Below, piece after piece: positions 1-64,000 of a stretch of 64,000 nucleotides of DNA. The translations under genes and the position numbers were made by a program. Where the stretch lies: NCBI RefSeq assembly GCF_900101435.1, contig NZ_FMZH01000001.1, positions 248,001 through 312,000 of the forward strand, read 5' to 3'. The stretch's first letter is position 1. Each line of letters begins with the position of its first letter. Source of the DNA: Pedobacter soli (GTDB lineage: Bacteria; Bacteroidota; Bacteroidia; Sphingobacteriales; Sphingobacteriaceae). The notes beneath the pieces are model-generated. The model had not been told where the DNA came from and ran no database searches. It saw only the letters and a list, made by a program, of their open reading frames with translations.

Positions 1-716
1 GGATCAGGATGTGTTTCAATAAACAAACCGTCTGCACCAACAGCAATAGCCGCTTTGGCAATAGTTGAGATCAGTTCGGGCTTACCGCCGGTTACGCCAC
101 TGCTCTGGTTAGGTTGCTGTAAAGAGTGTGTACAATCCATCACCACAGGTACACCAAAACTTTGCATTTCGGGTAAACCACGGTAATCAACAATCAAATC
201 CTGGTAACCAAAGGTATTTCCGCGATCGGTTAAAATAACCTTATCATTTCCGGCTTCTTTAATTTTCTCCACAGCAAATTTCATTGAACCCGCCGATAAA
301 AACTGACCTTTTTTTACGTTAACTACTTTACCGGTTTGGGCAGCTGCAATTAACAAATCAGTTTGGCGGCACAAAAACGCAGGAATCTGCAATACATCTA
401 CGTAAGCAGCAGCCATTGCAGCCTCATCGCTTTCGTGAATATCGGTTACCGTTGGCACACCAAACTCGCGACCAACACGCTCAAGGATTCTTAAAGCTTT
501 TTCATCGCCGATACCAGTAAATGAACTGCCTTTACTCCTGTTGGCCTTGCGGTAAGAGCCTTTAAAAATATAAGGGATTTGAAGTTTATCGGTAATGGTA
601 ATAATCTTTTCGGCAATACGCATGGCAATTTCTTCGCCTTCAATAGCACACGGGCCAGCCATTAAAAAGAAATTTCCTGTATCGGTATTTTTAAGTTTAT
701 CTAAGTAGTTTATCAT
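1..716 (-). CDS. kdsA: 3-deoxy-8-phosphooctulonate synthase KdsA (3' end cut by window edge)
   Basis: KdsA condenses phosphoenolpyruvate with D-arabinose-5-phosphate to Kdo-8-phosphate, the committed step towards the Kdo of lipopolysaccharide, in the cytoplasm. I translated the minus strand by hand: it opens MINYLDKLKNTDTGNFFLMA and continues with AGPCAIEG near residue 20, IFKGSYRKANRSK near 50, a VGREFGVPTVTDIHE segment, VLQIPAFLCRQTDLL, and ends at the edge with GADGLFIETHPDP, all hallmarks of the family. About 238 codons are visible, so only a short C-terminal part is missing. KdsD, which makes the arabinose-5-phosphate substrate, lies 2.4 kb away beyond recQ. Identification is firm; the stop codon is outside the window. 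Confidence 0.96.
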   Translation of the reverse strand, partial: MINYLDKLKNTDTGNFFLMAGPCAIEGEEIAMRIAEKIITITDKLQIPYIFKGSYRKANRSKGSSFTGIGDEKALRILERVGREFGVPTVTDIHESDEAAMAAAYVDVLQIPAFLCRQTDLLIAAAQTGKVVNVKKGQFLSAGSMKFAVEKIKEAGNDKVILTDRGNTFGYQDLIVDYRGLPEMQSFGVPVVMDCTHSLQQPNQSSGVTGGKPELISTIAKAAIAVGADGLFIETHPD

Positions 717-719
717 TGT

Positions 720-868
720 TGAGATGTGAGACCTGAGATGTGAGACCTGAGAATGAGTTACTCATCTCTAATGTCTCATATTTCCAATCTAATTTTTAGT
801 ATTGAGATGTGAGAAATGAGATATTAGAATGAGTTTGTCTCAAATCTAATGTCTCACCTCTCATATCT
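720..868. repeat. Two tandem imperfect hairpin repeats between kdsA and recQ
   Basis: The gap holds two related units, about 720-786 and 803-868. Each starts with GAGATGTGAGA, passes AGAATGAGTT and closes with CTAATGTCTCA, so each unit can fold back on itself (TGAGAC against GTCTCA). The first unit has an extra internal duplication of GAGATGTGAGACCT. It looks like an intergenic repeat family; possible transcript-end roles are a guess. Confidence 0.6.
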
Positions 869-871
869 TGC

Positions 872-3061
872 TTAATTTCCTAATTCTGACATGAATTTAA
901 TGCGCATCAGCTGAATTTCTTCGCGCGTATAATCAGTTTCGCCAAGCTCGTTTAAGGCTTCGTCAATAGAATCGCTTTCAGCAGCCCTGAAATAATCGAA
1001 AACCTCGTCCTGTCTGTCATCATCAATCACTTCATCGATGAAATAGTTCAGGTTCAGCTTTGTTCCGGAGTTTACAATCGATTCTACTTCTTTCAATATT
1101 TCCTCGTAAGTAATGCCTTTTGAATCTGCAATATCTTCGAGGCCAATCTGGCGGTCGATATTTTGGATGATTGATACTTTCATCTGCGATTTATTGGCCT
1201 GGGTTTTAATAATCAGGTCGATAGGGCGCTCAATGTCGTTATCCTCCACATATTTTTTAATCAGTTCGATAAAAGGTGTACCAAATTTCATGGCTTTACC
1301 AGAGCCTACACCCGAAATCTGGCGCAATTCTTCCATGGTGATGGGATAGTGCGTGCACATTTCCTCTAACGATGGATCCTGGAAAACCACAAATGGAGGT
1401 ACATTTTTTTGCTTGGCGATTTTTTTTCGTAAATCTTTAAGCAGCGATAACAGATGCGTATCTAAAGCACCCGGGCCTTGTTTAACGTCATCATCATCAT
1501 CGTCGGCACCACTTTCAATCGGCTCATTTAAAATAAACTTCAGGCTGTAAGGATTAACAATAAAGTCTTTCCCTTGTCTGGTTAATTTTAATAAACCATA
1601 ATTATCGATATCCTTGTACAGGAAGTTATTTAAAACGGCCTGACGCACAATTGATTTCCACATCAACTCGCCATCTGCTTTCCCAATTCCAAATTCGGGC
1701 ACTTTACTGTGCTCGTAAGCAATGGTTTGGGCGGTTTCTAAACCTAAGAAAACATTTAGTAAATGCGCATCGTCAAACTTCTCTCCCGTTTTTTCGATGA
1801 ATTTTAAAAGCGTAGACAACTGATTTTCAGCATCGAACTGTTTTTTAGGCTTTTTGCAGTTATCGCACATGCAGTTACAGCCTGTTTCGTTAAAGTTTTC
1901 GCCAAAATAATGCAAAATCTGTTTACGGCGGCAAACGCCCGATTCGGCATAATCAATTACCTCTTTTAATATCTGTGTACCAATTTCCCTTTCAGAAACC
2001 GGTTTATCTTTCATAAACTTGGCCAGCTTATCTACATCTTTTTGCGAGTAAAAAGCGATACAAACCCCTTCGCCGCCATCACGTCCGGCCCTACCGGTTT
2101 CCTGGTAGTAACCTTCCATGCTCTTAGGCACATCGTGGTGGATTACAAAACGAACGTCAGGCTTATCTATTCCCATACCAAAGGCAATGGTCGCTACAAT
2201 TACCTCGGCATCTTCCATCAAAAACTTATCCTGCGTTTCGGCCCTTACTTTCGCATCCAGACCAGCATGATAAGGCAAGGCACTGATCCCATTCAAATTT
2301 AAAGCTTCGGCTACTTCCTCTACTTTTTTACGGCTCAGGCAATAAATAATCCCCGATTTACCCGGATTTGATTTGATGTATTTGATAATCTCTTTGGTAA
2401 TATCGCGCTTGGGACGGATCTCATAAAACAAGTTTGGCCTGTTAAATGACGATTTAAACAGCGTAGCTTCCGTCATCCCAAGGTTTTTCATAATATCCTG
2501 CTGTACTTTTGGCGTAGCAGTAGCAGTTAAAGCGATAATTGGAATATTATTGCCTAAACCTGCAATAACCTGCTTAATTTTACGGTACTCAGGCCTGAAA
2601 TCGTGCCCCCATTCAGAGATACAGTGTGCCTCATCTACCGCAACGAAAGAGATCTTAATCAGGTTTAAAAATTCAATATTATCTTGCTTCGCCAGCGATT
2701 CGGGCGCAACATACAATAATTTGGTCTGACCGCTTAAGAGATCAGATTTAACTTGCGTAATTTCAGATTTATTGAGAGATGAATTCAGAAAATGAGCGAT
2801 ACTGTCATTTCCACCAAAAGCCCGTAACTGGTCTACCTGGTTTTTCATTAAAGCAATTAACGGAGAAATCACAATTGCCGTTCCTTCGCTCATTAAAGCT
2901 GGTAACTGATAGCAAATCGACTTCCCTCCGCCTGTTGGCATAATCACAAATGTGTTATTGCCTTCTAAAATATTTGTTATGATCGACTCCTGATCACCCT
3001 TGAAATTGTCAAACCCGAAGAAATTTTGTAGGTTATCAAATAACGACTTTTTCACGTCCAT
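872..3061 (-). CDS. recQ: ATP-dependent DNA helicase RecQ
   Basis: RecQ unwinds DNA 3' to 5' in recombination and fork repair. In the 729-residue protein the Walker A motif TGGGKS is near residue 43-48, the Walker B box DEAH near 143-146 followed by CISEWGHDFRPEY, and motif VI QETGRAGRDG near 320. A zinc-binding RQC region follows, with cysteines in CRRKQILHYF and GCNCMCDNC, then a winged-helix and an HRDC domain (LLSLLKDLRKKIAKQKNVPP). An acidic DDDDDD stretch sits just before HRDC. The frame is open for 13 more codons upstream, but I chose the ATG at 3061 (MDVKKSLFDNLQNFFG) because family similarity begins there. Gene order suggests it is not co-transcribed functionally with kdsA. Confidence 0.95.
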   Translation of the reverse strand: MDVKKSLFDNLQNFFGFDNFKGDQESIITNILEGNNTFVIMPTGGGKSICYQLPALMSEGTAIVISPLIALMKNQVDQLRAFGGNDSIAHFLNSSLNKSEITQVKSDLLSGQTKLLYVAPESLAKQDNIEFLNLIKISFVAVDEAHCISEWGHDFRPEYRKIKQVIAGLGNNIPIIALTATATPKVQQDIMKNLGMTEATLFKSSFNRPNLFYEIRPKRDITKEIIKYIKSNPGKSGIIYCLSRKKVEEVAEALNLNGISALPYHAGLDAKVRAETQDKFLMEDAEVIVATIAFGMGIDKPDVRFVIHHDVPKSMEGYYQETGRAGRDGGEGVCIAFYSQKDVDKLAKFMKDKPVSEREIGTQILKEVIDYAESGVCRRKQILHYFGENFNETGCNCMCDNCKKPKKQFDAENQLSTLLKFIEKTGEKFDDAHLLNVFLGLETAQTIAYEHSKVPEFGIGKADGELMWKSIVRQAVLNNFLYKDIDNYGLLKLTRQGKDFIVNPYSLKFILNEPIESGADDDDDDVKQGPGALDTHLLSLLKDLRKKIAKQKNVPPFVVFQDPSLEEMCTHYPITMEELRQISGVGSGKAMKFGTPFIELIKKYVEDNDIERPIDLIIKTQANKSQMKVSIIQNIDRQIGLEDIADSKGITYEEILKEVESIVNSGTKLNLNYFIDEVIDDDRQDEVFDYFRAAESDSIDEALNELGETDYTREEIQLMRIKFMSELGN

Positions 3062-3152
3062 TTTGTGTAATAAAATATGCGATGCTATTTTTCTATCCAA
3101 AATAACATAATTTTACAAGAATTTCAAGTATTAACAGACAATTATTTTCTCT

Positions 3153-4121
3153 TTGAAAAGTAAAAAATCAATTATACAATCGGCTATAAGCACCCTGGAG
3201 CTCGAAGCAGCAGCAATAATGAATGTTGCCCGGAACATTAACGATGATTTCGAAAAAGTGATAACCAGTATTTTACACTGCAAGGGACGTGTAATTGTAA
3301 CCGGAATTGGCAAAAGCGCCATTATTGCCCAAAAAATTGTGGCTACTTTTAACTCAACCGGTACACCGGCCATATTTATGCATGCTGCCGATGCCATTCA
3401 CGGCGATCTGGGTATGATCCAGATAGACGATGTAATTATCTGCCTTTCCAAAAGCGGTAATACCCCCGAAATTAAAGTGCTTGTTCCTTTACTTAAAACC
3501 TCGGGCAATTTGTTAATTGGCATGGTTGGCGAATTGAGCTCCTTTCTCGCAGAACAGGCTGACCTGATTTTGAATACTGCTTTTGAAAAAGAAGCCTGTC
3601 CACATAACCTGGCTCCTACTACCAGTACCACTGCACAGTTGGCTTTGGGTGATGCCCTGGCTATTTGTTTGCTCGAATGCCGCGAATTTAACGAAGCCGA
3701 TTTCGCCAAATACCACCCGGGTGGATCGTTAGGTAAAAAACTTTATTTAAAAGCAAGAGACCTGGCCCTATCCAATGAAAAACCGTCTATTTCTCCTGCT
3801 GCTCCGGTAAAAGATGTACTGATTGAAATTAGTAAAAACCGTTTGGGTGCTGTGGCTGTTGTAGATAACAGTAATCATATACTTGGGGTAATTACTGACG
3901 GCGATATCAGGAGAATGTTGGAAAACAACAATACAATTGAGCATTTAAAGGCCGAAGATATTATGGGCAGAACACCTAAAAGCATCCAGCATGATGCTTT
4001 GGCTGTAGATGCCCTGGAGATTATCAAACAAAATAACATTACACAGTTGTTAGTTCTGGAACAAAACACTTACTTTGGCATCATCCATTTACACGACCTC
4101 CTAAACGAGGGGATAGTGTAA
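3153..4121 (+). CDS. kdsD: Arabinose-5-phosphate isomerase, KpsF/GutQ family
   Basis: The enzyme converts ribulose-5-phosphate to arabinose-5-phosphate, the substrate of KdsA. The 322-residue protein has an N-terminal SIS sugar-phosphate domain (about 35-170) with GIGKSAIIAQK, AADAIHGDLGM and SKSGNTPEI, then YHPGGSLGKKL, and two CBS domains (about 205-320). Length is normal for the family. The start is a TTG at 3153 (MKSKKS); no ATG exists close by in frame. It runs divergently from recQ with about 90 bases between start codons, and manC follows 14 bases after its stop, so the two probably form one envelope-sugar operon. The alternative GutQ role (glucitol metabolism) is unlikely because kdsA is nearby. 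Confidence 0.9.
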   Translation: MKSKKSIIQSAISTLELEAAAIMNVARNINDDFEKVITSILHCKGRVIVTGIGKSAIIAQKIVATFNSTGTPAIFMHAADAIHGDLGMIQIDDVIICLSKSGNTPEIKVLVPLLKTSGNLLIGMVGELSSFLAEQADLILNTAFEKEACPHNLAPTTSTTAQLALGDALAICLLECREFNEADFAKYHPGGSLGKKLYLKARDLALSNEKPSISPAAPVKDVLIEISKNRLGAVAVVDNSNHILGVITDGDIRRMLENNNTIEHLKAEDIMGRTPKSIQHDALAVDALEIIKQNNITQLLVLEQNTYFGIIHLHDLLNEGIV

Positions 4122-4135
4122 TTTTAAAACATAAA

Positions 4136-5227
4136 ATGAATAAAGATTATTATGCCTTAATTATGGCTGGCGGCGTAGGAAGCCGTTTTTGGCCGGTAAG
4201 CAGAACAGAATACCCTAAACAATTTATCGATTTCTTTGGCGTTGGTAAAACGCTGATACAGAGCACTTATGACAGGTTTTTAAAGATCTGTCCGCCTGAG
4301 AATATTTTTATTGTTACCAACGAAATTTATGTCGATTTGGTAAAAGAACAGCTGCCCCAATTAAGCGAAAACCAAATATTAGCAGAGCCTTTACTTAGAA
4401 ATACAGCTCCTTGTATTGCCTACGGAAGTTTAAAAATTGCGGAGTTAAATCCCAATTCAACCATTGTTGTTGCCCCTTCCGATCATACCATTGGTAATAT
4501 GGACGAGTTTGTCAGATCCATTGAACAATCGCTTGATGCAGCATCAAAAAACGACTGTCTGATTACTTTGGGCATTAAACCTAACCGTCCAGATACGGGA
4601 TATGGCTACATACAACATACTGATTACGTACTCAATACCGATACCGACCTGCATAAAGTTAAAACCTTTACAGAGAAACCCAACCTTGAACTGGCTAAAT
4701 CATTTATCCAGAGCGGTGATTTTTTATGGAACGCAGGGATTTTCATCTGGTCATCTAAAGCAATCCTAAAAGCTTTTGAAAAACATTTGCCTGATATGTA
4801 TGAAATATTTAATGTAGGCAGAGCAGAATTGAATACGGGAGGCGAAAAAGAATTTATCAATAATGCTTATTTCCAGTGTACCAATATCTCTATCGATTTT
4901 GGTATCATGGAAAAAGCAGAAAATGTCTATGTGCTTCCTGCCGATTTCGGCTGGTCGGATTTAGGCACCTGGGCTTCGATTTACGAAATGGCCGAAAAAG
5001 ATTATGTAGGTAATGCTGTAATCCCATCAGAGCAGGTAATTATGTTCGATTCTTCGAACTGCATGGTCAACGTACCTAAAGACAAACTGGTTATTTTACA
5101 GGGCCTGCACGATTATATTGTAGTAGAAAACAACAACATGCTAATGGTTTGCCCAAGAAACGAAGAGCAACGTGTTAAAGAATTTGTTGCCGAAGTGAAG
5201 TCGCGTTTCGGCAATAAGTTTATTTAA
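4136..5227 (+). CDS. manC: Mannose-1-phosphate guanylyltransferase
   Basis: It makes GDP-mannose from mannose-1-phosphate and GTP, feeding mannosyl, fucosyl or related groups into surface glycans. The 363-residue protein begins with the nucleotidyltransferase signature MAGGVGSRFWPVSRTEYPKQ at about residues 10-29. It carries VAPSDH near 118, FTEKP near 178, the sugar-site block GDFLWNAGIFIW near 194-205, and FGWSDLGTW near 267. It lacks the cupin isomerase half of the long bifunctional ManC enzymes, so it is monofunctional. It lies 14 bases after kdsD, probably in one transcript. The exact sugar could be tested, but the motif set is typical of mannose-specific enzymes. Confidence 0.9.
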   Translation: MNKDYYALIMAGGVGSRFWPVSRTEYPKQFIDFFGVGKTLIQSTYDRFLKICPPENIFIVTNEIYVDLVKEQLPQLSENQILAEPLLRNTAPCIAYGSLKIAELNPNSTIVVAPSDHTIGNMDEFVRSIEQSLDAASKNDCLITLGIKPNRPDTGYGYIQHTDYVLNTDTDLHKVKTFTEKPNLELAKSFIQSGDFLWNAGIFIWSSKAILKAFEKHLPDMYEIFNVGRAELNTGGEKEFINNAYFQCTNISIDFGIMEKAENVYVLPADFGWSDLGTWASIYEMAEKDYVGNAVIPSEQVIMFDSSNCMVNVPKDKLVILQGLHDYIVVENNNMLMVCPRNEEQRVKEFVAEVKSRFGNKFI

Positions 5228-5269
5228 AAGAGGTAAGATGTGAAAGTTAATATGGAAGATGTAAAGTAA

Positions 5270-5670
5270 ATCTGAACATCTTCCATATTAAGTAATTTTA
5301 TCATTAAGAAATTAAGCGCATTAAGGTTTTATTCAGCATGCACTCTCTATTGGTCATTGAAGTTTGAACATTGGTTATTTACCTTCATCCTCCCTTTTCC
5401 ATCTTCCATATTAAATCGCTTCACCATTAAGAAATTAAGCGCATTAGGGTTTAATTTATGATCCTGTCTAACGCGCTTGCCATTGAAAATTGGAATTTGG
5501 TTATTGGTTATTTACTTCCATCCTCCCTTTTCCATCTTTCATATTAAGTAATTTCATCATTAAGAAATTAAGTACATTAAGCTTTTTATTTATGATCCTT
5601 TTTAATGTATTCGCTTTTGGTCATTGAAGTTTGAACATTGGTTATTGATTATTGACCATCCCCTTACCTT
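5270..5670. repeat. Three degenerate tandem copies of a 120-135 bp intergenic repeat
   Basis: No gene is visible between manC and rlmB. Instead three copies of one unit follow each other. CATTAAGAAATTAAG occurs at about 5302, 5424 and 5558, each preceded by TTCCATATTAA or TTTCATATTAA and followed by a TTTATGATCC-like stretch and CATTGAA...TTGGTTATT. Copies 2 and 3 also share CATCCTCCCTTTTCCATC. The copies differ by substitutions and small indels, which suggests old duplication. No open frame or strong hairpin stands out. Confidence 0.7.
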
Positions 5671-6436
5671 AAATCGTTCTTTGTCTGATTGCTTCGTATA
5701 AAATTACCCCGGCAGCTACCGATACATTGAGCGATTCGATTTTACCAGCCATAGGTATTTTAGCCAGATGATCGGCTACCCTTAGCAAATCGTTCGAAAT
5801 TCCTTCATCTTCCGACCCCATTACAATTGCTGTTGGCATGGTGTAATCAGGCGCATAAATCATATCGTTAGTTTTTTCGGTGCAGGCAACTACCTGTAAG
5901 CCGCTATCCTGTAAAAACAAACAGGTTTTGTGCAGGTTGGCATGACGGCAAATGGGAATGCTAAATAAAGCACCTGCTGATGTTTTAATGGCATCGGCAT
6001 TAATCTGAGCTGCATTTTTTAGAGGCACAACAATGGCATGAACGCCTACACAGGCAGCCGTACGGGCAATCGCGCCCATGTTACGGACATCGGTCACACT
6101 ATCCAGCACCAGAACGAGCGGCACCTCTCCTTTTTCAAAAACAGCAGGTATTATGTCTTCAATATTTTGATAGGTAATAGGTGATATTACCGCAATAACT
6201 CCCTGGTGGTTTTTCTGCGACATCCGGTTCAGTTTCTCAATCGGAACTGAGTTTAGCGGAATTAAGGTATCTTTTAAAAGCGCCTTTAACTCTAAGAACA
6301 ATTCGCCACCCAAACCACGTTGCTGATAAATGGTTTCGATATCCCTGCCGGCTTTAACAGCCTCTATTACAGCCCTGATCCCAAATATAAACTCATTATT
6401 CTCTTTTGCGCGTTGCGGTCTTCTAAAATTATCCAT
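5669..6436 (-). CDS. rlmB: 23S rRNA 2'-O-ribose methyltransferase, RlmB/TrmH (SpoU) family
   Basis: The protein is a SPOUT-class methyltransferase predicted to methylate the ribose of G2251 (E. coli numbering) in 23S rRNA with S-adenosylmethionine. In 255 residues it has the N-terminal substrate-binding domain (NEFIFGIRAVIEAVKAG near 15-30, KNHQGVIAVISP near 75-86). The knotted catalytic domain follows, with motif 1 LDSVTDVRNMGAIARTA, motif 2 IVMGSEDEGIS and motif 3 IPMAGKIESLNVSVA. A TACTTTTG box on the minus strand at 6454-6461 may be its promoter. It stands alone, facing the repeat region. TrmH-type tRNA methylation is possible, but the N-terminal domain favours RlmB. Confidence 0.88.
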   Translation of the reverse strand: MDNFRRPQRAKENNEFIFGIRAVIEAVKAGRDIETIYQQRGLGGELFLELKALLKDTLIPLNSVPIEKLNRMSQKNHQGVIAVISPITYQNIEDIIPAVFEKGEVPLVLVLDSVTDVRNMGAIARTAACVGVHAIVVPLKNAAQINADAIKTSAGALFSIPICRHANLHKTCLFLQDSGLQVVACTEKTNDMIYAPDYTMPTAIVMGSEDEGISNDLLRVADHLAKIPMAGKIESLNVSVAAGVILYEAIRQRTI

Positions 6437-6624
6437 GTTTTGAAATTGTTAGGCAAAAGTATTCAAATAAAATCTTTTAGCCCTTATCTATATTATTCTT
6501 ATTCACATTTAATTGTTCAAAAAAAAATATCCCGGTAAAAAACCTCAAAAAAATCAATTTGATTATGCTTCAATTTGTTAACAAACAGTAACAACTAATT
6601 CGAGCAAGCCCGTCAAAATTTAAT

Positions 6625-6632
6625 TACTTTTG
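6625..6632 (+). promoter_or_regulatory. Putative -7 box TACTTTTG directly before dnaB
   Basis: TACTTTTG fits the Bacteroidota TAnnTTTG box and ends only four bases before the dnaB ATG at 6637. No clear TTTG lies 19-21 bases upstream. If this box is used, the transcript would start at or beside the start codon, giving a leaderless mRNA. Chance occurrence remains possible. Confidence 0.45.
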
Positions 6633-6636
6633 TGGA

Positions 6637-8199
6637 ATGAGTAACGATAACGAACAAGGCGGAAAAAACAGCTTCGCTGCCCGAAAGGCCAGACTAAGCA
6701 ACACCATTAGTGCACAGGGAAAAATCCCACCACAGGCTTTAGACCTGGAAGAAGCAGTTTTGGGGGCGCTTATGCTCGAAAAAGATGCCCTATCTGCGGT
6801 AATTGATGTTTTAAAACCTGATGTTTTTTACAACATTGCCCATCAGAAGATTTTTGAGGCGATTCATATTCTATTCCAGAAATCGAAACCGGTAGATATT
6901 TTAACCGTTACTTCAGAATTGCGCACCATGGGTGCCTTAGAAATTGTAGGTGGTGCCTATTATATTACGAGCTTAACCAACCGGGTAGCTTCGGCGGCAA
7001 ACATCGAATTTCATGCCCGTATCATTTCACAAAAATATATCCAGCGCGAGCTGATCAGAATATCTACTGAAATTATAACCAACGCTTACGAAGATACTAC
7101 CGATATTTTCGATTTGCTTGACCAGGCCGAAAAAGGACTTTTTGAAATTGCCCAAAACAACCTGCGTAGAGATACCCAGAAAATGGAAGATATCGTGAAG
7201 CAGTCGCTGGCATCGCTTGAAGAGCTAAGAACCAAAACTGATGGTTTAACAGGCGTACCAACTGGTTTTACAGGCTTAGACCGTATTACCGGTGGTTGGC
7301 AGAAACAGGATTTGGTAATTATCGCTGCCCGTCCGGCGATGGGAAAAACGGCATTCGTACTAACCTGTGCACGTAACGCCACGGTCGATTTTCAAAGACC
7401 TTGCGTGGTGTTCTCGCTCGAGATGTCGTCGGTACAGTTGGTTAACCGTCTTATTTCCGGAGAAGCCGAAATTGAGCAGGAAAAAATCAGAAAAGGAAAT
7501 TTACAGGAATGGGAATGGCAACAGCTACACAGCAAAATTGGCCGTTTAACTGAGGCTCCCCTGTTAATTGATGATACACCGGCACTAAATATTTTTGAGT
7601 TCAGGGCCAAATGCCGGAGGCTAAAATCACAATACGATATTCAATTGGTAATTGTCGATTACTTGCAGTTAATGCATGGTAAAGGCGAAGGTAAAGGTGG
7701 TGGTAACCGTGAGCAGGAAATTGGTAGTATATCAAGGGCCTTAAAATCGGTAGCTAAAGAGCTCGATGTACCTGTACTGGCGCTATCGCAATTGAGTCGT
7801 GCGGTAGAGAGCAGACCAGGTTTACAAGGAAAAAGGCCAATGTTATCCGATTTACGTGAATCGGGATCAATTGAGCAGGATGCGGATATGGTATTGTTCT
7901 TATACCGTCCTGAATATTATGGTATTACCGAAGATGAGCAAGGCAGATCGCAGGCGGGTATTGGTGAGGTAATTATAGCCAAACACCGTAACGGTGAAAC
8001 CGGTATTGTACCACTTAAATTCGTTGGTAAGTTTGTTAAATTCCAGGATCTGGAAGATGATTTTGATGCACCACCAAGTTCTTTTGCAGCCGATCCATCA
8101 GCAGGAATGTATCCATCGCAGGATTTTGAAAAGCAAAGCAATGTGATAATCCGTCCTTCAAAAATGGATGATTACAGTGATGATGATCCACCGTTTTAA
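6637..8199 (+). CDS. dnaB: Replicative DNA helicase DnaB
   Basis: DnaB is the hexameric 5'-3' helicase that drives replication forks. The 520-residue protein has the N-terminal helical domain (IPPQALDLEEAVLGALML near 31-48). The RecA-like motor follows, with TGVPTGFTGLDRITGGWQ near 205, Walker A ARPAMGKTAF near 231-240, Walker B LVIVDYLQLMHG near 336-347, ALSQLSRAVE, and DLRESGSIEQDADMV near 400-415. No intein interrupts it. The acidic tail DDYSDDDPPF is common in this phylum. No other replication gene is nearby, and rlmB diverges from it across about 200 AT-rich bases. Confidence 0.97.
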   Translation: MSNDNEQGGKNSFAARKARLSNTISAQGKIPPQALDLEEAVLGALMLEKDALSAVIDVLKPDVFYNIAHQKIFEAIHILFQKSKPVDILTVTSELRTMGALEIVGGAYYITSLTNRVASAANIEFHARIISQKYIQRELIRISTEIITNAYEDTTDIFDLLDQAEKGLFEIAQNNLRRDTQKMEDIVKQSLASLEELRTKTDGLTGVPTGFTGLDRITGGWQKQDLVIIAARPAMGKTAFVLTCARNATVDFQRPCVVFSLEMSSVQLVNRLISGEAEIEQEKIRKGNLQEWEWQQLHSKIGRLTEAPLLIDDTPALNIFEFRAKCRRLKSQYDIQLVIVDYLQLMHGKGEGKGGGNREQEIGSISRALKSVAKELDVPVLALSQLSRAVESRPGLQGKRPMLSDLRESGSIEQDADMVLFLYRPEYYGITEDEQGRSQAGIGEVIIAKHRNGETGIVPLKFVGKFVKFQDLEDDFDAPPSSFAADPSAGMYPSQDFEKQSNVIIRPSKMDDYSDDDPPF

Positions 8200-8623
8200 T
8201 AATCACTGGGTATCCCGGGCCTCCCAGTGAATCCTATTGTGTGTACACTTTTTTGCAATTCCTTTTACAGTATCGTCATTGCCAGCTTGATCCGATAGCT
8301 ATCGGATGGCAATCTTAATGCAATAGCGAAACATACTTAAGGCTAGGAGACTCCTAAAGGTGTTCAATCCCGATTTCCCATCGGAATTGGAGCGCCAACA
8401 TACCTAAAGCGCACTGTCAGTCCTGCAATGCCTTTTACGAAATCCTGTATGCATCAAAAAACAGCGAGTCCAATCACAGGATAAAAATCAAGACAAGTAA
8501 TCAAAGGGCCTTCAACAATGTTTGAGCAGGTCCTTCGACAAGCTCAGGATGACAATTCAATCTTTAGATATAATTATATCTTCAGCCTATATCATTTGAG
8601 GCTATTATTAACCTTAAGAACTA
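8200..8623. repeat. Gene-free stretch with REP-like palindromes
   Basis: I see no gene in these 424 bases between the convergent dnaB and chrA. It holds the 18-base palindrome ATCCGATAGCTATCGGAT at 8290-8307, framed by TTGCCA and GGCAA so that a longer hairpin forms. It also holds CCTTCGACAAGCTCAGGATG at about 8531-8550, a motif that recurs between genes in many Bacteroidota. The same 18-base palindrome occurs again at 15548-15565. These look like dispersed intergenic repeats, perhaps also helping transcript ends. Confidence 0.6.
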
Positions 8624-9841
8624 CTAAAACAAATAGGCCAATAAAATCCCTGCTAACACAATAATGGGCGGGCTCACTTTTGTAAAGTTGAGCAATAAAA
8701 ACGTAACCAGCATAATCCCTAAAAACAGCCAGTTAAACCCCATAGGGATTAGCAGGAGTATAAATGCGGCAATAATAAAACCTACGCTTACCGCATTAAT
8801 GCCGGAAAGACTGTGTTTAATTCGGGAGATTTTTTTAAGGTCATCCCAAAAAGGTACGATAAACAATACTAAAATTAATCCCGGTAAATTAATACCGATT
8901 ACACCAATCAAGCCCCCTAAAATCTGCCCCCAAAGTCCATAGCCAAAATTCTTCATGCTTAATGCACCGAGATAACTGGTAAAAGAAAAGGTTGGTCCGG
9001 GCAGTGCTTGCTGCAGTGCAAAGCCAGATAAAAATCCCGTGGCATGCAGATAGTGTTTCATTTCTACAAACTCGGTAAACATCAGGGGCACCAAAACCTG
9101 TCCGCCACCAAAAACCAGTATGCCGTTACGGTAAAAATTCTCTAATAAACGGATTGGCAAACTGAATGGCGATGTACGGTTAATGATTGCACCAACCAGG
9201 GCAAACAACAACAAGGCGCCTAAAAAATAGATCAGTTTTTTAGGGTTAACATTCGAAAATAATTTAACCCTCAACTCTGTTTCCTCTTTTGGGGTTTCTA
9301 TGGCCGATGAGATCATCCCACCAATTAAAATGGATAAAGGAAACACGTAGGCGTTGCGCAGCACCAGGGTGGCAATAACCGAAGCTACTGCCAGAAATAT
9401 TGCTACCTGCGAAGAAAGCACCTTTTTACCCAGTTGCCAGGCGCCATAAGCCACTATACCGAGCGCAATGGGCTGTATATATTCCAAAATTGCATTGAAC
9501 TTCTGCTTCTGATCGAGCATGGCATAGCTGATTGCAGCAAAAGTCATGATGCTGGCTGTCGGTAAAATCCAGATCAGGAAAGTAATGATAGCCAGTTTCA
9601 ACTTACCTACTTTCCAGGCTATCCCTACCAGTGTTTGCGTAGAGGCAGGCCCCGGTAATACCTGCGCCAGTGCATTTAACTCTAAAAGCTCCTCTTCCGA
9701 GATAAATTTAGTGCTCTGTACAAAATACTTAAGCAATAAAGCCAGGTGCGCCTGTGCCCCGCCAAAAGAGGTGAATGTAAAAAAAATAACATTCCGGATA
9801 AACAGCCACTGCTTTTTGGCAGCAATAGGTTTGTTTTGCAT
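8624..9841 (-). CDS. chrA: Chromate transporter ChrA, two-domain form
   Basis: CHR-family inner-membrane protein, in characterised members an exporter of chromate. The 405 residues hold two homologous CHR halves. The first has FFTFTSFGGAQAHLALLL near 16-33 and LAQVLPGPASTQTLVGIAW. The second has GILVFGGGQVLVPLMF near 245 and LQQALPGPTFSFTSYLGAL near 283. Both contain the family's FGG and PGP signatures. About ten hydrophobic segments are visible. It stands alone with REP-like DNA downstream and the TPR gene 35 bases upstream on the same strand. Substrate (chromate or another oxyanion) is not shown by the sequence. Confidence 0.9.
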   Translation of the reverse strand: MQNKPIAAKKQWLFIRNVIFFTFTSFGGAQAHLALLLKYFVQSTKFISEEELLELNALAQVLPGPASTQTLVGIAWKVGKLKLAIITFLIWILPTASIMTFAAISYAMLDQKQKFNAILEYIQPIALGIVAYGAWQLGKKVLSSQVAIFLAVASVIATLVLRNAYVFPLSILIGGMISSAIETPKEETELRVKLFSNVNPKKLIYFLGALLLFALVGAIINRTSPFSLPIRLLENFYRNGILVFGGGQVLVPLMFTEFVEMKHYLHATGFLSGFALQQALPGPTFSFTSYLGALSMKNFGYGLWGQILGGLIGVIGINLPGLILVLFIVPFWDDLKKISRIKHSLSGINAVSVGFIIAAFILLLIPMGFNWLFLGIMLVTFLLLNFTKVSPPIIVLAGILLAYLF

Positions 9842-9876
9842 GAATTAAAACTGATAACTGTTAACTAAAAACTGAC

Positions 9877-10212
9877 CTAGTCATCTTCGTAATCCAATCC
9901 GGCTGCTGAGTTGTAGGCCCCTTGCAATTCGGAGAAAGCATGCATATCGCGCTTATTGCGTGCCACTTGCATTCCCTTTTGATAAATTTCGATTGCTTTT
10001 TCTTTCTGGTTGTCTTTTTCCAATAACTTGCCCAGATGGTAATAGGTACCTACATAATCGGGATGCTGATCAGTTAACTGAAGGTAAAAAGAATAGGCTT
10101 TTTCTTTATCATTTTGTGCGTTATACTCTGTGGCTAAGGCATATAGTATAAACGGATCGTTCGGATCGCTTTCTAAAAAATCTAATAACTTACTTAAACG
10201 GGTAGTTGACAT
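9877..10212 (-). CDS. Small tetratricopeptide-repeat protein
   Basis: A 111-residue protein made almost entirely of two to three TPR units: DPNDPFILYALATEYNAQND (about 16-35), KEKAYSFYLQLTDQHPDYVG and TYYHLGKLLEKDNQKEKAIE. TPRs are helical scaffolds for protein contacts. There is no signal peptide, so it is probably cytoplasmic. It diverges from etfB with 62 bases between start codons, which must hold both promoters. It is a conserved type in Bacteroidota, but no specific partner can be named. Confidence 0.75.
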   Translation of the reverse strand: MSTTRLSKLLDFLESDPNDPFILYALATEYNAQNDKEKAYSFYLQLTDQHPDYVGTYYHLGKLLEKDNQKEKAIEIYQKGMQVARNKRDMHAFSELQGAYNSAAGLDYEDD

Positions 10213-10234
10213 TTTATTTCCTTGCTTTTTTAAT

Positions 10235-10242
10235 TAAATTTG
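10235..10242 (+). promoter_or_regulatory. Putative -7 box TAAATTTG for etfB
   Basis: TAAATTTG matches TAnnTTTG and lies 32 bases before the etfB start. A TTGA at 10206-10209 is further upstream than the usual 19-21 bases, so only the -7 part is convincing. Confidence 0.45.
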
Positions 10243-10274
10243 CAGAAAGACCTTATATAATAAACATATAACAT

Positions 10275-11012
10275 ATGAAAATATTAGTTTGTATCAGTAA
10301 TGTGCCAGACACAACGACAAAAATAACTTTTACCAACGATAATACCGAATTCAATACTGCAGGTGTACAATATATTGTTAATCCTTACGATGAAATTGCT
10401 TTAGCAAGAGCGATTGAGCTAACTGAAGGTGGTAAAGGAACGGTAACCGTTATCAATGTTGGCGAAGCAGCCAACGATCCAACCATCAGAAAAGCACTTG
10501 CTATTGGTGCCGATGATGCTGTTAGGGTAAATGCAGCTCCAAGAGATGCCTATTTTGTGGCGAAGCAAATTGCTGAATATGCTAAAGACAAAGATTTCAA
10601 TGTTATTTTAACCGGTCGCGAATCTATTGATTACAATGGAAACCAGGTTGCTGCCATGGTTGGCGAATTTTTAGATATCCCTTCTGTATCGATCATCAAA
10701 AAATTAGATATTGATGGCGATACTGCAACTATCGAAAGAGAAATTGAAGGCGGTAAAGAAGTATTAACCGTTTCGGGTAAGTTTGTAGCCAGCTGTGCAG
10801 AAGGTGTAGCTGAGCCTAAAATTCCGAACATGCGTGGTATTATGAGCGCCAGAACAAAACCTTTGGCTGTTGTAGAAGCGGTTGCTATTGATGAAGTAAC
10901 CAAGGTAACCAAATATGAAACCCCTGCCCCTCGCGGAACGGTTAAATTAATCCCTGCCGATCAGACAGAGCAGTTAATCAACCTGTTACATAGCGAAGCT
11001 AAGGTAATCTAA
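10275..11012 (+). CDS. etfB: Electron transfer flavoprotein beta subunit
   Basis: Together with the alpha subunit it accepts electrons from acyl-CoA and other dehydrogenases and passes them to ETF:quinone oxidoreductase. The 245-residue protein opens MKILVCISNVPDTTTKI and contains YIVNPYDEIALARAIEL near 35-51, IRKALAIGADDAVRV near 76-90, ILTGRESIDYNGNQVA near 115-130 (the AMP/nucleotide region) and PKIPNMRGIMSARTKPL near 180. Length and motifs are standard. etfA follows 99 bases downstream on the same strand; this gap holds a weak TTAGCAA/TTGCTAA hairpin that may tune expression of the second gene. Confidence 0.93.
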   Translation: MKILVCISNVPDTTTKITFTNDNTEFNTAGVQYIVNPYDEIALARAIELTEGGKGTVTVINVGEAANDPTIRKALAIGADDAVRVNAAPRDAYFVAKQIAEYAKDKDFNVILTGRESIDYNGNQVAAMVGEFLDIPSVSIIKKLDIDGDTATIEREIEGGKEVLTVSGKFVASCAEGVAEPKIPNMRGIMSARTKPLAVVEAVAIDEVTKVTKYETPAPRGTVKLIPADQTEQLINLLHSEAKVI

Positions 11013-11111
11013 TCAGCTGGCAGTTAGCAATTTTCTTTGCTAAGCCTAGCAGAAATAAATCAATAATCATAAATTAAAAATACGCCCGCTAAGGGAATTA
11101 AGGATAAATAT

Positions 11112-12080
11112 ATGTCAGTATTAGTATATGTAGAACAGGCTGAAGGCAAATTTAAGAAATCTGTATTCGAAGCGGTTTCTTACGCCAAAGCCATTGCCGA
11201 TCAACAAGCTACCAGCTTAACCGCTATTTCAATTGGTGATGTTGCCGAAAGCGAATTAAAAGAACTGGGTAAATATGGTGCAGCTAAAGTTTTAAATGTA
11301 AGCGCCGATCAGTTAAAATCTTTTGTTAACCAGGCTTATGCAAGCGTTATCGCTGCTGCTGCCGAAAAAGAAGGCGCTGCTATTGTGGTATTATCTAACT
11401 CATTCTCTGGTAAAGGTTTGGCACCACGTATTGCGGTAAAACTTAAAGCAGGATTAGCCGATGGTGCTGTTGAACTGCCAAGTACAGATGGTAAATTTGC
11501 CGTTAAGAAAACAGCTTTCTCGGGTAAAGCTTTTGCTATCACCGAATTAACGTCGGCTAACAAAGTAATTGCTTTAAATCCAAATGCTTTTGGCGTTAAA
11601 GAAAACGCAACTGATGCCGTTATCGAAAACTTTAGTGCTGATATTAAACAATCAGACCTGGGTACTGTTATTAAAGATATTGTTAGGGCTACCGATAAAG
11701 TTTCGTTACCAGATGCCGAGCTGGTAGTATCAGCCGGAAGAGGTTTAAAAGGTCCGGAAAACTGGGGAATGATTGAAGAACTTGCCGGTTTATTGGGTGC
11801 CGCTACAGCTTGTTCAAAACCGGTTTCTGATGCAGACTGGAGACCACACTCAGAGCACGTTGGCCAAACTGGTATTGCCATTAGCCCAAATTTATACATT
11901 GCTATTGGTATTTCTGGCGCTATCCAGCATTTGGCAGGCGTAAGTTCATCAAAAGTGATTGTAGTAATTAACAAAGATCCGGAAGCACCTTTCTTTAAAG
12001 TGGCCGATTACGGTATTGTTGGTGATGCTTTTGAAGTGGTACCTAAATTAATTGAGGCATTAAAAGCACATAAGGGATAA
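11112..12080 (+). CDS. etfA: Electron transfer flavoprotein alpha subunit
   Basis: FAD-binding partner of EtfB. The 322 residues have the N-terminal nucleotide-fold half and the C-terminal FAD domain. The latter shows SAGRGLKGPENWGMIEELAG near 211-230, then GAATACSKPVSDADWRPH, QTGIAISPNLYIAIGISGAI near 255-275, and the final INKDPEAPFFKVADYGIVGD. All are signature blocks of the family. The gene ends 12 bases before a perfect inverted repeat that looks like the operon terminator. The electron donor dehydrogenases are outside the window. Confidence 0.94.
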   Translation: MSVLVYVEQAEGKFKKSVFEAVSYAKAIADQQATSLTAISIGDVAESELKELGKYGAAKVLNVSADQLKSFVNQAYASVIAAAAEKEGAAIVVLSNSFSGKGLAPRIAVKLKAGLADGAVELPSTDGKFAVKKTAFSGKAFAITELTSANKVIALNPNAFGVKENATDAVIENFSADIKQSDLGTVIKDIVRATDKVSLPDAELVVSAGRGLKGPENWGMIEELAGLLGAATACSKPVSDADWRPHSEHVGQTGIAISPNLYIAIGISGAIQHLAGVSSSKVIVVINKDPEAPFFKVADYGIVGDAFEVVPKLIEALKAHKG

Positions 12081-12091
12081 TATAAACCTTC

Positions 12092-12125
12092 AAACCTCGC
12101 AGGTTTTTAAAACCTGCGAGGTTTT
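12092..12125 (+). terminator. Perfect 16-bp inverted repeat after etfA
   Basis: AAACCTCGCAGGTTTT (12092-12107) is followed one base later by its exact reverse complement (12109-12124). It ends in TTTT and sits between the etfA stop and the DUF151 start. A hairpin with the tip opened would be a strong terminator. This palindrome type is also a common intergenic repeat in the phylum, so both roles are possible. Confidence 0.7.
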
Positions 12126-12136
12126 GAAAAACAAAT

Positions 12137-12751
12137 ATGAAAAAAGTCAAATTAGATATTGTAGGTTTATCTTACAGCCAGACGCAATCTGGTGCTTATG
12201 CCCTTGTTTTAGGAGAAGTAAATGGACGCAGGCGCCTTCCCATTATTATTGGTGCCTTCGAAGCCCAGGCTATTGCCATAGAAATTGAAAAAATGACTCC
12301 TAGCAGGCCATTAACCCATGATCTGTTTAAATCGATGGCTGATACTTTTCATATCAACATCCAGGAAATCATTATCTATAATCTGGTTGATGGCGTTTTT
12401 TATGCCAAACTGATTTGCAGCGACGGCAAAAATACCCACGAGGTTGATGCCCGTACTTCGGATGCTATTGCATTAGCCGTGAGGTTTAATGCGATGATTT
12501 ATACCTACGAATTTATCCTGGCTTCTGCAGGTATTGTAATCGAAGGAAATGATTTTCTTTTCCTCGAGAATATGGATTCGATTGCTAAAGAACCCGAAGC
12601 CGACACCTTGCCAACTTCGGGCCAGCAACAAGGCTTTGGCGATCTTACGGTAGAAGAGTTACAGCAAAAATTACAGGAAGCTATAGCCGAAGAAGCTTAT
12701 GAAAAAGCTGCCCGCTTAAGAGATGAATTAAATAAACGCGGAACTTCATAG
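12137..12751 (+). CDS. Bifunctional nuclease family protein (DUF151) with UvrB/UvrC motif
   Basis: The 204-residue protein has a DUF151/BFN domain over residues 1-135 (MKKVKLDIVGLSYSQTQSGA, RRRLPIIIGAFEAQAIAIE, EVDARTSDAIALAVRF) and a C-terminal UVR motif (EELQQKLQEAIAEEAYEKAA, RLRDELNKR) at about 172-202. Members in plants and Thermotoga have been described as nucleases or structural orphans; a nuclease role here is inferred from family name only. It starts 11 bases after the etfA terminator hairpin and is not clearly part of that operon. Downstream lies a separate inverted repeat. Confidence 0.8.
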   Translation: MKKVKLDIVGLSYSQTQSGAYALVLGEVNGRRRLPIIIGAFEAQAIAIEIEKMTPSRPLTHDLFKSMADTFHINIQEIIIYNLVDGVFYAKLICSDGKNTHEVDARTSDAIALAVRFNAMIYTYEFILASAGIVIEGNDFLFLENMDSIAKEPEADTLPTSGQQQGFGDLTVEELQQKLQEAIAEEAYEKAARLRDELNKRGTS

Positions 12752-12829
12752 TTTCTGCCTTCAGTTATTATCCATAGCCCGATCTTTCAGATTTTTTTCT
12801 ACAAAATCTCTGCTATAAAAAAGCTAAAG

Positions 12830-12874
12830 TCCAAAATGAGCCAGATTGTGTAAAATAATTAGGCTCATTTTGGA
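12830..12874. terminator. 13-bp perfect inverted repeat between DUF151 gene and permease
   Basis: TCCAAAATGAGCC (12830-12842) pairs exactly with GGCTCATTTTGGA (12862-12874) across a 19-base loop. It lies 78 bases after the DUF151 stop and 49 bases before the permease start. The run TTATGTTTTAAAA after it is only partly T-rich, so it could be a terminator or a leader structure of the permease gene. Confidence 0.5.
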
Positions 12875-12923
12875 TTATGTTTTAAAATAGTTCTATATTC
12901 AGCTTTTAAACTAAACTATTATT

Positions 12924-14303
12924 ATGAACGTTAAGTTTCGCTTAACTATAATGAGTTTCATGCAATTCTTTGTATGGGCTGCCTGGTTAATTACAATTGC
13001 AAATTATTGGTTCGGAACCAAACAATGGGATGGCGCCGATTTTGGGATCATTTTCTCTACCATGGGTATTGCCTCGCTGTTTATGCCTACCCTTACCGGT
13101 ATTTTAGCCGATAAATGGATCAATGCAGAAAAGCTCTATGCCATTTTGCACATCCTGTATGCCGCAACCATGTTTTACCTGCCTCAGGTCAATAATCCGC
13201 ACACCTTTTTCTGGGTAATACTGGTAGCCATGTGTTTTTATATGCCAACCATAGCACTAAGTAACTCGATCAGCTATACCACTTTAAAAAATGGCAATTT
13301 CGATGTAGTAAAAGATTTTCCGCCTATCCGCGTTTGGGGTACAATTGGCTTTATTGCAGCCATGTGGATTACCAACTTAACCGGTAATAAAGCCAGTGCC
13401 AACCAGTTTTACATTGCAGGTATAAGTGCTTTATTGTTGGGGGTATATTCATTTACATTACCAGCTTGCAAGCCATTAAATCTAATCAGTGATAAGAAAA
13501 CATTTGCACAAAAACTCGGGCTAGAATCTTTCAAGCTTTTTGCCGATTACAAAATGGCTTTGTTTTTTATCTTTTCGATGTTCCTGGGGGCTGCCTTACA
13601 GTTAACCAATGCTTATGGTGATGTTTTTTTAGATGAATTTAAATTATTCCCGGTTTTTGCCGAATCGTTTGTAATTAAATATTCTACCATCATTTTATCC
13701 ATTTCTCAGGTATCAGAGACACTATTTATCCTGGCTATTCCTTTCTTTTTGAAACGATTTGGAATTAAATGGGTAATTGCCATTGCCATGTTTGCCTGGG
13801 TATTGCGTTTTGGTTTATTTGCCTACGGCGACCCATCGAGCAACCTCTGGATGATCATCACTTCCTGTATTGTTTACGGTATGGCTTTCGATTTCTTTAA
13901 CATATCGGGATCGTTGTTTGTAGAAACCTCAACCACCCCAAAAATCCGTTCTTCTGCCCAGGGCTTGTTTATGATGATGACCAATGGCTTTGGCGCTGTG
14001 TTTGGCAGTTTGGTTTCAGGCTGGATGATTAGCCGCTTTTTTACCACTTATTATCACAATATTGGTTCACTATCCAAATACGTAAAAAGCGAAGCAGACA
14101 ATGTACACCTGCTTAAATTTCTTAAAAATAAAGGGATTGATGTATTACCTAACGGAGATCTGAGCAGAGCCCTGGACGTAAAAGACTGGCATAACATCTG
14201 GTTAACCTTTACCATTTACGTACTCGTTATTGCAGTTGTTTTTGTCGTGATATTTAAACATAAACATACCCGCGCCGAAGTAGAAGCCATTAATCACCTA
14301 TAA
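12924..14303 (+). CDS. Nucleoside permease, NupG/XapB-like MFS family
   Basis: A 459-residue inner-membrane protein with about 12 hydrophobic segments. It starts MNVKFRLTIMSFMQFFVWAA, the typical opening of nucleoside:proton symporters, followed by the TLTGILADKW loop, YMPTIALSNSISYTTL, PPIRVWGTIGFIAAMW, and a late GLFMMMTNGFGAVFGSLVSG segment. It would import nucleosides with protons. The insertion after segment 10 (residues about 380-425, charged) is somewhat long. The DUF3667 gene follows 26 bases downstream, perhaps in the same transcript. Substrate choice within nucleosides cannot be read from the sequence. Confidence 0.85.
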   Translation: MNVKFRLTIMSFMQFFVWAAWLITIANYWFGTKQWDGADFGIIFSTMGIASLFMPTLTGILADKWINAEKLYAILHILYAATMFYLPQVNNPHTFFWVILVAMCFYMPTIALSNSISYTTLKNGNFDVVKDFPPIRVWGTIGFIAAMWITNLTGNKASANQFYIAGISALLLGVYSFTLPACKPLNLISDKKTFAQKLGLESFKLFADYKMALFFIFSMFLGAALQLTNAYGDVFLDEFKLFPVFAESFVIKYSTIILSISQVSETLFILAIPFFLKRFGIKWVIAIAMFAWVLRFGLFAYGDPSSNLWMIITSCIVYGMAFDFFNISGSLFVETSTTPKIRSSAQGLFMMMTNGFGAVFGSLVSGWMISRFFTTYYHNIGSLSKYVKSEADNVHLLKFLKNKGIDVLPNGDLSRALDVKDWHNIWLTFTIYVLVIAVVFVVIFKHKHTRAEVEAINHL

Positions 14304-14329
14304 TTTAAATAATTTCCGAATAACCTCTT

Positions 14330-15460
14330 ATGTCAGCTGGTAAGTATAGAAAAGAACACGATTGTTTAAACTGTGGTTCGCATGTAGAATCACATTATTG
14401 CAGTAAATGTGGTCAGCCCAATTTAGAATTAAAAGAAAGTTTCTGGGCTTTTATTAGTCATAGTATTGCCCATTATTTTCATTTCGACAATAAGTTTTTT
14501 CAAACGCTGGCCCCACTCCTAACCAAGCCCGGTAAAGTTACACTCGATTATCTGGCCGGTAAAAGAGCAAGATATATCAATCCGGTAAGTATGTACATCT
14601 TCGTTTCAATTGTGTACTTCTTAGTGGTTTATTCGCCCAAACATGTAGCAAAGGAGAAGCATGAAGATGATGGTATTACAGTTGAAAAGCAAAACAGCAA
14701 GCATGTAACAGACAGTGTAAATAATGCACTCAAGCTTGCCGGAATGCCAACCGATAATGAAATTATCAAAAAGACTGTGCATTCTTTAGATAAGGCCATA
14801 AAAGTAAAAGAGTTTAAAAAACTGAGCTTCAAAGATCAGGGAATTGAACTTAACCGGATGAAAGCCGAAAATGTTACCCTAAAATCGGATTCGCTTGAAG
14901 AGGTTATCGATAATTACAACGATATCTATATCGAAAGAAACGATAGTACTTATGCGGCTTATCTGGCGCGCCAGCAAAAACTACCTTCAGATCAACAGGA
15001 TAGCTGGTACGAAAAGTTAATCAAAAAGAGAGCGATTACTATTGGTGAAAAATCGGAAGTGATTCATGAAACTTTAGAGCACAACAGGCCAAAACAATAC
15101 TTCTTATTGATGCCCCTGCTGGCACTTTTTATCATGTGGAATTTCAGGAAAAATCACATATACTATCTTAACCACCTGATTTTTACCATTCATGGCATGA
15201 CAGCCTATTTTATTGTACAGATTTTTACTGCTCCATTGATAAAACATGTCTTTCAGAATGCCTACATCGTTACCAAAACAATTGAACTGGCTGTTTTGGT
15301 GTGGATTTGCTGGTACATGTTCAGCGCTTTAAAAGTATTCTATCAGCGTAAAACCGGCAGTATTATCTTCAAAATGTTTTGGATATTCGTACTGTATTGG
15401 ATTGCGTTTAATGTATCAGAATATATTATGGTTAATTTGATTTATTACGTGGCTACGTAA
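14330..15460 (+). CDS. DUF3667 zinc-ribbon membrane protein
   Basis: The 376-residue protein begins with a four-cysteine zinc ribbon, CLNCGSHVESHYCSKCGQ at about residues 12-29. The DUF3667 core follows (HYFHFDNKFFQTLAPLLTKP, GKVTLDYLAGKRARYINPVS) and leads into a first membrane helix near 88-105. A long polar, charged middle (about 110-255) comes next, then a C-terminal group of about four membrane helices from residue 262. The family is common in Bacteroidota and has no established function. It ends before a shared terminator facing gltA. Confidence 0.8.
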   Translation: MSAGKYRKEHDCLNCGSHVESHYCSKCGQPNLELKESFWAFISHSIAHYFHFDNKFFQTLAPLLTKPGKVTLDYLAGKRARYINPVSMYIFVSIVYFLVVYSPKHVAKEKHEDDGITVEKQNSKHVTDSVNNALKLAGMPTDNEIIKKTVHSLDKAIKVKEFKKLSFKDQGIELNRMKAENVTLKSDSLEEVIDNYNDIYIERNDSTYAAYLARQQKLPSDQQDSWYEKLIKKRAITIGEKSEVIHETLEHNRPKQYFLLMPLLALFIMWNFRKNHIYYLNHLIFTIHGMTAYFIVQIFTAPLIKHVFQNAYIVTKTIELAVLVWICWYMFSALKVFYQRKTGSIIFKMFWIFVLYWIAFNVSEYIMVNLIYYVAT

Positions 15461-15547
15461 TATTTCTCGTCATACTGAAAACTTCTGTTCAGTTGGTTAT
15501 ATAGGTATTTCAGCCTAATTTTTGCCAAGCCAGAGACCCTGAATTAA

Positions 15548-15565
15548 ATCCGATAGCTATCGGAT
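15548..15565. repeat. Second copy of palindrome ATCCGATAGCTATCGGAT
   Basis: Identical over 18 bases to the copy at 8290-8307. Here it is framed by CCTGA and TCAGG, which lengthens the hairpin, and it is followed by GTGACG. It is a dispersed REP-like element. Confidence 0.65.
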
Positions 15566-15597
15566 CAGGGTGACGATTTTTAAAAAGATTACCCCAC

Positions 15598-15630
15598 AAA
15601 AAAACCACCCGAATTTCGAGTGGTTTTTTT
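15598..15630. terminator. Bidirectional terminator between DUF3667 gene and gltA
   Basis: AAAACCACCCGAA pairs with TTCGAGTGGTTTT with a single imperfect position. The stem has A-runs on the left and T-runs on the right, so it can end transcripts from both converging genes. Confidence 0.8.
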
Positions 15631-15643
15631 ATGCATTTTGAAA

Positions 15644-16933
15644 TTACTTTCTGTCTTTGATCGCAACAAACTCCCTGTCGGTTTCGCCAACGTAAATCTG
15701 ACGTGGACGGCCGATTGGCTCTTTGTTTTCGTGCATTTCTTTCCATTGTGCAATCCATCCTGGTAAACGTCCTAAAGCGAAAAGAACGGTAAACATTTCT
15801 GAAGGGAAGCCTAATGCACGGTAAATAATACCTGAATAGAAATCTACGTTTGGATATAATTTTCTGTCGATGAAATACTGATCGGTTAAGGCAGCTTCTT
15901 CCAGTTTTTTAGCAATTTCTAAAATCGGATCATCAATACCTAAATTCTCTAAAATATCATCGCAAGCCTTTTTAATGATTTTCGCTCTTGGATCGAAGTT
16001 TTTATATACCCTGTGGCCAAAGCCCATCATACGGAAAGGATCATTTTTATCTTTAGCTTTCGCAATCCACTTTTCGGTATCGCCACCATCAGCTTTAATC
16101 AGCTCGAGCATATCGATTACAGCCTGGTTTGCACCACCATGAAGTGGTCCCCAAAGTGCCGCAATACCTGCAGAAACTGACGCGTACAAATTACAATCAG
16201 ACGAACCTACAATACGTACGGTAGATGCCGAACAGTTTTGCTCATGATCTGCATGCAGGATCAGCAATTTGTTCATGGCATTAACCACAATTGGATTTAC
16301 TTCGTAATCTTCGGTACGCTGTCCAAATGTCATCCAAAGGAAATTGGTAACATAATCATATTTATTTTTTGGATAAATAAGCGGATGACCTAAAGATTTT
16401 TTATAGATAAACGAAACTATGGTAGGCAGCTTAGCCAATAATTTAATAATGGTTAAGTTTTGCTCCTCAGCAGTTTGATTTGGCTTTAAACATTCAGGAT
16501 AAAATGTAGATAAAGAGAAGATTAACGACCCTAACTGACCCATTGGATGAGATCTTGATGGATAGCCATCAAAGAATTTCTTCATATCCTCGTGAATCAG
16601 TGTGTGTTTGCTGATTTCTTTCTGAAAATCGTCTAATTGCGTTTGTGTTGGAAGATCACCGTAAATAACAAGGTAAGCTACTTCTAAAAAACTCGATTTT
16701 TCAGCAAGTTGTTCGATACCATAACCTCTGTATTTTAGAATGCCTTTTTCACCATCTAAAAAAGTGATTTTGCTTTTTGTAGAACCTGTATTTTTAAAAC
16801 CAGTATCTAAAGTTACAAAACCTGTAAGATCTCTTAATTTTGAAATATCAATGGCCTTTTCGTCTTCTGTTCCTGTAATTACTGGCAATTCTATTGTCTT
16901 ACCATCAACTTTGATCTCTGCAATATCTGACAT
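15644..16933 (-). CDS. gltA: Citrate synthase
   Basis: Condenses acetyl-CoA and oxaloacetate to citrate, the first step of the TCA cycle. The 429-residue protein is of the hexameric, Gram-negative type. It has the N-terminal extension with GFVTLDTGFKNTGSTKSKIT near 37-56, GILKYRGYGIEQLAE near 66-80, MNKLLILHADHEQNCS near 224-240, WGPLHGGANQAVIDML near 266 (catalytic His), MGFGHRVYKNFDPRA near 307 (catalytic His), and the catalytic Asp region PNVDFYSGIIYRALG near 370. It is transcribed alone from an AT-rich upstream region. Confidence 0.96.
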   Translation of the reverse strand: MSDIAEIKVDGKTIELPVITGTEDEKAIDISKLRDLTGFVTLDTGFKNTGSTKSKITFLDGEKGILKYRGYGIEQLAEKSSFLEVAYLVIYGDLPTQTQLDDFQKEISKHTLIHEDMKKFFDGYPSRSHPMGQLGSLIFSLSTFYPECLKPNQTAEEQNLTIIKLLAKLPTIVSFIYKKSLGHPLIYPKNKYDYVTNFLWMTFGQRTEDYEVNPIVVNAMNKLLILHADHEQNCSASTVRIVGSSDCNLYASVSAGIAALWGPLHGGANQAVIDMLELIKADGGDTEKWIAKAKDKNDPFRMMGFGHRVYKNFDPRAKIIKKACDDILENLGIDDPILEIAKKLEEAALTDQYFIDRKLYPNVDFYSGIIYRALGFPSEMFTVLFALGRLPGWIAQWKEMHENKEPIGRPRQIYVGETDREFVAIKDRK

Positions 16934-17065
16934 ATTATTGTATTGTGTTTATAGCTTTCTAAATTATATAAAATTAATATACATGCATAACAAATCTGTT
17001 AAATTAATATGAATAATTAGTCAGGAAGACGTAACAATCATGCTTAAAAAAACAAATCGTGCCTG

Positions 17066-17596
17066 TTACTTTGATTTGAGTTCTTCCACTACCCTTCCGC
17101 ACTCCAGCATCTCGTTTCCATAATATGGATTTTTAACTTCCTTTTCTGTTGAAAGCCAGTCGCCACCATCGCCTTTATTGGCCATTGGGCAATGTTGTAC
17201 ATAAATAGTACCCTTTTCTATTTCAGCGTTTTTAACCAAAGCAATTAAATCGGCGCTTAAAACGGTAAAATCTTTTCTTTGCGTTACCAGATTATTGGTA
17301 CCTGCAATTTTACCGGCAACCTCTGCGGTAAGCTCGCATCCTTCGTAGGCAGCCAAACTATTCTTCAAAGCTTCGGCCGTTTTTTGTGCAACCGCAGCAT
17401 CAGATTTAACCAATGCATTTTTCAACTCCACATATTGGGCAAAAATTACCGATTTTTTCTCTTCTTTTATCGTAACTGTGCTTTTAACACTTACGGAATC
17501 TGTTTTTACGGAATCTTTATTTTCTGTAGTCTTTTTTTCCGATTGATTGCAGGCCATTAATGCGGTTATGATGGCTATTCCGAATATTTTTTTCAT
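17066..17596 (-). CDS. DUF3347 lipoprotein
   Basis: A secreted 176-residue lipoprotein: MKKIFGIAIITALMACNQSE is a lipoprotein signal with the modified cysteine at residue 16. After a charged linker comes a DUF3347 domain with helical VELKNALVKSDAAVAQKTAE and the signature VQHCPMANKGDGGDWLSTEK followed by NPYYGNEMLECG. The same block occurs at the end of some copper/silver efflux CusB-like proteins, so periplasmic metal handling is plausible but unproven. I chose the ATG at 17596 rather than one seven codons upstream because the signal peptide starts there. No metal pump is nearby. Confidence 0.8.
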   Translation of the reverse strand: MKKIFGIAIITALMACNQSEKKTTENKDSVKTDSVSVKSTVTIKEEKKSVIFAQYVELKNALVKSDAAVAQKTAEALKNSLAAYEGCELTAEVAGKIAGTNNLVTQRKDFTVLSADLIALVKNAEIEKGTIYVQHCPMANKGDGGDWLSTEKEVKNPYYGNEMLECGRVVEELKSK

Positions 17597-17647
17597 TGTA
17601 TTTGGTTTTCGGCTCAAAATAGCAATTAATATGTTAAATCAATAAAA

Positions 17648-17672
17648 AAAGCCCCGCAAATTGCAGGGCTTT
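17648..17672 (-). terminator. Terminator of the 17694 outer-membrane gene
   Basis: AAAGCCC..GC/GC..GGGCTTT forms a stem. On the minus strand it is followed by a long T-run, just after the stop at 17694. Confidence 0.8.
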
Positions 17673-17693
17673 CTCAAATAAATGATATTTTAA

Positions 17694-18239
17694 TTATAAT
17701 TTAAAATTATAGCCGATACGGAGGTTGTATTGACCGGTTTTCATAAAATACAAATCGGATGCGCTATTGTTTACATATCCTTCGTAACGGGCACCAATTT
17801 CTAATCCGTTGTTCCACTCATAACCTACGCCACCGGTATAAATAAAGTTCATTTGTGCACTTTCTTTAACTGCCAGACCGGTACCCAGGCCTCCGCTTAA
17901 ATACATCCTGTCGATTACATAGGTTTTAACACCGCCCATTAAAGGGATAAACTGAAAATTTAAAGGGCTGCCTTTCCATCTTAAACGGGTATAGCCGGCT
18001 GAAGCAGTAAGGGCCACATCTTTACTTAAATCATATTGCAGTTTTACATCTGCTCCATAGCCATAATCCATTTCTGAGCGATCGGGGAAAAATCCGGCAT
18101 TTACACCTACGCCTATTTTAAAGGCCATGCCATTAGTGCTGCTCATTGTCTGTCCCATTTCCTGTGCCTTTAAACTGCTGGTGCTTAATATCGCAAGTGC
18201 AGTTAAGGTAGTCGCAAAAAGTCTGGTAATTGTTTTCAT
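17694..18239 (-). CDS. Small outer-membrane beta-barrel protein (paralogue 1)
   Basis: A 181-residue exported protein: signal peptide MKTITRLFATTLTALAILST to about ALKAQ. Alternating beta strands with aromatic ends follow (MAFKIGVGVNAGFFP, VALTASAGYTRLRW, NGLEIGARYEGYVNN), and it ends YNLRIGYNFKL, the terminal strand pattern of outer-membrane barrels. It resembles the next gene in signal peptide, strand order and the YEWNNGLEIGARYEGY segment, so the two are probably old tandem duplicates with separate terminators. Function unknown; porin-like or structural roles are possible. Confidence 0.75.
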   Translation of the reverse strand: MKTITRLFATTLTALAILSTSSLKAQEMGQTMSSTNGMAFKIGVGVNAGFFPDRSEMDYGYGADVKLQYDLSKDVALTASAGYTRLRWKGSPLNFQFIPLMGGVKTYVIDRMYLSGGLGTGLAVKESAQMNFIYTGGVGYEWNNGLEIGARYEGYVNNSASDLYFMKTGQYNLRIGYNFKL

Positions 18240-18340
18240 TGGTATCGTATTTAAGTTATCAATTAAAGGTTTAAATGATATACGGCAAAATACAATGAGC
18301 AGATTTTATATTTTCATTTTTTTCAGAATGTTATGAAATA

Positions 18341-18368
18341 AAAAAGCCCCCTTTAAGGAAGGAGGCTC
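18341..18368 (-). terminator. Terminator of the 18390 outer-membrane gene
   Basis: AGCCCCCTTT pairs imperfectly with AAGGAAGGAGGCT. Read on the minus strand the hairpin is followed by TTTTTTATTTC, 20 bases past the gene's stop. Confidence 0.7.
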
Positions 18369-18389
18369 TCATTAATATTTGTGAAATGA

Positions 18390-18893
18390 TTACAGACTAA
18401 ATCCGTAAGCTAATCTAATTCCGGCAAAACCAATACTTCCGTTATTTGAATAACCTTCATATTTGGCTGCTAAATCTAAACCATTACTCCAGGCATAACC
18501 AATAGCCGGAGAGTATACAAATGCAGTTCCAGAACCTTTATTAGTACCAAAACCGGCTCCAAGTTCTGCTAAACCATAAGCTCCTGCACCAGAATCGTTA
18601 AAGAAATACTTTGCACCTGCTTTAACAGGGATTATACCAAAGCTTCCACCTCCGTATGAGTCTTTAATAGAGAAATTGTTGTAACCTGCGGTTACCGGAA
18701 TAGATAATTGTTTATCTACATTAAATTGATATCTGATATCACCACCTATCACTAAACCATATCCAGTTGTCGTTCCCGCTCCTACATTTAATCCAATTCC
18801 TAAATTCCGACTTGATTGCGCATTAACATTTGTAGTAAAGAATAAAGCCACAACAGCTGCTGATGTAGCAATAATTTTCGTAATTGTTTTCAT
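18390..18893 (-). CDS. Small outer-membrane beta-barrel protein (paralogue 2)
   Basis: A 167-residue exported protein with signal peptide MKTITKIIATSAAVVALFFT to about NVNAQ. Barrel-type strands follow: LGIGLNVGAGTTTGYGLVIG, LSIPVTAGYNNFSI, IIPVKAGAKYFFN, GLDLAAKYEGYSN, with the final IGFAGIRLAYGFSL. It matches the neighbouring 17694 gene in layout (same MKTIT start, AYSPAIGYAWSNGLDLA versus the paralogue's GYEWNNGLEIG). Each gene has its own terminator, so they need not be co-expressed. No specific role can be assigned. Confidence 0.75.
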   Translation of the reverse strand: MKTITKIIATSAAVVALFFTTNVNAQSSRNLGIGLNVGAGTTTGYGLVIGGDIRYQFNVDKQLSIPVTAGYNNFSIKDSYGGGSFGIIPVKAGAKYFFNDSGAGAYGLAELGAGFGTNKGSGTAFVYSPAIGYAWSNGLDLAAKYEGYSNNGSIGFAGIRLAYGFSL

Positions 18894-19012
18894 GTTTAAG
18901 ATATTGTTTTTTGAGTTAAACTAATATGCTTCAACAAACACAAAGGCTGTGCCAAAAGGGCTTTTTAAGCACTTTTAATAAGATAAAGAACGCTAAAAAG
19001 GAGTATTTGGAA

Positions 19013-19942
19013 TTAATTAAACGATGCTGAAACTTTTTGTAATACCAGCTGTTTTAATTGATTGGTAGAAAGTGAAGCATCAAGCCAAATGATGTTTACA
19101 CTGTCCTTTTCCATCTTCCTGAAAAATGTATTTTGCCTTTTGGCATACTGGCATATAGCAATACCTAACCTAAGCTTTAATTCCGCTAATGTAAGCTGCC
19201 CATCCAGGTAATTCACAATAAATTTATACTCCAGGCCGTAGAAGATGAGCATCTCTTTACTAATCCCCAATTTAAGCAACTGCGCTACCTCTTCTATTAA
19301 CCCAGCTTTAAAACGCGCTTCCAATCGTTCAAGTATTTTTGCCCTGGTCACTTCAACTTCGTTCTTTAATCCAAAAATAAGTGGCTTCAGTACGGGACGG
19401 TCAACTGTTTCCAGTTCATTTTCTTTGAGATAGGCGGCAATTTCTAAAGCCCGGATTAAACGTTTTTTCGAAGATAAATCTACATGTTGTGTATTATGGC
19501 TGGCATCGCTTTGTAATTGCAACACCAGTTCTTCTTTAGTAAGCAGTTCCAATTGATTTCTTAAAGCCTGATTAACGGGAACGGCGGTAAAAGCCTGGTT
19601 TTGCAAAAGACTATGAATGTACATCCCGGTTCCACCACAAAGTACAGGCAGCTTACCTCGCTTGCTGATTTCATCAAAAGCCTGGTAAAAATCATTTTTA
19701 AAAGCATCTACATGATAACGTTCGCCTGGTTCTAAAATGTCAATGAGGTGGTAAGGAATGGTTGTTCCTTCGATAGTATACTCCTGTAAATCTTTACCCG
19801 TGCCAATATCCATGCGCTTAAAAACCTGGCGGCTATCGGCACTTATAATTTCGCCATTTAAGGCATGCGCTACCTGAACAGCCAATTTGGTTTTACCCGA
19901 TGCTGTTGCACCCAAAATGATGATGAGGTTGTGCTGATCCAT
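19013..19942 (-). CDS. miaA: tRNA dimethylallyltransferase MiaA
   Basis: Adds a dimethylallyl group to A37 of tRNAs that read UNN codons. The 309-residue enzyme has the P-loop GATASGKTKLA near residues 11-21, ISADSRQVFKRMDIGTGK near 33-50, LIDILEPGERYHVDAF near 68-83, and LCGGTGMYIHSLL near 102-114, all family signatures. Its ATG overlaps the stop of the upstream gene by one base (TAATG), so the two are translationally coupled. Length is normal. Confidence 0.95.
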   Translation of the reverse strand: MDQHNLIIILGATASGKTKLAVQVAHALNGEIISADSRQVFKRMDIGTGKDLQEYTIEGTTIPYHLIDILEPGERYHVDAFKNDFYQAFDEISKRGKLPVLCGGTGMYIHSLLQNQAFTAVPVNQALRNQLELLTKEELVLQLQSDASHNTQHVDLSSKKRLIRALEIAAYLKENELETVDRPVLKPLIFGLKNEVEVTRAKILERLEARFKAGLIEEVAQLLKLGISKEMLIFYGLEYKFIVNYLDGQLTLAELKLRLGIAICQYAKRQNTFFRKMEKDSVNIIWLDASLSTNQLKQLVLQKVSASFN

Positions 19943-20724
19943 TAAAATTTGAGGATAAATTTTAAACTTCCGGTATTGAATATTTGTGCTTGTAATGTTC
20001 CTGCATCTTTTATTAACTGGCGTTGTAGCACAGCATTTAACTGATAATATTGAGGGGCTATGATGGCAGTCTGCAAAAAGTTAAGCCTCAAATAGGCCTC
20101 TCCAGCCGACCAATCGCGATCAGCATAGGTCATTAAATCATTAGGCTGATGTAATTCGGCAAAGTACGAAATGAGTTTGCTTAAACCACCTGTAATGGAA
20201 TAGCCTGCTTTTACAGCAAACCGGATCAGCTCTGCCGACTTGTAATTTTCGGTGTGGTTCATTTTACGAAGGGCAGAAAAAGTGGCTACGGCAACCAGTT
20301 CTTCCTTCTCGAATAAACCAATTTTATAACGGCTGCTCACCGTACCTTGTAAATGGTTTTCATTTAAAAAAGCATCGGCAATGGGTTTAGCGATTTTATG
20401 AACTTTTGTTTTGCGGCCATGAATACGTTTATTCTTCCCGAGCAATGAGGTAAGCCTCGCCAATACCTGATTGGGTTTTGAGAGCCAAATATCTTCCCAA
20501 AGGTGAATGAGTTTAATGTGTTTTGCTACATACTTTTCCTGCAGCTCAATAAAATCCTGAGGGTTGAATGGATTATTTAAACTTACCAGATTAATACTTA
20601 GTTGATCAGTTAACTTTAACAGTTGAAACGGGCCTTCGAAAAAGGGCCCGGAGTTTACCTCACAAGCGGCAAGTGCATTTATTAATTGGTTGTGCCAGTT
20701 GTTATCGGAAGTTAAAATGCTCAA
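19942..20724 (-). CDS. Conserved hypothetical protein coupled to miaA, phage-type acyltransferase-like fold
   Basis: I do not recognise a named family. The 260 residues open with a helical region. From about 95 onward comes a block KTKVHKIAKPIADAFLNENH, then LQGTVSSRYKIGLFEKEELV, ATFSALRKM, ELIRFAVKAGYSITGGLSKL and a late LMTYADRDWSAGEAYLRLNF. That series of phrases (NEnHlQG, lgLf..eLVa..tF, ELiRF....gysv.GG.skL, sYaDrdws.G..Y..lgF) also occurs in phage and homing-endonuclease-associated proteins of GNAT-like fold. It overlaps miaA by one base (TAATG), so it is probably made together with MiaA; a link to tRNA modification is inference. Confidence 0.6.
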   Translation of the reverse strand: MSILTSDNNWHNQLINALAACEVNSGPFFEGPFQLLKLTDQLSINLVSLNNPFNPQDFIELQEKYVAKHIKLIHLWEDIWLSKPNQVLARLTSLLGKNKRIHGRKTKVHKIAKPIADAFLNENHLQGTVSSRYKIGLFEKEELVAVATFSALRKMNHTENYKSAELIRFAVKAGYSITGGLSKLISYFAELHQPNDLMTYADRDWSAGEAYLRLNFLQTAIIAPQYYQLNAVLQRQLIKDAGTLQAQIFNTGSLKFILKF

Positions 20725-20778
20725 TCACCAGAAATTTAGTTCAGAAAAAAAATCAGGTGCAAATTTAGCATCAAATTA

Positions 20779-21141
20779 TTAAATCCACTCTTTTTCTTTG
20801 AAGTTAGTGTGTATAATTTCAATAAGGGTTTCGACTTCGCGGAGTTGGGCATCGTCGAGACTGGTATTTTTTAAACCAGCCTTATTATCGCCAAAATCTG
20901 TTAAGCGCTGGTTTGAGGCAGAAAACTCTTCGGTATTCACTTTCAGTTCTACCACATTACCGTTGATATAAACACCGGCAAAAAAACGCTCAGTTATTTT
21001 TTCGCCATTAACTGTTATATTTTTTTCACTGTACAAGTCATAACCTGTTTCAGAATTTTCGTGAACGGTATAGCCCAGTGTAGCGTAAGGCTGCAGGCCA
21101 GCCCTTATGGTTTGAAAAATTTCTACAAGATCAGTTTTCAT
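20779..21141 (-). CDS. Conserved hypothetical protein, 120 residues
   Basis: I do not recognise this protein. It starts MKTDLVEIFQTIRAGLQPYA (ATG at 21141; a start nine codons upstream is possible but less likely). It is acidic, with beta-rich content in the middle (YDLYSEKNITVNGEKITERF, FAGVYINGNVVELKVN) and a helical end (LREVETLIEIIHTNFKEKEW). No signal peptide or membrane segment is visible, so it is probably cytoplasmic. It lies 54 bases before the miaA partner gene and 51 bases after the metallo-hydrolase gene on the same strand. Its composition resembles small Bacteroidota proteins annotated DUF1801-like, but I cannot confirm that. Confidence 0.55.
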   Translation of the reverse strand: MKTDLVEIFQTIRAGLQPYATLGYTVHENSETGYDLYSEKNITVNGEKITERFFAGVYINGNVVELKVNTEEFSASNQRLTDFGDNKAGLKNTSLDDAQLREVETLIEIIHTNFKEKEWI

Positions 21142-21192
21142 GGCGGTATTTATTTCTGAATTAAACACCGCGATCTAATTATTGTTTAGTTT

Positions 21193-22287
21193 TTATGCTT
21201 CGAGCCACCAGTTTTTTGTAGGCATGTACTCATTTAAAATTACTGTTTCGCCCAAAGCTGGGGTAACCAATGGTAAATTTTTAAGTGCAGCAGCTGCTAC
21301 TACCCTTTTAACGGGCTCGTTCCAGGGGTGCATGGCCAGACTGAATTTCCCCCAATGCACTGGCATTAAAACTTTTGCTTTTAAATCAATAGCAGCCTGC
21401 ACAGTATCTTCAGGAAACATGTGTATATATGGCCAATAGGCATTATACTGTCCGCATTCTAATAAAGCCAGATCAAACGGGCCATAAGTTTCGCCAATTT
21501 GTACGAAGTGAGAATCGTAGCCAGAATCGCCACCTAAGAACAATTTACAGTTCACAGTTTTCAGTACGAAGGCCGACCATAAGGTTTGATTGCGTTTAAA
21601 TTTCCTTCCTGTAAAATGCCTTGCGGGTACTGCTGTTAGTTCGAGGTTATGGAATAAAGTTGTCGATTGATCCCAGGCCAATTCGATAATTTTATCGGTG
21701 TTAATCCCCCATTTTTCTAAATGCTCACCTACACCAAGCGAAGTAACTATCGCTTTTACTCCCGGTGCAATGGTTAATATACTTTGGTAGTCTAAATGGT
21801 CGTAATGATCGTGGGTAATTACCAAAACATCGATATTTTTAAAATCAGCCGCTTTAACCACGTCTGTTCCTGGAAAAGCCTTACTGCCAATAAAGGAAAA
21901 CGGCGATGGTGCTTTGCTAAAAACCGGATCAACTAAAATTCGTAACCCATCAACTTTCATCAGGTAAGATGAATGCCCAAACCAGATAATTTCCGGTGCA
22001 CTGCTTCTGGCCTGGCTATCTAAATCCGGTTGATTAAAAGGAAGTGGTCTGTCGGGTATTTTCCCCGGATGTTTCTCGAAAAAGAAAGCCTTTAATATGG
22101 TAAAAAAACTTACACCTTCGGGTTGCATAGGTGTAACTGAAAGATTTTGTAAGGCTCCGTTACTGTAGTTGGACAATTGCTGTGTTTTGGCTAACCTTAA
22201 TCCTCTTGGTAAACGGCCAAAAACAGGTAAATTGGTGATGACCAGAAATGCAGCAACAAGAAAAAGTATTATATACAGGGCTATCAT
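21193..22287 (-). CDS. Metallo-beta-lactamase-fold hydrolase, UlaG/NAPE-PLD type
   Basis: A 364-residue protein with one N-terminal membrane anchor (MIALYIILFLVAAFLVITNL). A metallo-beta-lactamase domain follows: IIWFGHSSYLMKVDGLRILVD near 118-138, the zinc motif VITHDHYDHLDY near 171-182, FLGGDSGYD near 262 and MPVHWGKFSLAMHPW near 320. The FGHSSYL and final HWG pattern fit the group that includes bacterial UlaG-like lactonases and NAPE-type phospholipases. Substrate is unknown. I placed the start at 22287 (MIALYI) seven codons inside the longest frame. Confidence 0.8.
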   Translation of the reverse strand: MIALYIILFLVAAFLVITNLPVFGRLPRGLRLAKTQQLSNYSNGALQNLSVTPMQPEGVSFFTILKAFFFEKHPGKIPDRPLPFNQPDLDSQARSSAPEIIWFGHSSYLMKVDGLRILVDPVFSKAPSPFSFIGSKAFPGTDVVKAADFKNIDVLVITHDHYDHLDYQSILTIAPGVKAIVTSLGVGEHLEKWGINTDKIIELAWDQSTTLFHNLELTAVPARHFTGRKFKRNQTLWSAFVLKTVNCKLFLGGDSGYDSHFVQIGETYGPFDLALLECGQYNAYWPYIHMFPEDTVQAAIDLKAKVLMPVHWGKFSLAMHPWNEPVKRVVAAAALKNLPLVTPALGETVILNEYMPTKNWWLEA

Positions 22288-22380
22288 GTTATTGATTAAT
22301 TGGAGCAAATTATGAATATGCTTTTATAAAAATAACATGCTTTAGAGATATGACGTATGGATTACTTGTGCTTTAAAGCA

Positions 22381-22415
22381 AAAAAGTTCTCCGGTATTAA
22401 CGCGGAGAACTTTTT
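22381..22415. terminator. Strong terminator after the SusC-SusD unit
   Basis: AAAAAGTTCTCCG (22381-22393) and CGGAGAACTTTTT (22403-22415) form a perfect 13-bp stem with a nine-base loop and T-runs on either strand. It lies 19 bases past the susD stop on the minus strand. Confidence 0.88.
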
Positions 22416-22433
22416 AGATTAATTAAGAGCGAA

Positions 22434-23990
22434 TTATTTTAAAAGCCACATGGCCTGGTTTACATCGTCGCTACCACCATACTGGCTGGCAATCGCAGCC
22501 GAAAGGTTGGCCGAATTGTAACTCAGTTCGTTAGATGGATATAACCACCTTAATGGAAAATTAGTAGACGGCGAATTTAAATTCGTAGTCGAATTCAGTT
22601 TAAATACCGGATAACCTGTTCTCCTGTTTTCGAACCAGGCCTGGTATTTGTTTCCCTGCAAAAAGCTGGCAACGTATTTTTGTGTAATAACCTGCGCTAT
22701 TTGCTGCTCTGTTGAGCCTGTTAAAGCTACTGTAGCCGGAAAAGCATCGATGTAAGCGGCATCCATTTTCATGTTGTGGTTATAATCAGCCAAATCAGGA
22801 GTGTACTGCGCGATAAATTTCATCGAGTTGGTAATGCCATTGGCATAATAGGTTTGTGCCGGTGTACCGGTTATCCAGCCGCGAATGGTAGCTTCGGCCA
22901 GGATAAACTGCAAATCCCAATAATTAAAAACACCAACTGGCTCTGCATTTACCAGATTTACGTAACGGGCATTGATATCGGCATAATCTTTATTTACCCT
23001 TCTGGTTTGCAAACTTGAAAACGAATCGGAAGGCTCAACACCCGGATAAGCAGCAAAATCGCTTTGCGAAACCCCTGCGGTAATTTTAACCGGCGATGGT
23101 TTTGCATAATAGAAAAGTCTTTTATCGTTAGTTGCCTTTAAAGGATCGAGCAGCAGATTGGTAAGCATGGTATAATTCGATTTAACGAATGAGTTACCTG
23201 AGCCTGCAGGAACATCGCTCCATGGATAGTTCTGCCCGGCTGTTGCATTGTATGCTAATGCAAAATTATCGTTGTAATCGCGCATTAAAGGACGATTGGC
23301 TACAATATCCTTAAAACGTTCAATCACTTTCAAATCAGCATCACCTGTTTTTTTATAGAGATTGATTAATACATGCAACTCAAAACTGTTGGTTAATCTT
23401 CTCCATTTATCGGTGCTACCAGCAAAAATAGGATCGCCTTCAAAAGTTGCGCCTGAGGCAAATAAAGTGTTGGCTTGATCGAGTTCGCTTAAAATACCAA
23501 AAAAAACTGCTTTTTGACTATCGTATTTAGGTTGTAATATGGCATCAGACTCACCTTTAACCGCATCGGTATATGGAATATCGCCAACCTGCATGGTAGT
23601 CATAAAAAATTGCCAGGCCCTGATAAAATGCCCAAGTGCCTGATAAGATTTCTTTAGTGCATCGCTTGTGGCATAATTTTCCATTGGCGTAATATTGCGC
23701 AACAGGGTTATACGGCTAAAATCTGTCCGGCTAATTTTGTTGTATTGAAAATTCTCCTGCCCCTCGCCCCAGGTAAGGTATTTACCCAATAAATAAGGCT
23801 GCATAAAAGACTTGGTACTGCTGATATCCCCCCTTGTGATATTTAGAATCATCCCGGTAGCCAGCATAGCAGAGTTTACCTGTGTAGTTGCATTTGGGTT
23901 TGTATTAATATCATCAAACTTGCTGCAACCATTAGTTAATAGTGCTAATGCAGGCAGCAATAAGCTATATTTTAAAAATTTACTTTTCAT
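22434..23990 (-). CDS. SusD/RagB-family nutrient-binding outer-membrane lipoprotein
   Basis: Surface lipoprotein that forms the lid over its SusC partner and helps capture the nutrient. The 518 residues start with a lipoprotein signal, MKSKFLKYSLLLPALALLTN with Cys 22 as the lipid site, then FDDINTNPNATTQV, an opening typical of the SusD-like group 2. Other family phrases are QALGHFIRAWQFFMTTMQVG near 118 (TPR helices), GDIPYTDAVKGE, WRRLTNSFELHVLINLYKK near 205, and a late QKYVASFLQGNKYQAWFENR near 450. It lies 26 bases after susC, in one operon ending at the strong terminator. The substrate cannot be read; no carbohydrate enzyme is nearby. Confidence 0.9.
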   Translation of the reverse strand: MKSKFLKYSLLLPALALLTNGCSKFDDINTNPNATTQVNSAMLATGMILNITRGDISSTKSFMQPYLLGKYLTWGEGQENFQYNKISRTDFSRITLLRNITPMENYATSDALKKSYQALGHFIRAWQFFMTTMQVGDIPYTDAVKGESDAILQPKYDSQKAVFFGILSELDQANTLFASGATFEGDPIFAGSTDKWRRLTNSFELHVLINLYKKTGDADLKVIERFKDIVANRPLMRDYNDNFALAYNATAGQNYPWSDVPAGSGNSFVKSNYTMLTNLLLDPLKATNDKRLFYYAKPSPVKITAGVSQSDFAAYPGVEPSDSFSSLQTRRVNKDYADINARYVNLVNAEPVGVFNYWDLQFILAEATIRGWITGTPAQTYYANGITNSMKFIAQYTPDLADYNHNMKMDAAYIDAFPATVALTGSTEQQIAQVITQKYVASFLQGNKYQAWFENRRTGYPVFKLNSTTNLNSPSTNFPLRWLYPSNELSYNSANLSAAIASQYGGSDDVNQAMWLLK

Positions 23991-24016
23991 AAAATCTTCT
24001 TTAAAAACAATAATTA

Positions 24017-27000
24017 CTAGAAACCTACCTTAAGGTTAAAACCTACCATGCGCATTGATGGCGAGTTTAGGTTCTCGGTATCAACATCGGGATCTGAGTA
24101 TTTGAAATTGGTCCACATGAACAGGTTTTGGCCGGTTAAAGAGAACGATGCATTCTTTAAGCCTAGCTTACCAGCTGTTTTTGATGGTAAACGGTAGCCC
24201 AGTGAAACTTCACGCAGTTTAACAAACGATTCGTTCTGCACTCTTGCATCACCACCACGGTACCATTGTGCATAATCCTGATAGCCAATTGGCACATCAT
24301 TTACTGCGTATTTACGGGTATCGCTCGTAATCTGACCATATTTATCGTAAGTAACAGTACCTGATACTACTTTAACACCCTGGCCTACATAGTTATTCTG
24401 CCCAAGCACTACCTGATTGTAACGGTATTCGTTATCTGTTTCCGGAGCAGTACCCGAATCGAACATTTTATCGTACACGTAATTGTACATTAAGCCACCT
24501 ATGCGGCCATCAATATTAATACCCAGCGACCAGTTTTTATAAGTGAAATTATTAATGAAACCAAAACTGAAATCAGGCTCACCATAACCTAATTTTTTAA
24601 CATAATCGCTCCAAACAGGTAAACCGCTTTCGTGAATTACATTGCCCTGCGGATCTTTAACCCAGTAGTTATCGGTATACGTATCTAATCGCTCTCCTTT
24701 TTTCACCCATAAGTTATCGGCAGAGTATACCGGATCGAGGTTTACATAGTAACGGTGCTGATTAGACCAGTTGATGGTAGAATACCATTCGAAATCTTTA
24801 TTTCTGATTACAGAACCATCTACGGTAATTTCAAGACCTCTTCTTTCATAGGTTTCCTGGGTATTAACCAAAGTAGATGAGAAGCCTGATGATGCAGGAA
24901 TTGAAGTACTTACCTGCTGGTTGTAATAGTATTTATTAAAATAAGCGACATCAAAATGCAGGCGCTTCTTAAACAAATAACCCGCAGCTCCAATTTCGTA
25001 AGTTCTTTGCGCACTTGGCAGTAAGCTGTTACCCAATAACGATGAGGGATAGCTAGCAGAATTTAAAGTATTCCATGCGGCTGTTGTAGTGCCGAAAGTT
25101 CTGTTTGTAGCGTATACCCCTAAAGCTGTTTTAAATACCGCCCATGAACCGCGGATTTTGAACATATCGATTACTTTAGGCAATTTCACCAATTCTGAAA
25201 CTACGATACTCGAACCGATTGATGGATAAAAATAAGAACGTGATGCTTTTGGTTGCGCAGAGTTCCAGTCGTTTCTTCCTGTAAAATCAAGGAAAATGGC
25301 ATCGTTATAGCCAATAGAAGCCCTGCTGTACAAACTGTTGATTTGTCTGGTGCTATACCCTTGCGATACCGTTGGTGGTTCTACCGAACCGGCTAAAGAA
25401 TAAAATGTTGGTGAAATTAATCCGTTTTTAGTTGTTCCACTTAACGATTCGTCAATGAAATAGTAAACTGTTCCACCCGCCAAAGCATCGATGCTAAACT
25501 TATTCAGTTTCTTCTTATAGCTTAAAATTACATCATCATTGGTACTGAAACCCTTAGCATCCTGAATAGAATACATCCCTTTTGCATTCCATCCGCTACC
25601 GTTAACCGCCCCACCGCGTGTAGAATAGATATTAGCGGTAGGATTACGGAAGGTTGTTTTGTTATTGTAGTTATCGTAGCCTAAACGTATTAATAAATTA
25701 AAATCCTGGTTAATCTGGTAGTTTGCCGTAACATTAGCATTTACCGTATTGGTTTGGATACCATTTAATTTTTCGTTGGCGATTAAATATGGATTGTCGT
25801 ACCAGTTGGTATACATCCAGTTCTGTGTTTTATAAGGCACTTTCCAGTAATCTTTATAATCGCGGATATCGTATTCGGTACCCGTCCACATAATTAACTG
25901 GTATAAATAACCCTGGTTGTTATAACCACCACCCCAGATCTGATCAGCCCAGCGGCGACTTACGCCCATATGGCCTTCCAGCTTAAATTTATCGCTCAGC
26001 TTCATCTCTCCTGCCATGGTTAAATTTACCATGTTCAGGTTCTGGTTCGGAAACTGTCCTTTGTTATAAATATCGTTTAAGCCAATTCTGAAGCTACCTT
26101 TATCGCTGGTTTGAGCAATACTGATGTTATTATTTAAAATAATACCGGTAGACATAAAGTTCTTCAGGTTGTCTTTACCTTTCGATACCAGCGGCATATT
26201 GTCTTCAAACTGCTTGGTAACAGGATTCCAGTCTCTGGCAGTTTTACCAATATCCAGTTTAGGTCCCCAAACATAATCGTTATCAATTACGCCGTTTTGA
26301 CCCCTGCCATACGAGCTTTGCACTTCAGGTATAGCCAGAAATCCCAACGAAGCCATGGTATTACTGTTCACATCGATTGAAAAACCTTTATCAGCTGCCC
26401 CTTTTTTAGTGGTGATTAACATAACGCCACCAGCTGCCCGCGAACCATACAATGCCGAAGCAGTAGGACCTTTAAGTATATCTACACTTTCGATATCATC
26501 TGTTGGTACATCTCTTAACGACATATTACCGTAAGGCACACCATCAATAACCAGCAATGCACTTTCGCCACGTAACTCAATGGTTGGTCTGGCATTAAAT
26601 TCAGTTGAGTTTTTAATTACTAAACCCGAAACCCTGCCTGTTAATGAAGTAGCTACATCAACCCCTTTAACGGTTTGCAGTTCCTTACCGGCTACTTTTT
26701 GTACGGCATAGCCCAGCGATTTTTCTGAACGTTTAATACCCAGGGCAGTAACTACCACGTCTGTTAATTCGGTTGTGGCGGCTTGTAGTGAAATGCTATA
26801 ATCGCGCTTACTATCAATAATTATTTCTTTGGTAGTGTAACCAATAAAAGAGACAATTAATGTTGTACCCACATTGGCATTGATAGAAAAATAACCATTG
26901 GCATCAGTTCTGGTAACAGTTTTCGTTTCTTTTACCATAATACTTGCCCCAACAATTGGCAAACCATTTTCATCCAAAACTTTACCACTAATGGTTTCGA

Positions 27001-27385
27001 AAAAGGGATTGGATATCAGCTCGGTTTTTTTCCTGAGTACGATCGTTTTATCGAATATTTTGTAGCTCAACAACTGATTTTTTAAACATAAACTCAGCAC
27101 CTGTTCCAGTGGTGCATTTTTAACGTCAATACTTACATTGTGGGCATTTTGCAGTTCGAGGTTATCATAAAGAAAAACGTATTCAGTCTGTTTCTCTATC
27201 GATTTAAATATCACTTCCATCGAAACATTTTTTTGTTTCAATGTGATGTTCTGACTATAAACACTTGCGCTTACCTGGCACAGACATGCGAATAAAAATA
27301 GTGCGGTTAGCTTCATCACCAATATTAATTGTGTGGGCTTACGCCAGATTAATGCTCCGGGCGCAAAAAAATTACTAAAATTCAT
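24017..27385 (-). CDS. SusC/RagA-family TonB-dependent outer-membrane transporter with STN signalling domain
   Basis: A 1122-residue outer-membrane transporter. Order: signal region (MKLTALFLFACLCQVSASVY after about 23 residues), STN signal-transduction domain (QNITLKQKNVSMEVIFKSIE to FDKTIVLRKK, about 47-120), carboxypeptidase-like repeat (ISGKVLDENGLPIVGAS, about 133-210), TonB plug (VATSLTGRVSGLVIKNS, then LRGESALLVIDGVPYGN, VDILKGPTASALYGSRAAGG), and the long barrel ending NLKVGF. The STN domain means it also signals to the FecR/sigma pair just upstream. The frame is open 37 codons further, but ATG 27385 (MNFSNFF) is preferred because the upstream part coincides with a conserved regulatory element. 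A plus-strand sRNA-like element lies opposite its leader. Confidence 0.93.
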   Translation of the reverse strand: MNFSNFFAPGALIWRKPTQLILVMKLTALFLFACLCQVSASVYSQNITLKQKNVSMEVIFKSIEKQTEYVFLYDNLELQNAHNVSIDVKNAPLEQVLSLCLKNQLLSYKIFDKTIVLRKKTELISNPFFETISGKVLDENGLPIVGASIMVKETKTVTRTDANGYFSINANVGTTLIVSFIGYTTKEIIIDSKRDYSISLQAATTELTDVVVTALGIKRSEKSLGYAVQKVAGKELQTVKGVDVATSLTGRVSGLVIKNSTEFNARPTIELRGESALLVIDGVPYGNMSLRDVPTDDIESVDILKGPTASALYGSRAAGGVMLITTKKGAADKGFSIDVNSNTMASLGFLAIPEVQSSYGRGQNGVIDNDYVWGPKLDIGKTARDWNPVTKQFEDNMPLVSKGKDNLKNFMSTGIILNNNISIAQTSDKGSFRIGLNDIYNKGQFPNQNLNMVNLTMAGEMKLSDKFKLEGHMGVSRRWADQIWGGGYNNQGYLYQLIMWTGTEYDIRDYKDYWKVPYKTQNWMYTNWYDNPYLIANEKLNGIQTNTVNANVTANYQINQDFNLLIRLGYDNYNNKTTFRNPTANIYSTRGGAVNGSGWNAKGMYSIQDAKGFSTNDDVILSYKKKLNKFSIDALAGGTVYYFIDESLSGTTKNGLISPTFYSLAGSVEPPTVSQGYSTRQINSLYSRASIGYNDAIFLDFTGRNDWNSAQPKASRSYFYPSIGSSIVVSELVKLPKVIDMFKIRGSWAVFKTALGVYATNRTFGTTTAAWNTLNSASYPSSLLGNSLLPSAQRTYEIGAAGYLFKKRLHFDVAYFNKYYYNQQVSTSIPASSGFSSTLVNTQETYERRGLEITVDGSVIRNKDFEWYSTINWSNQHRYYVNLDPVYSADNLWVKKGERLDTYTDNYWVKDPQGNVIHESGLPVWSDYVKKLGYGEPDFSFGFINNFTYKNWSLGINIDGRIGGLMYNYVYDKMFDSGTAPETDNEYRYNQVVLGQNNYVGQGVKVVSGTVTYDKYGQITSDTRKYAVNDVPIGYQDYAQWYRGGDARVQNESFVKLREVSLGYRLPSKTAGKLGLKNASFSLTGQNLFMWTNFKYSDPDVDTENLNSPSMRMVGFNLKVGF

Positions 27386-27401
27386 GATTGAATTTGGGTT
27401 T

Positions 27402-27510
27402 AAAACATAATTGCTTAGATAACTTATTGTGTTCCTGCTGCAGATTAGCTGGCGCAGGTTGTTAATCCTCTTTCGCAAATAAATTGGTACGAACAATTGA
27501 ATTGCTTTTT
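27402..27510 (+). ncRNA. Candidate antisense small RNA opposite the susC leader (element A)
   Basis: The evidence is comparison with a second copy at 29763-29855. Element A has a near-match promoter box TGAATTTG (27389-27396, consensus TAnnTTTG), then the 18-base block GCTTAGATAACTTATTGT (27413-27430) identical in both copies. A stem CCTGC/GCAGG follows (27434-27438 with 27454-27458), then a final hairpin AATTG-loop-CAATT with loop GTACGAA (27482-27498) and CTTTTT. It runs antisense to the 5' untranslated leader of susC, ending 17 bases from the susC ATG. The layout matches cis-antisense sRNAs known at Bacteroides susC homologues (DonS type). The T-run is weaker than in copy B. The alternative is a sense leader element on the minus strand. 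Confidence 0.55.
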
Positions 27511-27587
27511 AAAGGGAATTAAAATGGAATGTCTGGAGTATTATATCATCATATGCTGCGCTTTATAGTTTGATTTGGTTTGGTTAT

Positions 27588-28742
27588 TTATTTAGGGTTT
27601 ACTGTAATCTGGTTGTATTCTACTTTGCAATGGATACCACTCCAAGCCAGCATTTCGACTAATTTTGCTATGCTTACATTTCTAGGTATTTTGCCTGAGT
27701 ATTGTTTTGCCGGAATTTTGCCATTGTAGATTACCTCGGCATCGTACCAGCGTGATACCTGGCGCATTACAGACGGGAGATCAGATTTTTCGAACTGGAA
27801 ATAACCATTCTTCCAGGCAATAACTTCAGAAAGATCTTCAATTTCATTTACTTTAATACCGTCAGATTTAGCATTCAAACTTGCCTGCTGACCTGGTTTT
27901 AAAAGCGCTTTTTTATCACCCCGTTTAATTTCTACGCTCCCCTCTAGCAAGGTGGTACGCTGATATTCTTCATCGGCATAGGTATTTACATTGAAATGCG
28001 TACCCAGTACCCTGATATCAGATTGATCGGTATGTACAATAAAAGGTTTGGTTTTATTTTTAGCGACCTCGAAATATACCTCTCCTGTAACTTCTACCCT
28101 GCGTTCGTTACCCACAAAAGCAGTAGGAAATTTAACTGAAGAGCTTGCATTTAACCATACTTCGGTGCCATCAACCAGAATTAAATGATATTGCCCTCCC
28201 CTTGGTGTACTTACGGTATTAATGGTTGCTCCTTTTGCTGTTGCATTACCCGCAAACCGGTAAAGTAACTCGCCACTTTTGGTTTTAATTACCTGAACAC
28301 CGGATTGGCTCGCCACCTGCCCGTCTGAAGTATTGTTAAGAATGATTTGAGAACCATCTGCGAGCAACAATACTGCATTATTTCCGCCCGGAACAATAGT
28401 TATTTTGTTTGCTTTAACGGAGGTGGCTGCGATCTGCGAACGATTGGTTGAATTAAAATAAATGTACGTACCCGCAATTAAAGCAATTAAAATAGCCGCA
28501 GCTTTAAAAAACAAGCCATAATTTAATCTGATGCGTTTAGCTTTAGGCGTTTTAGTATTTTGTATACTCGCAGTAACCCGGCTTAAGATCTGTTGTTTAA
28601 CTGTTGCGTCTTCCAGATTATTTTGCGTCAAACTTGCACCATCAATACGGTCGTACCACTCCTCTACCAGTTTTTTTTCTGCTGAGGTAGCGGTCTGGCG
28701 GTTATACTTTTCGATTAAATCTTTGATTTCGTTCGTATCCAA
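27588..28742 (-). CDS. FecR-family anti-sigma factor
   Basis: Inner-membrane anti-sigma/sigma regulator. The 384 residues have an N-terminal cytoplasmic sigma-binding region, one membrane helix at about 78-97 (LFFKAAAILIALIAGTYIYF), then the periplasmic FecR domain. The latter shows NTVSTPRGGQYHLILVDGTE near 175-195, VWLNASSSVKFPTAF, RRVEVTGEVYFEVAKN and IRVLGTHFNVNTY near 245. A C-terminal DUF4974-type domain ends at VEYNQITVNPK. It lies between the sigma gene and susC, the usual order, and would relay the SusC STN signal to the sigma factor. The 203 bases between it and susC hold the antisense candidate and the susC promoter. Confidence 0.9.
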   Translation of the reverse strand: MDTNEIKDLIEKYNRQTATSAEKKLVEEWYDRIDGASLTQNNLEDATVKQQILSRVTASIQNTKTPKAKRIRLNYGLFFKAAAILIALIAGTYIYFNSTNRSQIAATSVKANKITIVPGGNNAVLLLADGSQIILNNTSDGQVASQSGVQVIKTKSGELLYRFAGNATAKGATINTVSTPRGGQYHLILVDGTEVWLNASSSVKFPTAFVGNERRVEVTGEVYFEVAKNKTKPFIVHTDQSDIRVLGTHFNVNTYADEEYQRTTLLEGSVEIKRGDKKALLKPGQQASLNAKSDGIKVNEIEDLSEVIAWKNGYFQFEKSDLPSVMRQVSRWYDAEVIYNGKIPAKQYSGKIPRNVSIAKLVEMLAWSGIHCKVEYNQITVNPK

Positions 28743-28875
28743 AATAGTGGCTTTTATAGGTGTATACGGTTACCTGGCATAAAGTACCATGGCATTTTTA
28801 CTTTTTTTAAAAAATTAATTACTAAAGGCTAGCAAAACCTTTATTTATAGCGCATTGTGGTGATCAGAAAGAAAA

Positions 28876-29463
28876 TTATAAGTGTTTGGCTATAAACAGG
28901 GCCAATAGTGCCAGTGAAGAATCGTAATCCTTTACCCGAGCGCGCAAGCGCTGGTAAGCCATTTGGAGCTGATTTTTTACTGTTTGTTCGGATAAAGAAA
29001 GGTCCTGGGCAATTTGTTTGATAGAAAGCTCGTCTTCGCGTTTAAGCAGATAAATTTCTTTCATGCGCAAAGGCATCTTTTCTACTTCGGCATCAATAAT
29101 GGCTTTGAGTTCTTTTTCAAGGATTGCATTTTGCGAATGTACATCGGATGGAGCCACCTTAGTGGTTACGCTTACGGCATATTTTAAGCGTACGCTGTCT
29201 TTTTCATAAAGTTTCAGAATCTTGTTGCGAAGGATAGCAAACAAATAAGCCAGCACACTCCCTTCGGCATCCAGTAGTTCGATTTTATCCCACAAGCTTA
29301 CAAATACATCCTGAACAAGATCTTGTGCCAAATCTGTACAGTGTACCTTTTTATAAGCCTGTTTGTAAAGCGCGCTCCAATAAGCGTCGAACACCAGGTT
29401 AAATGCTTTGTTTTTGTCTAATTTGACCAGAAGAAAAAAGTTACTTTCTAATTCTTTGTACAT
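28876..29463 (-). CDS. ECF RNA polymerase sigma factor (FecI/RpoE-like)
   Basis: A 195-residue extracytoplasmic-function sigma factor. Region 2 includes FDAYWSALYKQAYKKVHCTD and LAQDLVQDVFVSLWDKIELL (about 24-65), and region 4 is PLRMKEIYLLKREDELSIKQ followed by LSEQTVKNQLQMAYQRLRAR (about 128-178), the helix-turn-helix for -35 recognition. The start at 29463 (MYKELES) is chosen because the extra 14 codons upstream do not resemble the family. With FecR and the STN-type SusC it forms a three-step surface-signalling chain that should activate the transporter operon. The C-terminal LALLALFIAKHL is usual for Bacteroidota members. Confidence 0.9.
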   Translation of the reverse strand: MYKELESNFFLLVKLDKNKAFNLVFDAYWSALYKQAYKKVHCTDLAQDLVQDVFVSLWDKIELLDAEGSVLAYLFAILRNKILKLYEKDSVRLKYAVSVTTKVAPSDVHSQNAILEKELKAIIDAEVEKMPLRMKEIYLLKREDELSIKQIAQDLSLSEQTVKNQLQMAYQRLRARVKDYDSSLALLALFIAKHL

Positions 29464-29749
29464 AAACAATCGGGGATGACGATTAAGGTTTTTAAAGTGC
29501 GCCAAAGAAATAACATCATTATTAACCTAATGTTAAATTTATTAAATTATTTCGTACAGTGCTGTTAAATTAAAAAAGTGTTTGCTAAAAAAGGACGATT
29601 GATCTAACGGAATGTGACTATTTGTTGTAAAACGGGCTTCTACTTATCCTTATTACTGTGCTGATTATCTATTTGGTTAAAAATGTTTGGCTTTGCAAGA
29701 TAGCATTTCTCACAACAAATTTACCTGTTAAAAAAACACTTAAATTTTA

Positions 29750-29757
29750 TACCTTTG
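29750..29757 (+). promoter_or_regulatory. -7 box TACCTTTG in front of element B
   Basis: TACCTTTG is an exact TAnnTTTG box and is identical to the box of the SRP RNA gene at 58098-58105. It ends 17 bases before the block shared with element A; in A the spacing is 16. No good TTTG lies 19-21 bases upstream, so strength is uncertain. Confidence 0.55.
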
Positions 29758-29762
29758 AAAAG

Positions 29763-29855
29763 GGTTAACATATAGCTTAGATAACTTATTGTTTCCTGCA
29801 TGCAGGAATAAACCCGCTTTAACGGGAAGTGGTACGAACACTTCTCGTTTTTTTT
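29763..29855 (+). ncRNA. Candidate stand-alone small RNA, paralogue of element A (element B)
   Basis: After the TACCTTTG box comes GGGTTAACATATA, then the 18-base block GCTTAGATAACTTATTGT (29775-29792, identical to A). Next are a perfect TTCCTG/CAGGAA hairpin (29793-29808), a small CCCG/CGGG stem (29813-29826), and a final hairpin GAAGTG-loop-CACTTC (29826-29844). The loop is GTACGAA, the same as in A, and a run of eight T follows: a textbook intrinsic terminator on the plus strand. One stem pair differs from A in a compensated way (G-C for T-A). No open frame of note is present. Because A is antisense to susC, the shared blocks of B are complementary to the susC leader, so B may act in trans. 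Confidence 0.6.
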
Positions 29856-30077
29856 AAAATACCCCTCATTACAAGGGGCATTTATGTTAATCATTGGGGG
29901 TGTTTCTTTATCCGCGCAAAAACCAATAATGTGCTAAAATCATTTTTTTAGTCTCCGGCAATTGCTTTCTATCTATAAATTTTATATTATTAAGTATTAA
30001 TCAAACCATGGGTTTTGTGGCCCGAATGTATCGATATTTAATGCTTTGAAGAAAAGATTTGAAAGAAAAAAACAACG

Positions 30078-30097
30078 CAAACGTTTGATTAATTTTG
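30078..30097 (+). promoter_or_regulatory. lacI promoter with overlapping CAAACGTTTG operator
   Basis: The perfect palindrome CAAACGTTTG (30078-30087, preceded by G) lies two bases upstream of TAATTTTG (30090-30097), a good TAnnTTTG box, and 44 bases before lacI. A repressor bound here would block polymerase, so autorepression is likely. The CG-centred palindrome is typical of LacI-family operators. Confidence 0.65.
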
Positions 30098-30141
30098 TAT
30101 TATTACATATTGAAGAAATTTAATGTAGTTTAGCAGTTAGA

Positions 30142-31158
30142 ATGCAATCGAAACCAACAACCATAAAGGAAATAGCCAGAATTTTAAACATCTCACCCTC
30201 TAGTGTATCGAGAGGACTGCACGACCATCCAAGCATTGGAGCAGTAACCCGTGAGAAAATTAAACAGCTGGCCAAGTCTCTGAACTATGAGCCTAACAAT
30301 GCGGCTATACTTTTTCAAAAAGGCAAAACCTACACCATTGGTGTAATTTTACCAGAACTTTCTGAGCACTTTTTCTCCATTGCCATTTCGGCAATTGAAG
30401 ATGAAGCCATTAAGAAAAACTATACGGTAATCTTTGCCCAGTCGCACGATAACTACGAGCAGGAAGTTAAACTGGTAGAGAAAATGAAAAACCAACGGGT
30501 AGATGGTTTACTGGTATCTATCAGTAAAGACACCTCAAAGTTTGATCATTTTGAGAAATTAAACTCTTTCAACATTCCCGTAGTATTTTTTGACCGGATC
30601 CCTCCTTTCAAAAATGTACACTATGTGGCCTGCAGTCTGGAAAGCGCAACCATTAAAGCCGTAAACTACCTGCTTAAAAAAGGACACCGCAGTATTGGGA
30701 TGATTAACGGCCCCAGCACACTTTATGCCAGTGAAGAACGTAAAGACGGTTACATGCAAGCCATTACTTTTAACCGGTTAAAATTCGATCCATCTTTGGT
30801 AGTCAACTGCGATTTAACCGAAGAAGGTACCATCGAAGCTGCCGAACAATTTTTAAACCACAAAAGAAAACCTACAGCCATTGTCGCATTTAACGATTAT
30901 GTGGCCTTGTTTTTAATTAAATACTTTAAAAAGCTAAACGTAATTAACGATTTCGATGTGGTGAGTTATGCCAACCTGCCCATAATCAGTTACCTGGATA
31001 ATTCGCCGGTTGCCTCTGTAGAACAATACCCTTATTTACAAGGACAAAAAGCGGCTAATATCCTGCTTGATCTGATTCATAGTCCGGTGCCAGAAAACCA
31101 GGCTTATTATAATACCATTGTAGAATCTGACCTGATTATTAACGAAGTTAAAGAATAG
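30142..31158 (+). CDS. LacI-family transcriptional regulator
   Basis: A 338-residue DNA-binding regulator with the N-terminal helix-turn-helix TIKEIARILNISPSSVSRGL (about 6-25) and hinge KIKQLAKSLNYEPNNAA. The periplasmic-binding-protein-like sensor domain starts TIGVILPELSEHFFSIAISA near 65. Further blocks are RVDGLLVSISKDT near 118, IPVVFFDRIPPF near 143, INGPSTLYASEERKDGYMQA near 188 and PTAIVAFNDYVAL near 250. The ligand is probably a sugar or sugar phosphate. Identical CAAACGTTTG sites occur at its promoter, just after its stop codon, and upstream of the sugar transporter at 59781, which points to its regulon. Confidence 0.9.
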   Translation: MQSKPTTIKEIARILNISPSSVSRGLHDHPSIGAVTREKIKQLAKSLNYEPNNAAILFQKGKTYTIGVILPELSEHFFSIAISAIEDEAIKKNYTVIFAQSHDNYEQEVKLVEKMKNQRVDGLLVSISKDTSKFDHFEKLNSFNIPVVFFDRIPPFKNVHYVACSLESATIKAVNYLLKKGHRSIGMINGPSTLYASEERKDGYMQAITFNRLKFDPSLVVNCDLTEEGTIEAAEQFLNHKRKPTAIVAFNDYVALFLIKYFKKLNVINDFDVVSYANLPIISYLDNSPVASVEQYPYLQGQKAANILLDLIHSPVPENQAYYNTIVESDLIINEVKE

Positions 31159-31164
31159 GACATG

Positions 31165-31174
31165 CAAACGTTTG
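31165..31174. promoter_or_regulatory. CAAACGTTTG palindrome just after lacI
   Basis: A second exact copy of the ten-base palindrome seven bases past the lacI stop. It may be an auxiliary operator that allows looping with the promoter site one kilobase upstream. Confidence 0.5.
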
Positions 31175-31184
31175 TGCTAAATTA

Positions 31185-32117
31185 TTAATGCTTATTTAAA
31201 CTTCCTGGTAAAACCTCATATTGTTTTTTAAATGCAGCGATAAAATGCTGTGCATTTTTATAGCCTACAAGAAAAGCGACCTCATTAACGGCTCGCTTTT
31301 CTTTTGAAAGGTAATAATGCGCCTTTTCCATCCTGATTTTATACAGATAGCCAAATACCGTATGGCCGGTTAGTGCTTTAAAACCTTTTTTAAGTTTAAA
31401 ATCGTTAATTCCGGCTTTACGCGAAAGTTCAATTAAAGAACTCGGCCTCTGTAAATCGCGCTCTACCAATTGCCGGGCATAAATAATCTTTTTTAAATCT
31501 TCTTCCTTTAAAAGGATTCGCTGTTTATCCGGTTTTTGGTTGCTGTGAATTACAATCAGATCGAGTATCCGGGCTTCTACAAACAGGCGCTTTAGCCTAC
31601 CCGAATGATTATCAAGACTGAGACTTTGCAAAATTGAATTAATTTCAGGGCTTATCGGTTCTCTTAATGGTAAAAGTGCATTGTGCTCGAATTCGCATCC
31701 CATTGCTTTTTGAAAATAAGCTTCGGTAAGCTGAATATACACGTAACTCGTTTTTTCCTGCACCCTTAAAGTCAGACTATTTACCTTACCCAAATTGAGG
31801 TTTTGCTCGTTCCTGGTTAAGGATAAAAAATTTTGCTCCGTTTCATTGGTCGCTATCAGGCTTCCATCTAAGCAAAACAACAAACCAATGTGTGCATGAG
31901 AAGATTCAAAGCGTAAATCTTCAGGTAAATTATTTTCCAGGTTAATAATGCTGATATGAATGCCTTCAAACCACATTTCTGTAATATATAAATGCGTATG
32001 TTCAGTTTTAACTGCTACAATTGCTTCCGCTATATCCTGTATGCCTGCAAAATTTGCAGGATAGGTATTTTGATATGCAATTATTCCCTTTGTCTGTACT
32101 GAGAGTTTAATTTTCAT
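31185..32117 (-). CDS. AraC-family transcriptional regulator (PchR-like)
   Basis: The 310-residue protein has a sensory N-terminal half and a C-terminal AraC DNA-binding domain with two helix-turn-helix units: LIELSRKAGINDFKLKKGFK followed by ALTGHTVFGYLYKIRMEKAH, then VNEVAFLVGYKNAQHFIAAF and KKQYEVLPG. The NDFKLKKGFK phrase is typical of PchR-type regulators that control siderophore or heme uptake genes. It diverges from the TonB receptor gene at 32290, with 172 bases between starts, so it probably regulates that receptor. Its effector is not visible; an iron carrier or heme would fit. Confidence 0.85.
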   Translation of the reverse strand: MKIKLSVQTKGIIAYQNTYPANFAGIQDIAEAIVAVKTEHTHLYITEMWFEGIHISIINLENNLPEDLRFESSHAHIGLLFCLDGSLIATNETEQNFLSLTRNEQNLNLGKVNSLTLRVQEKTSYVYIQLTEAYFQKAMGCEFEHNALLPLREPISPEINSILQSLSLDNHSGRLKRLFVEARILDLIVIHSNQKPDKQRILLKEEDLKKIIYARQLVERDLQRPSSLIELSRKAGINDFKLKKGFKALTGHTVFGYLYKIRMEKAHYYLSKEKRAVNEVAFLVGYKNAQHFIAAFKKQYEVLPGSLNKH

Positions 32118-32266
32118 TAATAAACGATTTTATTTCATTTTCAAGGAGCATTTTTTGGAATTCAATGTGACATAACCCTGTCTGCTATTCCATTTAATCC
32201 GTTTCGCGGCATTAATTATCCGTTTAACGTTATCTCCTTTTGGTGATAATGCACAAATTTGCACAA

Positions 32267-32289
32267 TTATTTATAATTAGTCTAAATAA
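32267..32289 (+). promoter_or_regulatory. 23-bp near-palindrome abutting the TonB receptor start codon
   Basis: TTATTTATA (32267-32275), a five-base spacer, and TCTAAATAA (32281-32289) form an inverted repeat with eight of nine positions matching. Boxes of this AT-rich kind, with TCTAAATAA halves, occur upstream of iron-uptake genes in Bacteroidota and could be a Fur- or PchR-type operator. It touches the ATG at 32290, so a bound repressor would cover the transcript start. Confidence 0.5.
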
Positions 32290-34365
32290 ATGAGGATATA
32301 TTTATCAATTGCCTTATCGCTTTGTGGATTTGTAACTGTGGCTCAAGAAATTAAAGTTGATACCGCAAAGGCAAATGATTTAAAAGATGTGGTTGTAACC
32401 GGTCAGTATGGCCCCAAAACATTACGCAATTCTGTTTACAATGTACGTACTATAAATGCTGAGCGGATAAAACTTAGGGCAGCCACCAATGTGCAACAAA
32501 TATTAAATACCGAATTAGGCTTTAGGTTTAGTAACGATTTAACCCTCGGCACCACCGACATACAGTTAATGGGTATGACAGGTAGAAATGTTAAGATATT
32601 GTTGGATGGTGTGCCCATGGTAGACAGGTCTGATACCCGCGAGAGTTTAAATCAAATCGATATTAATACGATTGAACGAATAGAGATTGTTGAGGGACCA
32701 ATGTCGGTAGTGTATGGTGCAGATGCGCTTGCAGGTGTAATCAACATCATTACCAAAAATCCGGGCAAACCATTGCTAAACTTGTCTGCAAGAATACAGG
32801 AAGAAACTGCAGGCAATGAATATGAAGCGATTTCGGGCAAAGGCAATCACATACAGCATATCGGTGCCAACTGGAAAAACAAAAATTGGAGTGTACTGGC
32901 AGGTTTTACCCACAATGATTTTGGTGGCTGGAATTTAGCGTCCAAAACGGCAACAATAGAAGAAGTTAATGCCGTTACCAACCGATGGAAACCAAAGGAA
33001 CAGTTTTTGGGTAATGCCAAGGTAGGCTACCGTTACAATAACTTTAATATCTGGTATAGGTTAGATGCCATAAAAGAAGATATTGATGTGCGCTATGGGC
33101 TAAATCCAAACAATTATAAAGGCGTATTGCAAACTTACACCACACACAGGTATACCCAGCAAATTCAATCGGAATACAAAATAAGCAACAGCTTACAATT
33201 GTCTGCCATTGCGGGCTTTACCAAATTGGACCGTGCAACTAAAACCGTGATCCATGATTTTACAAACAATACTGAAGAACTTAGCACTGGTGCCGGCGAA
33301 CAGGATATTGCCAAATTTAACGCCGTCAATTTTAGGGCTACAGCCATTTATACACTCAATAAAGCTGTTTCCTTTCAACCGGGTATAGAGTATAGCAGAG
33401 ATGCCGCCAGTGGGCAACGCATTAAAGGATCGCCGGTGATTAATGACTACGCTGCTTTTGTTACGGCAGAAATTAAGTTAGCTGATGTTATTAATATCAG
33501 ACCTGGATTAAGGTTTATCAAAAACTCCATTTACAGTGCACCACCTGTAATTCCATCATTAAATGCCAAGCTCGTACTTACACGCGACCTGGATTTGCGT
33601 CTTGCTTATGCAAAAGGTTTCCGCTCACCAGCATTGCGGGAGCTCTATTATGATTTTGTTGATGCCAGTCATAACATTTTGGGTAATCCTGATTTAAAAG
33701 CCGAAGAATCCAATAGTTTTAATGGTTCTTTAGTATGGTCTGGCATTCATGAAAATGATGTTGAATTCCGTTCTACTCTAACGGGTTTTTATAACCTGGT
33801 TAAGAACAGGATTGATTTTGGCCTTTCTCCCACCAATAATTCGGTAACCACGCTGATTAATGTAGCCCGGTACAAAACTACAGGCGGTACGCTGGATAAT
33901 GTGCTACGGTTTAAGAAAAACCTTCAGGCAAGCCTTGGCCTGTCTTATATAGGGCGATACAATGCTTTAAGTGAGGATAATAATCTTTCGACGCCAGAAT
34001 TTGCCTGGGCAACGGAAGTAAATTCGAACATTACCTACACCTTACCAAAAATCAGGGGAAGCATTAGCCTGTTTTATAAATACACTGGTAGTTTACCGAG
34101 CTACCAGCTGAGCACAGAAAACAATGTATCTGCGGCGAAACTGGTAAAAATCGGGGCCTTTCATACCGCTGATTTAATGTTGAACAAAAACCTGTTTAAA
34201 TCGCTAACTATTAACGCGGGGATTAAAAACCTTTTCAATGTTACACAGCTCACCAACAGCTCAACCGCAAGTGGTGGAGCACACAGTACAGGCGGTGCAA
34301 CTGTACCTTATAGCTATGGCCGTTCTTACCTGTTAGGTTTAAGTTATAACTGGGATAAACTTTAA
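32290..34365 (+). CDS. TonB-dependent outer-membrane receptor, HmuR-like
   Basis: A 691-residue receptor: signal peptide MRIYLSIALSLCGFVTVAQE, TonB box region LKDVVVTGQYG near 31-41, plug domain (VQQILNTELGFRFSNDLTLG near 63-82, LDGVPMVDRSD, IERIEIVEGPMSVVYGADAL near 124-143, AGVINIITKNPG), and a 22-strand-type barrel. The barrel carries AKGFRSPALRELYYDF near 440, typical of heme and cobalamin receptors, and ends YLLGLSYNWDKL. HmuY-like lipoprotein follows 26 bases later, the known HmuR-HmuY arrangement for heme in Porphyromonas. Lacking STN or the SusC repeat domain, it is a plain receptor. Heme is the favoured substrate by context only. Confidence 0.88.
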   Translation: MRIYLSIALSLCGFVTVAQEIKVDTAKANDLKDVVVTGQYGPKTLRNSVYNVRTINAERIKLRAATNVQQILNTELGFRFSNDLTLGTTDIQLMGMTGRNVKILLDGVPMVDRSDTRESLNQIDINTIERIEIVEGPMSVVYGADALAGVINIITKNPGKPLLNLSARIQEETAGNEYEAISGKGNHIQHIGANWKNKNWSVLAGFTHNDFGGWNLASKTATIEEVNAVTNRWKPKEQFLGNAKVGYRYNNFNIWYRLDAIKEDIDVRYGLNPNNYKGVLQTYTTHRYTQQIQSEYKISNSLQLSAIAGFTKLDRATKTVIHDFTNNTEELSTGAGEQDIAKFNAVNFRATAIYTLNKAVSFQPGIEYSRDAASGQRIKGSPVINDYAAFVTAEIKLADVINIRPGLRFIKNSIYSAPPVIPSLNAKLVLTRDLDLRLAYAKGFRSPALRELYYDFVDASHNILGNPDLKAEESNSFNGSLVWSGIHENDVEFRSTLTGFYNLVKNRIDFGLSPTNNSVTTLINVARYKTTGGTLDNVLRFKKNLQASLGLSYIGRYNALSEDNNLSTPEFAWATEVNSNITYTLPKIRGSISLFYKYTGSLPSYQLSTENNVSAAKLVKIGAFHTADLMLNKNLFKSLTINAGIKNLFNVTQLTNSSTASGGAHSTGGATVPYSYGRSYLLGLSYNWDKL

Positions 34366-34391
34366 TACAAACAAAATAATCATATACAAAC

Positions 34392-35447
34392 ATGAATAAA
34401 TTAAACTCAATGATTGCCATCGCTTTTTTAGCGGTAACCTTTACAGCCTGCAAAAAAGATGCTGAAGAACCGATAGTTGTGGTGCCACCTTCAGATGGAA
34501 GTACTTTAACGCTTAACGGAATAGTTGGTGCAGAGGCAGGAAGTGCTGCCGGAAACAGTGTTTATGTAGATTTTAGTGCTGATAAACAAACTGCCGTTGA
34601 AAGAGATAGCTGGGATTTAGGCTTTTATTCAGGAGCAGATTTTAAAGTAATATTAAACTCAACCAATGGTGCTTCTGCTTTGGTGATTAATAAAACAGAT
34701 TTAAACACTGTAACCACTGCCGATTTTGATCCTAATGCTTTAAAAGTTGGTCAGGGACAAGGTAATTTCACCATAGTAGACGATGGCAGGGAAGCTAACA
34801 TTTTAAACAAGACGGCCATTGCAGCTATTTCTGCTACCGATGCCGAAAACAAAGTTTATATCATTAACAGAAAAGGCGGTGCTGCAACTGTTTTAGCTAA
34901 CGATGAGCTTTACAAAATCAGGGTAATCAGAAAAGGTACAACAGGTTATACTTTGCAGTATGCGAAGGTTACCGAAACTACTTTTAAAACTTTAGATGTT
35001 ACTAAAAATGCTGATGCCAACTTCCAGTTTACCTCTTTGGTAAAAGGAACGGCTGTTACTGTTGAACCTGCAAAAGCCAGCTGGGATATTGTATGGACTT
35101 ACAGCATGTACTGGACTGCTACTTTCCCTTATGCATTTTCTGATTTAGTTTTCATTAACAGCTTAGGTGGAACATCAGCTGCTGCTGTTGCAGTTACCGA
35201 TACAAAAACTTACACGTCGTTTTCTGAAGCCGACATTGCAAGCGCAACATTTTCAACCAGCAGAGATTTAATTGGGGCAGGCTGGAGAAGCACACAACCT
35301 GCTACAGGTGCCAATGCTAAGATTTTCTATATCATAAAAGATGCCTCAGGAAATTACTATAAACTAAAATTTGTTTCGATGGGTGCCGGTGATGCAGGTA
35401 CACGCGGTAAACCGGTAATCGAATATAAACTGATTAAAAAAGGATAA
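34392..35447 (+). CDS. HmuY-family lipoprotein (no histidine)
   Basis: A 351-residue surface lipoprotein: signal MNKLNSMIAIAFLAVTFTAC with the lipid cysteine at 20, a short linker, then two stretches of HmuY type. They are VYVDFSADKQTAVERDSWDL followed by GFYSGADFKVILN (about 57-90) and PAKASWDIVWTYSMYW (about 227-243), with a final NYYKLKFVSMGAG. In Porphyromonas HmuY two histidines bind heme; this protein contains no histidine at all. Methionines in YSMYW and FVSMG are possible ligands, as in some methionine-using relatives. It is co-transcribed with the receptor and ends before a terminator. A different ligand than heme remains possible. Confidence 0.82.
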   Translation: MNKLNSMIAIAFLAVTFTACKKDAEEPIVVVPPSDGSTLTLNGIVGAEAGSAAGNSVYVDFSADKQTAVERDSWDLGFYSGADFKVILNSTNGASALVINKTDLNTVTTADFDPNALKVGQGQGNFTIVDDGREANILNKTAIAAISATDAENKVYIINRKGGAATVLANDELYKIRVIRKGTTGYTLQYAKVTETTFKTLDVTKNADANFQFTSLVKGTAVTVEPAKASWDIVWTYSMYWTATFPYAFSDLVFINSLGGTSAAAVAVTDTKTYTSFSEADIASATFSTSRDLIGAGWRSTQPATGANAKIFYIIKDASGNYYKLKFVSMGAGDAGTRGKPVIEYKLIKKG

Positions 35448-35501
35448 TCTTGAGTAAACGCTCAATCAAATAAAAAAATATGTTTTGTTAGTTGGATAGA
35501 T

Positions 35502-35531
35502 GCTCTCCGCGATGGGGAGCTTTATCTTTTT
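35502..35531 (+). terminator. Terminator after the HmuY-like gene
   Basis: GCTCTCC and GGGGAGC form a stem around GCGAT, followed by TTTATCTTTTTAT, 55 bases past the stop. Confidence 0.75.
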
Positions 35532-35675
35532 ATAGGGATACCTTTTAGCTCAAATCGAAATATATGCGTCTTACAGAACTTGTTCAGCATCTCTAAAATA
35601 ATAACCAACATTTCTTGAAACTCCTTTATAAATCGCCAGGTATTTAATCACACTATAAAGCTTACCAATAAGAGG

Positions 35676-35823
35676 TCCTGAAACAATTTCAGGAAGACGA
35701 TCTAAGCTGTACACGCCGGCGTTCCGGCAAACTTACGAAGTTCTGCCCCTACACAGCATCTGTTAGACTTTGTAAGGGGCTTAAACGCAAAAAGGGTTCC
35801 GGAATACCAGAACCCTTTTTGTT
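35676..35823 (+). other. Hairpin-dense segment ending in a terminator, possible structured RNA
   Basis: Five stems follow in 148 bases: TCCTGAAA/TTTCAGGA (35676-35694), GCCGG/CCGGC (35715-35728), AACTT/AAGTT (35730-35742), GCCCCT/AGGGGC (35745-35780), and GGGTTC/GAACCC flanked by A- and T-runs (about 35790-35822). The last is a bidirectional terminator that can end the histone-like gene on the minus strand. The others have no clear protein-coding explanation. I see no match to SRP, RNase P or tmRNA. It could be an RNA gene or a decayed gene. Confidence 0.35.
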
Positions 35824-35838
35824 TCTACTCGCGAAATA

Positions 35839-36018
35839 TTATTTGCCAGCGTTTTTCTTGTCAGTTACTTCTGCACGGATTTCTTGTGCTAAAACTTTAA
35901 GATCTTGCATTGCTTTACGCACACGAGTACCAGCAGCTGCATTGCCAGCATTATAAAATTTTTCTACATCTGCTTCAATCGCAGCAACAGCAGCTTTAAC
36001 TTTTGAGAATTTTTCCAT
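35839..36018 (-). CDS. Histone H1-like protein, 59 residues
   Basis: I translated this short gene by hand: it starts MEKFSKVKAAVAAIEADVEK, continues FYNAGNAAAGTRVRKAMQDL and KVLAQEIRAEV, and ends TDKKNAGK. The TRVRKAMQDLK...AQEIRAEV core is that of the small histone H1/Hc1-like proteins common in Bacteroidota, thought to bind DNA or help compact the nucleoid. It is lysine- and alanine-rich and predicted helical. It has a terminator 16 bases downstream and its own long AT-rich upstream region, so it is probably a well-expressed single gene. Confidence 0.88.
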   Translation of the reverse strand: MEKFSKVKAAVAAIEADVEKFYNAGNAAAGTRVRKAMQDLKVLAQEIRAEVTDKKNAGK

Positions 36019-36203
36019 CGCTAATTGATGTTTTTAAGGTTTAAAAAATTTATTTTTTTTCAATTATACATATTTACCTTGAATTTACAACAGAAAGCAA
36101 ATATTAATTTAAAATAAGTTTTGCACATTTACACAAATCAAAAAAATGCCCTGGCACTATTGCAGACGTATTTTTTCAATTTTCGCAATTAAAATTCAGC
36201 AAC

Positions 36204-36788
36204 TTAGTTAAGTTGTCTGGCCAGGTTAATGAGATTATTGAAGGTAAGATTTGCACTTTTCACACAGGCTTCGTAATCGGCCTCTGCAACGCGTTTATTC
36301 AACACAGAAACAAAAGTTTTCCATTTTTCGCTCAATTCTTCGCCATAAACACCATAGTAATTTAAACCGGCTTCATGGCCTTCAAAATGCTTATTGGCTA
36401 AAATATGCCGCTTAATAACATTTCCGCCCAGTGTGGCCCCTTCAAGCACATACAAGGCACCTAAAACCTCGCCCGTATTTTTCTGCGGAACAAAAAGTTC
36501 AAAATCCAAACCGGGTAAGGTTAGGCTATCAATCTGCCAGTACTCCATATCCTTTTCCAGTGCTGCAAGTTTTAATCTGCTGTTCATATCCAGCTCTTCA
36601 GCAATTCCGGCATCAAGCATATTGCTGAGCTCATTTTCCAGCTTCTGGTGAATGATGTAATTTATGGTCAGTAATTTTTTGTATTGTTCAATGCTTAAGG
36701 TATGGTTCATGATTTCGTTAACAAACATTAACGATTCGAGTGCTTTGTGATTTTCGGAAGTTTCGGTTCTTAATAAATTGGCAATCAT
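36204..36788 (-). CDS. bphO: Biliverdin-producing heme oxygenase (BphO)
   Basis: Cleaves heme to biliverdin, iron and CO; biliverdin is the chromophore of bacteriophytochromes. The 194-residue protein has the proximal-histidine region LRTETSENHKALESL (His 14) and the distal helix block GALYVLEGATLGGNVIKRHI near 130-149, typical of the family. Phytochrome and response regulator genes lie directly upstream on the same strand. A terminator-like hairpin (36819-36850) separates it from the regulator gene, so it may depend on readthrough or on its own promoter. The heme-capture genes 1-4 kb away could supply substrate. Confidence 0.88.
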   Translation of the reverse strand: MIANLLRTETSENHKALESLMFVNEIMNHTLSIEQYKKLLTINYIIHQKLENELSNMLDAGIAEELDMNSRLKLAALEKDMEYWQIDSLTLPGLDFELFVPQKNTGEVLGALYVLEGATLGGNVIKRHILANKHFEGHEAGLNYYGVYGEELSEKWKTFVSVLNKRVAEADYEACVKSANLTFNNLINLARQLN

Positions 36789-36818
36789 ATAGGGTATTTA
36801 ATTAATCGGAATAAAAAA

Positions 36819-36850
36819 GAAAAGATCCGGATTTCAAAGCCGAATCTTTT
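36819..36850 (-). terminator. Hairpin between response regulator and heme oxygenase genes
   Basis: AAAAGATCCGG and CCGAATCTTTT form an imperfect stem. On the minus strand it ends in TTTTCTTTTTTATT, a good terminator shape, and would limit readthrough into the heme oxygenase gene. Confidence 0.65.
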
Positions 36851-36864
36851 GATATGGGTTTGTA

Positions 36865-37284
36865 TTAATTTAATCTGAGGTGCTGGTTAAACCAAAAATC
36901 ATGCACCGAGTGCACACATTTTACCAGGTTATCGTAACCACTGGGTTTTGTTAAATAAGCGTTTGCACCAAACTCTACTGCTGCTTTAACATCTTCCGGA
37001 TTATCGGATGTAGAAAATAAAATTACCGGGATGGATTTCAGATAAGGAATATCTCTTATAAATTTCAACAAATCCAATCCTGATAAGCCCGGCAGATTTA
37101 AATCGAGCAAAATCAGCTTTGGTTTGATTTTACTATCTACAAAATGTTGTAACTTCAGCAGGGCCTCACTTCCGTCCTCTACAATAGTGAGATTGAGCGT
37201 ATCCTTAACCTCCTGCACTGCACTCTGCATAAAGAATGCATAATCTATATCGTCTTCTACGTAAAATATATCTGGTGTTTTCAT
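36865..37284 (-). CDS. Phytochrome-associated response regulator (Rcp1-like)
   Basis: A 139-residue single receiver domain: MKTPDIFYVEDDIDYAFFMQ (acid pocket E10/D11/D12), phospho-acceptor Asp in KPKLILLDLNLPGLSGLDLL near 60, and LFSTSDNPEDVKAAVEFGAN near 88 with the lysine in AYLTKPSGYDNL near 113. It is of the type with long loops found beside cyanobacterial-like phytochromes. Its ATG at 37284 follows the bphP stop after one base, so the two are translationally coupled, and the BphP kinase is its likely phosphate donor. No output domain is attached, so it signals through protein contact. Confidence 0.9.
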   Translation of the reverse strand: MKTPDIFYVEDDIDYAFFMQSAVQEVKDTLNLTIVEDGSEALLKLQHFVDSKIKPKLILLDLNLPGLSGLDLLKFIRDIPYLKSIPVILFSTSDNPEDVKAAVEFGANAYLTKPSGYDNLVKCVHSVHDFWFNQHLRLN

Positions 37285-37285
37285 T

Positions 37286-39499
37286 TTACCTGTTTTTAAA
37301 TGCCACATAAAAAGTAGAGCCTACGTTAAGCTTGCTGTCAAACCAAACCCTTCCGTTATGCCGTTCTACAACTCTTTTTACAATAGCTAATCCTACTCCT
37401 GTTCCTTCTATCTCCTTCACATTATCCATGCGCTTAAACAGTTCAAATACCCTGTCATAATACCGGTTATCAATCCCTATGCCATTGTCTTTAATGGCAT
37501 AAATGATTTCTTCACCATCAACATGGCCAGAGATTTCAATTCTGGGTTTCTTAACCGTTGATGAATATTTTACCGCATTACCTATCAGGTTAGTGAACAC
37601 TTGTGCAATCATTGTTCTATCACCCTTTATATTAGGCAATTGACCTAAAAACAACTCGGTTTTGTCTGCTTTAAAAGCATTCCAAACTTCGCTTTCTATT
37701 TCCTTTAACAACAAAGGCATATCAACTGTTTCAAAATTTATATCCGAACGGCCTACCCTTGCCAGATTTAAAATCTCCTTAATCAGAAAATTCATTTTAT
37801 TCGCACCATGTAAAATGCGATCGAGCATCTTTTTACCGTTTTCATCGATGCTTTTATTCTTAAGCAATAATTCGGTATAGGTCTTAATTGATGTTAAAGG
37901 CGTTCTTAAATCGTGCGAAACAGTATAACTAAAGGTATCGAGCTCTTCGTACGCGGCTTGTAACTTCTCATTAAGCAGCCTGATTTCGTTAGCTTTTTTA
38001 TTGATATCGGTAATAATGATCTCGCGTATGCGTAAAACAGAAGAAATTTCTTCAGAACGCCATTTCTCTGAAGTATTATTTACCACCTGCGACCAGATTT
38101 CGAAAGATTTTCTTGGCGAAAGGCTTAATAAGCCATTTTCATCAGGAGTTACCGGTTTCTCCGGATTACCCGCCCAGTTTACCGTGGTAATTAGTTCGGG
38201 TTTAAACCAGATAATCATTTCGCCCAGTTCTTTATTTAAAGTACAGGACAACATACCCGAGGCAATTTTTTTATACTTCTTTGCCGGGGTATATATTTCC
38301 GATAACCGGTGGGTGTAATAAATAGATTCGTCAGTAGTTTGCTTTAACCACTCTGCCAATTCGCGGATATCCTCATCTGCAGGCACATCGCCAATGGTTT
38401 TGAGTTCGTTTTCGAAAATAATGGCTACACCCGATGCAGTTGTAGCGTTTAAAATCGTTCTTTTATGCCCGGTTATGGCCTCAATTAAATACTTATCACG
38501 GGATAAATGCTCTGAAAGTACATTCGCCGTATCTTTAAACAGCTCAACTATTTCTGCTTCCTCTTCATCCTGACGGTATTCTAAGGCCGACGACAGGATT
38601 TGTCCGATCAGCTTAGAACCTTCACGGGCTTTATAATCGATAAATTTCGGGCTATAGTTATGGCAGGCAATGAGCCCCCACAACTCGCCATGCGAAATAA
38701 GCGAAATGCTGAAACTCGATTGAACACCCATGTTTTTTAAATACTGAATATGGATGGGCGAAACAGCTCTCAGGCCCCCATTGGTTAAATCAAGCGGCTC
38801 ATTCTCTTTAAAAGTGATGATGGGTGCATCGGGTTGATTTACATCGGCTATTAAACGGGTAAGATTCAGTTTATAGAGTTCCCGTGCCTGTTTTGGAATA
38901 TCGGAAGCTGGGTAATGCAAACCAAAAAAGGGCTCCAAAGCGGCTTCTTTTTCTTCTGCAACTACTTCGCCATGACCATCATCTAAAAACTTATAAATCA
39001 TGATCCTGTCGTAACTGATCAGTTTCTTAACTTCAAGCGCAGCACCGCTTAGCAACGCAGAAACACTCTTGCCCTGCAGCATTGCTGATGCCGAACGACC
39101 AATTGAACTTTGTATATCGAATTGCAGGGTTACCGGCTCAAACTCCAGTAGCCAATCGTTTATTGAAGCAGAAATGATGAGATAAAAAGGATTGCCATCG
39201 AGCTCTACCGGATGCGGACTAATGGCATCAAAATTATTGCGGATAATCCCCAGTTTAAGCAGATCTTCGATATTAAACTCCGGATCTTGTTGCCTGATGT
39301 AAGCATTAACCGCCGCAAGCGGTTTATTTAATAAGTTTTTAGGCTGCTCATTCAAAAAATCTCCTGCATTTTCGCTGATATAGTTTATCGCAAGATTTTG
39401 TTTATCAACGGCTATCAGAAAACCATGCGACTGAATTTTACCAGGAATGTGGATGGGCTCTTTATCACAATTGGTTAAGTCGACAGAAAATTTATTCAT
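37286..39499 (-). CDS. bphP: Bacteriophytochrome histidine kinase
   Basis: Red/far-red photoreceptor. The 737 residues run PAS-GAF-PHY-HisKA-HATPase. The biliverdin-binding cysteine is Cys 11 in DLTNCDKEPIHIPGKIQSHG. The GAF domain (about 135-310) has the PASDIP motif in FGLHYPASDIPKQARELY and HNYSPKFIDYKAR. PHY includes SPRKSFEIWSQVV near 462. The kinase has the phospho-acceptor His in SYTVSHDLRTPLTSI near 525 and the ATP lid block DNGIGIDNRYYDRVFELFKR near 668. It has no attached receiver; the coupled gene downstream supplies one. I placed the start at 39499 (MNKFSVD). Light-dependent kinase output target is unknown. Confidence 0.95.
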   Translation of the reverse strand: MNKFSVDLTNCDKEPIHIPGKIQSHGFLIAVDKQNLAINYISENAGDFLNEQPKNLLNKPLAAVNAYIRQQDPEFNIEDLLKLGIIRNNFDAISPHPVELDGNPFYLIISASINDWLLEFEPVTLQFDIQSSIGRSASAMLQGKSVSALLSGAALEVKKLISYDRIMIYKFLDDGHGEVVAEEKEAALEPFFGLHYPASDIPKQARELYKLNLTRLIADVNQPDAPIITFKENEPLDLTNGGLRAVSPIHIQYLKNMGVQSSFSISLISHGELWGLIACHNYSPKFIDYKAREGSKLIGQILSSALEYRQDEEEAEIVELFKDTANVLSEHLSRDKYLIEAITGHKRTILNATTASGVAIIFENELKTIGDVPADEDIRELAEWLKQTTDESIYYTHRLSEIYTPAKKYKKIASGMLSCTLNKELGEMIIWFKPELITTVNWAGNPEKPVTPDENGLLSLSPRKSFEIWSQVVNNTSEKWRSEEISSVLRIREIIITDINKKANEIRLLNEKLQAAYEELDTFSYTVSHDLRTPLTSIKTYTELLLKNKSIDENGKKMLDRILHGANKMNFLIKEILNLARVGRSDINFETVDMPLLLKEIESEVWNAFKADKTELFLGQLPNIKGDRTMIAQVFTNLIGNAVKYSSTVKKPRIEISGHVDGEEIIYAIKDNGIGIDNRYYDRVFELFKRMDNVKEIEGTGVGLAIVKRVVERHNGRVWFDSKLNVGSTFYVAFKNR

Positions 39500-39646
39500 A
39501 TATAAGAGATAAGACAAGAAATTTGAATTTACGAATTAACAAATATTAAGTTTATTTTCGGCATGTAGTAGGAATTAGATAAATTCAGTTTTAAGGATTG
39601 TTTTTTATTCTATATTTGTTCCGACTTATTAAAAACCATCCCAACT

Positions 39647-40024
39647 TTGGCAAAAAAAAACATATTGGTTATCGAAGATAATCATGCAATCCTTGATGTT
39701 ATTACCCTGATTTTAGAAAGCGAAGCTTTTAACGTAGCTGGTTTAAACAAAGGCGCAGACTTTATCAGTCACGTGCACGATTTCAATCCCGATGTGATTA
39801 TTATGGACATTATGTTGCCTGATACCGATGGAAGACTACTTTTGAAAGAAATTAAGGCTACATCAACCACACAGCATATTCCGGTTTTAATGATTTCGGC
39901 ACGTTACAATGCTACAAACTATAGCCTTGATGATGTAACTGCTGATGATTTTATGGCCAAACCTTTTAACATCGATGATTTGATGGATAAAATTTACGCC
40001 TTACTCAAAAAAGGAATAAACTAA
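39647..40024 (+). CDS. Single-domain response regulator
   Basis: A 125-residue receiver domain: KKNILVIEDNHAILDVITLI with acid pocket E10/D11, phospho-acceptor Asp in VIIMDIMLPDTDGRLLLKEI near 54, PVLMISARYNA near 86, and the lysine in FMAKPFNIDDLMDKIY near 110. It starts with a TTG at 39647 (LAKKN), preceded by a TATATTTG box at 39611-39618. It diverges from bphP across about 150 bases and may be part of the same light-signalling set, but that is inferred from position. It overlaps the end of the convergent mscS gene by four bases. Confidence 0.85.
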   Translation: MAKKNILVIEDNHAILDVITLILESEAFNVAGLNKGADFISHVHDFNPDVIIMDIMLPDTDGRLLLKEIKATSTTQHIPVLMISARYNATNYSLDDVTADDFMAKPFNIDDLMDKIYALLKKGIN

Positions 40025-40827
40025 TCAGACATACCCGGTAATTTTATTCCACCTAGTTTTAGGTTTTTCATCAACTCCTGCTGAAAAGATAGCTTGGTAT
40101 CGGTAAACCCATGTGCATTTACCCAAATATTGAAAATAACCTTAAAACCACTCTCCTCTAAAACGGATACACCTATTCGCCGTTCGGGTGTTTTTAAACA
40201 GGCTTTAAATTCATCTACAGTCTTGTTAAAAACCGCTACAATTTTATCGTAATCTATACCATAACTAAATTTCATTTCTATATCTACGCGCCTGCTGCCT
40301 TCCCTGCTGATATTAATGATCACTTCGTTCGATAATTTACCATTTGGAATAACTACCGTGCGGTTATCGAATGTTTTAACTATGGTGTAAAAAATCTGGA
40401 TGGAAGTTACCGTACCTTCCTGCCCCTGCGCAATAATATTATCGCCTACCACAAAAGGTTTCAACAATAAAATAAGTACACCGCTGGCAAAATTCTGTAA
40501 CGTACCCGATAGTGCCAAACCTGCTGCTACACCAATACCGCCAATTAATACAGTTAAGAAAGTAAGCTGAACGCCAATTATCTGCATTACGGTTAATACC
40601 AGTAAAATACGCAGGGTAATTAAAATTAAGCTGGTAAGAAAAGGGCGCAGTGATGGGTTTATATTTTTACGGAGCATCCCCTTTTCCATCCATCTTCCCA
40701 ATAGTTTAATGAGCCACAGCCCCAGAATAAGTATGGCAATGCCCAATATTACCGAGGGGCCTTTGGTTATAATCCAATCGTAAGCTTTATTGTAAAACCG
40801 GTTGAGGTTATCGGTATCTAAAGTCAT
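40021..40827 (-). CDS. Small-conductance mechanosensitive channel, MscS family
   Basis: A 268-residue inner-membrane channel that opens under membrane tension to release solutes. Three hydrophobic segments are visible. The third is the pore helix GGIGVAAGLALSGTLQNFASG near 96-116, with the glycine/alanine pattern of MscS TM3, followed by KPFVVGDNIIAQGQEGTVTS near 123-142 and TVVIPNGKLSNEVIINIS near 156, which form the beta domain. The end GGIKLPGMSD is a short C-terminal strand. Length is like E. coli MscS. It lies beside small stress-type genes on the same strand. Confidence 0.92.
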   Translation of the reverse strand: MTLDTDNLNRFYNKAYDWIITKGPSVILGIAILILGLWLIKLLGRWMEKGMLRKNINPSLRPFLTSLILITLRILLVLTVMQIIGVQLTFLTVLIGGIGVAAGLALSGTLQNFASGVLILLLKPFVVGDNIIAQGQEGTVTSIQIFYTIVKTFDNRTVVIPNGKLSNEVIINISREGSRRVDIEMKFSYGIDYDKIVAVFNKTVDEFKACLKTPERRIGVSVLEESGFKVIFNIWVNAHGFTDTKLSFQQELMKNLKLGGIKLPGMSD

Positions 40828-40843
40828 AAACTGATGCTAAAAA

Positions 40844-40996
40844 TTACGGTTTCTTATGTTTTACCGGAGCGTTTTTAGTTACCTCTACTTTTTTGGCATC
40901 TTTGGCTGATGTTACTTTTTCATCAGCTCCTTTCGCTTTGGCATGTTTCGGTGCGGTAGCCTTGCTACTTTCGGCCGGGGTTTTAGTATTTTTCAT
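40844..40996 (-). CDS. Small lysine/alanine-rich basic protein, 50 residues
   Basis: Translated by hand: MKNTKTPAESSKATAPKHAK, then AKGADEKVTSAKDAKKVEVT and KNAPVKHKKP. It is rich in Lys, Ala and Thr, has no hydrophobic core, and should be disordered. I do not recognise a family. It fits between the mscS gene and the SpoIIAA-like gene, 16 bases past each neighbour on the same strand, which supports it as a real gene of one operon. Nucleic-acid binding is a guess from composition. Confidence 0.55.
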   Translation of the reverse strand: MKNTKTPAESSKATAPKHAKAKGADEKVTSAKDAKKVEVTKNAPVKHKKP

Positions 40997-41012
40997 GGTA
41001 TAATGTATAATA

Positions 41013-41381
41013 TCAATCGTTACTGATTAACCAGTCTTTTGCAGTTTCAATTTCATCGGGTTTAAAACCTTTAGAAGCGCCGGGCGTAGCCACAGTAAAA
41101 ATATCGGTAAACCACTCTACCCCTTTTTCGGCAGTTACCACCGCTATTTTTTTCCATTTGGTAAAATTTTGCAAGCCAGCTTTGGCATCCTGTATCCATG
41201 CACCGGCTGTAAAATTTTTAACATCGGTATCCAACACCAGCAGGTACCTGATTTCTTTAAATTTGTCGGCTGTACGTTTAAGCCCCGGCAACAATACGTG
41301 CTTAATATCCTCACTGGTAACTTCGCCTGTTGCCCTTACCCCAAAAACCTGATCGGGTAAGCCTGTTATTTCTGCTAACAT
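41013..41381 (-). CDS. SpoIIAA-like (STAS-fold) protein
   Basis: A 122-residue protein of the SpoIIAA-like group: MLAEITGLPDQVFGVRATGE, then VTSEDIKHVLLPGLKRTADK, IRYLLVLDTDVKNFTAGAW near 42-60, WKKIAVVTAEKGVEWFTDIF near 75, and the final FKPDEIETAKDWLIS. The fold is that of lipid- or protein-binding STAS relatives; members are often induced by stress but have no defined reaction. I chose ATG 41381 (MLAEITG) over one eight codons upstream. It is the first gene of the probable minus-strand group leading to mscS. Confidence 0.8.
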   Translation of the reverse strand: MLAEITGLPDQVFGVRATGEVTSEDIKHVLLPGLKRTADKFKEIRYLLVLDTDVKNFTAGAWIQDAKAGLQNFTKWKKIAVVTAEKGVEWFTDIFTVATPGASKGFKPDEIETAKDWLISND

Positions 41382-41517
41382 AATTTCAATTTGTAATAAG
41401 AACACCTCAAAAGTTAAAGATGTTTGAATTTTGATCAGATTCTACGAGGTTGTAAAGCTGTAAAAACCGTTAACTGCTTCTTTCTGTTATAGAAACGACA
41501 TCAATAAATTTAAACTC

Positions 41518-42636
41518 ATGAAAATCAGACTACTGAAAAACACCGCTTTTTTACTCACCGGAACCCTGCTACTGTGGGCTTGTAACAGCAATACCAAAAC
41601 AACCGTTGCGAGCGACACTACCCTGACCGATTCTACTGCTGCTGCCAGCTTAAAGCCTGCGGGTCCGCCACCCGAATGGGGTAAAACCATAAAACCTGAA
41701 ATGCAGGCGGTTATCGAAAAATTAAGCAGTTATGGCGATAAACCTATCGAAACACTCAGTGCAACCGATGCACGCAGAAACCATACCCCAACCAATGCAG
41801 TTATGGATTTGATTGAAGAAAACCAAATCACCATACCCGCACCAATGGTTGATACTACTGGAAAAGATATCGCTGTTAATGGTGGCAAAATACACCTGCG
41901 GATTTATACACCAAAAACAGGCAATGGACCATTTCCGCTTATTGTTTATTATCATGGCGGAGGTTTTGTAATTGCAAACCTTGATGTTTATAATGCTTCG
42001 GCACAAGCTTTGGCAGAACAGGTAGGTGCAGTAGTTGTTTCGGTAGCTTACCGTCTGGCCCCCGAAAACAAATTCCCAACAGCCCATAACGATGCTTTTG
42101 CTGCTTATGAGTGGGTGATTAAAAATGCTTTTGATTTAAAGGGCGATCCCGGCAAAATTGCCATAGCAGGTGAAAGTGCCGGCGGAAATTTAGCTGCCAA
42201 TGTATCGGTAATGGCCCGCGATAAGCAAATTATGATTCCCGTACATCAGCTCCTGGTTTACCCCATTGCCCAGGCCGATATGAATACGCTTTCTTACAAA
42301 ACCTACGAAAAAGCTAAACCTTTAAACAAGGCCATGATGGGCTGGTTTACAGAAAAATATTTAAATACCATGATTGAGGCACAGGATCCTAAAATTTCGC
42401 TGGTTAATGCCAATTTAAAGGGCTTGCCCCCAACAACCATTATAACTGCCGAAATAGATCCGCTGCATGATGATGGTGTTATGCTGGCCGATAAACTTAA
42501 AGCTGCCGGCGTAAAGGTATACAGCAAAAATTACGACGGTGTAACCCATGAGTTCTTCGGCATGGCCGCTGTTGTACCAGAAGCAAAAGCGGCTCAAGCT
42601 TATGCTGCCGATCAGTTAAAAACGGCTTTTAAATAA
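41518..42636 (+). CDS. Alpha/beta-hydrolase lipoprotein, hormone-sensitive-lipase type esterase
   Basis: A 372-residue secreted lipoprotein (signal KIRLLKNTAFLLTGTLLLWA, lipid Cys 22). An HSL-family esterase domain follows: oxyanion motif YYHGGGFVIANLD near 144-156, VSVAYRLAPENKFPTAHND near 178-196, nucleophile Ser in IAGESAGGNLAANV near 222, Asp in AEIDPLHDDG near 311, and His in YDGVTHEFFGM near 340. All parts of the triad are visible. The linker GPPPEWGKTIKPEMQAVIEK precedes the domain. It acts on the cell surface or in the periplasm on short acyl esters; the natural substrate is unknown. It is transcribed alone. Confidence 0.9.
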   Translation: MKIRLLKNTAFLLTGTLLLWACNSNTKTTVASDTTLTDSTAAASLKPAGPPPEWGKTIKPEMQAVIEKLSSYGDKPIETLSATDARRNHTPTNAVMDLIEENQITIPAPMVDTTGKDIAVNGGKIHLRIYTPKTGNGPFPLIVYYHGGGFVIANLDVYNASAQALAEQVGAVVVSVAYRLAPENKFPTAHNDAFAAYEWVIKNAFDLKGDPGKIAIAGESAGGNLAANVSVMARDKQIMIPVHQLLVYPIAQADMNTLSYKTYEKAKPLNKAMMGWFTEKYLNTMIEAQDPKISLVNANLKGLPPTTIITAEIDPLHDDGVMLADKLKAAGVKVYSKNYDGVTHEFFGMAAVVPEAKAAQAYAADQLKTAFK

Positions 42637-42783
42637 ATTATAAGATAATGGAGTGGGAATAAAACTTCGCTCCACATCATCATCAAACTCAATATCGCTT
42701 AAGCATATTTTATTCAATTGGTAAAAACACAAACTATTTGAGTTTAACAATGTTGTTTAAATACTAATCTACCCGAAATACCT

Positions 42784-45054
42784 ATGAAAATTGCCTATAT
42801 TTCTACCTGTCCCCCTCGCGAATGCGGCCTAGCAACATTTAACCATAACTTAGTTACTGCTTTAAGTTTAAACGCAGACTACAATCCTGAAAAAAGTTTT
42901 GTGGTTGCGCTTAACGAATCAGATGACATTCATGAACATGCTTATGGCAAGGAGGTCAAATTTGTTATCAGGCAACAAAACCAGCAGGATTATATTGAGG
43001 CAGCCGATTTCATTAATAACAGTGAGGTTGACACCTGTATTATAGAACACGAGTTTGGCATATATGGCGGCAATAGCGGGGTATTTTTACTATCGTTGGT
43101 TAACAGGTTAAAGAAACCTTTTATTATCATTTTACATACTGTTTTAAAGGAGCCGAACTATATGCAGCTTACCATTTTAAAACAGCTCGCATTAAAGGCT
43201 GCTAAAATTGTGGTAATGAGCAAAAAGGCCGTGATGTTTTTAACCAGTATTTACCAAATTCCAAAAGCGGCTATCCGGCTAATCGAACATGGCGTGCCGG
43301 ATTTAGAACCCATCGTTAATAATGAGATTGCAGAAAGCAACTTATTTAAAGGCCGTAAAGTATTGTTTACTTTCGGTTTAATTAGCCGTAATAAAGGTTT
43401 GGAAACGGTTATCAAAGCCCTGCCGGCAATTGTAGCACAGCACCCCGAGGCTTTGTACGTAATTTTGGGCAACACCCACCCGGGCGTAGTTAAGCACAAT
43501 GGCGAAGAGTATCGTGATAGTTTAAAAGCCCTTGCAAGAGAATTGGGTGTAGAAAATAATATCGCTTTCGTAAACAAATTTGTATCAGAAAACGAATTAC
43601 ACCAGTATTTAACTGCCTGTAGCTTGTACATTACCCCCTATTTAAACGAAGCGCAGATTACCAGCGGAACATTATCGTATGCTATTGGCGCTGGTGCAGC
43701 AGTGGTATCAACCCCTTACTGGCATGCTCAGGAGCTGCTGGCCGATAACCGGGGCCGGTTATTTGATTTTAAAGATGATGCACACCTGGCCAGCATTGTA
43801 AACGAACTGCTCAGCGATAAAGATACCTACAGGCAACTTAAGCAAAATGCCTATAACTATGGCTTGAATTTACGCTGGCCTGCTATTGGCCGTGTATATC
43901 TTGAAGCTTTACGAGAAGCATTAGCCGCACAAAAAAAACCGGAAAGAACTATTCCACCAATTATAGATGTAGAGCAAATGCCTGCGCTTAACCTCAGTCA
44001 TATTGCCTTGCTGACAGATGATACCGGAATTATCCAGCATGCCCGTTTCGGGGTACCCAATCTTAAAGAAGGTTATTGCATTGATGATAACGCAAGGGCA
44101 CTAATTATGTCGCTGATGGCTTGTGAGTATGACAAAAACCCTTATGCCCTAAAATTTATGCCTGTTTACCTCAGCTTTATCCAGTATATGCAGGTTGAGG
44201 ATGGTAATTTTCGTAACTTTTTAAGTTTTAACCGGCAATATCTGGATGAAATTGGCTCAGAAGACTCATTTGGACGTACAATCTGGGCACTTGGTCAATT
44301 AATTTGTAGTGCTCCCAATAATTCTTACCGTGAGTTTGGCCGCGAGCTTTTCTGGCATGCAGTTCCACATTTTAAAAAATTAAATTATATCCGCGGAAAA
44401 GCCAATACGCTTATCGGTTTGGCTTACTACTTGTGCGCACATCCGGGCGATGAGCTGATTATTAATGAAATTAATCAACTGGCCAACTCCTTAATTTCGT
44501 CGTACAAGCAAAATAAAGATGGAGACTGGCACTGGTTTGAAGATATTTTGACTTACGATAATGCCATTCTACCATTGGCTCTGCTGCATCATTATGAAGT
44601 AACCGGGCATGCTGCATCATACCAAACAGCGATGGAAAGTATTGCTTTCTTAAATACTTTTTCTTTTCAAAACGGATACCTCAATCCGGTAGGAAACGCT
44701 GGCTGGTTAAAAAAGCATGGTAAAAACCCTGTTTACGACCAGCAGGCCATTGAAACTATGGCCATGGTATTACTTTATGCCAAAACCTTCGAGATTACCA
44801 AAAACAATCATTACCTGAGTTTAATGCATACGAGTTACGAATGGTTTTTGGGTAAAAACAGCCTGCACATTCCATTGTATGATTTTGAAACCAATGGTTG
44901 TGCCGATGGACTGCAGTTTAACAGCGTAAACAGAAACCAGGGCGCTGAAAGTACCTTAGCTTATTTTATTTCACATTTGGCCATACTTAAGGCTGCAGAG
45001 GCAGAGTATGAAACTTTATCGTCGCCTTTGGTAGAGGTTGATAAGTTTAGTTAG
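42784..45054 (+). CDS. GT4-type glycosyltransferase with C-terminal helical-barrel domain
   Basis: A 756-residue two-part protein. Residues about 1-385 are a GT-B glycosyltransferase of family 4: MKIAYISTCPPRECGLATFN, IIEHEFGIYGGNSG near 84-97, FTFGLISRNKGLETVIKALP near 196-215, and YLNEAQITSGTLSYAIGAGA near 285-304. Residues about 415-745 look like an (alpha/alpha)6 helical domain with YCIDDNARALIMSLMACEY, SEDSFGRTIWALGQLI and DWHWFEDILTYDNAILPLAL. The fusion is common next to GH130 genes, and a GH130 gene faces it here with 121 bases between. The pair may build and recycle a mannose-containing glycan or glycoside; the donor sugar is unknown. Confidence 0.85.
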   Translation: MKIAYISTCPPRECGLATFNHNLVTALSLNADYNPEKSFVVALNESDDIHEHAYGKEVKFVIRQQNQQDYIEAADFINNSEVDTCIIEHEFGIYGGNSGVFLLSLVNRLKKPFIIILHTVLKEPNYMQLTILKQLALKAAKIVVMSKKAVMFLTSIYQIPKAAIRLIEHGVPDLEPIVNNEIAESNLFKGRKVLFTFGLISRNKGLETVIKALPAIVAQHPEALYVILGNTHPGVVKHNGEEYRDSLKALARELGVENNIAFVNKFVSENELHQYLTACSLYITPYLNEAQITSGTLSYAIGAGAAVVSTPYWHAQELLADNRGRLFDFKDDAHLASIVNELLSDKDTYRQLKQNAYNYGLNLRWPAIGRVYLEALREALAAQKKPERTIPPIIDVEQMPALNLSHIALLTDDTGIIQHARFGVPNLKEGYCIDDNARALIMSLMACEYDKNPYALKFMPVYLSFIQYMQVEDGNFRNFLSFNRQYLDEIGSEDSFGRTIWALGQLICSAPNNSYREFGRELFWHAVPHFKKLNYIRGKANTLIGLAYYLCAHPGDELIINEINQLANSLISSYKQNKDGDWHWFEDILTYDNAILPLALLHHYEVTGHAASYQTAMESIAFLNTFSFQNGYLNPVGNAGWLKKHGKNPVYDQQAIETMAMVLLYAKTFEITKNNHYLSLMHTSYEWFLGKNSLHIPLYDFETNGCADGLQFNSVNRNQGAESTLAYFISHLAILKAAEAEYETLSSPLVEVDKFS

Positions 45055-45094
45055 GTTTATTTACTATCAATCTTGTACTTGCAAAACCAATCTC

Positions 45095-45140
45095 CTATGC
45101 AGATTGCTTCAGCTCGCACAGCCCTGCTTCGCAATGACGG
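45095..45140. repeat. Short intergenic REP-like sequence
   Basis: ATGCAGATTGCTTCAGCTCG followed by GCTTCGCAATGACGGG resembles the dispersed intergenic repeat in many Bacteroidota genomes that contains GATTGCTTC and GCAATGACG. GATTGC and GCAAT can pair. It may serve as the junction between two converging genes. Confidence 0.45.
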
Positions 45141-45175
45141 GTTTTTCTTGTCTTGGGTTACCACGATGGATAATT

Positions 45176-46642
45176 TTAATTATTCTCCAGTAACCGGTTT
45201 AGCAATAATTCTAAATTCACGGTAGCAAATGATGAACTGTAATCCGATAATCCGTAAGGAATAATCAATTCGCCATTGCTGATTATTGAACCACAAGAGT
45301 AAACTACATTGGGTACATAACCTTCCCGTTCATCGCCATTCGGGATAATTAACGGTTCTTTTAAATGACCAATTTCTATTCTGGGATCTTCCAGATCGAG
45401 CAAACTTGCACCAATGCAGTACCGCCTCATTGGGCCAACACCATGCGTAATTACAATCCAGCCTTTTTCTGTCTCGATAGGTGAACCACAATTGCCTATT
45501 TGTACCAGTTCCCAATCATAACGCGGCTGCTTTAATAAAATCGGGTTCTCCCAAACATTAATCTTATCCGAAAACATCAGGTAATTATTCCAGCCATCAA
45601 TCCGGCTCATCATTACAAATTTCCCGTTAATTTTTCTTGGAAATAACCCCAGATTCTTATTCTGAGCACCATCACCATACAATGGTATAACTTTAAATTC
45701 ATAAAAATCTACTGTCTGCACCAACTTGGGGATTATCAGCGAGCCATCAAAAGCCGTGTAGGTGGCATAGTATACTACCTTGCCATCGTCTTTAACAAAT
45801 TTCACAAAACGCGCATCTTCAATTCCCTTGCGTTCAAATTCAGAAATCGGGAAAATAACGCGGTCAGAAATATCGGTATCTTTTGAAAAACTGATCGTAT
45901 GATAGGTATCTGACAGCCACAGCACTTTATCATACTCGATCAACCGTGTTGGGTTTTCTTTGTGCAGGCTTTTAGAATCTTTAATGATGTTGCTTAAACT
46001 GGTGTACTCAAATTTATCATCCAGTTTGGCTTCAATTTCTTCCAGAACGGACGGATCGATCTGCGCATAAGCCGCTTTTTTTAAAAAGAGCTTTTTAGCG
46101 TAAATGGCATTTTTAACTACCTCGGCTTCATCTACATAATTGCCTACGGGTAAAACCTGGATATTATTATTTTTATCAATTAAAGCCCTGCGAAAAACAA
46201 TAGATGAAATATGCCCCTCACCCACAGCTCTAAAACTAATGATTACCCTTTTTTCTCCCTCAACCAAATCAGTTTGGTCGGGATCTTCTACAATACTCGG
46301 ATTAAAAAAAGCAGCCGACTCGATGGAATATTCGTGCGTAAAATAAGCACCAATTAATAAACGGGTATATTCATCAATATGCTCTAACGATACACCAAGC
46401 GCGGTAAACTGCCTTTTTAGCTTCTTACAATGCCGCAATAAAATTTTGGTAATATTCCGGTGTCTTTTAGAATATTCCTGTAAAATTGGGGAGATGAGCG
46501 AAAAAACTTTTTCATCAGAAAACAATAGTACTTTCTTAATTACTTCTAATGCACGTTCTTCTCCATTAAAAAAAAATCTGGCAATTACTCTTTTGGTATC
46601 GGGGTTTACCTTAACTGGCTTACGTTCAATATATAATCTCAT
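45176..46642 (-). CDS. GH130-family glycosidase/phosphorylase
   Basis: The 488-residue protein has the GH130 five-bladed propeller signature: ERKGIEDARFVKFVKDDGKV near 270-290 (the Asp is the likely catalytic acid), YYATYTAFDGS, KINGKFVMMSRIDGWNNYLM near 335, WELVQIGNCGSPIETEKGWI near 372, THGVGPMRRYCIGASLLDLE near 395, and GYVPNVVYSCGS near 440. Known members act on beta-mannosides, by phosphorolysis or hydrolysis. An N-terminal helical region of about 130 residues precedes the propeller. It has no signal peptide, so it is cytoplasmic. It faces the glycosyltransferase gene end to end; exact subfamily is not decided here. Confidence 0.85.
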   Translation of the reverse strand: MRLYIERKPVKVNPDTKRVIARFFFNGEERALEVIKKVLLFSDEKVFSLISPILQEYSKRHRNITKILLRHCKKLKRQFTALGVSLEHIDEYTRLLIGAYFTHEYSIESAAFFNPSIVEDPDQTDLVEGEKRVIISFRAVGEGHISSIVFRRALIDKNNNIQVLPVGNYVDEAEVVKNAIYAKKLFLKKAAYAQIDPSVLEEIEAKLDDKFEYTSLSNIIKDSKSLHKENPTRLIEYDKVLWLSDTYHTISFSKDTDISDRVIFPISEFERKGIEDARFVKFVKDDGKVVYYATYTAFDGSLIIPKLVQTVDFYEFKVIPLYGDGAQNKNLGLFPRKINGKFVMMSRIDGWNNYLMFSDKINVWENPILLKQPRYDWELVQIGNCGSPIETEKGWIVITHGVGPMRRYCIGASLLDLEDPRIEIGHLKEPLIIPNGDEREGYVPNVVYSCGSIISNGELIIPYGLSDYSSSFATVNLELLLNRLLENN

Positions 46643-46798
46643 TACCTAATTGATTTGGTGATCGTTAAACTCTTTTCATCACTCATCTGCAACTTTATAT
46701 TAACTAATTTGGCCACTTAATTGTTTATAAAATTTACCGGTTTTAATCATAATCTTTACCTTTATCGTACAATCCCTTAACTCAAAACAATCCCGGCG

Positions 46799-47920
46799 AT
46801 GCATAGTGAAAAAGTAATTGAAAATACCAATCCCCAATACGAAGCACTGCGCTTAGCTAAACTTACACAATACGAAATGCTGGATACCATAGCTGAATAT
46901 GCTTTCGATAAGATAGCACAGTTGGCTGCCGGTATATTTAATGCCCCTGGCGCAGGGATCTGTTTTGAAGGTGCTCAGTCAGTTTTTCAGAAATCAACAA
47001 TTGGTAATCCGCCCCTTAAGCCACAATTTCCACTCTACGATACTTTTAAGGTTATAACTGAAACCAATGCTACACTTGTTACAGCTCCACTGCAATCGCC
47101 GGAGGGATACCTGCTGGGCGTAATTTATGTTTCAACTCCTGAAACATTACAACCAAACGAGACGCAAATCAATATGCTCAAGCTGCTGGGCGAAATGGTA
47201 ATGGATAAACTGGAAGGAACCCTGGCCATGCGCAATGCTTTCAGGGCTTATGATGACCGTTTACATGTGCTCATCCACGATCTTAAAAACCCGATGACTA
47301 CCATTTCCCTCCAATCAGAGCTGATGGGCAGAATTCCTGCTATTGATGAAAAAGCGGTATTAATTGCGGGTAAAATCAATGCACAATCGAAGAAAATGGT
47401 CGATAGTTTAAATGATATTTTAAGTCCGGCGAAGAAAGCAGCAATAGCCTACAAACCAGAAAAACTTAAAGTAGATTTAACAGCAGTTCTGGAAGCCGTA
47501 AAATTAAGCTTCGGCAGAAAGCTAAAAATCAAAAACCAATCGATATCGATACACATCAACGAACCCTTGTTCATATTTGGTGATGTAAATAAATTAACTG
47601 AAGTTTTCAGCCAGCTGGTTGATAATGCAATTAAATTTTCACCCTTGGGTACAGAGATCAGCATATCTCATCAGCTTACCGCTACTGAGCTTACTATAGC
47701 CGTAAAAGATCAGGGCGTAGGTTTAACAAAGGAGGAACTGGAAAAAGTGTTTATCAAATTTGCCAAGCTCAGTGCAGCCCCTACACATCAGGAAAGTGCC
47801 AATGGTCTGGGCTTAATTACTGCAGGTGCATTTGCAGATATGCATAAAGGGAGAATCTGGGCCGAGAGCGAAGGTAAAAACCTGGGCACTACCTTTTATT
47901 TACAGCTACCGCTTAGGTAA
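46799..47920 (+). CDS. GAF-domain sensor histidine kinase
   Basis: A 373-residue soluble kinase. The N-terminal half (about 15-140) is a GAF-like sensor (YEALRLAKLTQYEMLDTIAE, FEGAQSVFQKSTIG, TLVTAPLQSPEGYLLGVIYV). The phospho-acceptor His is in RLHVLIHDLKNPMTTISLQS near 160. HATPase motifs are QLVDNAIKFSPLGTEI near 285, VKDQGVGLTKEELEKVFIKF near 306 and GLGLITAGAF near 340. No membrane helix is present. The cognate regulator is not obvious; two orphan receivers lie 7-10 kb away. Its last 15 bases overlap the end of the convergent phosphoesterase gene. Confidence 0.88.
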   Translation: MHSEKVIENTNPQYEALRLAKLTQYEMLDTIAEYAFDKIAQLAAGIFNAPGAGICFEGAQSVFQKSTIGNPPLKPQFPLYDTFKVITETNATLVTAPLQSPEGYLLGVIYVSTPETLQPNETQINMLKLLGEMVMDKLEGTLAMRNAFRAYDDRLHVLIHDLKNPMTTISLQSELMGRIPAIDEKAVLIAGKINAQSKKMVDSLNDILSPAKKAAIAYKPEKLKVDLTAVLEAVKLSFGRKLKIKNQSISIHINEPLFIFGDVNKLTEVFSQLVDNAIKFSPLGTEISISHQLTATELTIAVKDQGVGLTKEELEKVFIKFAKLSAAPTHQESANGLGLITAGAFADMHKGRIWAESEGKNLGTTFYLQLPLR

Positions 47921-49009
47921 AACTGTTTCGACAAGCTGTTCCAGCTTCATTTCTTCGAGCACAATCCTTTCTGAATAGCCCGTTTTATGGCAAGACCATT
48001 TAATTAAGCGGATTAAACCGTTTTCAATTTCGATACCGGTAATATCGCCATCGTTAAAACAACAGCAGCCACTGTTAAAGTAATTGGGCTTGTATTTTCT
48101 AAACCGCGGAGGTTTATCACCGGCTCGTGTTTGCTTAACCAGCTCAGCGTTTAAAGCGGCAATAGCTTCCTGGTTATTATCTCTTTTGGCTTGCTGCAGT
48201 TTGAGATAAATTCTTTCTAAATGCGTTAAGGAGGCAAAAACCGCCTGATGCGTATGGCCGGTAATCAGCACCTTATTGGTTTGGCTAACCACCCAACTAT
48301 ACATCATAATGTTATGTGCAGTTTTAAGCTGATTATCGTAAGCGGGTGTATTGGGGTTAATTCGAAGGTAGGCCTGCAGCGGAGCCCATACCGTGCTCAC
48401 AAACCATTTGCTAAACCAGTTTCCATCGCTTTGCAAATCGCCCTGATGACCATGTGTAAGAAAAATATCAAGAAATTGAGCCCCTATGGGCATGCGCAAT
48501 ATGGCGCCTTCATAAATCGGTATTTTTTTCCCGTAAATACGGTTTAAATTAAAACCAGCCAATGGATCGTTATCCCAGTACAGATCGTGGTTACCAAATA
48601 TTTTGGTAAACATGCCTTTGTTTATAAAAATCTTTTCCGCTTCGAATGTCTTTTTATTGTGCCTGATTACTGATTCCATTAAATTTTTCCAAAGCTCTTC
48701 GCTATCCCCTAAATTGATATAATGGAAATTATTTACTGCGTAATGTTCAAGCGCTTTGAGATAGTTTTCTTCGGCCAGGGTAAAATCGTCGGCAAAATCG
48801 CGGGCACCTTTATGCTGGTCTGAAAGGATGATAAACCTATCAGCCGCTGTTATGTCCAAAATCGGACCACGCTTGCCCGGCGTTTTAACAATGGTTTTGA
48901 AAAGCTTGTTTAAAGCACCGTGTATTCGCCTGCGATTGGGTCGCGAGCTGTATTTATTAGACATACGGATAATCCAATTGCTTAATAAACGTTGAAGAAA
49001 TTTGCGCAT
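47906..49009 (-). CDS. Calcineurin-like metallophosphoesterase
   Basis: A 367-residue protein with the five metallophosphoesterase motifs in order: RFIILSDQHKGARD near 52-65, YINLGDSEELW near 97, KIFGNHDLYWD near 136, FLTHGHQGDLQ near 176 and VLITGHTHQAVFA near 235. It resembles UDP-2,3-diacylglucosamine pyrophosphatase-type and Bacteroidota-specific phosphoesterases. The substrate is unknown. A start 15 codons inside (MSNKYSS at 48964) is an alternative. It overlaps the 3' end of the histidine kinase gene by 15 bases in a tail-to-tail arrangement. Confidence 0.82.
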   Translation of the reverse strand: MRKFLQRLLSNWIIRMSNKYSSRPNRRRIHGALNKLFKTIVKTPGKRGPILDITAADRFIILSDQHKGARDFADDFTLAEENYLKALEHYAVNNFHYINLGDSEELWKNLMESVIRHNKKTFEAEKIFINKGMFTKIFGNHDLYWDNDPLAGFNLNRIYGKKIPIYEGAILRMPIGAQFLDIFLTHGHQGDLQSDGNWFSKWFVSTVWAPLQAYLRINPNTPAYDNQLKTAHNIMMYSWVVSQTNKVLITGHTHQAVFASLTHLERIYLKLQQAKRDNNQEAIAALNAELVKQTRAGDKPPRFRKYKPNYFNSGCCCFNDGDITGIEIENGLIRLIKWSCHKTGYSERIVLEEMKLEQLVETVLPKR

Positions 49010-49100
49010 CTGCTGGGTTAATTATAGGCCTCCGGTTGAAGATAACAAAATATAAGACCAATCGTTTAGCAGACACCTAAGTTTTTGATTTCTGTGACTT

Positions 49101-49200
49101 CGGTGCATCCGTGGCAAAAAATAATACTCATCCTACAAACAGTAACGGAAACACGAATAATTTTAAACCTTTCTGGATTCCGTGCATCCGTGGCAAAAAC
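49101..49200. repeat. Two copies of a GTGCATCCGTGGCAAAAA repeat
   Basis: GTGCATCCGTGGCAAAAA occurs at about 49103-49120 and 49182-49199 in front of the DUF763 gene; a third partial copy (GTGCATCCGTGGCA) is at about 51596-51609. The units are a dispersed intergenic repeat; each is followed by an AT-rich tail. No gene is visible in the 49010-49230 gap. Confidence 0.6.
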
Positions 49201-49225
49201 CAGCTAATTTCTTAAATATTTTTAC

Positions 49226-49233
49226 TAAATTTG
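49226..49233 (+). promoter_or_regulatory. TAAATTTG box directly before the DUF763 start
   Basis: An exact TAnnTTTG box ending six bases before the chosen TTG start at 49240. If used, the transcript would begin at or next to the start codon. Confidence 0.4.
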
Positions 49234-49239
49234 TTAGCA

Positions 49240-50442
49240 TTGAAAAGATCAGGAAGCGCAGATTTACCTTTACACTATGGCCACGTTCCGCCCTGGCTTG
49301 CGCAGCGTATGGCCAAACTGGGCCTTGCTATTACCGAAGCGATTTTAGCAGAATACGGCAAGGCAGAAGTGATACGCCGGTTAAGCAGTCCGTTTTGGTT
49401 TCAAAGCCTGGGTGCGGTAATGGGTATGGACTGGCATTCATCAGGCATAACCACCTCGGTTATGGGTGCTTTGAAAAAAGCGATAAATCCGCTCTCCAAA
49501 GAGCTGGGCATTTACATTTGCGGCGGCAAAGGGAAGTTGAGCAGAGAAACACCTAACGAACTTTTACGCGTTGCCGAAAAAACCGGACTTGATGGCCAAA
49601 TGCTGGTCAGATCGAGCAAGCTCAGTGCAAAAGTTGATAATACTGCCATTCAGGATGGTTTTCAGCTTTACCTGCATAACTTTATTTTAAGCAGCGAGGG
49701 CGATTGGGCAGTGGTACAGCAAGGCATGAGCGATTTTAGCGGCACAGCCAGAAGATACCATTGGCATTCTGAAAATTTAAAGTCTTTTGTAGAGGAGCCA
49801 CACACCGGAATTTGTGGCCTTAACCAGGGAAAAATATTAAACCTCACTGCCATCGGCGCCAATCCCACACGTAAAGCCATGATCGGCCTAACCAGCGAAA
49901 GCCCTTCCCGGATGATGGCCGAAATACAGAAGCTGGTACTCCCTAATCACCATGAAGTAAAAGCCAAAGATGTTGATTTAAAAAGATTGGGTAGTATTTT
50001 GTGGTTGGCTCAGGAGAAAAGGCCTGATAATTTTGAAGAGCTACTTTTATTGGAAGGCATGGGACCGCGTACCTTACAATCGATGGCTTTGGTTAGCGAA
50101 GTTATTTATGGTACTCCCTCCCGTTTTACCGATCCTGCCCGGTTTTCTTTTGCACATGGAGGCAAAGACGGTTACCCTTTTCCTGTTCCGATAAATGTTT
50201 ACGATGAAACGATTGGCTTTTTACGCCAGGCTGTAGAAAAAGCAAAGATTGGAAATACCGATAAACAGGACGCCATAAGATCTTTGCACCGCATTGCCAG
50301 CAACGCAGAAAAGGACTTTACACCCAACATGGATTTTGAAAAAGTGATTGAACAGGAAAGAAAAGACAGCTGGAAGTATGGTGGTAGAACAGTTTTTGGA
50401 AAAGAGCAACCGCCGAAGAATGATCAGCTGAGCTTGTTTTAG
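49240..50442 (+). CDS. DUF763 protein
   Basis: A 400-residue protein of family DUF763, found in bacteria and archaea, without a proven function. I chose the TTG at 49240, which gives MKRSGSADLPLHYGHVPPWL, matching the conserved start of the family. Further blocks are VIRRLSSPFWFQSLGAVMGM near 48-67, WHSSGITTSVMGALK, GICGLNQGKILNLTA near 187, and a C-terminal region with LLLEGMGPRTLQSMALVSEV near 280, a helix-hairpin-helix-like segment that suggests nucleic-acid contact. It ends DQLSLF. It is transcribed alone. A TTG three codons upstream (49231) is possible but overlaps the promoter box. Confidence 0.8.
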   Translation: MKRSGSADLPLHYGHVPPWLAQRMAKLGLAITEAILAEYGKAEVIRRLSSPFWFQSLGAVMGMDWHSSGITTSVMGALKKAINPLSKELGIYICGGKGKLSRETPNELLRVAEKTGLDGQMLVRSSKLSAKVDNTAIQDGFQLYLHNFILSSEGDWAVVQQGMSDFSGTARRYHWHSENLKSFVEEPHTGICGLNQGKILNLTAIGANPTRKAMIGLTSESPSRMMAEIQKLVLPNHHEVKAKDVDLKRLGSILWLAQEKRPDNFEELLLLEGMGPRTLQSMALVSEVIYGTPSRFTDPARFSFAHGGKDGYPFPVPINVYDETIGFLRQAVEKAKIGNTDKQDAIRSLHRIASNAEKDFTPNMDFEKVIEQERKDSWKYGGRTVFGKEQPPKNDQLSLF

Positions 50443-50502
50443 ATAAGATAACAATAATAGCGATGGAGACCAGAATACACGGAAAACACCTTTATTTCAC
50501 CA

Positions 50503-50740
50503 TCTGTCCGTAGAGTTCCGAAGGGCTCTACGGATGATAGAATGGATAAGAGTCTGTGACTCGTTCTTATATTCGTCTGCTGGTCGGTGTCCTCACCGCC
50601 CCCCATCTGTCCGTAGAGTTCCGAAGGACTCTACGGATGATAGAATGGATAAGAGTCTGTGACTCATTCTTATATTCTGAGTTTTAAAAACTCAGCCCTA
50701 TTCATCAATCCGTAGAGATGCTGCGCTTAACTCTACGGAT
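50503..50740. repeat. REP-like hairpins downstream of the transposase gene
   Basis: Three hairpins CCGTAGAG/CTCTACGG sit at 50508-50533, 50611-50636 and 50710-50738. The first two belong to a near-exact direct repeat of about 70 bases (50503-50574 and 50607-50677) that also contains AAGAGTCTGTGACTC. The third has the inner sequence ATGCTGCGCTTAA, as in the copy on the other side of the gene. This is the expected target set of the adjacent REP-associated transposase. No gene lies between 50443 and 50760. Confidence 0.85.
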
Positions 50741-50760
50741 AGGATATCTATTATGCTAAG

Positions 50761-51318
50761 TTATTCTATAAAATCTATTTCTATCAGTCCTTTTTCTGTC
50801 GTGTAATAATCAATAGCTGAAGAATAAACGTATTCTTCAGCGTTTCTAACAGCTCCAGATCTTACTGGATTTTCATGTAAATAATTTAGTCTTTGATCTA
50901 TCATATCATTTGTAGAAAGTTCGATCGGATGATTTTCTTGCTGCCAAAACTGATAATCTTTGTTTCTTTTATTTTCTTCTCCGGCCTTTTTGAATATCCA
51001 AAGCATCCAACTTTGTCTGCTCTCATGATTATTATTTTTAATTGCTTTAATAACATTACTCGATGTAAACTTCTTAAAATCCCTTAATACATCAGGCAAG
51101 CTCTTGTTTTCACCTACCGATAAAATCAGATGTAAATGATTGGTCATAATACACCAGGCATGAATTCTTAAGCTTTTATTCTTCTTACAGTAAATTAAGC
51201 TTTCTACAATAATATCCGAATATTCCTTTCTAGTAAATACATCTACCCATTGTACTGTTGCAAATGTTATAAAATGTAAAGCTTCCTGATCTTTTATTTG
51301 ATAACCACTTTCACTCAT
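50761..51318 (-). CDS. REP-associated tyrosine transposase (RAYT, Y1 family)
   Basis: A 185-residue Y1/HUH nuclease that, in this family, cleaves and moves or maintains REP hairpins. The HUH motif is in CIMTNHLHLILSVGE near 56-70 (His-x-His), preceded by FITFATVQWVDVF near 17. The catalytic tyrosine is in RLNYLHENPVRSGAV near 145-159, and the end is YVYSSAIDYYTTEKG. The motifs are intact and the frame is complete. It is flanked on both sides by CCGTAGAG hairpins, the usual arrangement of a single-copy, domesticated RAYT. It lacks IS-type terminal repeats of its own. Confidence 0.9.
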   Translation of the reverse strand: MSESGYQIKDQEALHFITFATVQWVDVFTRKEYSDIIVESLIYCKKNKSLRIHAWCIMTNHLHLILSVGENKSLPDVLRDFKKFTSSNVIKAIKNNNHESRQSWMLWIFKKAGEENKRNKDYQFWQQENHPIELSTNDMIDQRLNYLHENPVRSGAVRNAEEYVYSSAIDYYTTEKGLIEIDFIE

Positions 51319-51369
51319 ATACTAATATAAGCTTTTAACACCTATTTGCCTGATAAAAACACCTATCGA

Positions 51370-51650
51370 CAGCACTCCGTGATAATCCATGCATCAGTAG
51401 CAAGAAGTAACTATTTCGGTTGGTGCGGACACAGAATAGGAAAGAGTCTCAGACTCGCTCTTTTAATTGAGTTACAAACTCAATTTTATTCATCAGTCCG
51501 TAGAGACGCTGCGCTTAACTCTACGGACAGAATAGTTTACTGGTAAGCGTAATTATCGACCAGCTTTTAATACCGAATAGACTCTGTGATAATCCGTGCA
51601 TCCGTGGCAGGAACTAATACTATTTCAGTTGGTGCGGACACCAACCGATG
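51370..51650. repeat. REP-like and direct repeats upstream of the transposase gene
   Basis: One more CCGTAGAG/CTCTACGG hairpin lies at 51498-51526. Two longer direct repeats contain GTGATAATCC, GCATC and TTGGTGCGGACAC, at about 51380-51432 and 51586-51643. An AGAGTCTCAGACTC palindrome is at about 51444-51457. The second direct repeat ends GGACACCAACC, which can pair with GGTTGGTG. The remaining DNA between 51319 and 51660 shows no gene. Confidence 0.75.
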
Positions 51651-51663
51651 GGAATCTCCTTAA

Positions 51664-51694
51664 ACAAAAAAGGTCGTGGCTTGCACCACGACCC
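51664..51694 (-). terminator. Terminator of the gltB-gltD operon
   Basis: GGTCGTGG and CCACGACC form a perfect 8-bp stem. On the minus strand it is followed by TTTTTTGTTTA, 25 bases past the gltD stop. Confidence 0.88.
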
Positions 51695-51718
51695 TAAAAA
51701 TATAGAATTTAAAACCTA

Positions 51719-53185
51719 CTAAGCATAAGCAATTGCATCTCTCGATGCCAGTTTGGTGGCTCCCATTAAGTATTCATCTACTTTACGGGCAGCTTCTCTA
51801 CCTTCTGAAATGGCCCAAACTACCAAAGATTGTCCACGGCGAACATCGCCAGCTGCGAAAATCTTAGCAATATTGGTCTGATAAGTGTGCTCAGATGCTT
51901 TCACGTTTCCGCGGCTATCTAATTCAACACCTAATTTTTCAATTAATCCCTCTTTTTGTGGGTATAAGAAACCCATTGCCAGAAGCACCAATTCGCAAGG
52001 TAATTCTTTTTCTGATCCCGGAACTTCTTTAAAAGTAACCGGACGACCGTTAGCATCAATCTCCCACGCTACATCTACCACCTTTAATGCTTTAAGGTTT
52101 CCGTTTTCATCGGCAATAAAGTTTTTGGTATTTACTGACCATGCCCTTTGTGCGCCTTCTTCGTGCGATGAAGTATTTTTCAATAACATCGGATAAGTTG
52201 GCCAAGGCATATTTTCGCTACGCGTTTGTGGCGGCATTGGCATAATTTCGAACTGGGTTACCGATTTTGCACCATGACGGTTTGAAGTTCCGATACAATC
52301 TGAACCCGTATCACCACCACCAATTACAATCACATTTTTACCGGTAGCCATAATATCTTCGCTATCTACCTTACGGTTAGCCACACGCTTATTTTGCTGT
52401 TTTAAGAAATCCATTGCAAAATGAACGCCTTTAGCCGAACGGCCATCAATTGGCAGATCGCGCGGAATGGTTGAGCCTCCAGCCAAAACAATGGCATTAA
52501 AATCTCTCAATAAAGTACCAATCTCTACGTTCTCACCGACATTGGCATTGCATTTAAAGATAATTCCTTCTTCTTTCATTAAATCGATACGGCGATCGAC
52601 TACATTTTTCTGAAGTTTAAAATCAGGAATACCATACCTCAATAAACCACCTGGTGCATCATCACGTTCGAAAACGGTAACTTCATGTCCAACTTTATTT
52701 AACTGAGCAGCAGCGGCTAATCCTGCCGGACCTGAACCAATAACTGCAACCTTTTTACCGGTTCTGATTAATGGAGCCTTTGCTTTGATAAATCCTTTTT
52801 CAAAAGCAATTTCGATAATGTGTTTCTCAATTTCCTCGATAGAAACCGGCGGACGGTTAATACCCAGTACGCATGCCGACTCGCAAGGTGCCGGACAAAT
52901 CCTGCCGGTAAACTCAGGGAAATTGTTGGTACTTAATAAAATATTGGCTGCCTGCTCCCATTTGCCCTGATAAACGGCATCGTTAAATTCAGGGATTACG
53001 TTACCCAGCGGGCAACCCGATTGGCAAAAAGGTACACCGCAATCCATGCAGCGCGCAGCTTGGTTATTTAATTCTTGTGCGGGTAATTCATTTAAAAATT
53101 CCCCATAGTGTTTTACACGCGTTACAGCCTCTTCTCTTGTGGGCGCAACTCTATCGTATTCTTGAAATCCTGTTACTTTTCCCAT
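51719..53185 (-). CDS. gltD: Glutamate synthase (NADPH) small subunit
   Basis: Carries electrons from NADPH through FAD and iron-sulfur clusters to the large subunit. The 488 residues start with a ferredoxin-like domain ([20 protein letters not shown] near 43-62, [16 protein letters not shown] near 92-107). Next come an FAD Rossmann motif [18 protein letters not shown] near 144-161, the NADPH site [15 protein letters not shown] near 285, and the end block [20 protein letters not shown] near 440-460. It lies three bases downstream of gltB, so the two are translated from one mRNA that ends at the hairpin just below. Confidence 0.95.
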
Positions 53186-53188
53186 GGC

Positions 53189-56100
53189 TTAGTGTGTTTT
53201 TACTTGTTGATTACGTTTTGCTAAAACTGCTTTGTATTCTTTAGGGAATACTTTTACAAAATGCGCTGATTGTGTTTTCCAATCGCTTAAGATAAACTCA
53301 GCTACTTTACTGTCTGTTAAGCGGATATGCGACTTAAGTAAAGCTAAAATACGCTCTTCATCTTCGGCTTGTAACGGATCTAAATCAACCATTTCTTTAT
53401 TGCATTTGCGTGCAAAAGTTCCGTTTGCATCGTAAATCCAAGCTACACCGCCACTCATACCTGCGGCAAAGTTACTTCCGGTATCACCAAGAATTAAGAC
53501 TTCACCACCAGTCATGTACTCACAACCGTGATCGCCAACTCCTTCTACAACAGCAGTTGCACCAGAGTTACGTACAGCAAAACGTTCACCAGCTTTACCA
53601 CGTGCAAACAACTCGCCCGAAGTAGCTCCATAAAGTGCAACGTTACCAATAATGATATTTTGCTCAGGTACAAAAGTCGAATTAGCGAAAGGATAAACTG
53701 CTAATCTCGCACCAGATAATCCTTTACCTACGTAATCGTTAGCCTCACCTTCAAGCGATAAAGTAACCCCACGGGTACTGAATGCACCAAAACTTTGTCC
53801 GGCAGAACCTACAAACTTAAAGTTAATGGTATCAGGCGGTAAACCGGCACTTAAATGTACTTTAGAGATTTCGTTGGATAACATGGTACCTAAAGAACGG
53901 TCGGTATTTTTAACTTCGAAACTTGCAAAAACAGGCTCGTTATTATCAATAGCCGATTGTGCAGCGGCGATTAGTTTATGATCTAAAACGTTGTCCAAGC
54001 CATGATCCTGCGCTTCAGTATTAAATAAAGGCAAGCCATTCTCTTCTGCTTTAAACAAAATAGGTGATAAATCAAGGTGCTTTAATTTCCAATCAGTTGC
54101 AGGCAATTCACGTACTTTTAAAATATCAGCCTGACCAATCATTTCGTGAATCGTTCTGAAACCTAGTTCAGCCATAATTTCACGTAACTCCTCAGCAAGG
54201 AAATAGAATAAGTTTACAACGTGATCTGCATCACCTGTAAATAATTTCCTTAATTCAGGATCTTGCGTAGCTACACCAACCGGACAAGTGTTCAGGTGGC
54301 ATTTACGCATCATGATACAGCCAGAAGTAACCAATGCAGCAGTAGCTACACCCCACTCTTCAGCTCCCAATAATGCTGCAATAGCAATATCTCTACCTGT
54401 TTTTAACTGACCATCTGTTTGCAAAATGATCCGGTTACGCAGTTTGTTTTTAACCAAGGTCTGGTGTGCTTCTGCTAAACCAAGTTCCCAAGGTAAACCA
54501 GCGTGCTGGATAGAGGTTAAAGGCGAAGCACCGGTACCACCATCAAAACCCGATACCAGAATTACATCGGCGTGCGCTTTAGCCACACCGGCTGCAATAG
54601 TACCAACACCCGCTTTAGATACCAGTTTAACATTGATCCTGGCTGCACGGTTGGCATTTTTCAGGTCGTAAATTAACTGTGCCAAATCCTCAATCGAGTA
54701 AATATCGTGGTGTGGAGGAGGCGAAATTAAACCTACACCTGGGGTAGAGTGACGAACTTTTGCAATCCAGTCATCCACCTTGTGACCAGGTAACTGACCA
54801 CCCTCTCCTGGTTTTGCACCCTGAGCCATTTTAATCTGTAACTCATCAGCGTTGGTTAAGTAGTAACTGGTTACCCCAAAACGGGCAGATGCTACTTGTT
54901 TAATAGCCGAACGCATACTATCGCCATTTGGCAATTTAGTATAACGCATCTCATCTTCACCACCCTCACCTGTATTGCTCTTTCCGCCAATGCGGTTCAT
55001 GGCAATAGCTAAAGTTGAGTGTGCCTCGTGCGAGATCGATCCGAATGACATTGCCCCTGTTGCAAATCTCTTTAAAATGGCCTCGGTAGATTCAACTTCA
55101 TTTAACGGAACCGCCGGACGGCTATAATTAAACTCAAACAAACCTCTGATGGTATAAGCCTGTTGTGTTTGCTCATTTACCAGTTTAGAGTATTGTTTAA
55201 AAATGTTGTAATCGTTTTTACGCGTTGCGTTTTGCAACAAGTGGATAGTTTGCGGATTAAACAAATGCGCTTCACCTCTGCGACGGTATTTATAGGTACC
55301 ACCGGCAGGCAATAAGTTTTCGGTCTGCGTTGCAGGACCAAAACTGCGGTGATGTTTAATTAAGGTTTCTTTTGCAATCTCATCTAAACCTAAACCACCA
55401 ATACGCGAAACCGCACCAGTGAAATAAGTATTAACTACCTGTTTGTTTAAACCTAAAATTTCGAAAATCTGGGCACCCTGGTATGATTGCAAGGTAGAGA
55501 TTCCCATTTTAGAGAAGATTTTTAACAAACCACTGTTTACCGCGTAAATATAGTTTTTAGTTAGTTGCTCTGCAGATAAGCCCGATTCTTCCTGGAAACC
55601 GCCGATGGTTTCTAATGCCAGATAAGGGTTAATTGCAGTAACACCAAAGCCCAGTAAAGTAGCAAAATGGTGTACTTCCCAAATGTCACCAGCCTCGATA
55701 ACGATACCCACAGCACCACGGTAGCCTTTACGGATTAAGTGGTGGTGTACCGCCGAAACCGCTAATAACGAAGGCATTGCAGCATGCTCAGAATCGATAG
55801 CCCTGTCGCTTAATACAATTACCTGGAAACCATCTTCAACAGCATCAACAGCATAACGGCATAAGCGGTCTAAAGCTTTCGCCATAGCACCTGGCTTACC
55901 ATCAGCCCTGAAATAGGTTTGTAAAGTTTTAGCCTGGAAAACACCCGTATCGATACTTCTCAGTTTTTCTAATTCCTGATTGGTTAAAATTGGGTGTTTA
56001 ATGGCTACACAGTGTGCCTGACGAGGGTTCTCATCTAACAAGTTACCGTTGCTGCCCATAAAACTAGCCAAACTCATTACCACTTTCTCCCGAATCGGAT

Positions 56101-57688
56101 CGATAGGCGGATTGGTAACCTGAGCAAAAAGCTGCTTAAAGTATGACGATAAATGTTGCGGACGTTGTGATAAAATAGCAAGCGGCGTATCGGTACCCAT
56201 CGAACCAATAGGCTCTTTACCTTCAATAGCCATTGGTTTAAGCAAAAGATCTACATCTTCCCTGCTGTAACCAAAAACCTGCTGGTATTTAAAAATAGAC
56301 TCTGCCGATAAGCCGGTAAACATTAAACGTGGCTCAGGCAACTCCTCTAAACGGATCTGATATTGGTTAATCCAGTCTGCATACGGACTTCCGCCGCAAA
56401 CCTGTGTTTTAATTTCCTCATCGCTGATGATACGCCCCTGCTCCATATCCACTACGAACATTTTACCAGGAGTTAAGCGGCCTTTTTCAATAATGGTACT
56501 TTGATCAATCGCCAATGCACCAGCTTCAGAACCCATAATTACACGGTCATCAGAAGTGATGGCGTAACGCGAAGGACGTAAACCGTTACGATCCAAAGTA
56601 GCTCCAATTAATTTACCATCGGTAAAAGCAATTGCTGCCGGTCCATCCCACGGTTCCATTAATGTGGCATGGAATTCATAGAAGGCTTTTTTAACCGGAT
56701 CCATATCATCGTTACCATCCCATGCTTCAGGCACTAACATCATTAAAACATGAGGTAAGGTTCTGCCAGCGTGGAATAACAATTCGATTACGTTATCCAA
56801 ACAGCCAGAATCTGAATTGGTTTCATCAATAACAGGTAAAAGCATATCCAGCTCTTCAGGCGTAAAATGCGAAGAAGCCAGTGATTTAACACCTGCCCTG
56901 AACCAGTTTAAATTTCCTTGTAAGGTATTAATCTCTCCATTGTGCGCGATAAAACGGAAAGGTTGTGCCAGTCTCCACGACGGGAATGTATTGGTTGCGA
57001 AACGTGAGTGAACCAAACCTAAGGCCGAAACCACACGTTTATCGCTTAAATCGCTAAAATAAGTACGAACTTGCAAAGAAGTTAACTGACCTTTATATAT
57101 AATAGTCTGCGCAGATAGCGAAACAATATAAAAATCTTTACCGCCATGCACGGTGTTAACAATCAGTTTAATCAGGTAATTCTTAAAAATGTAAAGCTTA
57201 CGCTCAAAATCTGCACCAGGTGCCACATCATACGGACGGGCAATAAATACCTGCTCTATTTCCGGCTCAACAGAAAGTGCCATACTACCTATATCTGTTG
57301 TGTCTACATCAACTTTTCTGAAACCTAAAATTTCCAGACCAAGTTTTTCTGCTGCACGGTAAATCAGTTCTCTGCACTCTTCTCTTGATCTGATATCTTT
57401 TGGCATAAATAACATACCTACACCATAGTTATTGGTTTCAGGTAAGCTAAAGCCAGCTTTTAAACATTCATCATAAAAAAATTCGTGAGGAATCTGAATC
57501 ATAATCCCAGCGCCGTCGCCGGTATTCGGTTCTGCTCCACTTGCCCCTCTATGGTCTAGATTCTCTAAAATAGTAAGTGCATCGGAGATGATTTGATGCG
57601 ATTTTCGCCCTTTCACATGTGCAACGAACCCAATACCGCAGGCATCGTGTTCAAATTGCGCATCGTACAATCCACTGTTTGGTTCCAT
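53189..57688 (-). CDS. gltB: Glutamate synthase (NADPH) large subunit
   Basis: Makes two glutamates from glutamine and 2-oxoglutarate. The 1499 residues begin with a short propeptide before the catalytic Cys 17 in FEHDACGIGFVAHVKG. The class II amidotransferase domain has HRGASGAEPNTGDGAGI near 47 and RFATNTFPSWRLAQPFR near 227. The FMN-binding synthase domain has GAMSFGSISHEAHSTLA near 880 and GAKPGEGGQLPGHKV near 965. The 3Fe-4S cluster cysteines are in CIMMRKCHLNTCPVG near 1145, and the C-terminal beta-helix GXGXG domain contains GAFSTRGVTLSLEGEANDYV. Length is normal. It is first in an operon with gltD. Confidence 0.97.
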   Translation of the reverse strand: MEPNSGLYDAQFEHDACGIGFVAHVKGRKSHQIISDALTILENLDHRGASGAEPNTGDGAGIMIQIPHEFFYDECLKAGFSLPETNNYGVGMLFMPKDIRSREECRELIYRAAEKLGLEILGFRKVDVDTTDIGSMALSVEPEIEQVFIARPYDVAPGADFERKLYIFKNYLIKLIVNTVHGGKDFYIVSLSAQTIIYKGQLTSLQVRTYFSDLSDKRVVSALGLVHSRFATNTFPSWRLAQPFRFIAHNGEINTLQGNLNWFRAGVKSLASSHFTPEELDMLLPVIDETNSDSGCLDNVIELLFHAGRTLPHVLMMLVPEAWDGNDDMDPVKKAFYEFHATLMEPWDGPAAIAFTDGKLIGATLDRNGLRPSRYAITSDDRVIMGSEAGALAIDQSTIIEKGRLTPGKMFVVDMEQGRIISDEEIKTQVCGGSPYADWINQYQIRLEELPEPRLMFTGLSAESIFKYQQVFGYSREDVDLLLKPMAIEGKEPIGSMGTDTPLAILSQRPQHLSSYFKQLFAQVTNPPIDPIREKVVMSLASFMGSNGNLLDENPRQAHCVAIKHPILTNQELEKLRSIDTGVFQAKTLQTYFRADGKPGAMAKALDRLCRYAVDAVEDGFQVIVLSDRAIDSEHAAMPSLLAVSAVHHHLIRKGYRGAVGIVIEAGDIWEVHHFATLLGFGVTAINPYLALETIGGFQEESGLSAEQLTKNYIYAVNSGLLKIFSKMGISTLQSYQGAQIFEILGLNKQVVNTYFTGAVSRIGGLGLDEIAKETLIKHHRSFGPATQTENLLPAGGTYKYRRRGEAHLFNPQTIHLLQNATRKNDYNIFKQYSKLVNEQTQQAYTIRGLFEFNYSRPAVPLNEVESTEAILKRFATGAMSFGSISHEAHSTLAIAMNRIGGKSNTGEGGEDEMRYTKLPNGDSMRSAIKQVASARFGVTSYYLTNADELQIKMAQGAKPGEGGQLPGHKVDDWIAKVRHSTPGVGLISPPPHHDIYSIEDLAQLIYDLKNANRAARINVKLVSKAGVGTIAAGVAKAHADVILVSGFDGGTGASPLTSIQHAGLPWELGLAEAHQTLVKNKLRNRIILQTDGQLKTGRDIAIAALLGAEEWGVATAALVTSGCIMMRKCHLNTCPVGVATQDPELRKLFTGDADHVVNLFYFLAEELREIMAELGFRTIHEMIGQADILKVRELPATDWKLKHLDLSPILFKAEENGLPLFNTEAQDHGLDNVLDHKLIAAAQSAIDNNEPVFASFEVKNTDRSLGTMLSNEISKVHLSAGLPPDTINFKFVGSAGQSFGAFSTRGVTLSLEGEANDYVGKGLSGARLAVYPFANSTFVPEQNIIIGNVALYGATSGELFARGKAGERFAVRNSGATAVVEGVGDHGCEYMTGGEVLILGDTGSNFAAGMSGGVAWIYDANGTFARKCNKEMVDLDPLQAEDEERILALLKSHIRLTDSKVAEFILSDWKTQSAHFVKVFPKEYKAVLAKRNQQVKTH

Positions 57689-58074
57689 TCTTTGCTCGTT
57701 AGTTGTTAGTGTATAGGAAACACTAAGATATAAAAAATTTCTGGTAAATTACAGAGTTGACATAATTTTTTGAAAAATTTTACCCCTTATTCAATTAAAA
57801 GAGCTTAAATTAAAATATTTATAATTTAAACCACATATAATTACAATTATAATAATGATAAGATTGTACAATAAATGAGCTTTTTTCAATAAAATCAAAC
57901 CTAAAACGATTTAATTAATACTTCATATATAAAAATAACACTTATATATAAACAATTCAAATGCTTTGTCCCTATTTTCACTTTTATATCGCTTACTTAA
58001 AAGTACACATTTAAATTTTATTAATTTATTAATCAGTCAGATAGCAATAATCTATAAAAAATTAAAGAAATGGG
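57689..58074. other. AT-rich gene-free stretch upstream of gltB and the SRP RNA gene
   Basis: About 390 bases, very AT-rich (for example TATATAAAAATAACAC), between the divergent gltB and SRP RNA genes. It must hold the gltB promoter on the minus strand. I see no gene, no clear operator and no strong hairpin. Confidence 0.6.
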
Positions 58075-58105
58075 TTTTGCAAAACAACTTCTTTTTCTAC
58101 CTTTG
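58075..58105 (+). promoter_or_regulatory. Promoter of the SRP RNA gene
   Basis: TTTG (58075-58078), 19 bases, then TACCTTTG (58098-58105): a full match to the Bacteroidota sigma-A consensus, ending just before the RNA's first stem base. This is one of the two clearest promoters in the window. Confidence 0.8.
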
Positions 58106-58107
58106 TG

Positions 58108-58214
58108 GCCGGGCAAGTCTTTTACGACCAGCTCCCTTTGAACTCCCCCAGGATGGGAACATAGCAAGGGTAGAAGGTTGTAGCGGTGCGATAGAAGGTG
58201 CTTGCCCTTTTTTT
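58108..58214 (+). ncRNA. ffs: Signal recognition particle RNA (small bacterial type)
   Basis: The RNA component of SRP that targets membrane proteins through Ffh. GGGCAAG (about 58111-58117) pairs with CTTGCCC (58201-58207) to close the rod, followed directly by a T-run that ends the transcript. The tip has the conserved helix 8 elements: CCCCCAGGATGGGAACATAG then CAAGGGTA (about 58145-58172), with the purine-rich asymmetric bulge bases typical of SRP RNA. Length is about 100 bases. The promoter fits exactly. I assign it by these motifs rather than by a covariance search. Confidence 0.88.
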
Positions 58215-58238
58215 ACCCCCTTAATCCCCTGAAGGGGG
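58215..58238 (+). terminator. Second hairpin after the SRP RNA
   Basis: CCCCCTT and AAGGGGG pair around AATCCCCTG. No T-run follows, so it may be a back-up stop or processing element behind the T-run at 58208-58214. Confidence 0.45.
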
Positions 58239-58301
58239 GATATTAAATTCTTCAGGGCTTCTAACAGCAGAACCTAATAATCACTTTAAGAATTTATAAG
58301 C

Positions 58302-58961
58302 ATGAAATTTTTTATTGACACAGCAAATCTTGATCAAATCAAAGAAGCGCAAGATCTTGGCATTTTAGACGGTGTAACCACCAACCCTAGCTTAATGGCT
58401 AAAGAAGGTATTACAGGCGATGAAAATGTAATTAACCACTACAAAGCTATCTGCGACATCGTTGATGACAACGTAAGTGCTGAAGTTATCTCGACCACTT
58501 TCGAAGAAATTATCAAAGAAGGTGAAGCATTGGCAGCTTTAAACCCTAAAATTGTGGTTAAAGTTCCGATGATTAAAGACGGTGTTAAAGCCATCAAATA
58601 TTTTTCATCAAAAGGAATTAAAACCAACTGTACTTTAATTTTCTCAGCAGGTCAGGCTTTATTGGCTGCTAAAGCCGGAGCAACTTATGTATCTCCGTTC
58701 TTAGGTCGTTTAGATGATATTTCGAGCGATGGTTTGGTTTTAATCGAAGATATCAGAACCATTTTTGATAACTACGGTTACGAAACACAAATCTTAGCAG
58801 CATCAATCCGCGGACCATTGCACATTGTAAACTGCGCTAAATTAGGTGCCGATGTAATTACAGCTCCTTTAGCTGCAATTGTTGGTTTATTAAAACACCC
58901 TTTAACTGATACTGGTTTAGCTACTTTCTTAGCCGATCACGCTAAAGCGGCAGGTAAATAA
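58302..58961 (+). CDS. tal: Transaldolase, TalC/FSA-type short subfamily
   Basis: A 219-residue class I aldolase of the short transaldolase family. Residues: [20 protein letters not shown] near 6-25, [11 protein letters not shown], the Schiff-base Lys 87 in [30 protein letters not shown] near 109-126, and [11 protein letters not shown] near 129-139. In E. coli fructose-6-phosphate aldolase the position equal to Phe 133 is a Tyr; Phe is the state found in true transaldolases. So it probably works in the pentose phosphate pathway rather than as a free-glyceraldehyde aldolase, in spite of the usual FSA label. It is alone between the SRP RNA gene and a strong terminator. Confidence 0.88.
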
Positions 58962-59010
58962 GTTTGGAGTCTGGAGATCTGAGTTCAGAGTCAAAACCCA
59001 TACCCTAAAA

Positions 59011-59062
59011 ATAAAGTCCTGAGTCTTGAGTCGGTTTTCGACTTAAAGCTCAGGACTTTTTC
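59011..59062 (+). terminator. Terminator after the transaldolase gene
   Basis: AAGTCCTGAG...TTGAGTCG pairs with CGACTTAA...CTCAGGACTT, a long imperfect stem followed by TTTTTCGTTTTT. Confidence 0.85.
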
Positions 59063-59119
59063 GTTTTTAAATGATTATAAGGATTAGGCTGTTCCAAACT
59101 CCCAACCTAAAACTCCAAA

Positions 59120-59626
59120 CTAAACCAAAGACTCACGACTAAGTACCTCTTTAACCTGCTCGTAATTAATCTGTTCATCCGGTTCGATCAGAATACCCTT
59201 CACTCCTGCTCCATTGGCTGCTTCCACATCGCGCGGTTTATCGCCAATCATAACCGATTGTTTTGGGTCAATATCGTACATATCGATAGCATCCAGGATC
59301 ATGCCTGAAGCTGGTTTACGGCACTTGCATTCGCCGCCAACGGTTGGGTGATGCGGACAATAGTAAAAACCGGCAATATCAGCTCCTTTAGCTACAAAAG
59401 CATTGCGTAACATCTGGTGCATAATGGCCAGCTCCTGCTCGCTGTAGCGCTTTAACGCAATACCGCCCTGATTGGTAATTACAATTAAAAGGTAACCTTC
59501 GTCAAAAAAGCGTTTTAATACCGGAATTTGATAATCAAGGATTTTAAAATCTTCAACGCGTGTAATGTAATCGTATATTTCGTGGTTAAGCACGCCGTCA
59601 CGGTCGAGAAAAATAGCTTTATTCAT
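59120..59626 (-). CDS. gmhB: HAD-IIIA phosphatase, GmhB (heptose 1,7-bisphosphate phosphatase) type
   Basis: The 168-residue enzyme has HAD motif I FLDRDGVLNHE near 5-15, motif II LIVITNQGGIA near 48-58, the zinc loop YYCPHHPTVGGECKCRKP near 93-110 (Cys/His ligands), and motif III/IV MIGDKPRDVEAANGAG near 130-145. The zinc loop places it with GmhB and histidinol-phosphatase relatives. GmhB makes heptose-1-phosphate for lipopolysaccharide core, which fits the Kdo genes elsewhere in the window. The other heptose genes are not present. Histidinol-phosphate as substrate cannot be excluded. Confidence 0.78.
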   Translation of the reverse strand: MNKAIFLDRDGVLNHEIYDYITRVEDFKILDYQIPVLKRFFDEGYLLIVITNQGGIALKRYSEQELAIMHQMLRNAFVAKGADIAGFYYCPHHPTVGGECKCRKPASGMILDAIDMYDIDPKQSVMIGDKPRDVEAANGAGVKGILIEPDEQINYEQVKEVLSRESLV

Positions 59627-59721
59627 TATTGGTTTTAGTATCGGGATTTAGTTTTAGTATCAAGATTTTAGTATCAAGACCTGATACTATTATAATTTGG
59701 GCAAAATAACTGAAAATAAAG

Positions 59722-59757
59722 GACAAAAGAAAGCCCAATCTTTTCAGACCGGGCTTC
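59722..59757 (-). terminator. Terminator of the sugar transporter gene
   Basis: AAGCCC (59731-59736) and GGGCTT (59751-59756) close a hairpin, followed on the minus strand by TCTTTTGTCC. It lies 24 bases past the transporter stop. Just beside it (59635-59680) TTTAGTATCAAGA-like units repeat three times. Confidence 0.7.
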
Positions 59758-59780
59758 TCATACAATTTATTTGGTTTGGG

Positions 59781-61067
59781 TTATTTTAAATTTAATCCGG
59801 CTTTATGTCCTTTTACAGCGAAATAAAGAATATACAAATAACAAGGCAATACCGTTAAAAGGTAAGCCAACTGAAAGTGAATATGTAATTTTTCATTCAG
59901 GAAAGCATATAATAAAGGCATTAAAGCCCCACCTGCAATACCCATAATCATAATTGCCGAACCTATTTTGGTAAATTTACCCAAATGACTAATGCCCAGT
60001 GGGAAAATTGCCGGCCACATTAACGAGTTAGCCAAACCAAGTAGTGCCACAAAAATAACCGCAAACCAGGTAGATATAGCGAAAGATAAAATGGCGAAAG
60101 CGATACCTAAGATTGCGCAAATCCGTAATGCTTTTTGCTGTGAAATGTATTTTGGAATGGTAATGATACCTACAATATAACCGATTAACATACTAAACAG
60201 CGTGATAGACGTTAATTTCCCGCTGATTTCGGCGCTAATACCTAACTCACGACCGTAAATACCGATAATATCGCCAGCCATAACTTCGGCACCTACATAT
60301 ACAAAAATACATAGCGAACCTAAAAACAGGTGTGGAAACTGGAAAATGCTTTTGTGCTTTACCACTTCACCTTTGGTTTCGTCAACCACATCTTCTTCAA
60401 CCTCTACCTCTGGTAAATCGGTAAATTTAATCACCACAGCAAATAGACAGAAAACAATAGCCAGTACAATATAAGGCATATTAACACGGCCTAAAACCTC
60501 ATTTAACAATTGCTCATGTGCTGCTCCTGTTGCAGCCTGGATCTGCTTTTCAACCTCTGAAGCATTTTTCAAAAACAGGCTTCCCATAATCAAAGGCACA
60601 ATCATACCTGCAAATTTATTGCAGATACCCGCCATACTGATCCTTTTTGCCGCACTTTCTATTGGGCCAATAATAGTTAAATATGGGTTAGAAGCCGTTT
60701 GAAGCAAAGCTAAAGCAGCACCCTGAACAAAAATACCGGTTAAGAAAAGACCGAAAGTACGGGTTTGAGCTGCAGGTATAAAGATTAGTGAACCTAAGCC
60801 CAAAATAACAAGACCTAAAACAATGCCGTTTTTAAAACCTACTTTTTTAAGTATCCATGATGATGGTAAGGCTAAAAAGAAATAAGCCATATACGAGGCA
60901 AAGGTTACAAAGAATGCCTGTAAGTTAGATAAGCCAAAAGATAACTTAAAGAAAGGAATTAAGGTTCCGTTTGCCCAGGTTACAAAGCCAAAAATAAAGA
61001 ATAAGGCACATATAATAATGAGCGGTTTTGGCCCCTGCGTTTGGCCTGGTTTTGTTGTTTGTTGCAT
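59781..61067 (-). CDS. Sugar:proton symporter, FucP-type MFS transporter
   Basis: A 428-residue inner-membrane transporter with about 12 hydrophobic segments. FucP/GluP features are FFIFGFVTWANGTLIPFFKL near 19-38, FASYMAYFFLALPSSWILKK near 56-75, ALALLQTASNPYLTIIGP near 117, and a charged central loop (VEVEEDVVDETKGEVVKHKS near 215-235). The substrate is probably a hexose (glucose, galactose, fucose or fructose); the sequence does not decide. A CAAACGTTTG palindrome lies 65 bases upstream of the start (61132-61141), identical to the sites at lacI, which suggests control by that regulator. It is a single-gene unit with its own terminator. Confidence 0.88.
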   Translation of the reverse strand: MQQTTKPGQTQGPKPLIIICALFFIFGFVTWANGTLIPFFKLSFGLSNLQAFFVTFASYMAYFFLALPSSWILKKVGFKNGIVLGLVILGLGSLIFIPAAQTRTFGLFLTGIFVQGAALALLQTASNPYLTIIGPIESAAKRISMAGICNKFAGMIVPLIMGSLFLKNASEVEKQIQAATGAAHEQLLNEVLGRVNMPYIVLAIVFCLFAVVIKFTDLPEVEVEEDVVDETKGEVVKHKSIFQFPHLFLGSLCIFVYVGAEVMAGDIIGIYGRELGISAEISGKLTSITLFSMLIGYIVGIITIPKYISQQKALRICAILGIAFAILSFAISTWFAVIFVALLGLANSLMWPAIFPLGISHLGKFTKIGSAIMIMGIAGGALMPLLYAFLNEKLHIHFQLAYLLTVLPCYLYILYFAVKGHKAGLNLK

Positions 61068-61131
61068 AAATATTCGGTTCGGTTTAATTTGATTGTGCCA
61101 AACTAAACAAATAATTCAATAATTTAGATAA

Positions 61132-61141
61132 CAAACGTTTG
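61132..61141 (-). promoter_or_regulatory. CAAACGTTTG operator upstream of the sugar transporter
   Basis: The third exact copy in the window. Read on the minus strand it is GCAAACGTTTG, the same 11 bases as at both lacI sites. A weak TAnnTTTG-like box (TTAGTTTG, 61099-61106) lies between it and the transporter start. Confidence 0.6.
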
Positions 61142-61169
61142 CGTGATTTTCAATTTAACAAGCATCAGC

Positions 61170-62288
61170 TTAATTGGAGCTTACGCACCTGAAACCGGTA
61201 TGCTCAAGCCCGGTATCTGCTGAAGTTTTCATCCTTGAAGTTACCCGGTAACCTTTGCAGTAAGAAGCATTACACATAAACGAACCTCCCCTAACCACAC
61301 GCTTTGGAACGGTTGGCTCCATCGGGTCGTAACTATCGGCTGGTCCTTTAGGGTTATCGGTAATCCCCGAAAGTTTGGCATAATAATCAGGGCGGTACCA
61401 ATCGCTGCACCACTCCCAAACATTACCGGCCATGTCGTAAAGCCCATAACCATTGGCTTTAAAGCGTTTTACCGCAGCAAGACCATTGTAACCATCCCAA
61501 TCGGTATTTTTTACCGGGAAACTCCCCTGCCAGGTATTGGCTTTAGGTTTGCCCTTTTCTATGTCTTCGTTACCCCATGGGTATTTTTCATTTTTTAAAC
61601 CGCCACGTGCTGCAAATTCCCATTCGGCCTCTGTGGGTAAGCGTTTGCCCGACCATTTACAATAAGCCATGGCATCATCCCATGAGATATGTACAACAGG
61701 ATAATTCTCTTTGCCTTTAATGCTACTTTTTGGTCCGTGCGGATGTTTCCAGTCTGCACCTTTTATCCAGGCCCACCATTGCGAAGCATCGTTTAAGCTG
61801 GTAACGCTTTTAGGTTGATAAAAAACCAGCGAAGCAGCAACAAAAACACTATCAGGTGGTTTAGGCGTTCCTGCAGGCAACTGCTTTTTCATTTCTTCCC
61901 AATCCGGTTTACGCTCGGCGGTGGTTACATAACCGGTAGCATTTACAAATTCCTGAAAACTGGCATTGGTAACCTCTGTAACATCCATCCAAAAAGAAGC
62001 TACTTTAACCTGGTGTTGCGGATATTCGTCTTCCCTGCCCTCTTTATCACCGGCACCCATCGCAAACTCACCAGCTGGAATTAAAACCATCCCTTCATGA
62101 CTCAATGCTTTACCGGCGAAACTGGAAGTATCTTTTACCGCGCCGAAACGGCTGGGCATATTTTTCTCGCACGAAGCCAGCGAATCTTGTTTGTGTCTGG
62201 CCTGTGCCGCTTCATCAGATGAATTGGACTGGCAGGAAAATAGGCAGAGCGAAGGCAGGAAAAAGAGTAAACGGAAAGATTTGTGCAT
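61170..62288 (-). CDS. Formylglycine-generating-enzyme-like lipoprotein (SUMF1 domain)
   Basis: A 372-residue lipoprotein: MHKSFRLLFFLPSLCLFSCQ, lipid Cys 19. A full FGE-sulfatase domain spans about 65-371: MVLIPAGEFAMGAGDKEGRE, YPQHQVKVASFWMDVTEVTN, PVVHISWDDAMAYCKWSGKR, LPTEAEWEFAARGG, GLYDMAGNVWEWCSDWY. The end region has Cys 339 and Cys 344 in GGSFMCNASYCKGYR, at the spacing of the two catalytic cysteines of true FGE. So it may oxidise sulfatase cysteine to formylglycine, in the periplasm. No sulfatase is in the window. Gliding-type GldJ/K relatives share the fold but usually lack both cysteines. Confidence 0.85.
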   Translation of the reverse strand: MHKSFRLLFFLPSLCLFSCQSNSSDEAAQARHKQDSLASCEKNMPSRFGAVKDTSSFAGKALSHEGMVLIPAGEFAMGAGDKEGREDEYPQHQVKVASFWMDVTEVTNASFQEFVNATGYVTTAERKPDWEEMKKQLPAGTPKPPDSVFVAASLVFYQPKSVTSLNDASQWWAWIKGADWKHPHGPKSSIKGKENYPVVHISWDDAMAYCKWSGKRLPTEAEWEFAARGGLKNEKYPWGNEDIEKGKPKANTWQGSFPVKNTDWDGYNGLAAVKRFKANGYGLYDMAGNVWEWCSDWYRPDYYAKLSGITDNPKGPADSYDPMEPTVPKRVVRGGSFMCNASYCKGYRVTSRMKTSADTGLEHTGFRCVSSN

Positions 62289-62399
62289 GTTGGGGATTAA
62301 ATATTGAGCGATAAAAATATCAATTCTATTTAAAAAAGAGAAGGCAAATAATTAATTCACCTATAAATCAATACAGTTAGCAGTTTTAACGATTTTTTA

Positions 62400-62431
62400 T
62401 TTGCAGGAAATAGGTTAGAACCCTATATTTG
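62400..62431 (+). promoter_or_regulatory. Promoter of tRNA-Lys
   Basis: TTTG (62400-62403), 20 bases, then TATATTTG (62424-62431): a full consensus match, 40 bases before the tRNA. Confidence 0.8.
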
Positions 62432-62471
62432 CACCACTTTAAAGGAAACGGATAACGTTTTAAATAAAGAA

Positions 62472-62544
62472 GATTCCGTAGCTCAGCTGGTAGAGCATTA
62501 CACTTTTAATGTAGTGGTCCTGGGTTCGAATCCCAGCGGGATCA
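62472..62544 (+). tRNA. tRNA-Lys (anticodon TTT)
   Basis: A 73-base cloverleaf. The acceptor stem GATTCCG/CGGGATC has one G-T pair, the D arm contains GCTCAGCTGGTAGAGC, the anticodon loop is CTTTTAA with anticodon TTT, and the T arm is CTGGG-TTCGAAT-CCCAG. The discriminator base is A, and CCA is not encoded. A strong promoter precedes it and a terminator follows. Confidence 0.97.
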
Positions 62545-62547
62545 CAG

Positions 62548-62576
62548 AAAGCCTCACAGAAATGTGGGGCTTTTTT
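62548..62576 (+). terminator. Terminator after tRNA-Lys
   Basis: AAAGCC.CAC and GTG.GGC pair around AGAAAT, followed by six T. Confidence 0.88.
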
Positions 62577-62889
62577 GTGTTTAAAAAGTTTTGGCAGCAT
62601 TCCCGGCAGCATGAATTTCAAATGCATTATAATAGCAAAAAAATATAAACTTAAAATGGCGATAAAATCGCTGATCTCTGCCATCCTCGTTATTCCAAAG
62701 GAATCACTTTGTGACAAACGAGAACGATTAAGGATATTGAGCGTGTCTATGATATGCTATCTTACAGCATCGCTGTTGCTTCAATCAAGTTTTACACTAA
62801 AGTTAAATAGAATTATCAAAGTTGAGCCAATGACTTCTGGCCCTACTATTGCAAAACCGCTTGTTGCCTGCATGTGCTTTTGATACCTG
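62577..62889. other. Gene-free stretch after tRNA-Lys
   Basis: About 310 bases. Plus-strand frames are open in part but translate to low-quality sequence, and I recognise no integrase or other gene. Near its end is GTTGCCTGCA (62863-62872), whose reverse complement recurs at 63450-63459 on the far side of the DinB gene. Confidence 0.5.
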
Positions 62890-63414
62890 CTAATTCAGTT
62901 CGTCAACCCGAAAAGCCCATTCCATATATTTACCTAAGTCTTGTCGCATTATTAGATTTAATTGCCCTATATGGTGTTGGGTGTGTCGCAGGTTATAAAG
63001 TAATATTTCCAAAATTGGATAGTCCATGTCACCTTCTTGGTTTCCTTCTGTAAACCGGATGTCCAGCTTCTCATTGTCTGTCAAGCTGTCAACTAGTTTT
63101 TTGCATTTCAAACGAGTAGCTTGTAAATAATCAAGCAATTCCTGTTTGCTATAAATCTTATCAGGAATCATGTCGCCTATTGATTCTTTTGGTCTTTGGT
63201 TTGGTGGCTGAATAGTGAATGATAGAATTGGCGAAAAAGGTCTGGGTGGAATTGTAGAATAATAATCTAAGAAAACAACACTGTGATATACTAAATAATA
63301 AAATCGTTTGTTGTCTAAGAAAAAATCTACCGGGCAGTTTGAAATCACATTAATAAGCATGTCAATACTTGCTCCAAATTGTCGCCATAAACTTTCTTGT
63401 ATTTTGTTCGTCAT
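62890..63414 (-). CDS. DinB-superfamily protein
   Basis: A 174-residue four-helix-bundle protein of the DinB/YfiT type. The histidine-bearing segments are YYLVYHSVVFLDYYS near 39-53 and LLYNLRHTQHHIGQLNLIMR near 138-157, the usual metal-ligand helices. Members are thiol-dependent transferases or have no known role; despite the name this is not DNA polymerase IV. The gene looks complete. It lies alone between inverted GTTGCCTGCA repeats in a region unlike the rest of the window, so it may have arrived as a small mobile or cassette-like unit. Confidence 0.8.
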   Translation of the reverse strand: MTNKIQESLWRQFGASIDMLINVISNCPVDFFLDNKRFYYLVYHSVVFLDYYSTIPPRPFSPILSFTIQPPNQRPKESIGDMIPDKIYSKQELLDYLQATRLKCKKLVDSLTDNEKLDIRFTEGNQEGDMDYPILEILLYNLRHTQHHIGQLNLIMRQDLGKYMEWAFRVDELN

Positions 63415-63709
63415 GCTTTGTCAAAGTTTAGAATAATCTTGTTTAGCATTGCAGGCAACGGAATACTGCTTTATGCACGAGGGCGATCGAAGCACTTCCG
63501 TTTGGCTAATCTACAAAATTTCAATAGAATTACTAATTGTCTTGTCCTGTAATAGCTTGTCGTTAAAGACTGAAAAATGGCAACAAAGAAACAAAGACAA
63601 AACACTAACATCATCCTGCAAATGTTCATCAAGTTCTCCGCTCAAACTTGCTTCAAAAGTTATTAACTATCCTTTTGACACAGTTTATTGAATAGACCCC
63701 AGTCTCAGT
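63415..63709. other. Gene-free stretch with possible cassette boundary
   Basis: About 295 bases between dinB and the tandem repeat. It holds TGCAGGCAAC (63450-63459), the inverse of the sequence beyond the other end of dinB, then GGGCGATCGAAGCACTTCCG followed by TTTGGCTAATC, a style of sequence seen at gene-cassette-like junctions in Bacteroidota. An 80-codon plus-strand frame (63449-63691) is not convincing as a gene. Confidence 0.4.
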
Positions 63710-64000
63710 CTGCAAGCATAAAACTAATACCTGCAAGCATAGAACTAATACCTGCACGCATAAAACTACCACCTGCAAGCATAGAACTAACACCTGCAAG
63801 CATAGAACTGCCACCTGCACGCATAGAACTAACGCCTGCAAGCATAGAACTAATACCTGCAAGCATAAAACTACCACCTGCAAGCATAAAACTACCACCT
63901 GCACGCATAGAACTAACGCCTGCAAGCATAGAACTAACGCCTGCAAGTATAGAACTGCCACCTGCAAGCATAAAACTAACGCCTGCAAGCATAGAACAAA
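63710..64000. repeat. 21-bp tandem repeat, at least 13 full copies, runs off the window
   Basis: The unit CTGCAAGCATAGAACTAACG repeats with a period of exactly 21 bases from 63710 to the end, giving 13 full copies and most of a 14th. Variation is confined to a few positions: GCAAGC or GCACGC, ATAAAA or ATAGAA, and the last triplets before CCTGC. There are no spacers. Since 21 is a multiple of three, four of the six frames stay open. On the minus strand one reads as heptapeptides of the form M-L/R-A-G-x-S-S/F, ending in a stop at about 63705-63707. It may be the C-terminal end of a repeat protein or a non-coding minisatellite. Confidence 0.85.

Follow-up and report, generated by a model that had tools for sequence, protein, structure and literature searches.

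A putative stand-alone small-RNA gene related to a susC antisense element in Pedobacter soli, and a candidate second target for it

The stretch of the Pedobacter soli genome analysed here (64,000 nt; the window) carries two short elements that share blocks of sequence: element A, opposite the leader of a susC gene, and element B, alone before a lacI-type regulator gene. The initial annotation took A for a working cis-antisense RNA and B for its duplicate, acting in trans on susC, which raises the question of what B is, how it is related to A, and whether susC accounts for its retention. PULs with DonS-type RNAs can include an ECF sigma/anti-sigma pair. DonS-type cis-antisense RNAs associated with PULs in Bacteroides are 78 to 128 nt long, lie divergent to a susC homologue and are reported to lower its expression (PMC7366714, PMC10994844), and the FopS family of B. 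thetaiotaomicron comprises trans-acting RNAs that carry a terminator and an unpaired 5' seed and block susC translation starts, with 4 of 14 members classed as antisense (PMC11697453). The genes and elements of the locus are as follows:

21193 to 22308, minus strand: NAPE-PLD-like metallo-hydrolase gene (mbl), which lies next to B in regions lacking susCD-fecRI
22434 to 23990, minus strand: susD-like gene
24017 to 27385, minus strand: susC, with a likely start at ATG 27385 and an N-terminal extension (MNFSNFF...)
27396 to 27512, plus strand: element A, putative relic of an ancestral antisense RNA gene and now a complement of B upstream of susC, without TAnnTTTG and with a weakened terminator (seed 27413 to 27430, loop 27485 to 27495, both plus strand)
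27588 to 28742, minus strand: fecR anti-sigma gene
28876 to 29463, minus strand: ECF sigma gene of the fecI type, its ATG placed at 29463 by reading the sequence
29750 to 29855, plus strand: element B
30142 to 31158, plus strand: lacI-type regulator gene, the conserved neighbour downstream of B

Anatomy and copy number of element B

Element B has the features of a small-RNA gene in both sequence and fold, and it looks like a stand-alone gene of this kind, about 90 nt long. Its parts are the following, all on the plus strand:

29750 to 29757: -7 promoter box TACCTTTG, which we take to be the TAnnTTTG-type consensus of the Bacteroidota; TAnnTTTG is present in 12 of 12 B copies from two-copy genomes and 10 of 10 B-only copies
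29762 to 29792: conserved 5' region of the RNA (from its presumed start), unpaired in the centroid fold
29770 to 29783: ATATAGCTTAGATA, a perfect complement of a phospholipase C leader by sequence match
29775 to 29792: seed GCTTAGATAACTTATTGT, the 18-mer shared with A
29793 to 29808: middle hairpin TTCCTGCATGCAGGAA in the fold, variable between species
29821 to 29855: terminator hairpin with the conserved loop TGGTACGAACA at 29830 to 29840, then T8 (fold and alignment)

The predicted RNA of about 94 nt falls within the 78- to 128-nt DonS-type class, with its own predicted promoter and terminator, and folds into an unpaired 5' end, a hairpin and the terminator (z -2.8; 3 of 200 shuffles equally stable). 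The terminator is called at 29821 to 29849 and followed by T8 ending at 29855, in agreement with the strong terminator proposed for B, and its hairpin has 11 pairs across copies, 2 of them with both sides changed. The other likenesses reported between A and B also hold: the shared TGGTACGAACA loop, the CCTGC/GCAGG stem, the T-A to G-C change in the stem, and the identical 18-mers at 27413 to 27430 and 29775 to 29792, both on the plus strand (0.09 matches expected by chance even with 3 mismatches allowed; 1 of 100 shuffles reached two). Conservation in the 22 genomes with B is concentrated in the element, with a mean identity of 84% for the promoter and 5' end and 89% for the terminator versus 36% upstream and 53% downstream; in the ten genomes that have B only, its ends are 87 to 88% identical and the flanks 52 to 62%. 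Rfam gave no match at A or B, at gathering thresholds or with E up to 5, in a model set from which FopS may be missing.

The only significant second match to B in the whole 6.0-Mb genome is A (E 7.8e-6; the next is at about 0.1). The many scattered copies that would have pointed to a plain repeat element are thereby excluded for the P. soli genome, and FopS-type multicopy paralogues with a common seed were likewise not found, only A and B matching significantly. Of 145 genomes from the genus, a BLAST search with B reached 38 with E <= 0.001, that of P. soli included, and a covariance model built from 31 copies reached 50 of the 145 at E <= 0.01, recovering both copies in all 12 two-copy genomes and at most 3 matches per genome, again not the pattern of a scattered repeat. 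Scanning one genome per GTDB species for the exact seed plus loop pattern returned 20 stretches, all labelled Pedobacter save one MAG labelled Sphingobacteriaceae.

Element A and the susC leader

Antisense signals beside susC genes are frequent in this genome. Of its 24 FecR loci (fecR|susC junctions L097 to L120), one has no following ORF and 4 have gaps shorter than 60 nt; the 19 remaining gaps of at least 60 nt carry an antisense-strand terminator in 12 cases and a sense-strand one in none (0.1 expected per strand, from shuffles that preserve base but not dinucleotide composition). A -7 box on the antisense strand no more than 25 nt from the start codon, overlapping the codon or close before it, occurs at 9 of the 19 gaps; among 35 other ORFs of the window the count is 0. 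Both signals occur together at 7 of 19, so a DonS-like layout is common in P. soli; the A locus has neither. At six of these loci (L098, L105, L106, L111, L116, L117) hairpins on the sense strand of susC share a GTGC..AACAC-like loop, and B has a similar one, but on the antisense strand. In five cis copies from other genomes (L166 to L170) TAAATTGC replaces TAnnTTTG and a good terminator is kept; it is perhaps a variant -7 box, comparable to TAACTTGC before most phospholipase C leaders.

N-terminal extensions of about 20 to 25 residues before an MKL-type signal peptide occur in 13 of 23 ORFs after fecR (hand count), so that ATG 27385 is the most likely start of susC and the complement of the seed would lie 28 to 45 nt before it. 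When the first 32 nt of B were paired with the leaders of all 23 ORFs, the neighbouring susC was the best partner by far (-36.1 kcal/mol, 29 pairs, z -9.5 against shuffles preserving base but not dinucleotide composition; next-best leader -17.7), in line with the pairing proposed in the initial annotation. The part of its claim that made B a stand-alone relative of the susC antisense copy is likewise supported. Full pairing would need a susC leader of at least about 45 nt; a shorter one could not pair fully. The complementarity is partly inherited by descent from the common origin of A and B. B itself lies 2.3 kb from the susC leader and so is not encoded opposite it, unlike A and the single copies of nine other genomes.

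The initial annotation fared less well on A itself. The 12 two-copy genomes, which include every B genome that has susC at the locus, were read out with the loop as anchor. In the 45 nt upstream of the seed, an exact TAnnTTTG is found in 0 of 12 A copies versus 12 of 12 B copies, 10 of 10 B-only copies, 9 of 9 single cis copies and 3 of 4 solo copies. Hairpin energies in the same 12 genomes are -6.1 to -11.8 kcal/mol for A versus -15.3 to -18.2 for B, and the T runs of A (2 to 6) are mostly shorter than those of B copies (3 to 9) but overlap with them, six T being kept in G046. The "-7 box" formerly assigned to A (TGAATTTG, 16 bases of spacing) is not homologous to that of B: in intact cis copies the true box TAACTTTG, which overlaps the susC start codon on the opposite strand, lies just upstream of TGAATTTG, which falls in the start of the RNA. 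Since the promoter box is missing and the terminator weakened in 12 of 12 genomes, A is more likely a target relic than a working cis RNA; A looks like the old gene, persisting in the susC leader as a complement, whereas the working gene looks to be B. Continued expression of A as another antisense RNA, driven by a non-canonical promoter, we consider quite improbable. In 9 of 12 genomes A still has TGAATTTG; it also forms a hairpin around the loop, in some copies with a short T run, and the five cis copies L166 to L170 also do without an exact TAnnTTTG while retaining their terminator; against this stand the weaker hairpin (-6 to -12 versus -15 to -18 kcal/mol), the failure to call any terminator at A within the window, and a fold no better than shuffles (z -0.3).

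The blocks of A whose complement in the susC leader could pair with B are the parts that persist: A equals B at the first 12 seed bases in 10 of 12 genomes and at the 11-base loop in 12 of 12, with 46% identity in the middle. G085 and G046 have a degraded A seed. No compensatory seed change between A and B was found in the two-copy genomes, and in G143, G122, G106 and G034 the tail of the B seed is altered with no matching change in A. Part of the A block lies just 5' of where susC starts and may have been retained because it serves translation.

Distribution of the RNA and of the susC cassette

B stands before a lacI-type gene in 22 Pedobacter genomes, this one included. Mapping 37 regions from other genomes with the window's genes distinguished several arrangements. 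The order susD-susC-A-fecR-fecI-B-lacI is found in 12 genomes (this one and 11 others), and mbl-B-lacI, in a region without susC, susD, fecR and fecI, in 10. Six more have mbl-susD-susC-RNA-fecR-fecI...lacI with one copy only, at the position of A; a solo RNA beside mbl or lacI without susC is found in G065, G024, G078 and G116, and also in G066, whose region was added to the 37; and 6 of the mapped matches lie at other susC or fecR loci. A single cis copy between susC and fecR is present in nine genomes (6 at the same locus and 3 at other susC|fecR junctions), with a -7 box in 9 of 9 and hairpins of -13.9 to -18.2 kcal/mol. Among 17 further regions, 15 have a susC-like gene before and fecR after the RNA; of the rest, the third match of G087 has the susC-like gene only and that of G066 neither.

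On the lacI tree the 22 B genomes cluster (90/93, not starred), the 10 without the cassette at the locus are interspersed among them, and at least 4 switches between having and lacking the susC cassette fall on well-supported branches; once relatives are added, six genomes without B nest in the B group (28 genomes, 92/93), and no copy stands ahead of lacI in these six. The cassette itself (22434 to 29505; L060 to L080) is present or absent between identical flanks, and its divergence does not track that of lacI (for example, G122 versus G106), suggesting cassette exchange. The metallo-hydrolase at 21193 to 22308 matches human NAPE-PLD (4qn9, E 7e-39), which places B near one phospholipase-like gene while it is predicted to control another.

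The covariance model found no second A-like element in the ten B-only genomes, where the exact 13-base seed complement occurs at B only. Of 22 RNA-less genomes, 14 had a lacI match, and in none of these did the 420 bases before lacI contain the loop motif or seed plus loop. A laxer search of 21 relatives without the RNA, with 2 controls, gave 13 matches that were inspected: the 9 beside a susC-like gene (8 also beside fecR) were rejected as other antisense-type RNAs, and the neighbours of the other 4 match none of the window's genes.

As B is kept in ten genomes without the susC cassette at the locus, or any second A-like element, the neighbouring susC cannot be its only role, and the proposal that B targets susC is to this extent incomplete: B seems to be under selection without that gene and should have another job besides it. 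One might ask whether B is instead a leader or attenuator of the lacI-type gene rather than a free RNA. The two share orientation and a conserved order, but cis-type relatives carry the RNA between susC and fecR, away from lacI, and near relatives without B retain a AACGTTTGATTAATTT-type stretch before lacI; we regard this as very improbable. A different reading is that B acts in trans but that susC is no longer its target, A being a decaying fossil and B kept for something else such as phospholipase C. The ten genomes without the cassette at the locus, the accessory nature of the cassette and the degraded A seeds of G085 and G046 speak for it, yet A has lost its box in 12 of 12 genomes while its seed (10 of 12) and loop (12 of 12) stay identical, even in G068 and G041, whose SusC is just 50 to 51% identical to that of the window; we therefore consider it unlikely.

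A candidate second target and a proposed history

A complement of the B seed region, TATCTAAGCTATAT, recurs in 6 of 6 genomes searched, upstream of a phospholipase C gene at positions -24 to -11 from its start. The gene encodes a phosphoesterase with a Tat-like N terminus (by eye), and its best NCBIfam match is phosphocholine-specific phospholipase C, with a score under the cut-off owing to the query (P0001), the first 495 residues of a 790-aa frame. The 14-nt complement is present and unchanged in 22 of 22 B genomes, as expected of a trans-encoded sRNA whose seed would pair with the start region of a distant mRNA, and in 1 of the 6 nested relatives without B. In the 60 genomes whose phospholipase C gene and leader were read, the 13-mer precedes the gene in 22 of 22 with B, 4 of 6 with cis copies, 2 of 5 with solo copies, 0 of 3 with only other cis types and 2 of 24 without an RNA match, both of the latter nesting inside the B group. 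The site ranks 2nd of 63 start regions for pairing with B (-22.4, against a background of -9.8 +/- 2.9, lowest -19.2). In the pairing analyses of this site, too, shuffles preserved base but not dinucleotide composition.

Searches for other sites were largely empty. Searching with the 13-mer in all ten B-only genomes, and with 11-mers in five among them, gave no other start-region complement common to several genomes; AAGTTATCTAAGC occurs at A and B only in P. soli and, in 12 other genomes, only at the RNA itself plus one extra place in G065; and AGTTATCTAAG has no start-region site common to the six genomes. A second shared site, obtained with TATCTAAGCTA (L203, L204, L208, L218; 13 of 37 loci were left out of this search, being A or B themselves), was rejected for want of a visible start directly after it, and its site 18 nt before an ORF (L219) is found in G121 alone.

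How far this conservation exceeds chance and shared ancestry can be gauged on the tree. The 14-mer shows 0 changes over the 22 B genomes (tree length 1.82) and 10 column changes, with gap columns included, on the branches that the six nested B-less relatives add (0.61). Its flanks also change more in the B-less relatives (20 versus 6 in the 10 bases upstream, 12 versus 4 downstream), which makes the evidence suggestive and not proof, and the first 12 coding bases do not drift (3 versus 2). Only 5 independent contrasts are available, of which 2.8 to 3.7 agree on average and 0 disagree (lowest p 0.0625), too few for significance. Among the further cis and solo RNA genomes, 8 of 11 have sites of 12 to 14 nt; the exceptions are G116 (RNA kept, site lost), G074 (poor pairing) and G066 (RNA degraded, site absent). 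Conversely, some RNA-less genomes retain the site (G129 the 14-mer, G136 the 13-mer, G137 and G141 12 bases), and the core YTAAGCTATA precedes phospholipase C in 33 genomes, 6 of them without an RNA match. A reading in which susC is the target of B, and the match to phospholipase C reflects only chance and shared ancestry, is in our judgement rather unlikely. By two rough hand estimates, a single 14-nt complement would turn up by chance in some start region with a probability of about 0.5 to 4%, and the drifting flanks, the few contrasts and the six RNA-less genomes with the 10-base core all fit that reading; the unbroken conservation in 22 of 22 genomes, the sites in 8 of 11 further RNA genomes and the pairing rank of 2 in 63 do not. 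The phospholipase C mRNA is thus a suggestive candidate target of B.

The history that we favour, and hold to be probable, is that B derives from a DonS-like susC antisense RNA and now acts in trans on susC and phospholipase C, A being a relic. The ancestral state, still found in relatives, would have been a single RNA gene in the susC-fecR interval. Its -7 box would have overlapped the start codon of susC, and the 5' end of its RNA would have been antisense to the bases just before that codon. A second copy, B, would then have arisen alone before lacI, with A losing its promoter box and part of its terminator. Deletion of the cassette may have stranded the RNA gene beside mbl and lacI, the arrangement of G065, before a cassette re-entered with a copy of its own; plain duplication is an equally possible origin. 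The unpaired 5' end of B would pair with the susC leader from about -11 to -45, the terminator loop could add an 11-nt loop contact, and translation of susC would be blocked. The second target, the leader of the Tat-type phosphocholine phospholipase C at -24 to -11, would predate the move, and such an older target would let B outlive the susC cassette.

The ancestral cis copy in Pedobacter resembles DonS in being antisense to the susC leader, whereas B lies opposite no susC, A has no promoter box, and B persists where the susC cassette is absent. B resembles FopS in its unpaired 5' seed and terminator, and presumably in blocking susC translation, but FopS is multicopy with a common seed for several susC genes, while B is single and its best partner is the adjacent susC. 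Literature searches, with subscription papers mostly outside their scope, returned no description of the B RNA and none of a susC antisense RNA that had become trans-acting; passages of PMC9723704 contain none either.

How trans-acting RNAs acquire their targets is an open question. Here the cis start point, a two-copy intermediate with one copy disabled, and a stand-alone outcome without the original target all occur in related species. It is conceivable, at somewhat short of an even chance, that they record a cis-antisense RNA becoming a trans regulator by way of a prior distant target, a stand-alone copy, a disabled cis copy surviving as a predicted binding site, and a stand-alone copy that outlives its lost target, with all stages in living species of one genus. 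Because all stages survive in related species, the steps can be tested one by one. The findings also point to the possibility of distant targets for susC antisense RNAs in bacteria other than Bacteroides.
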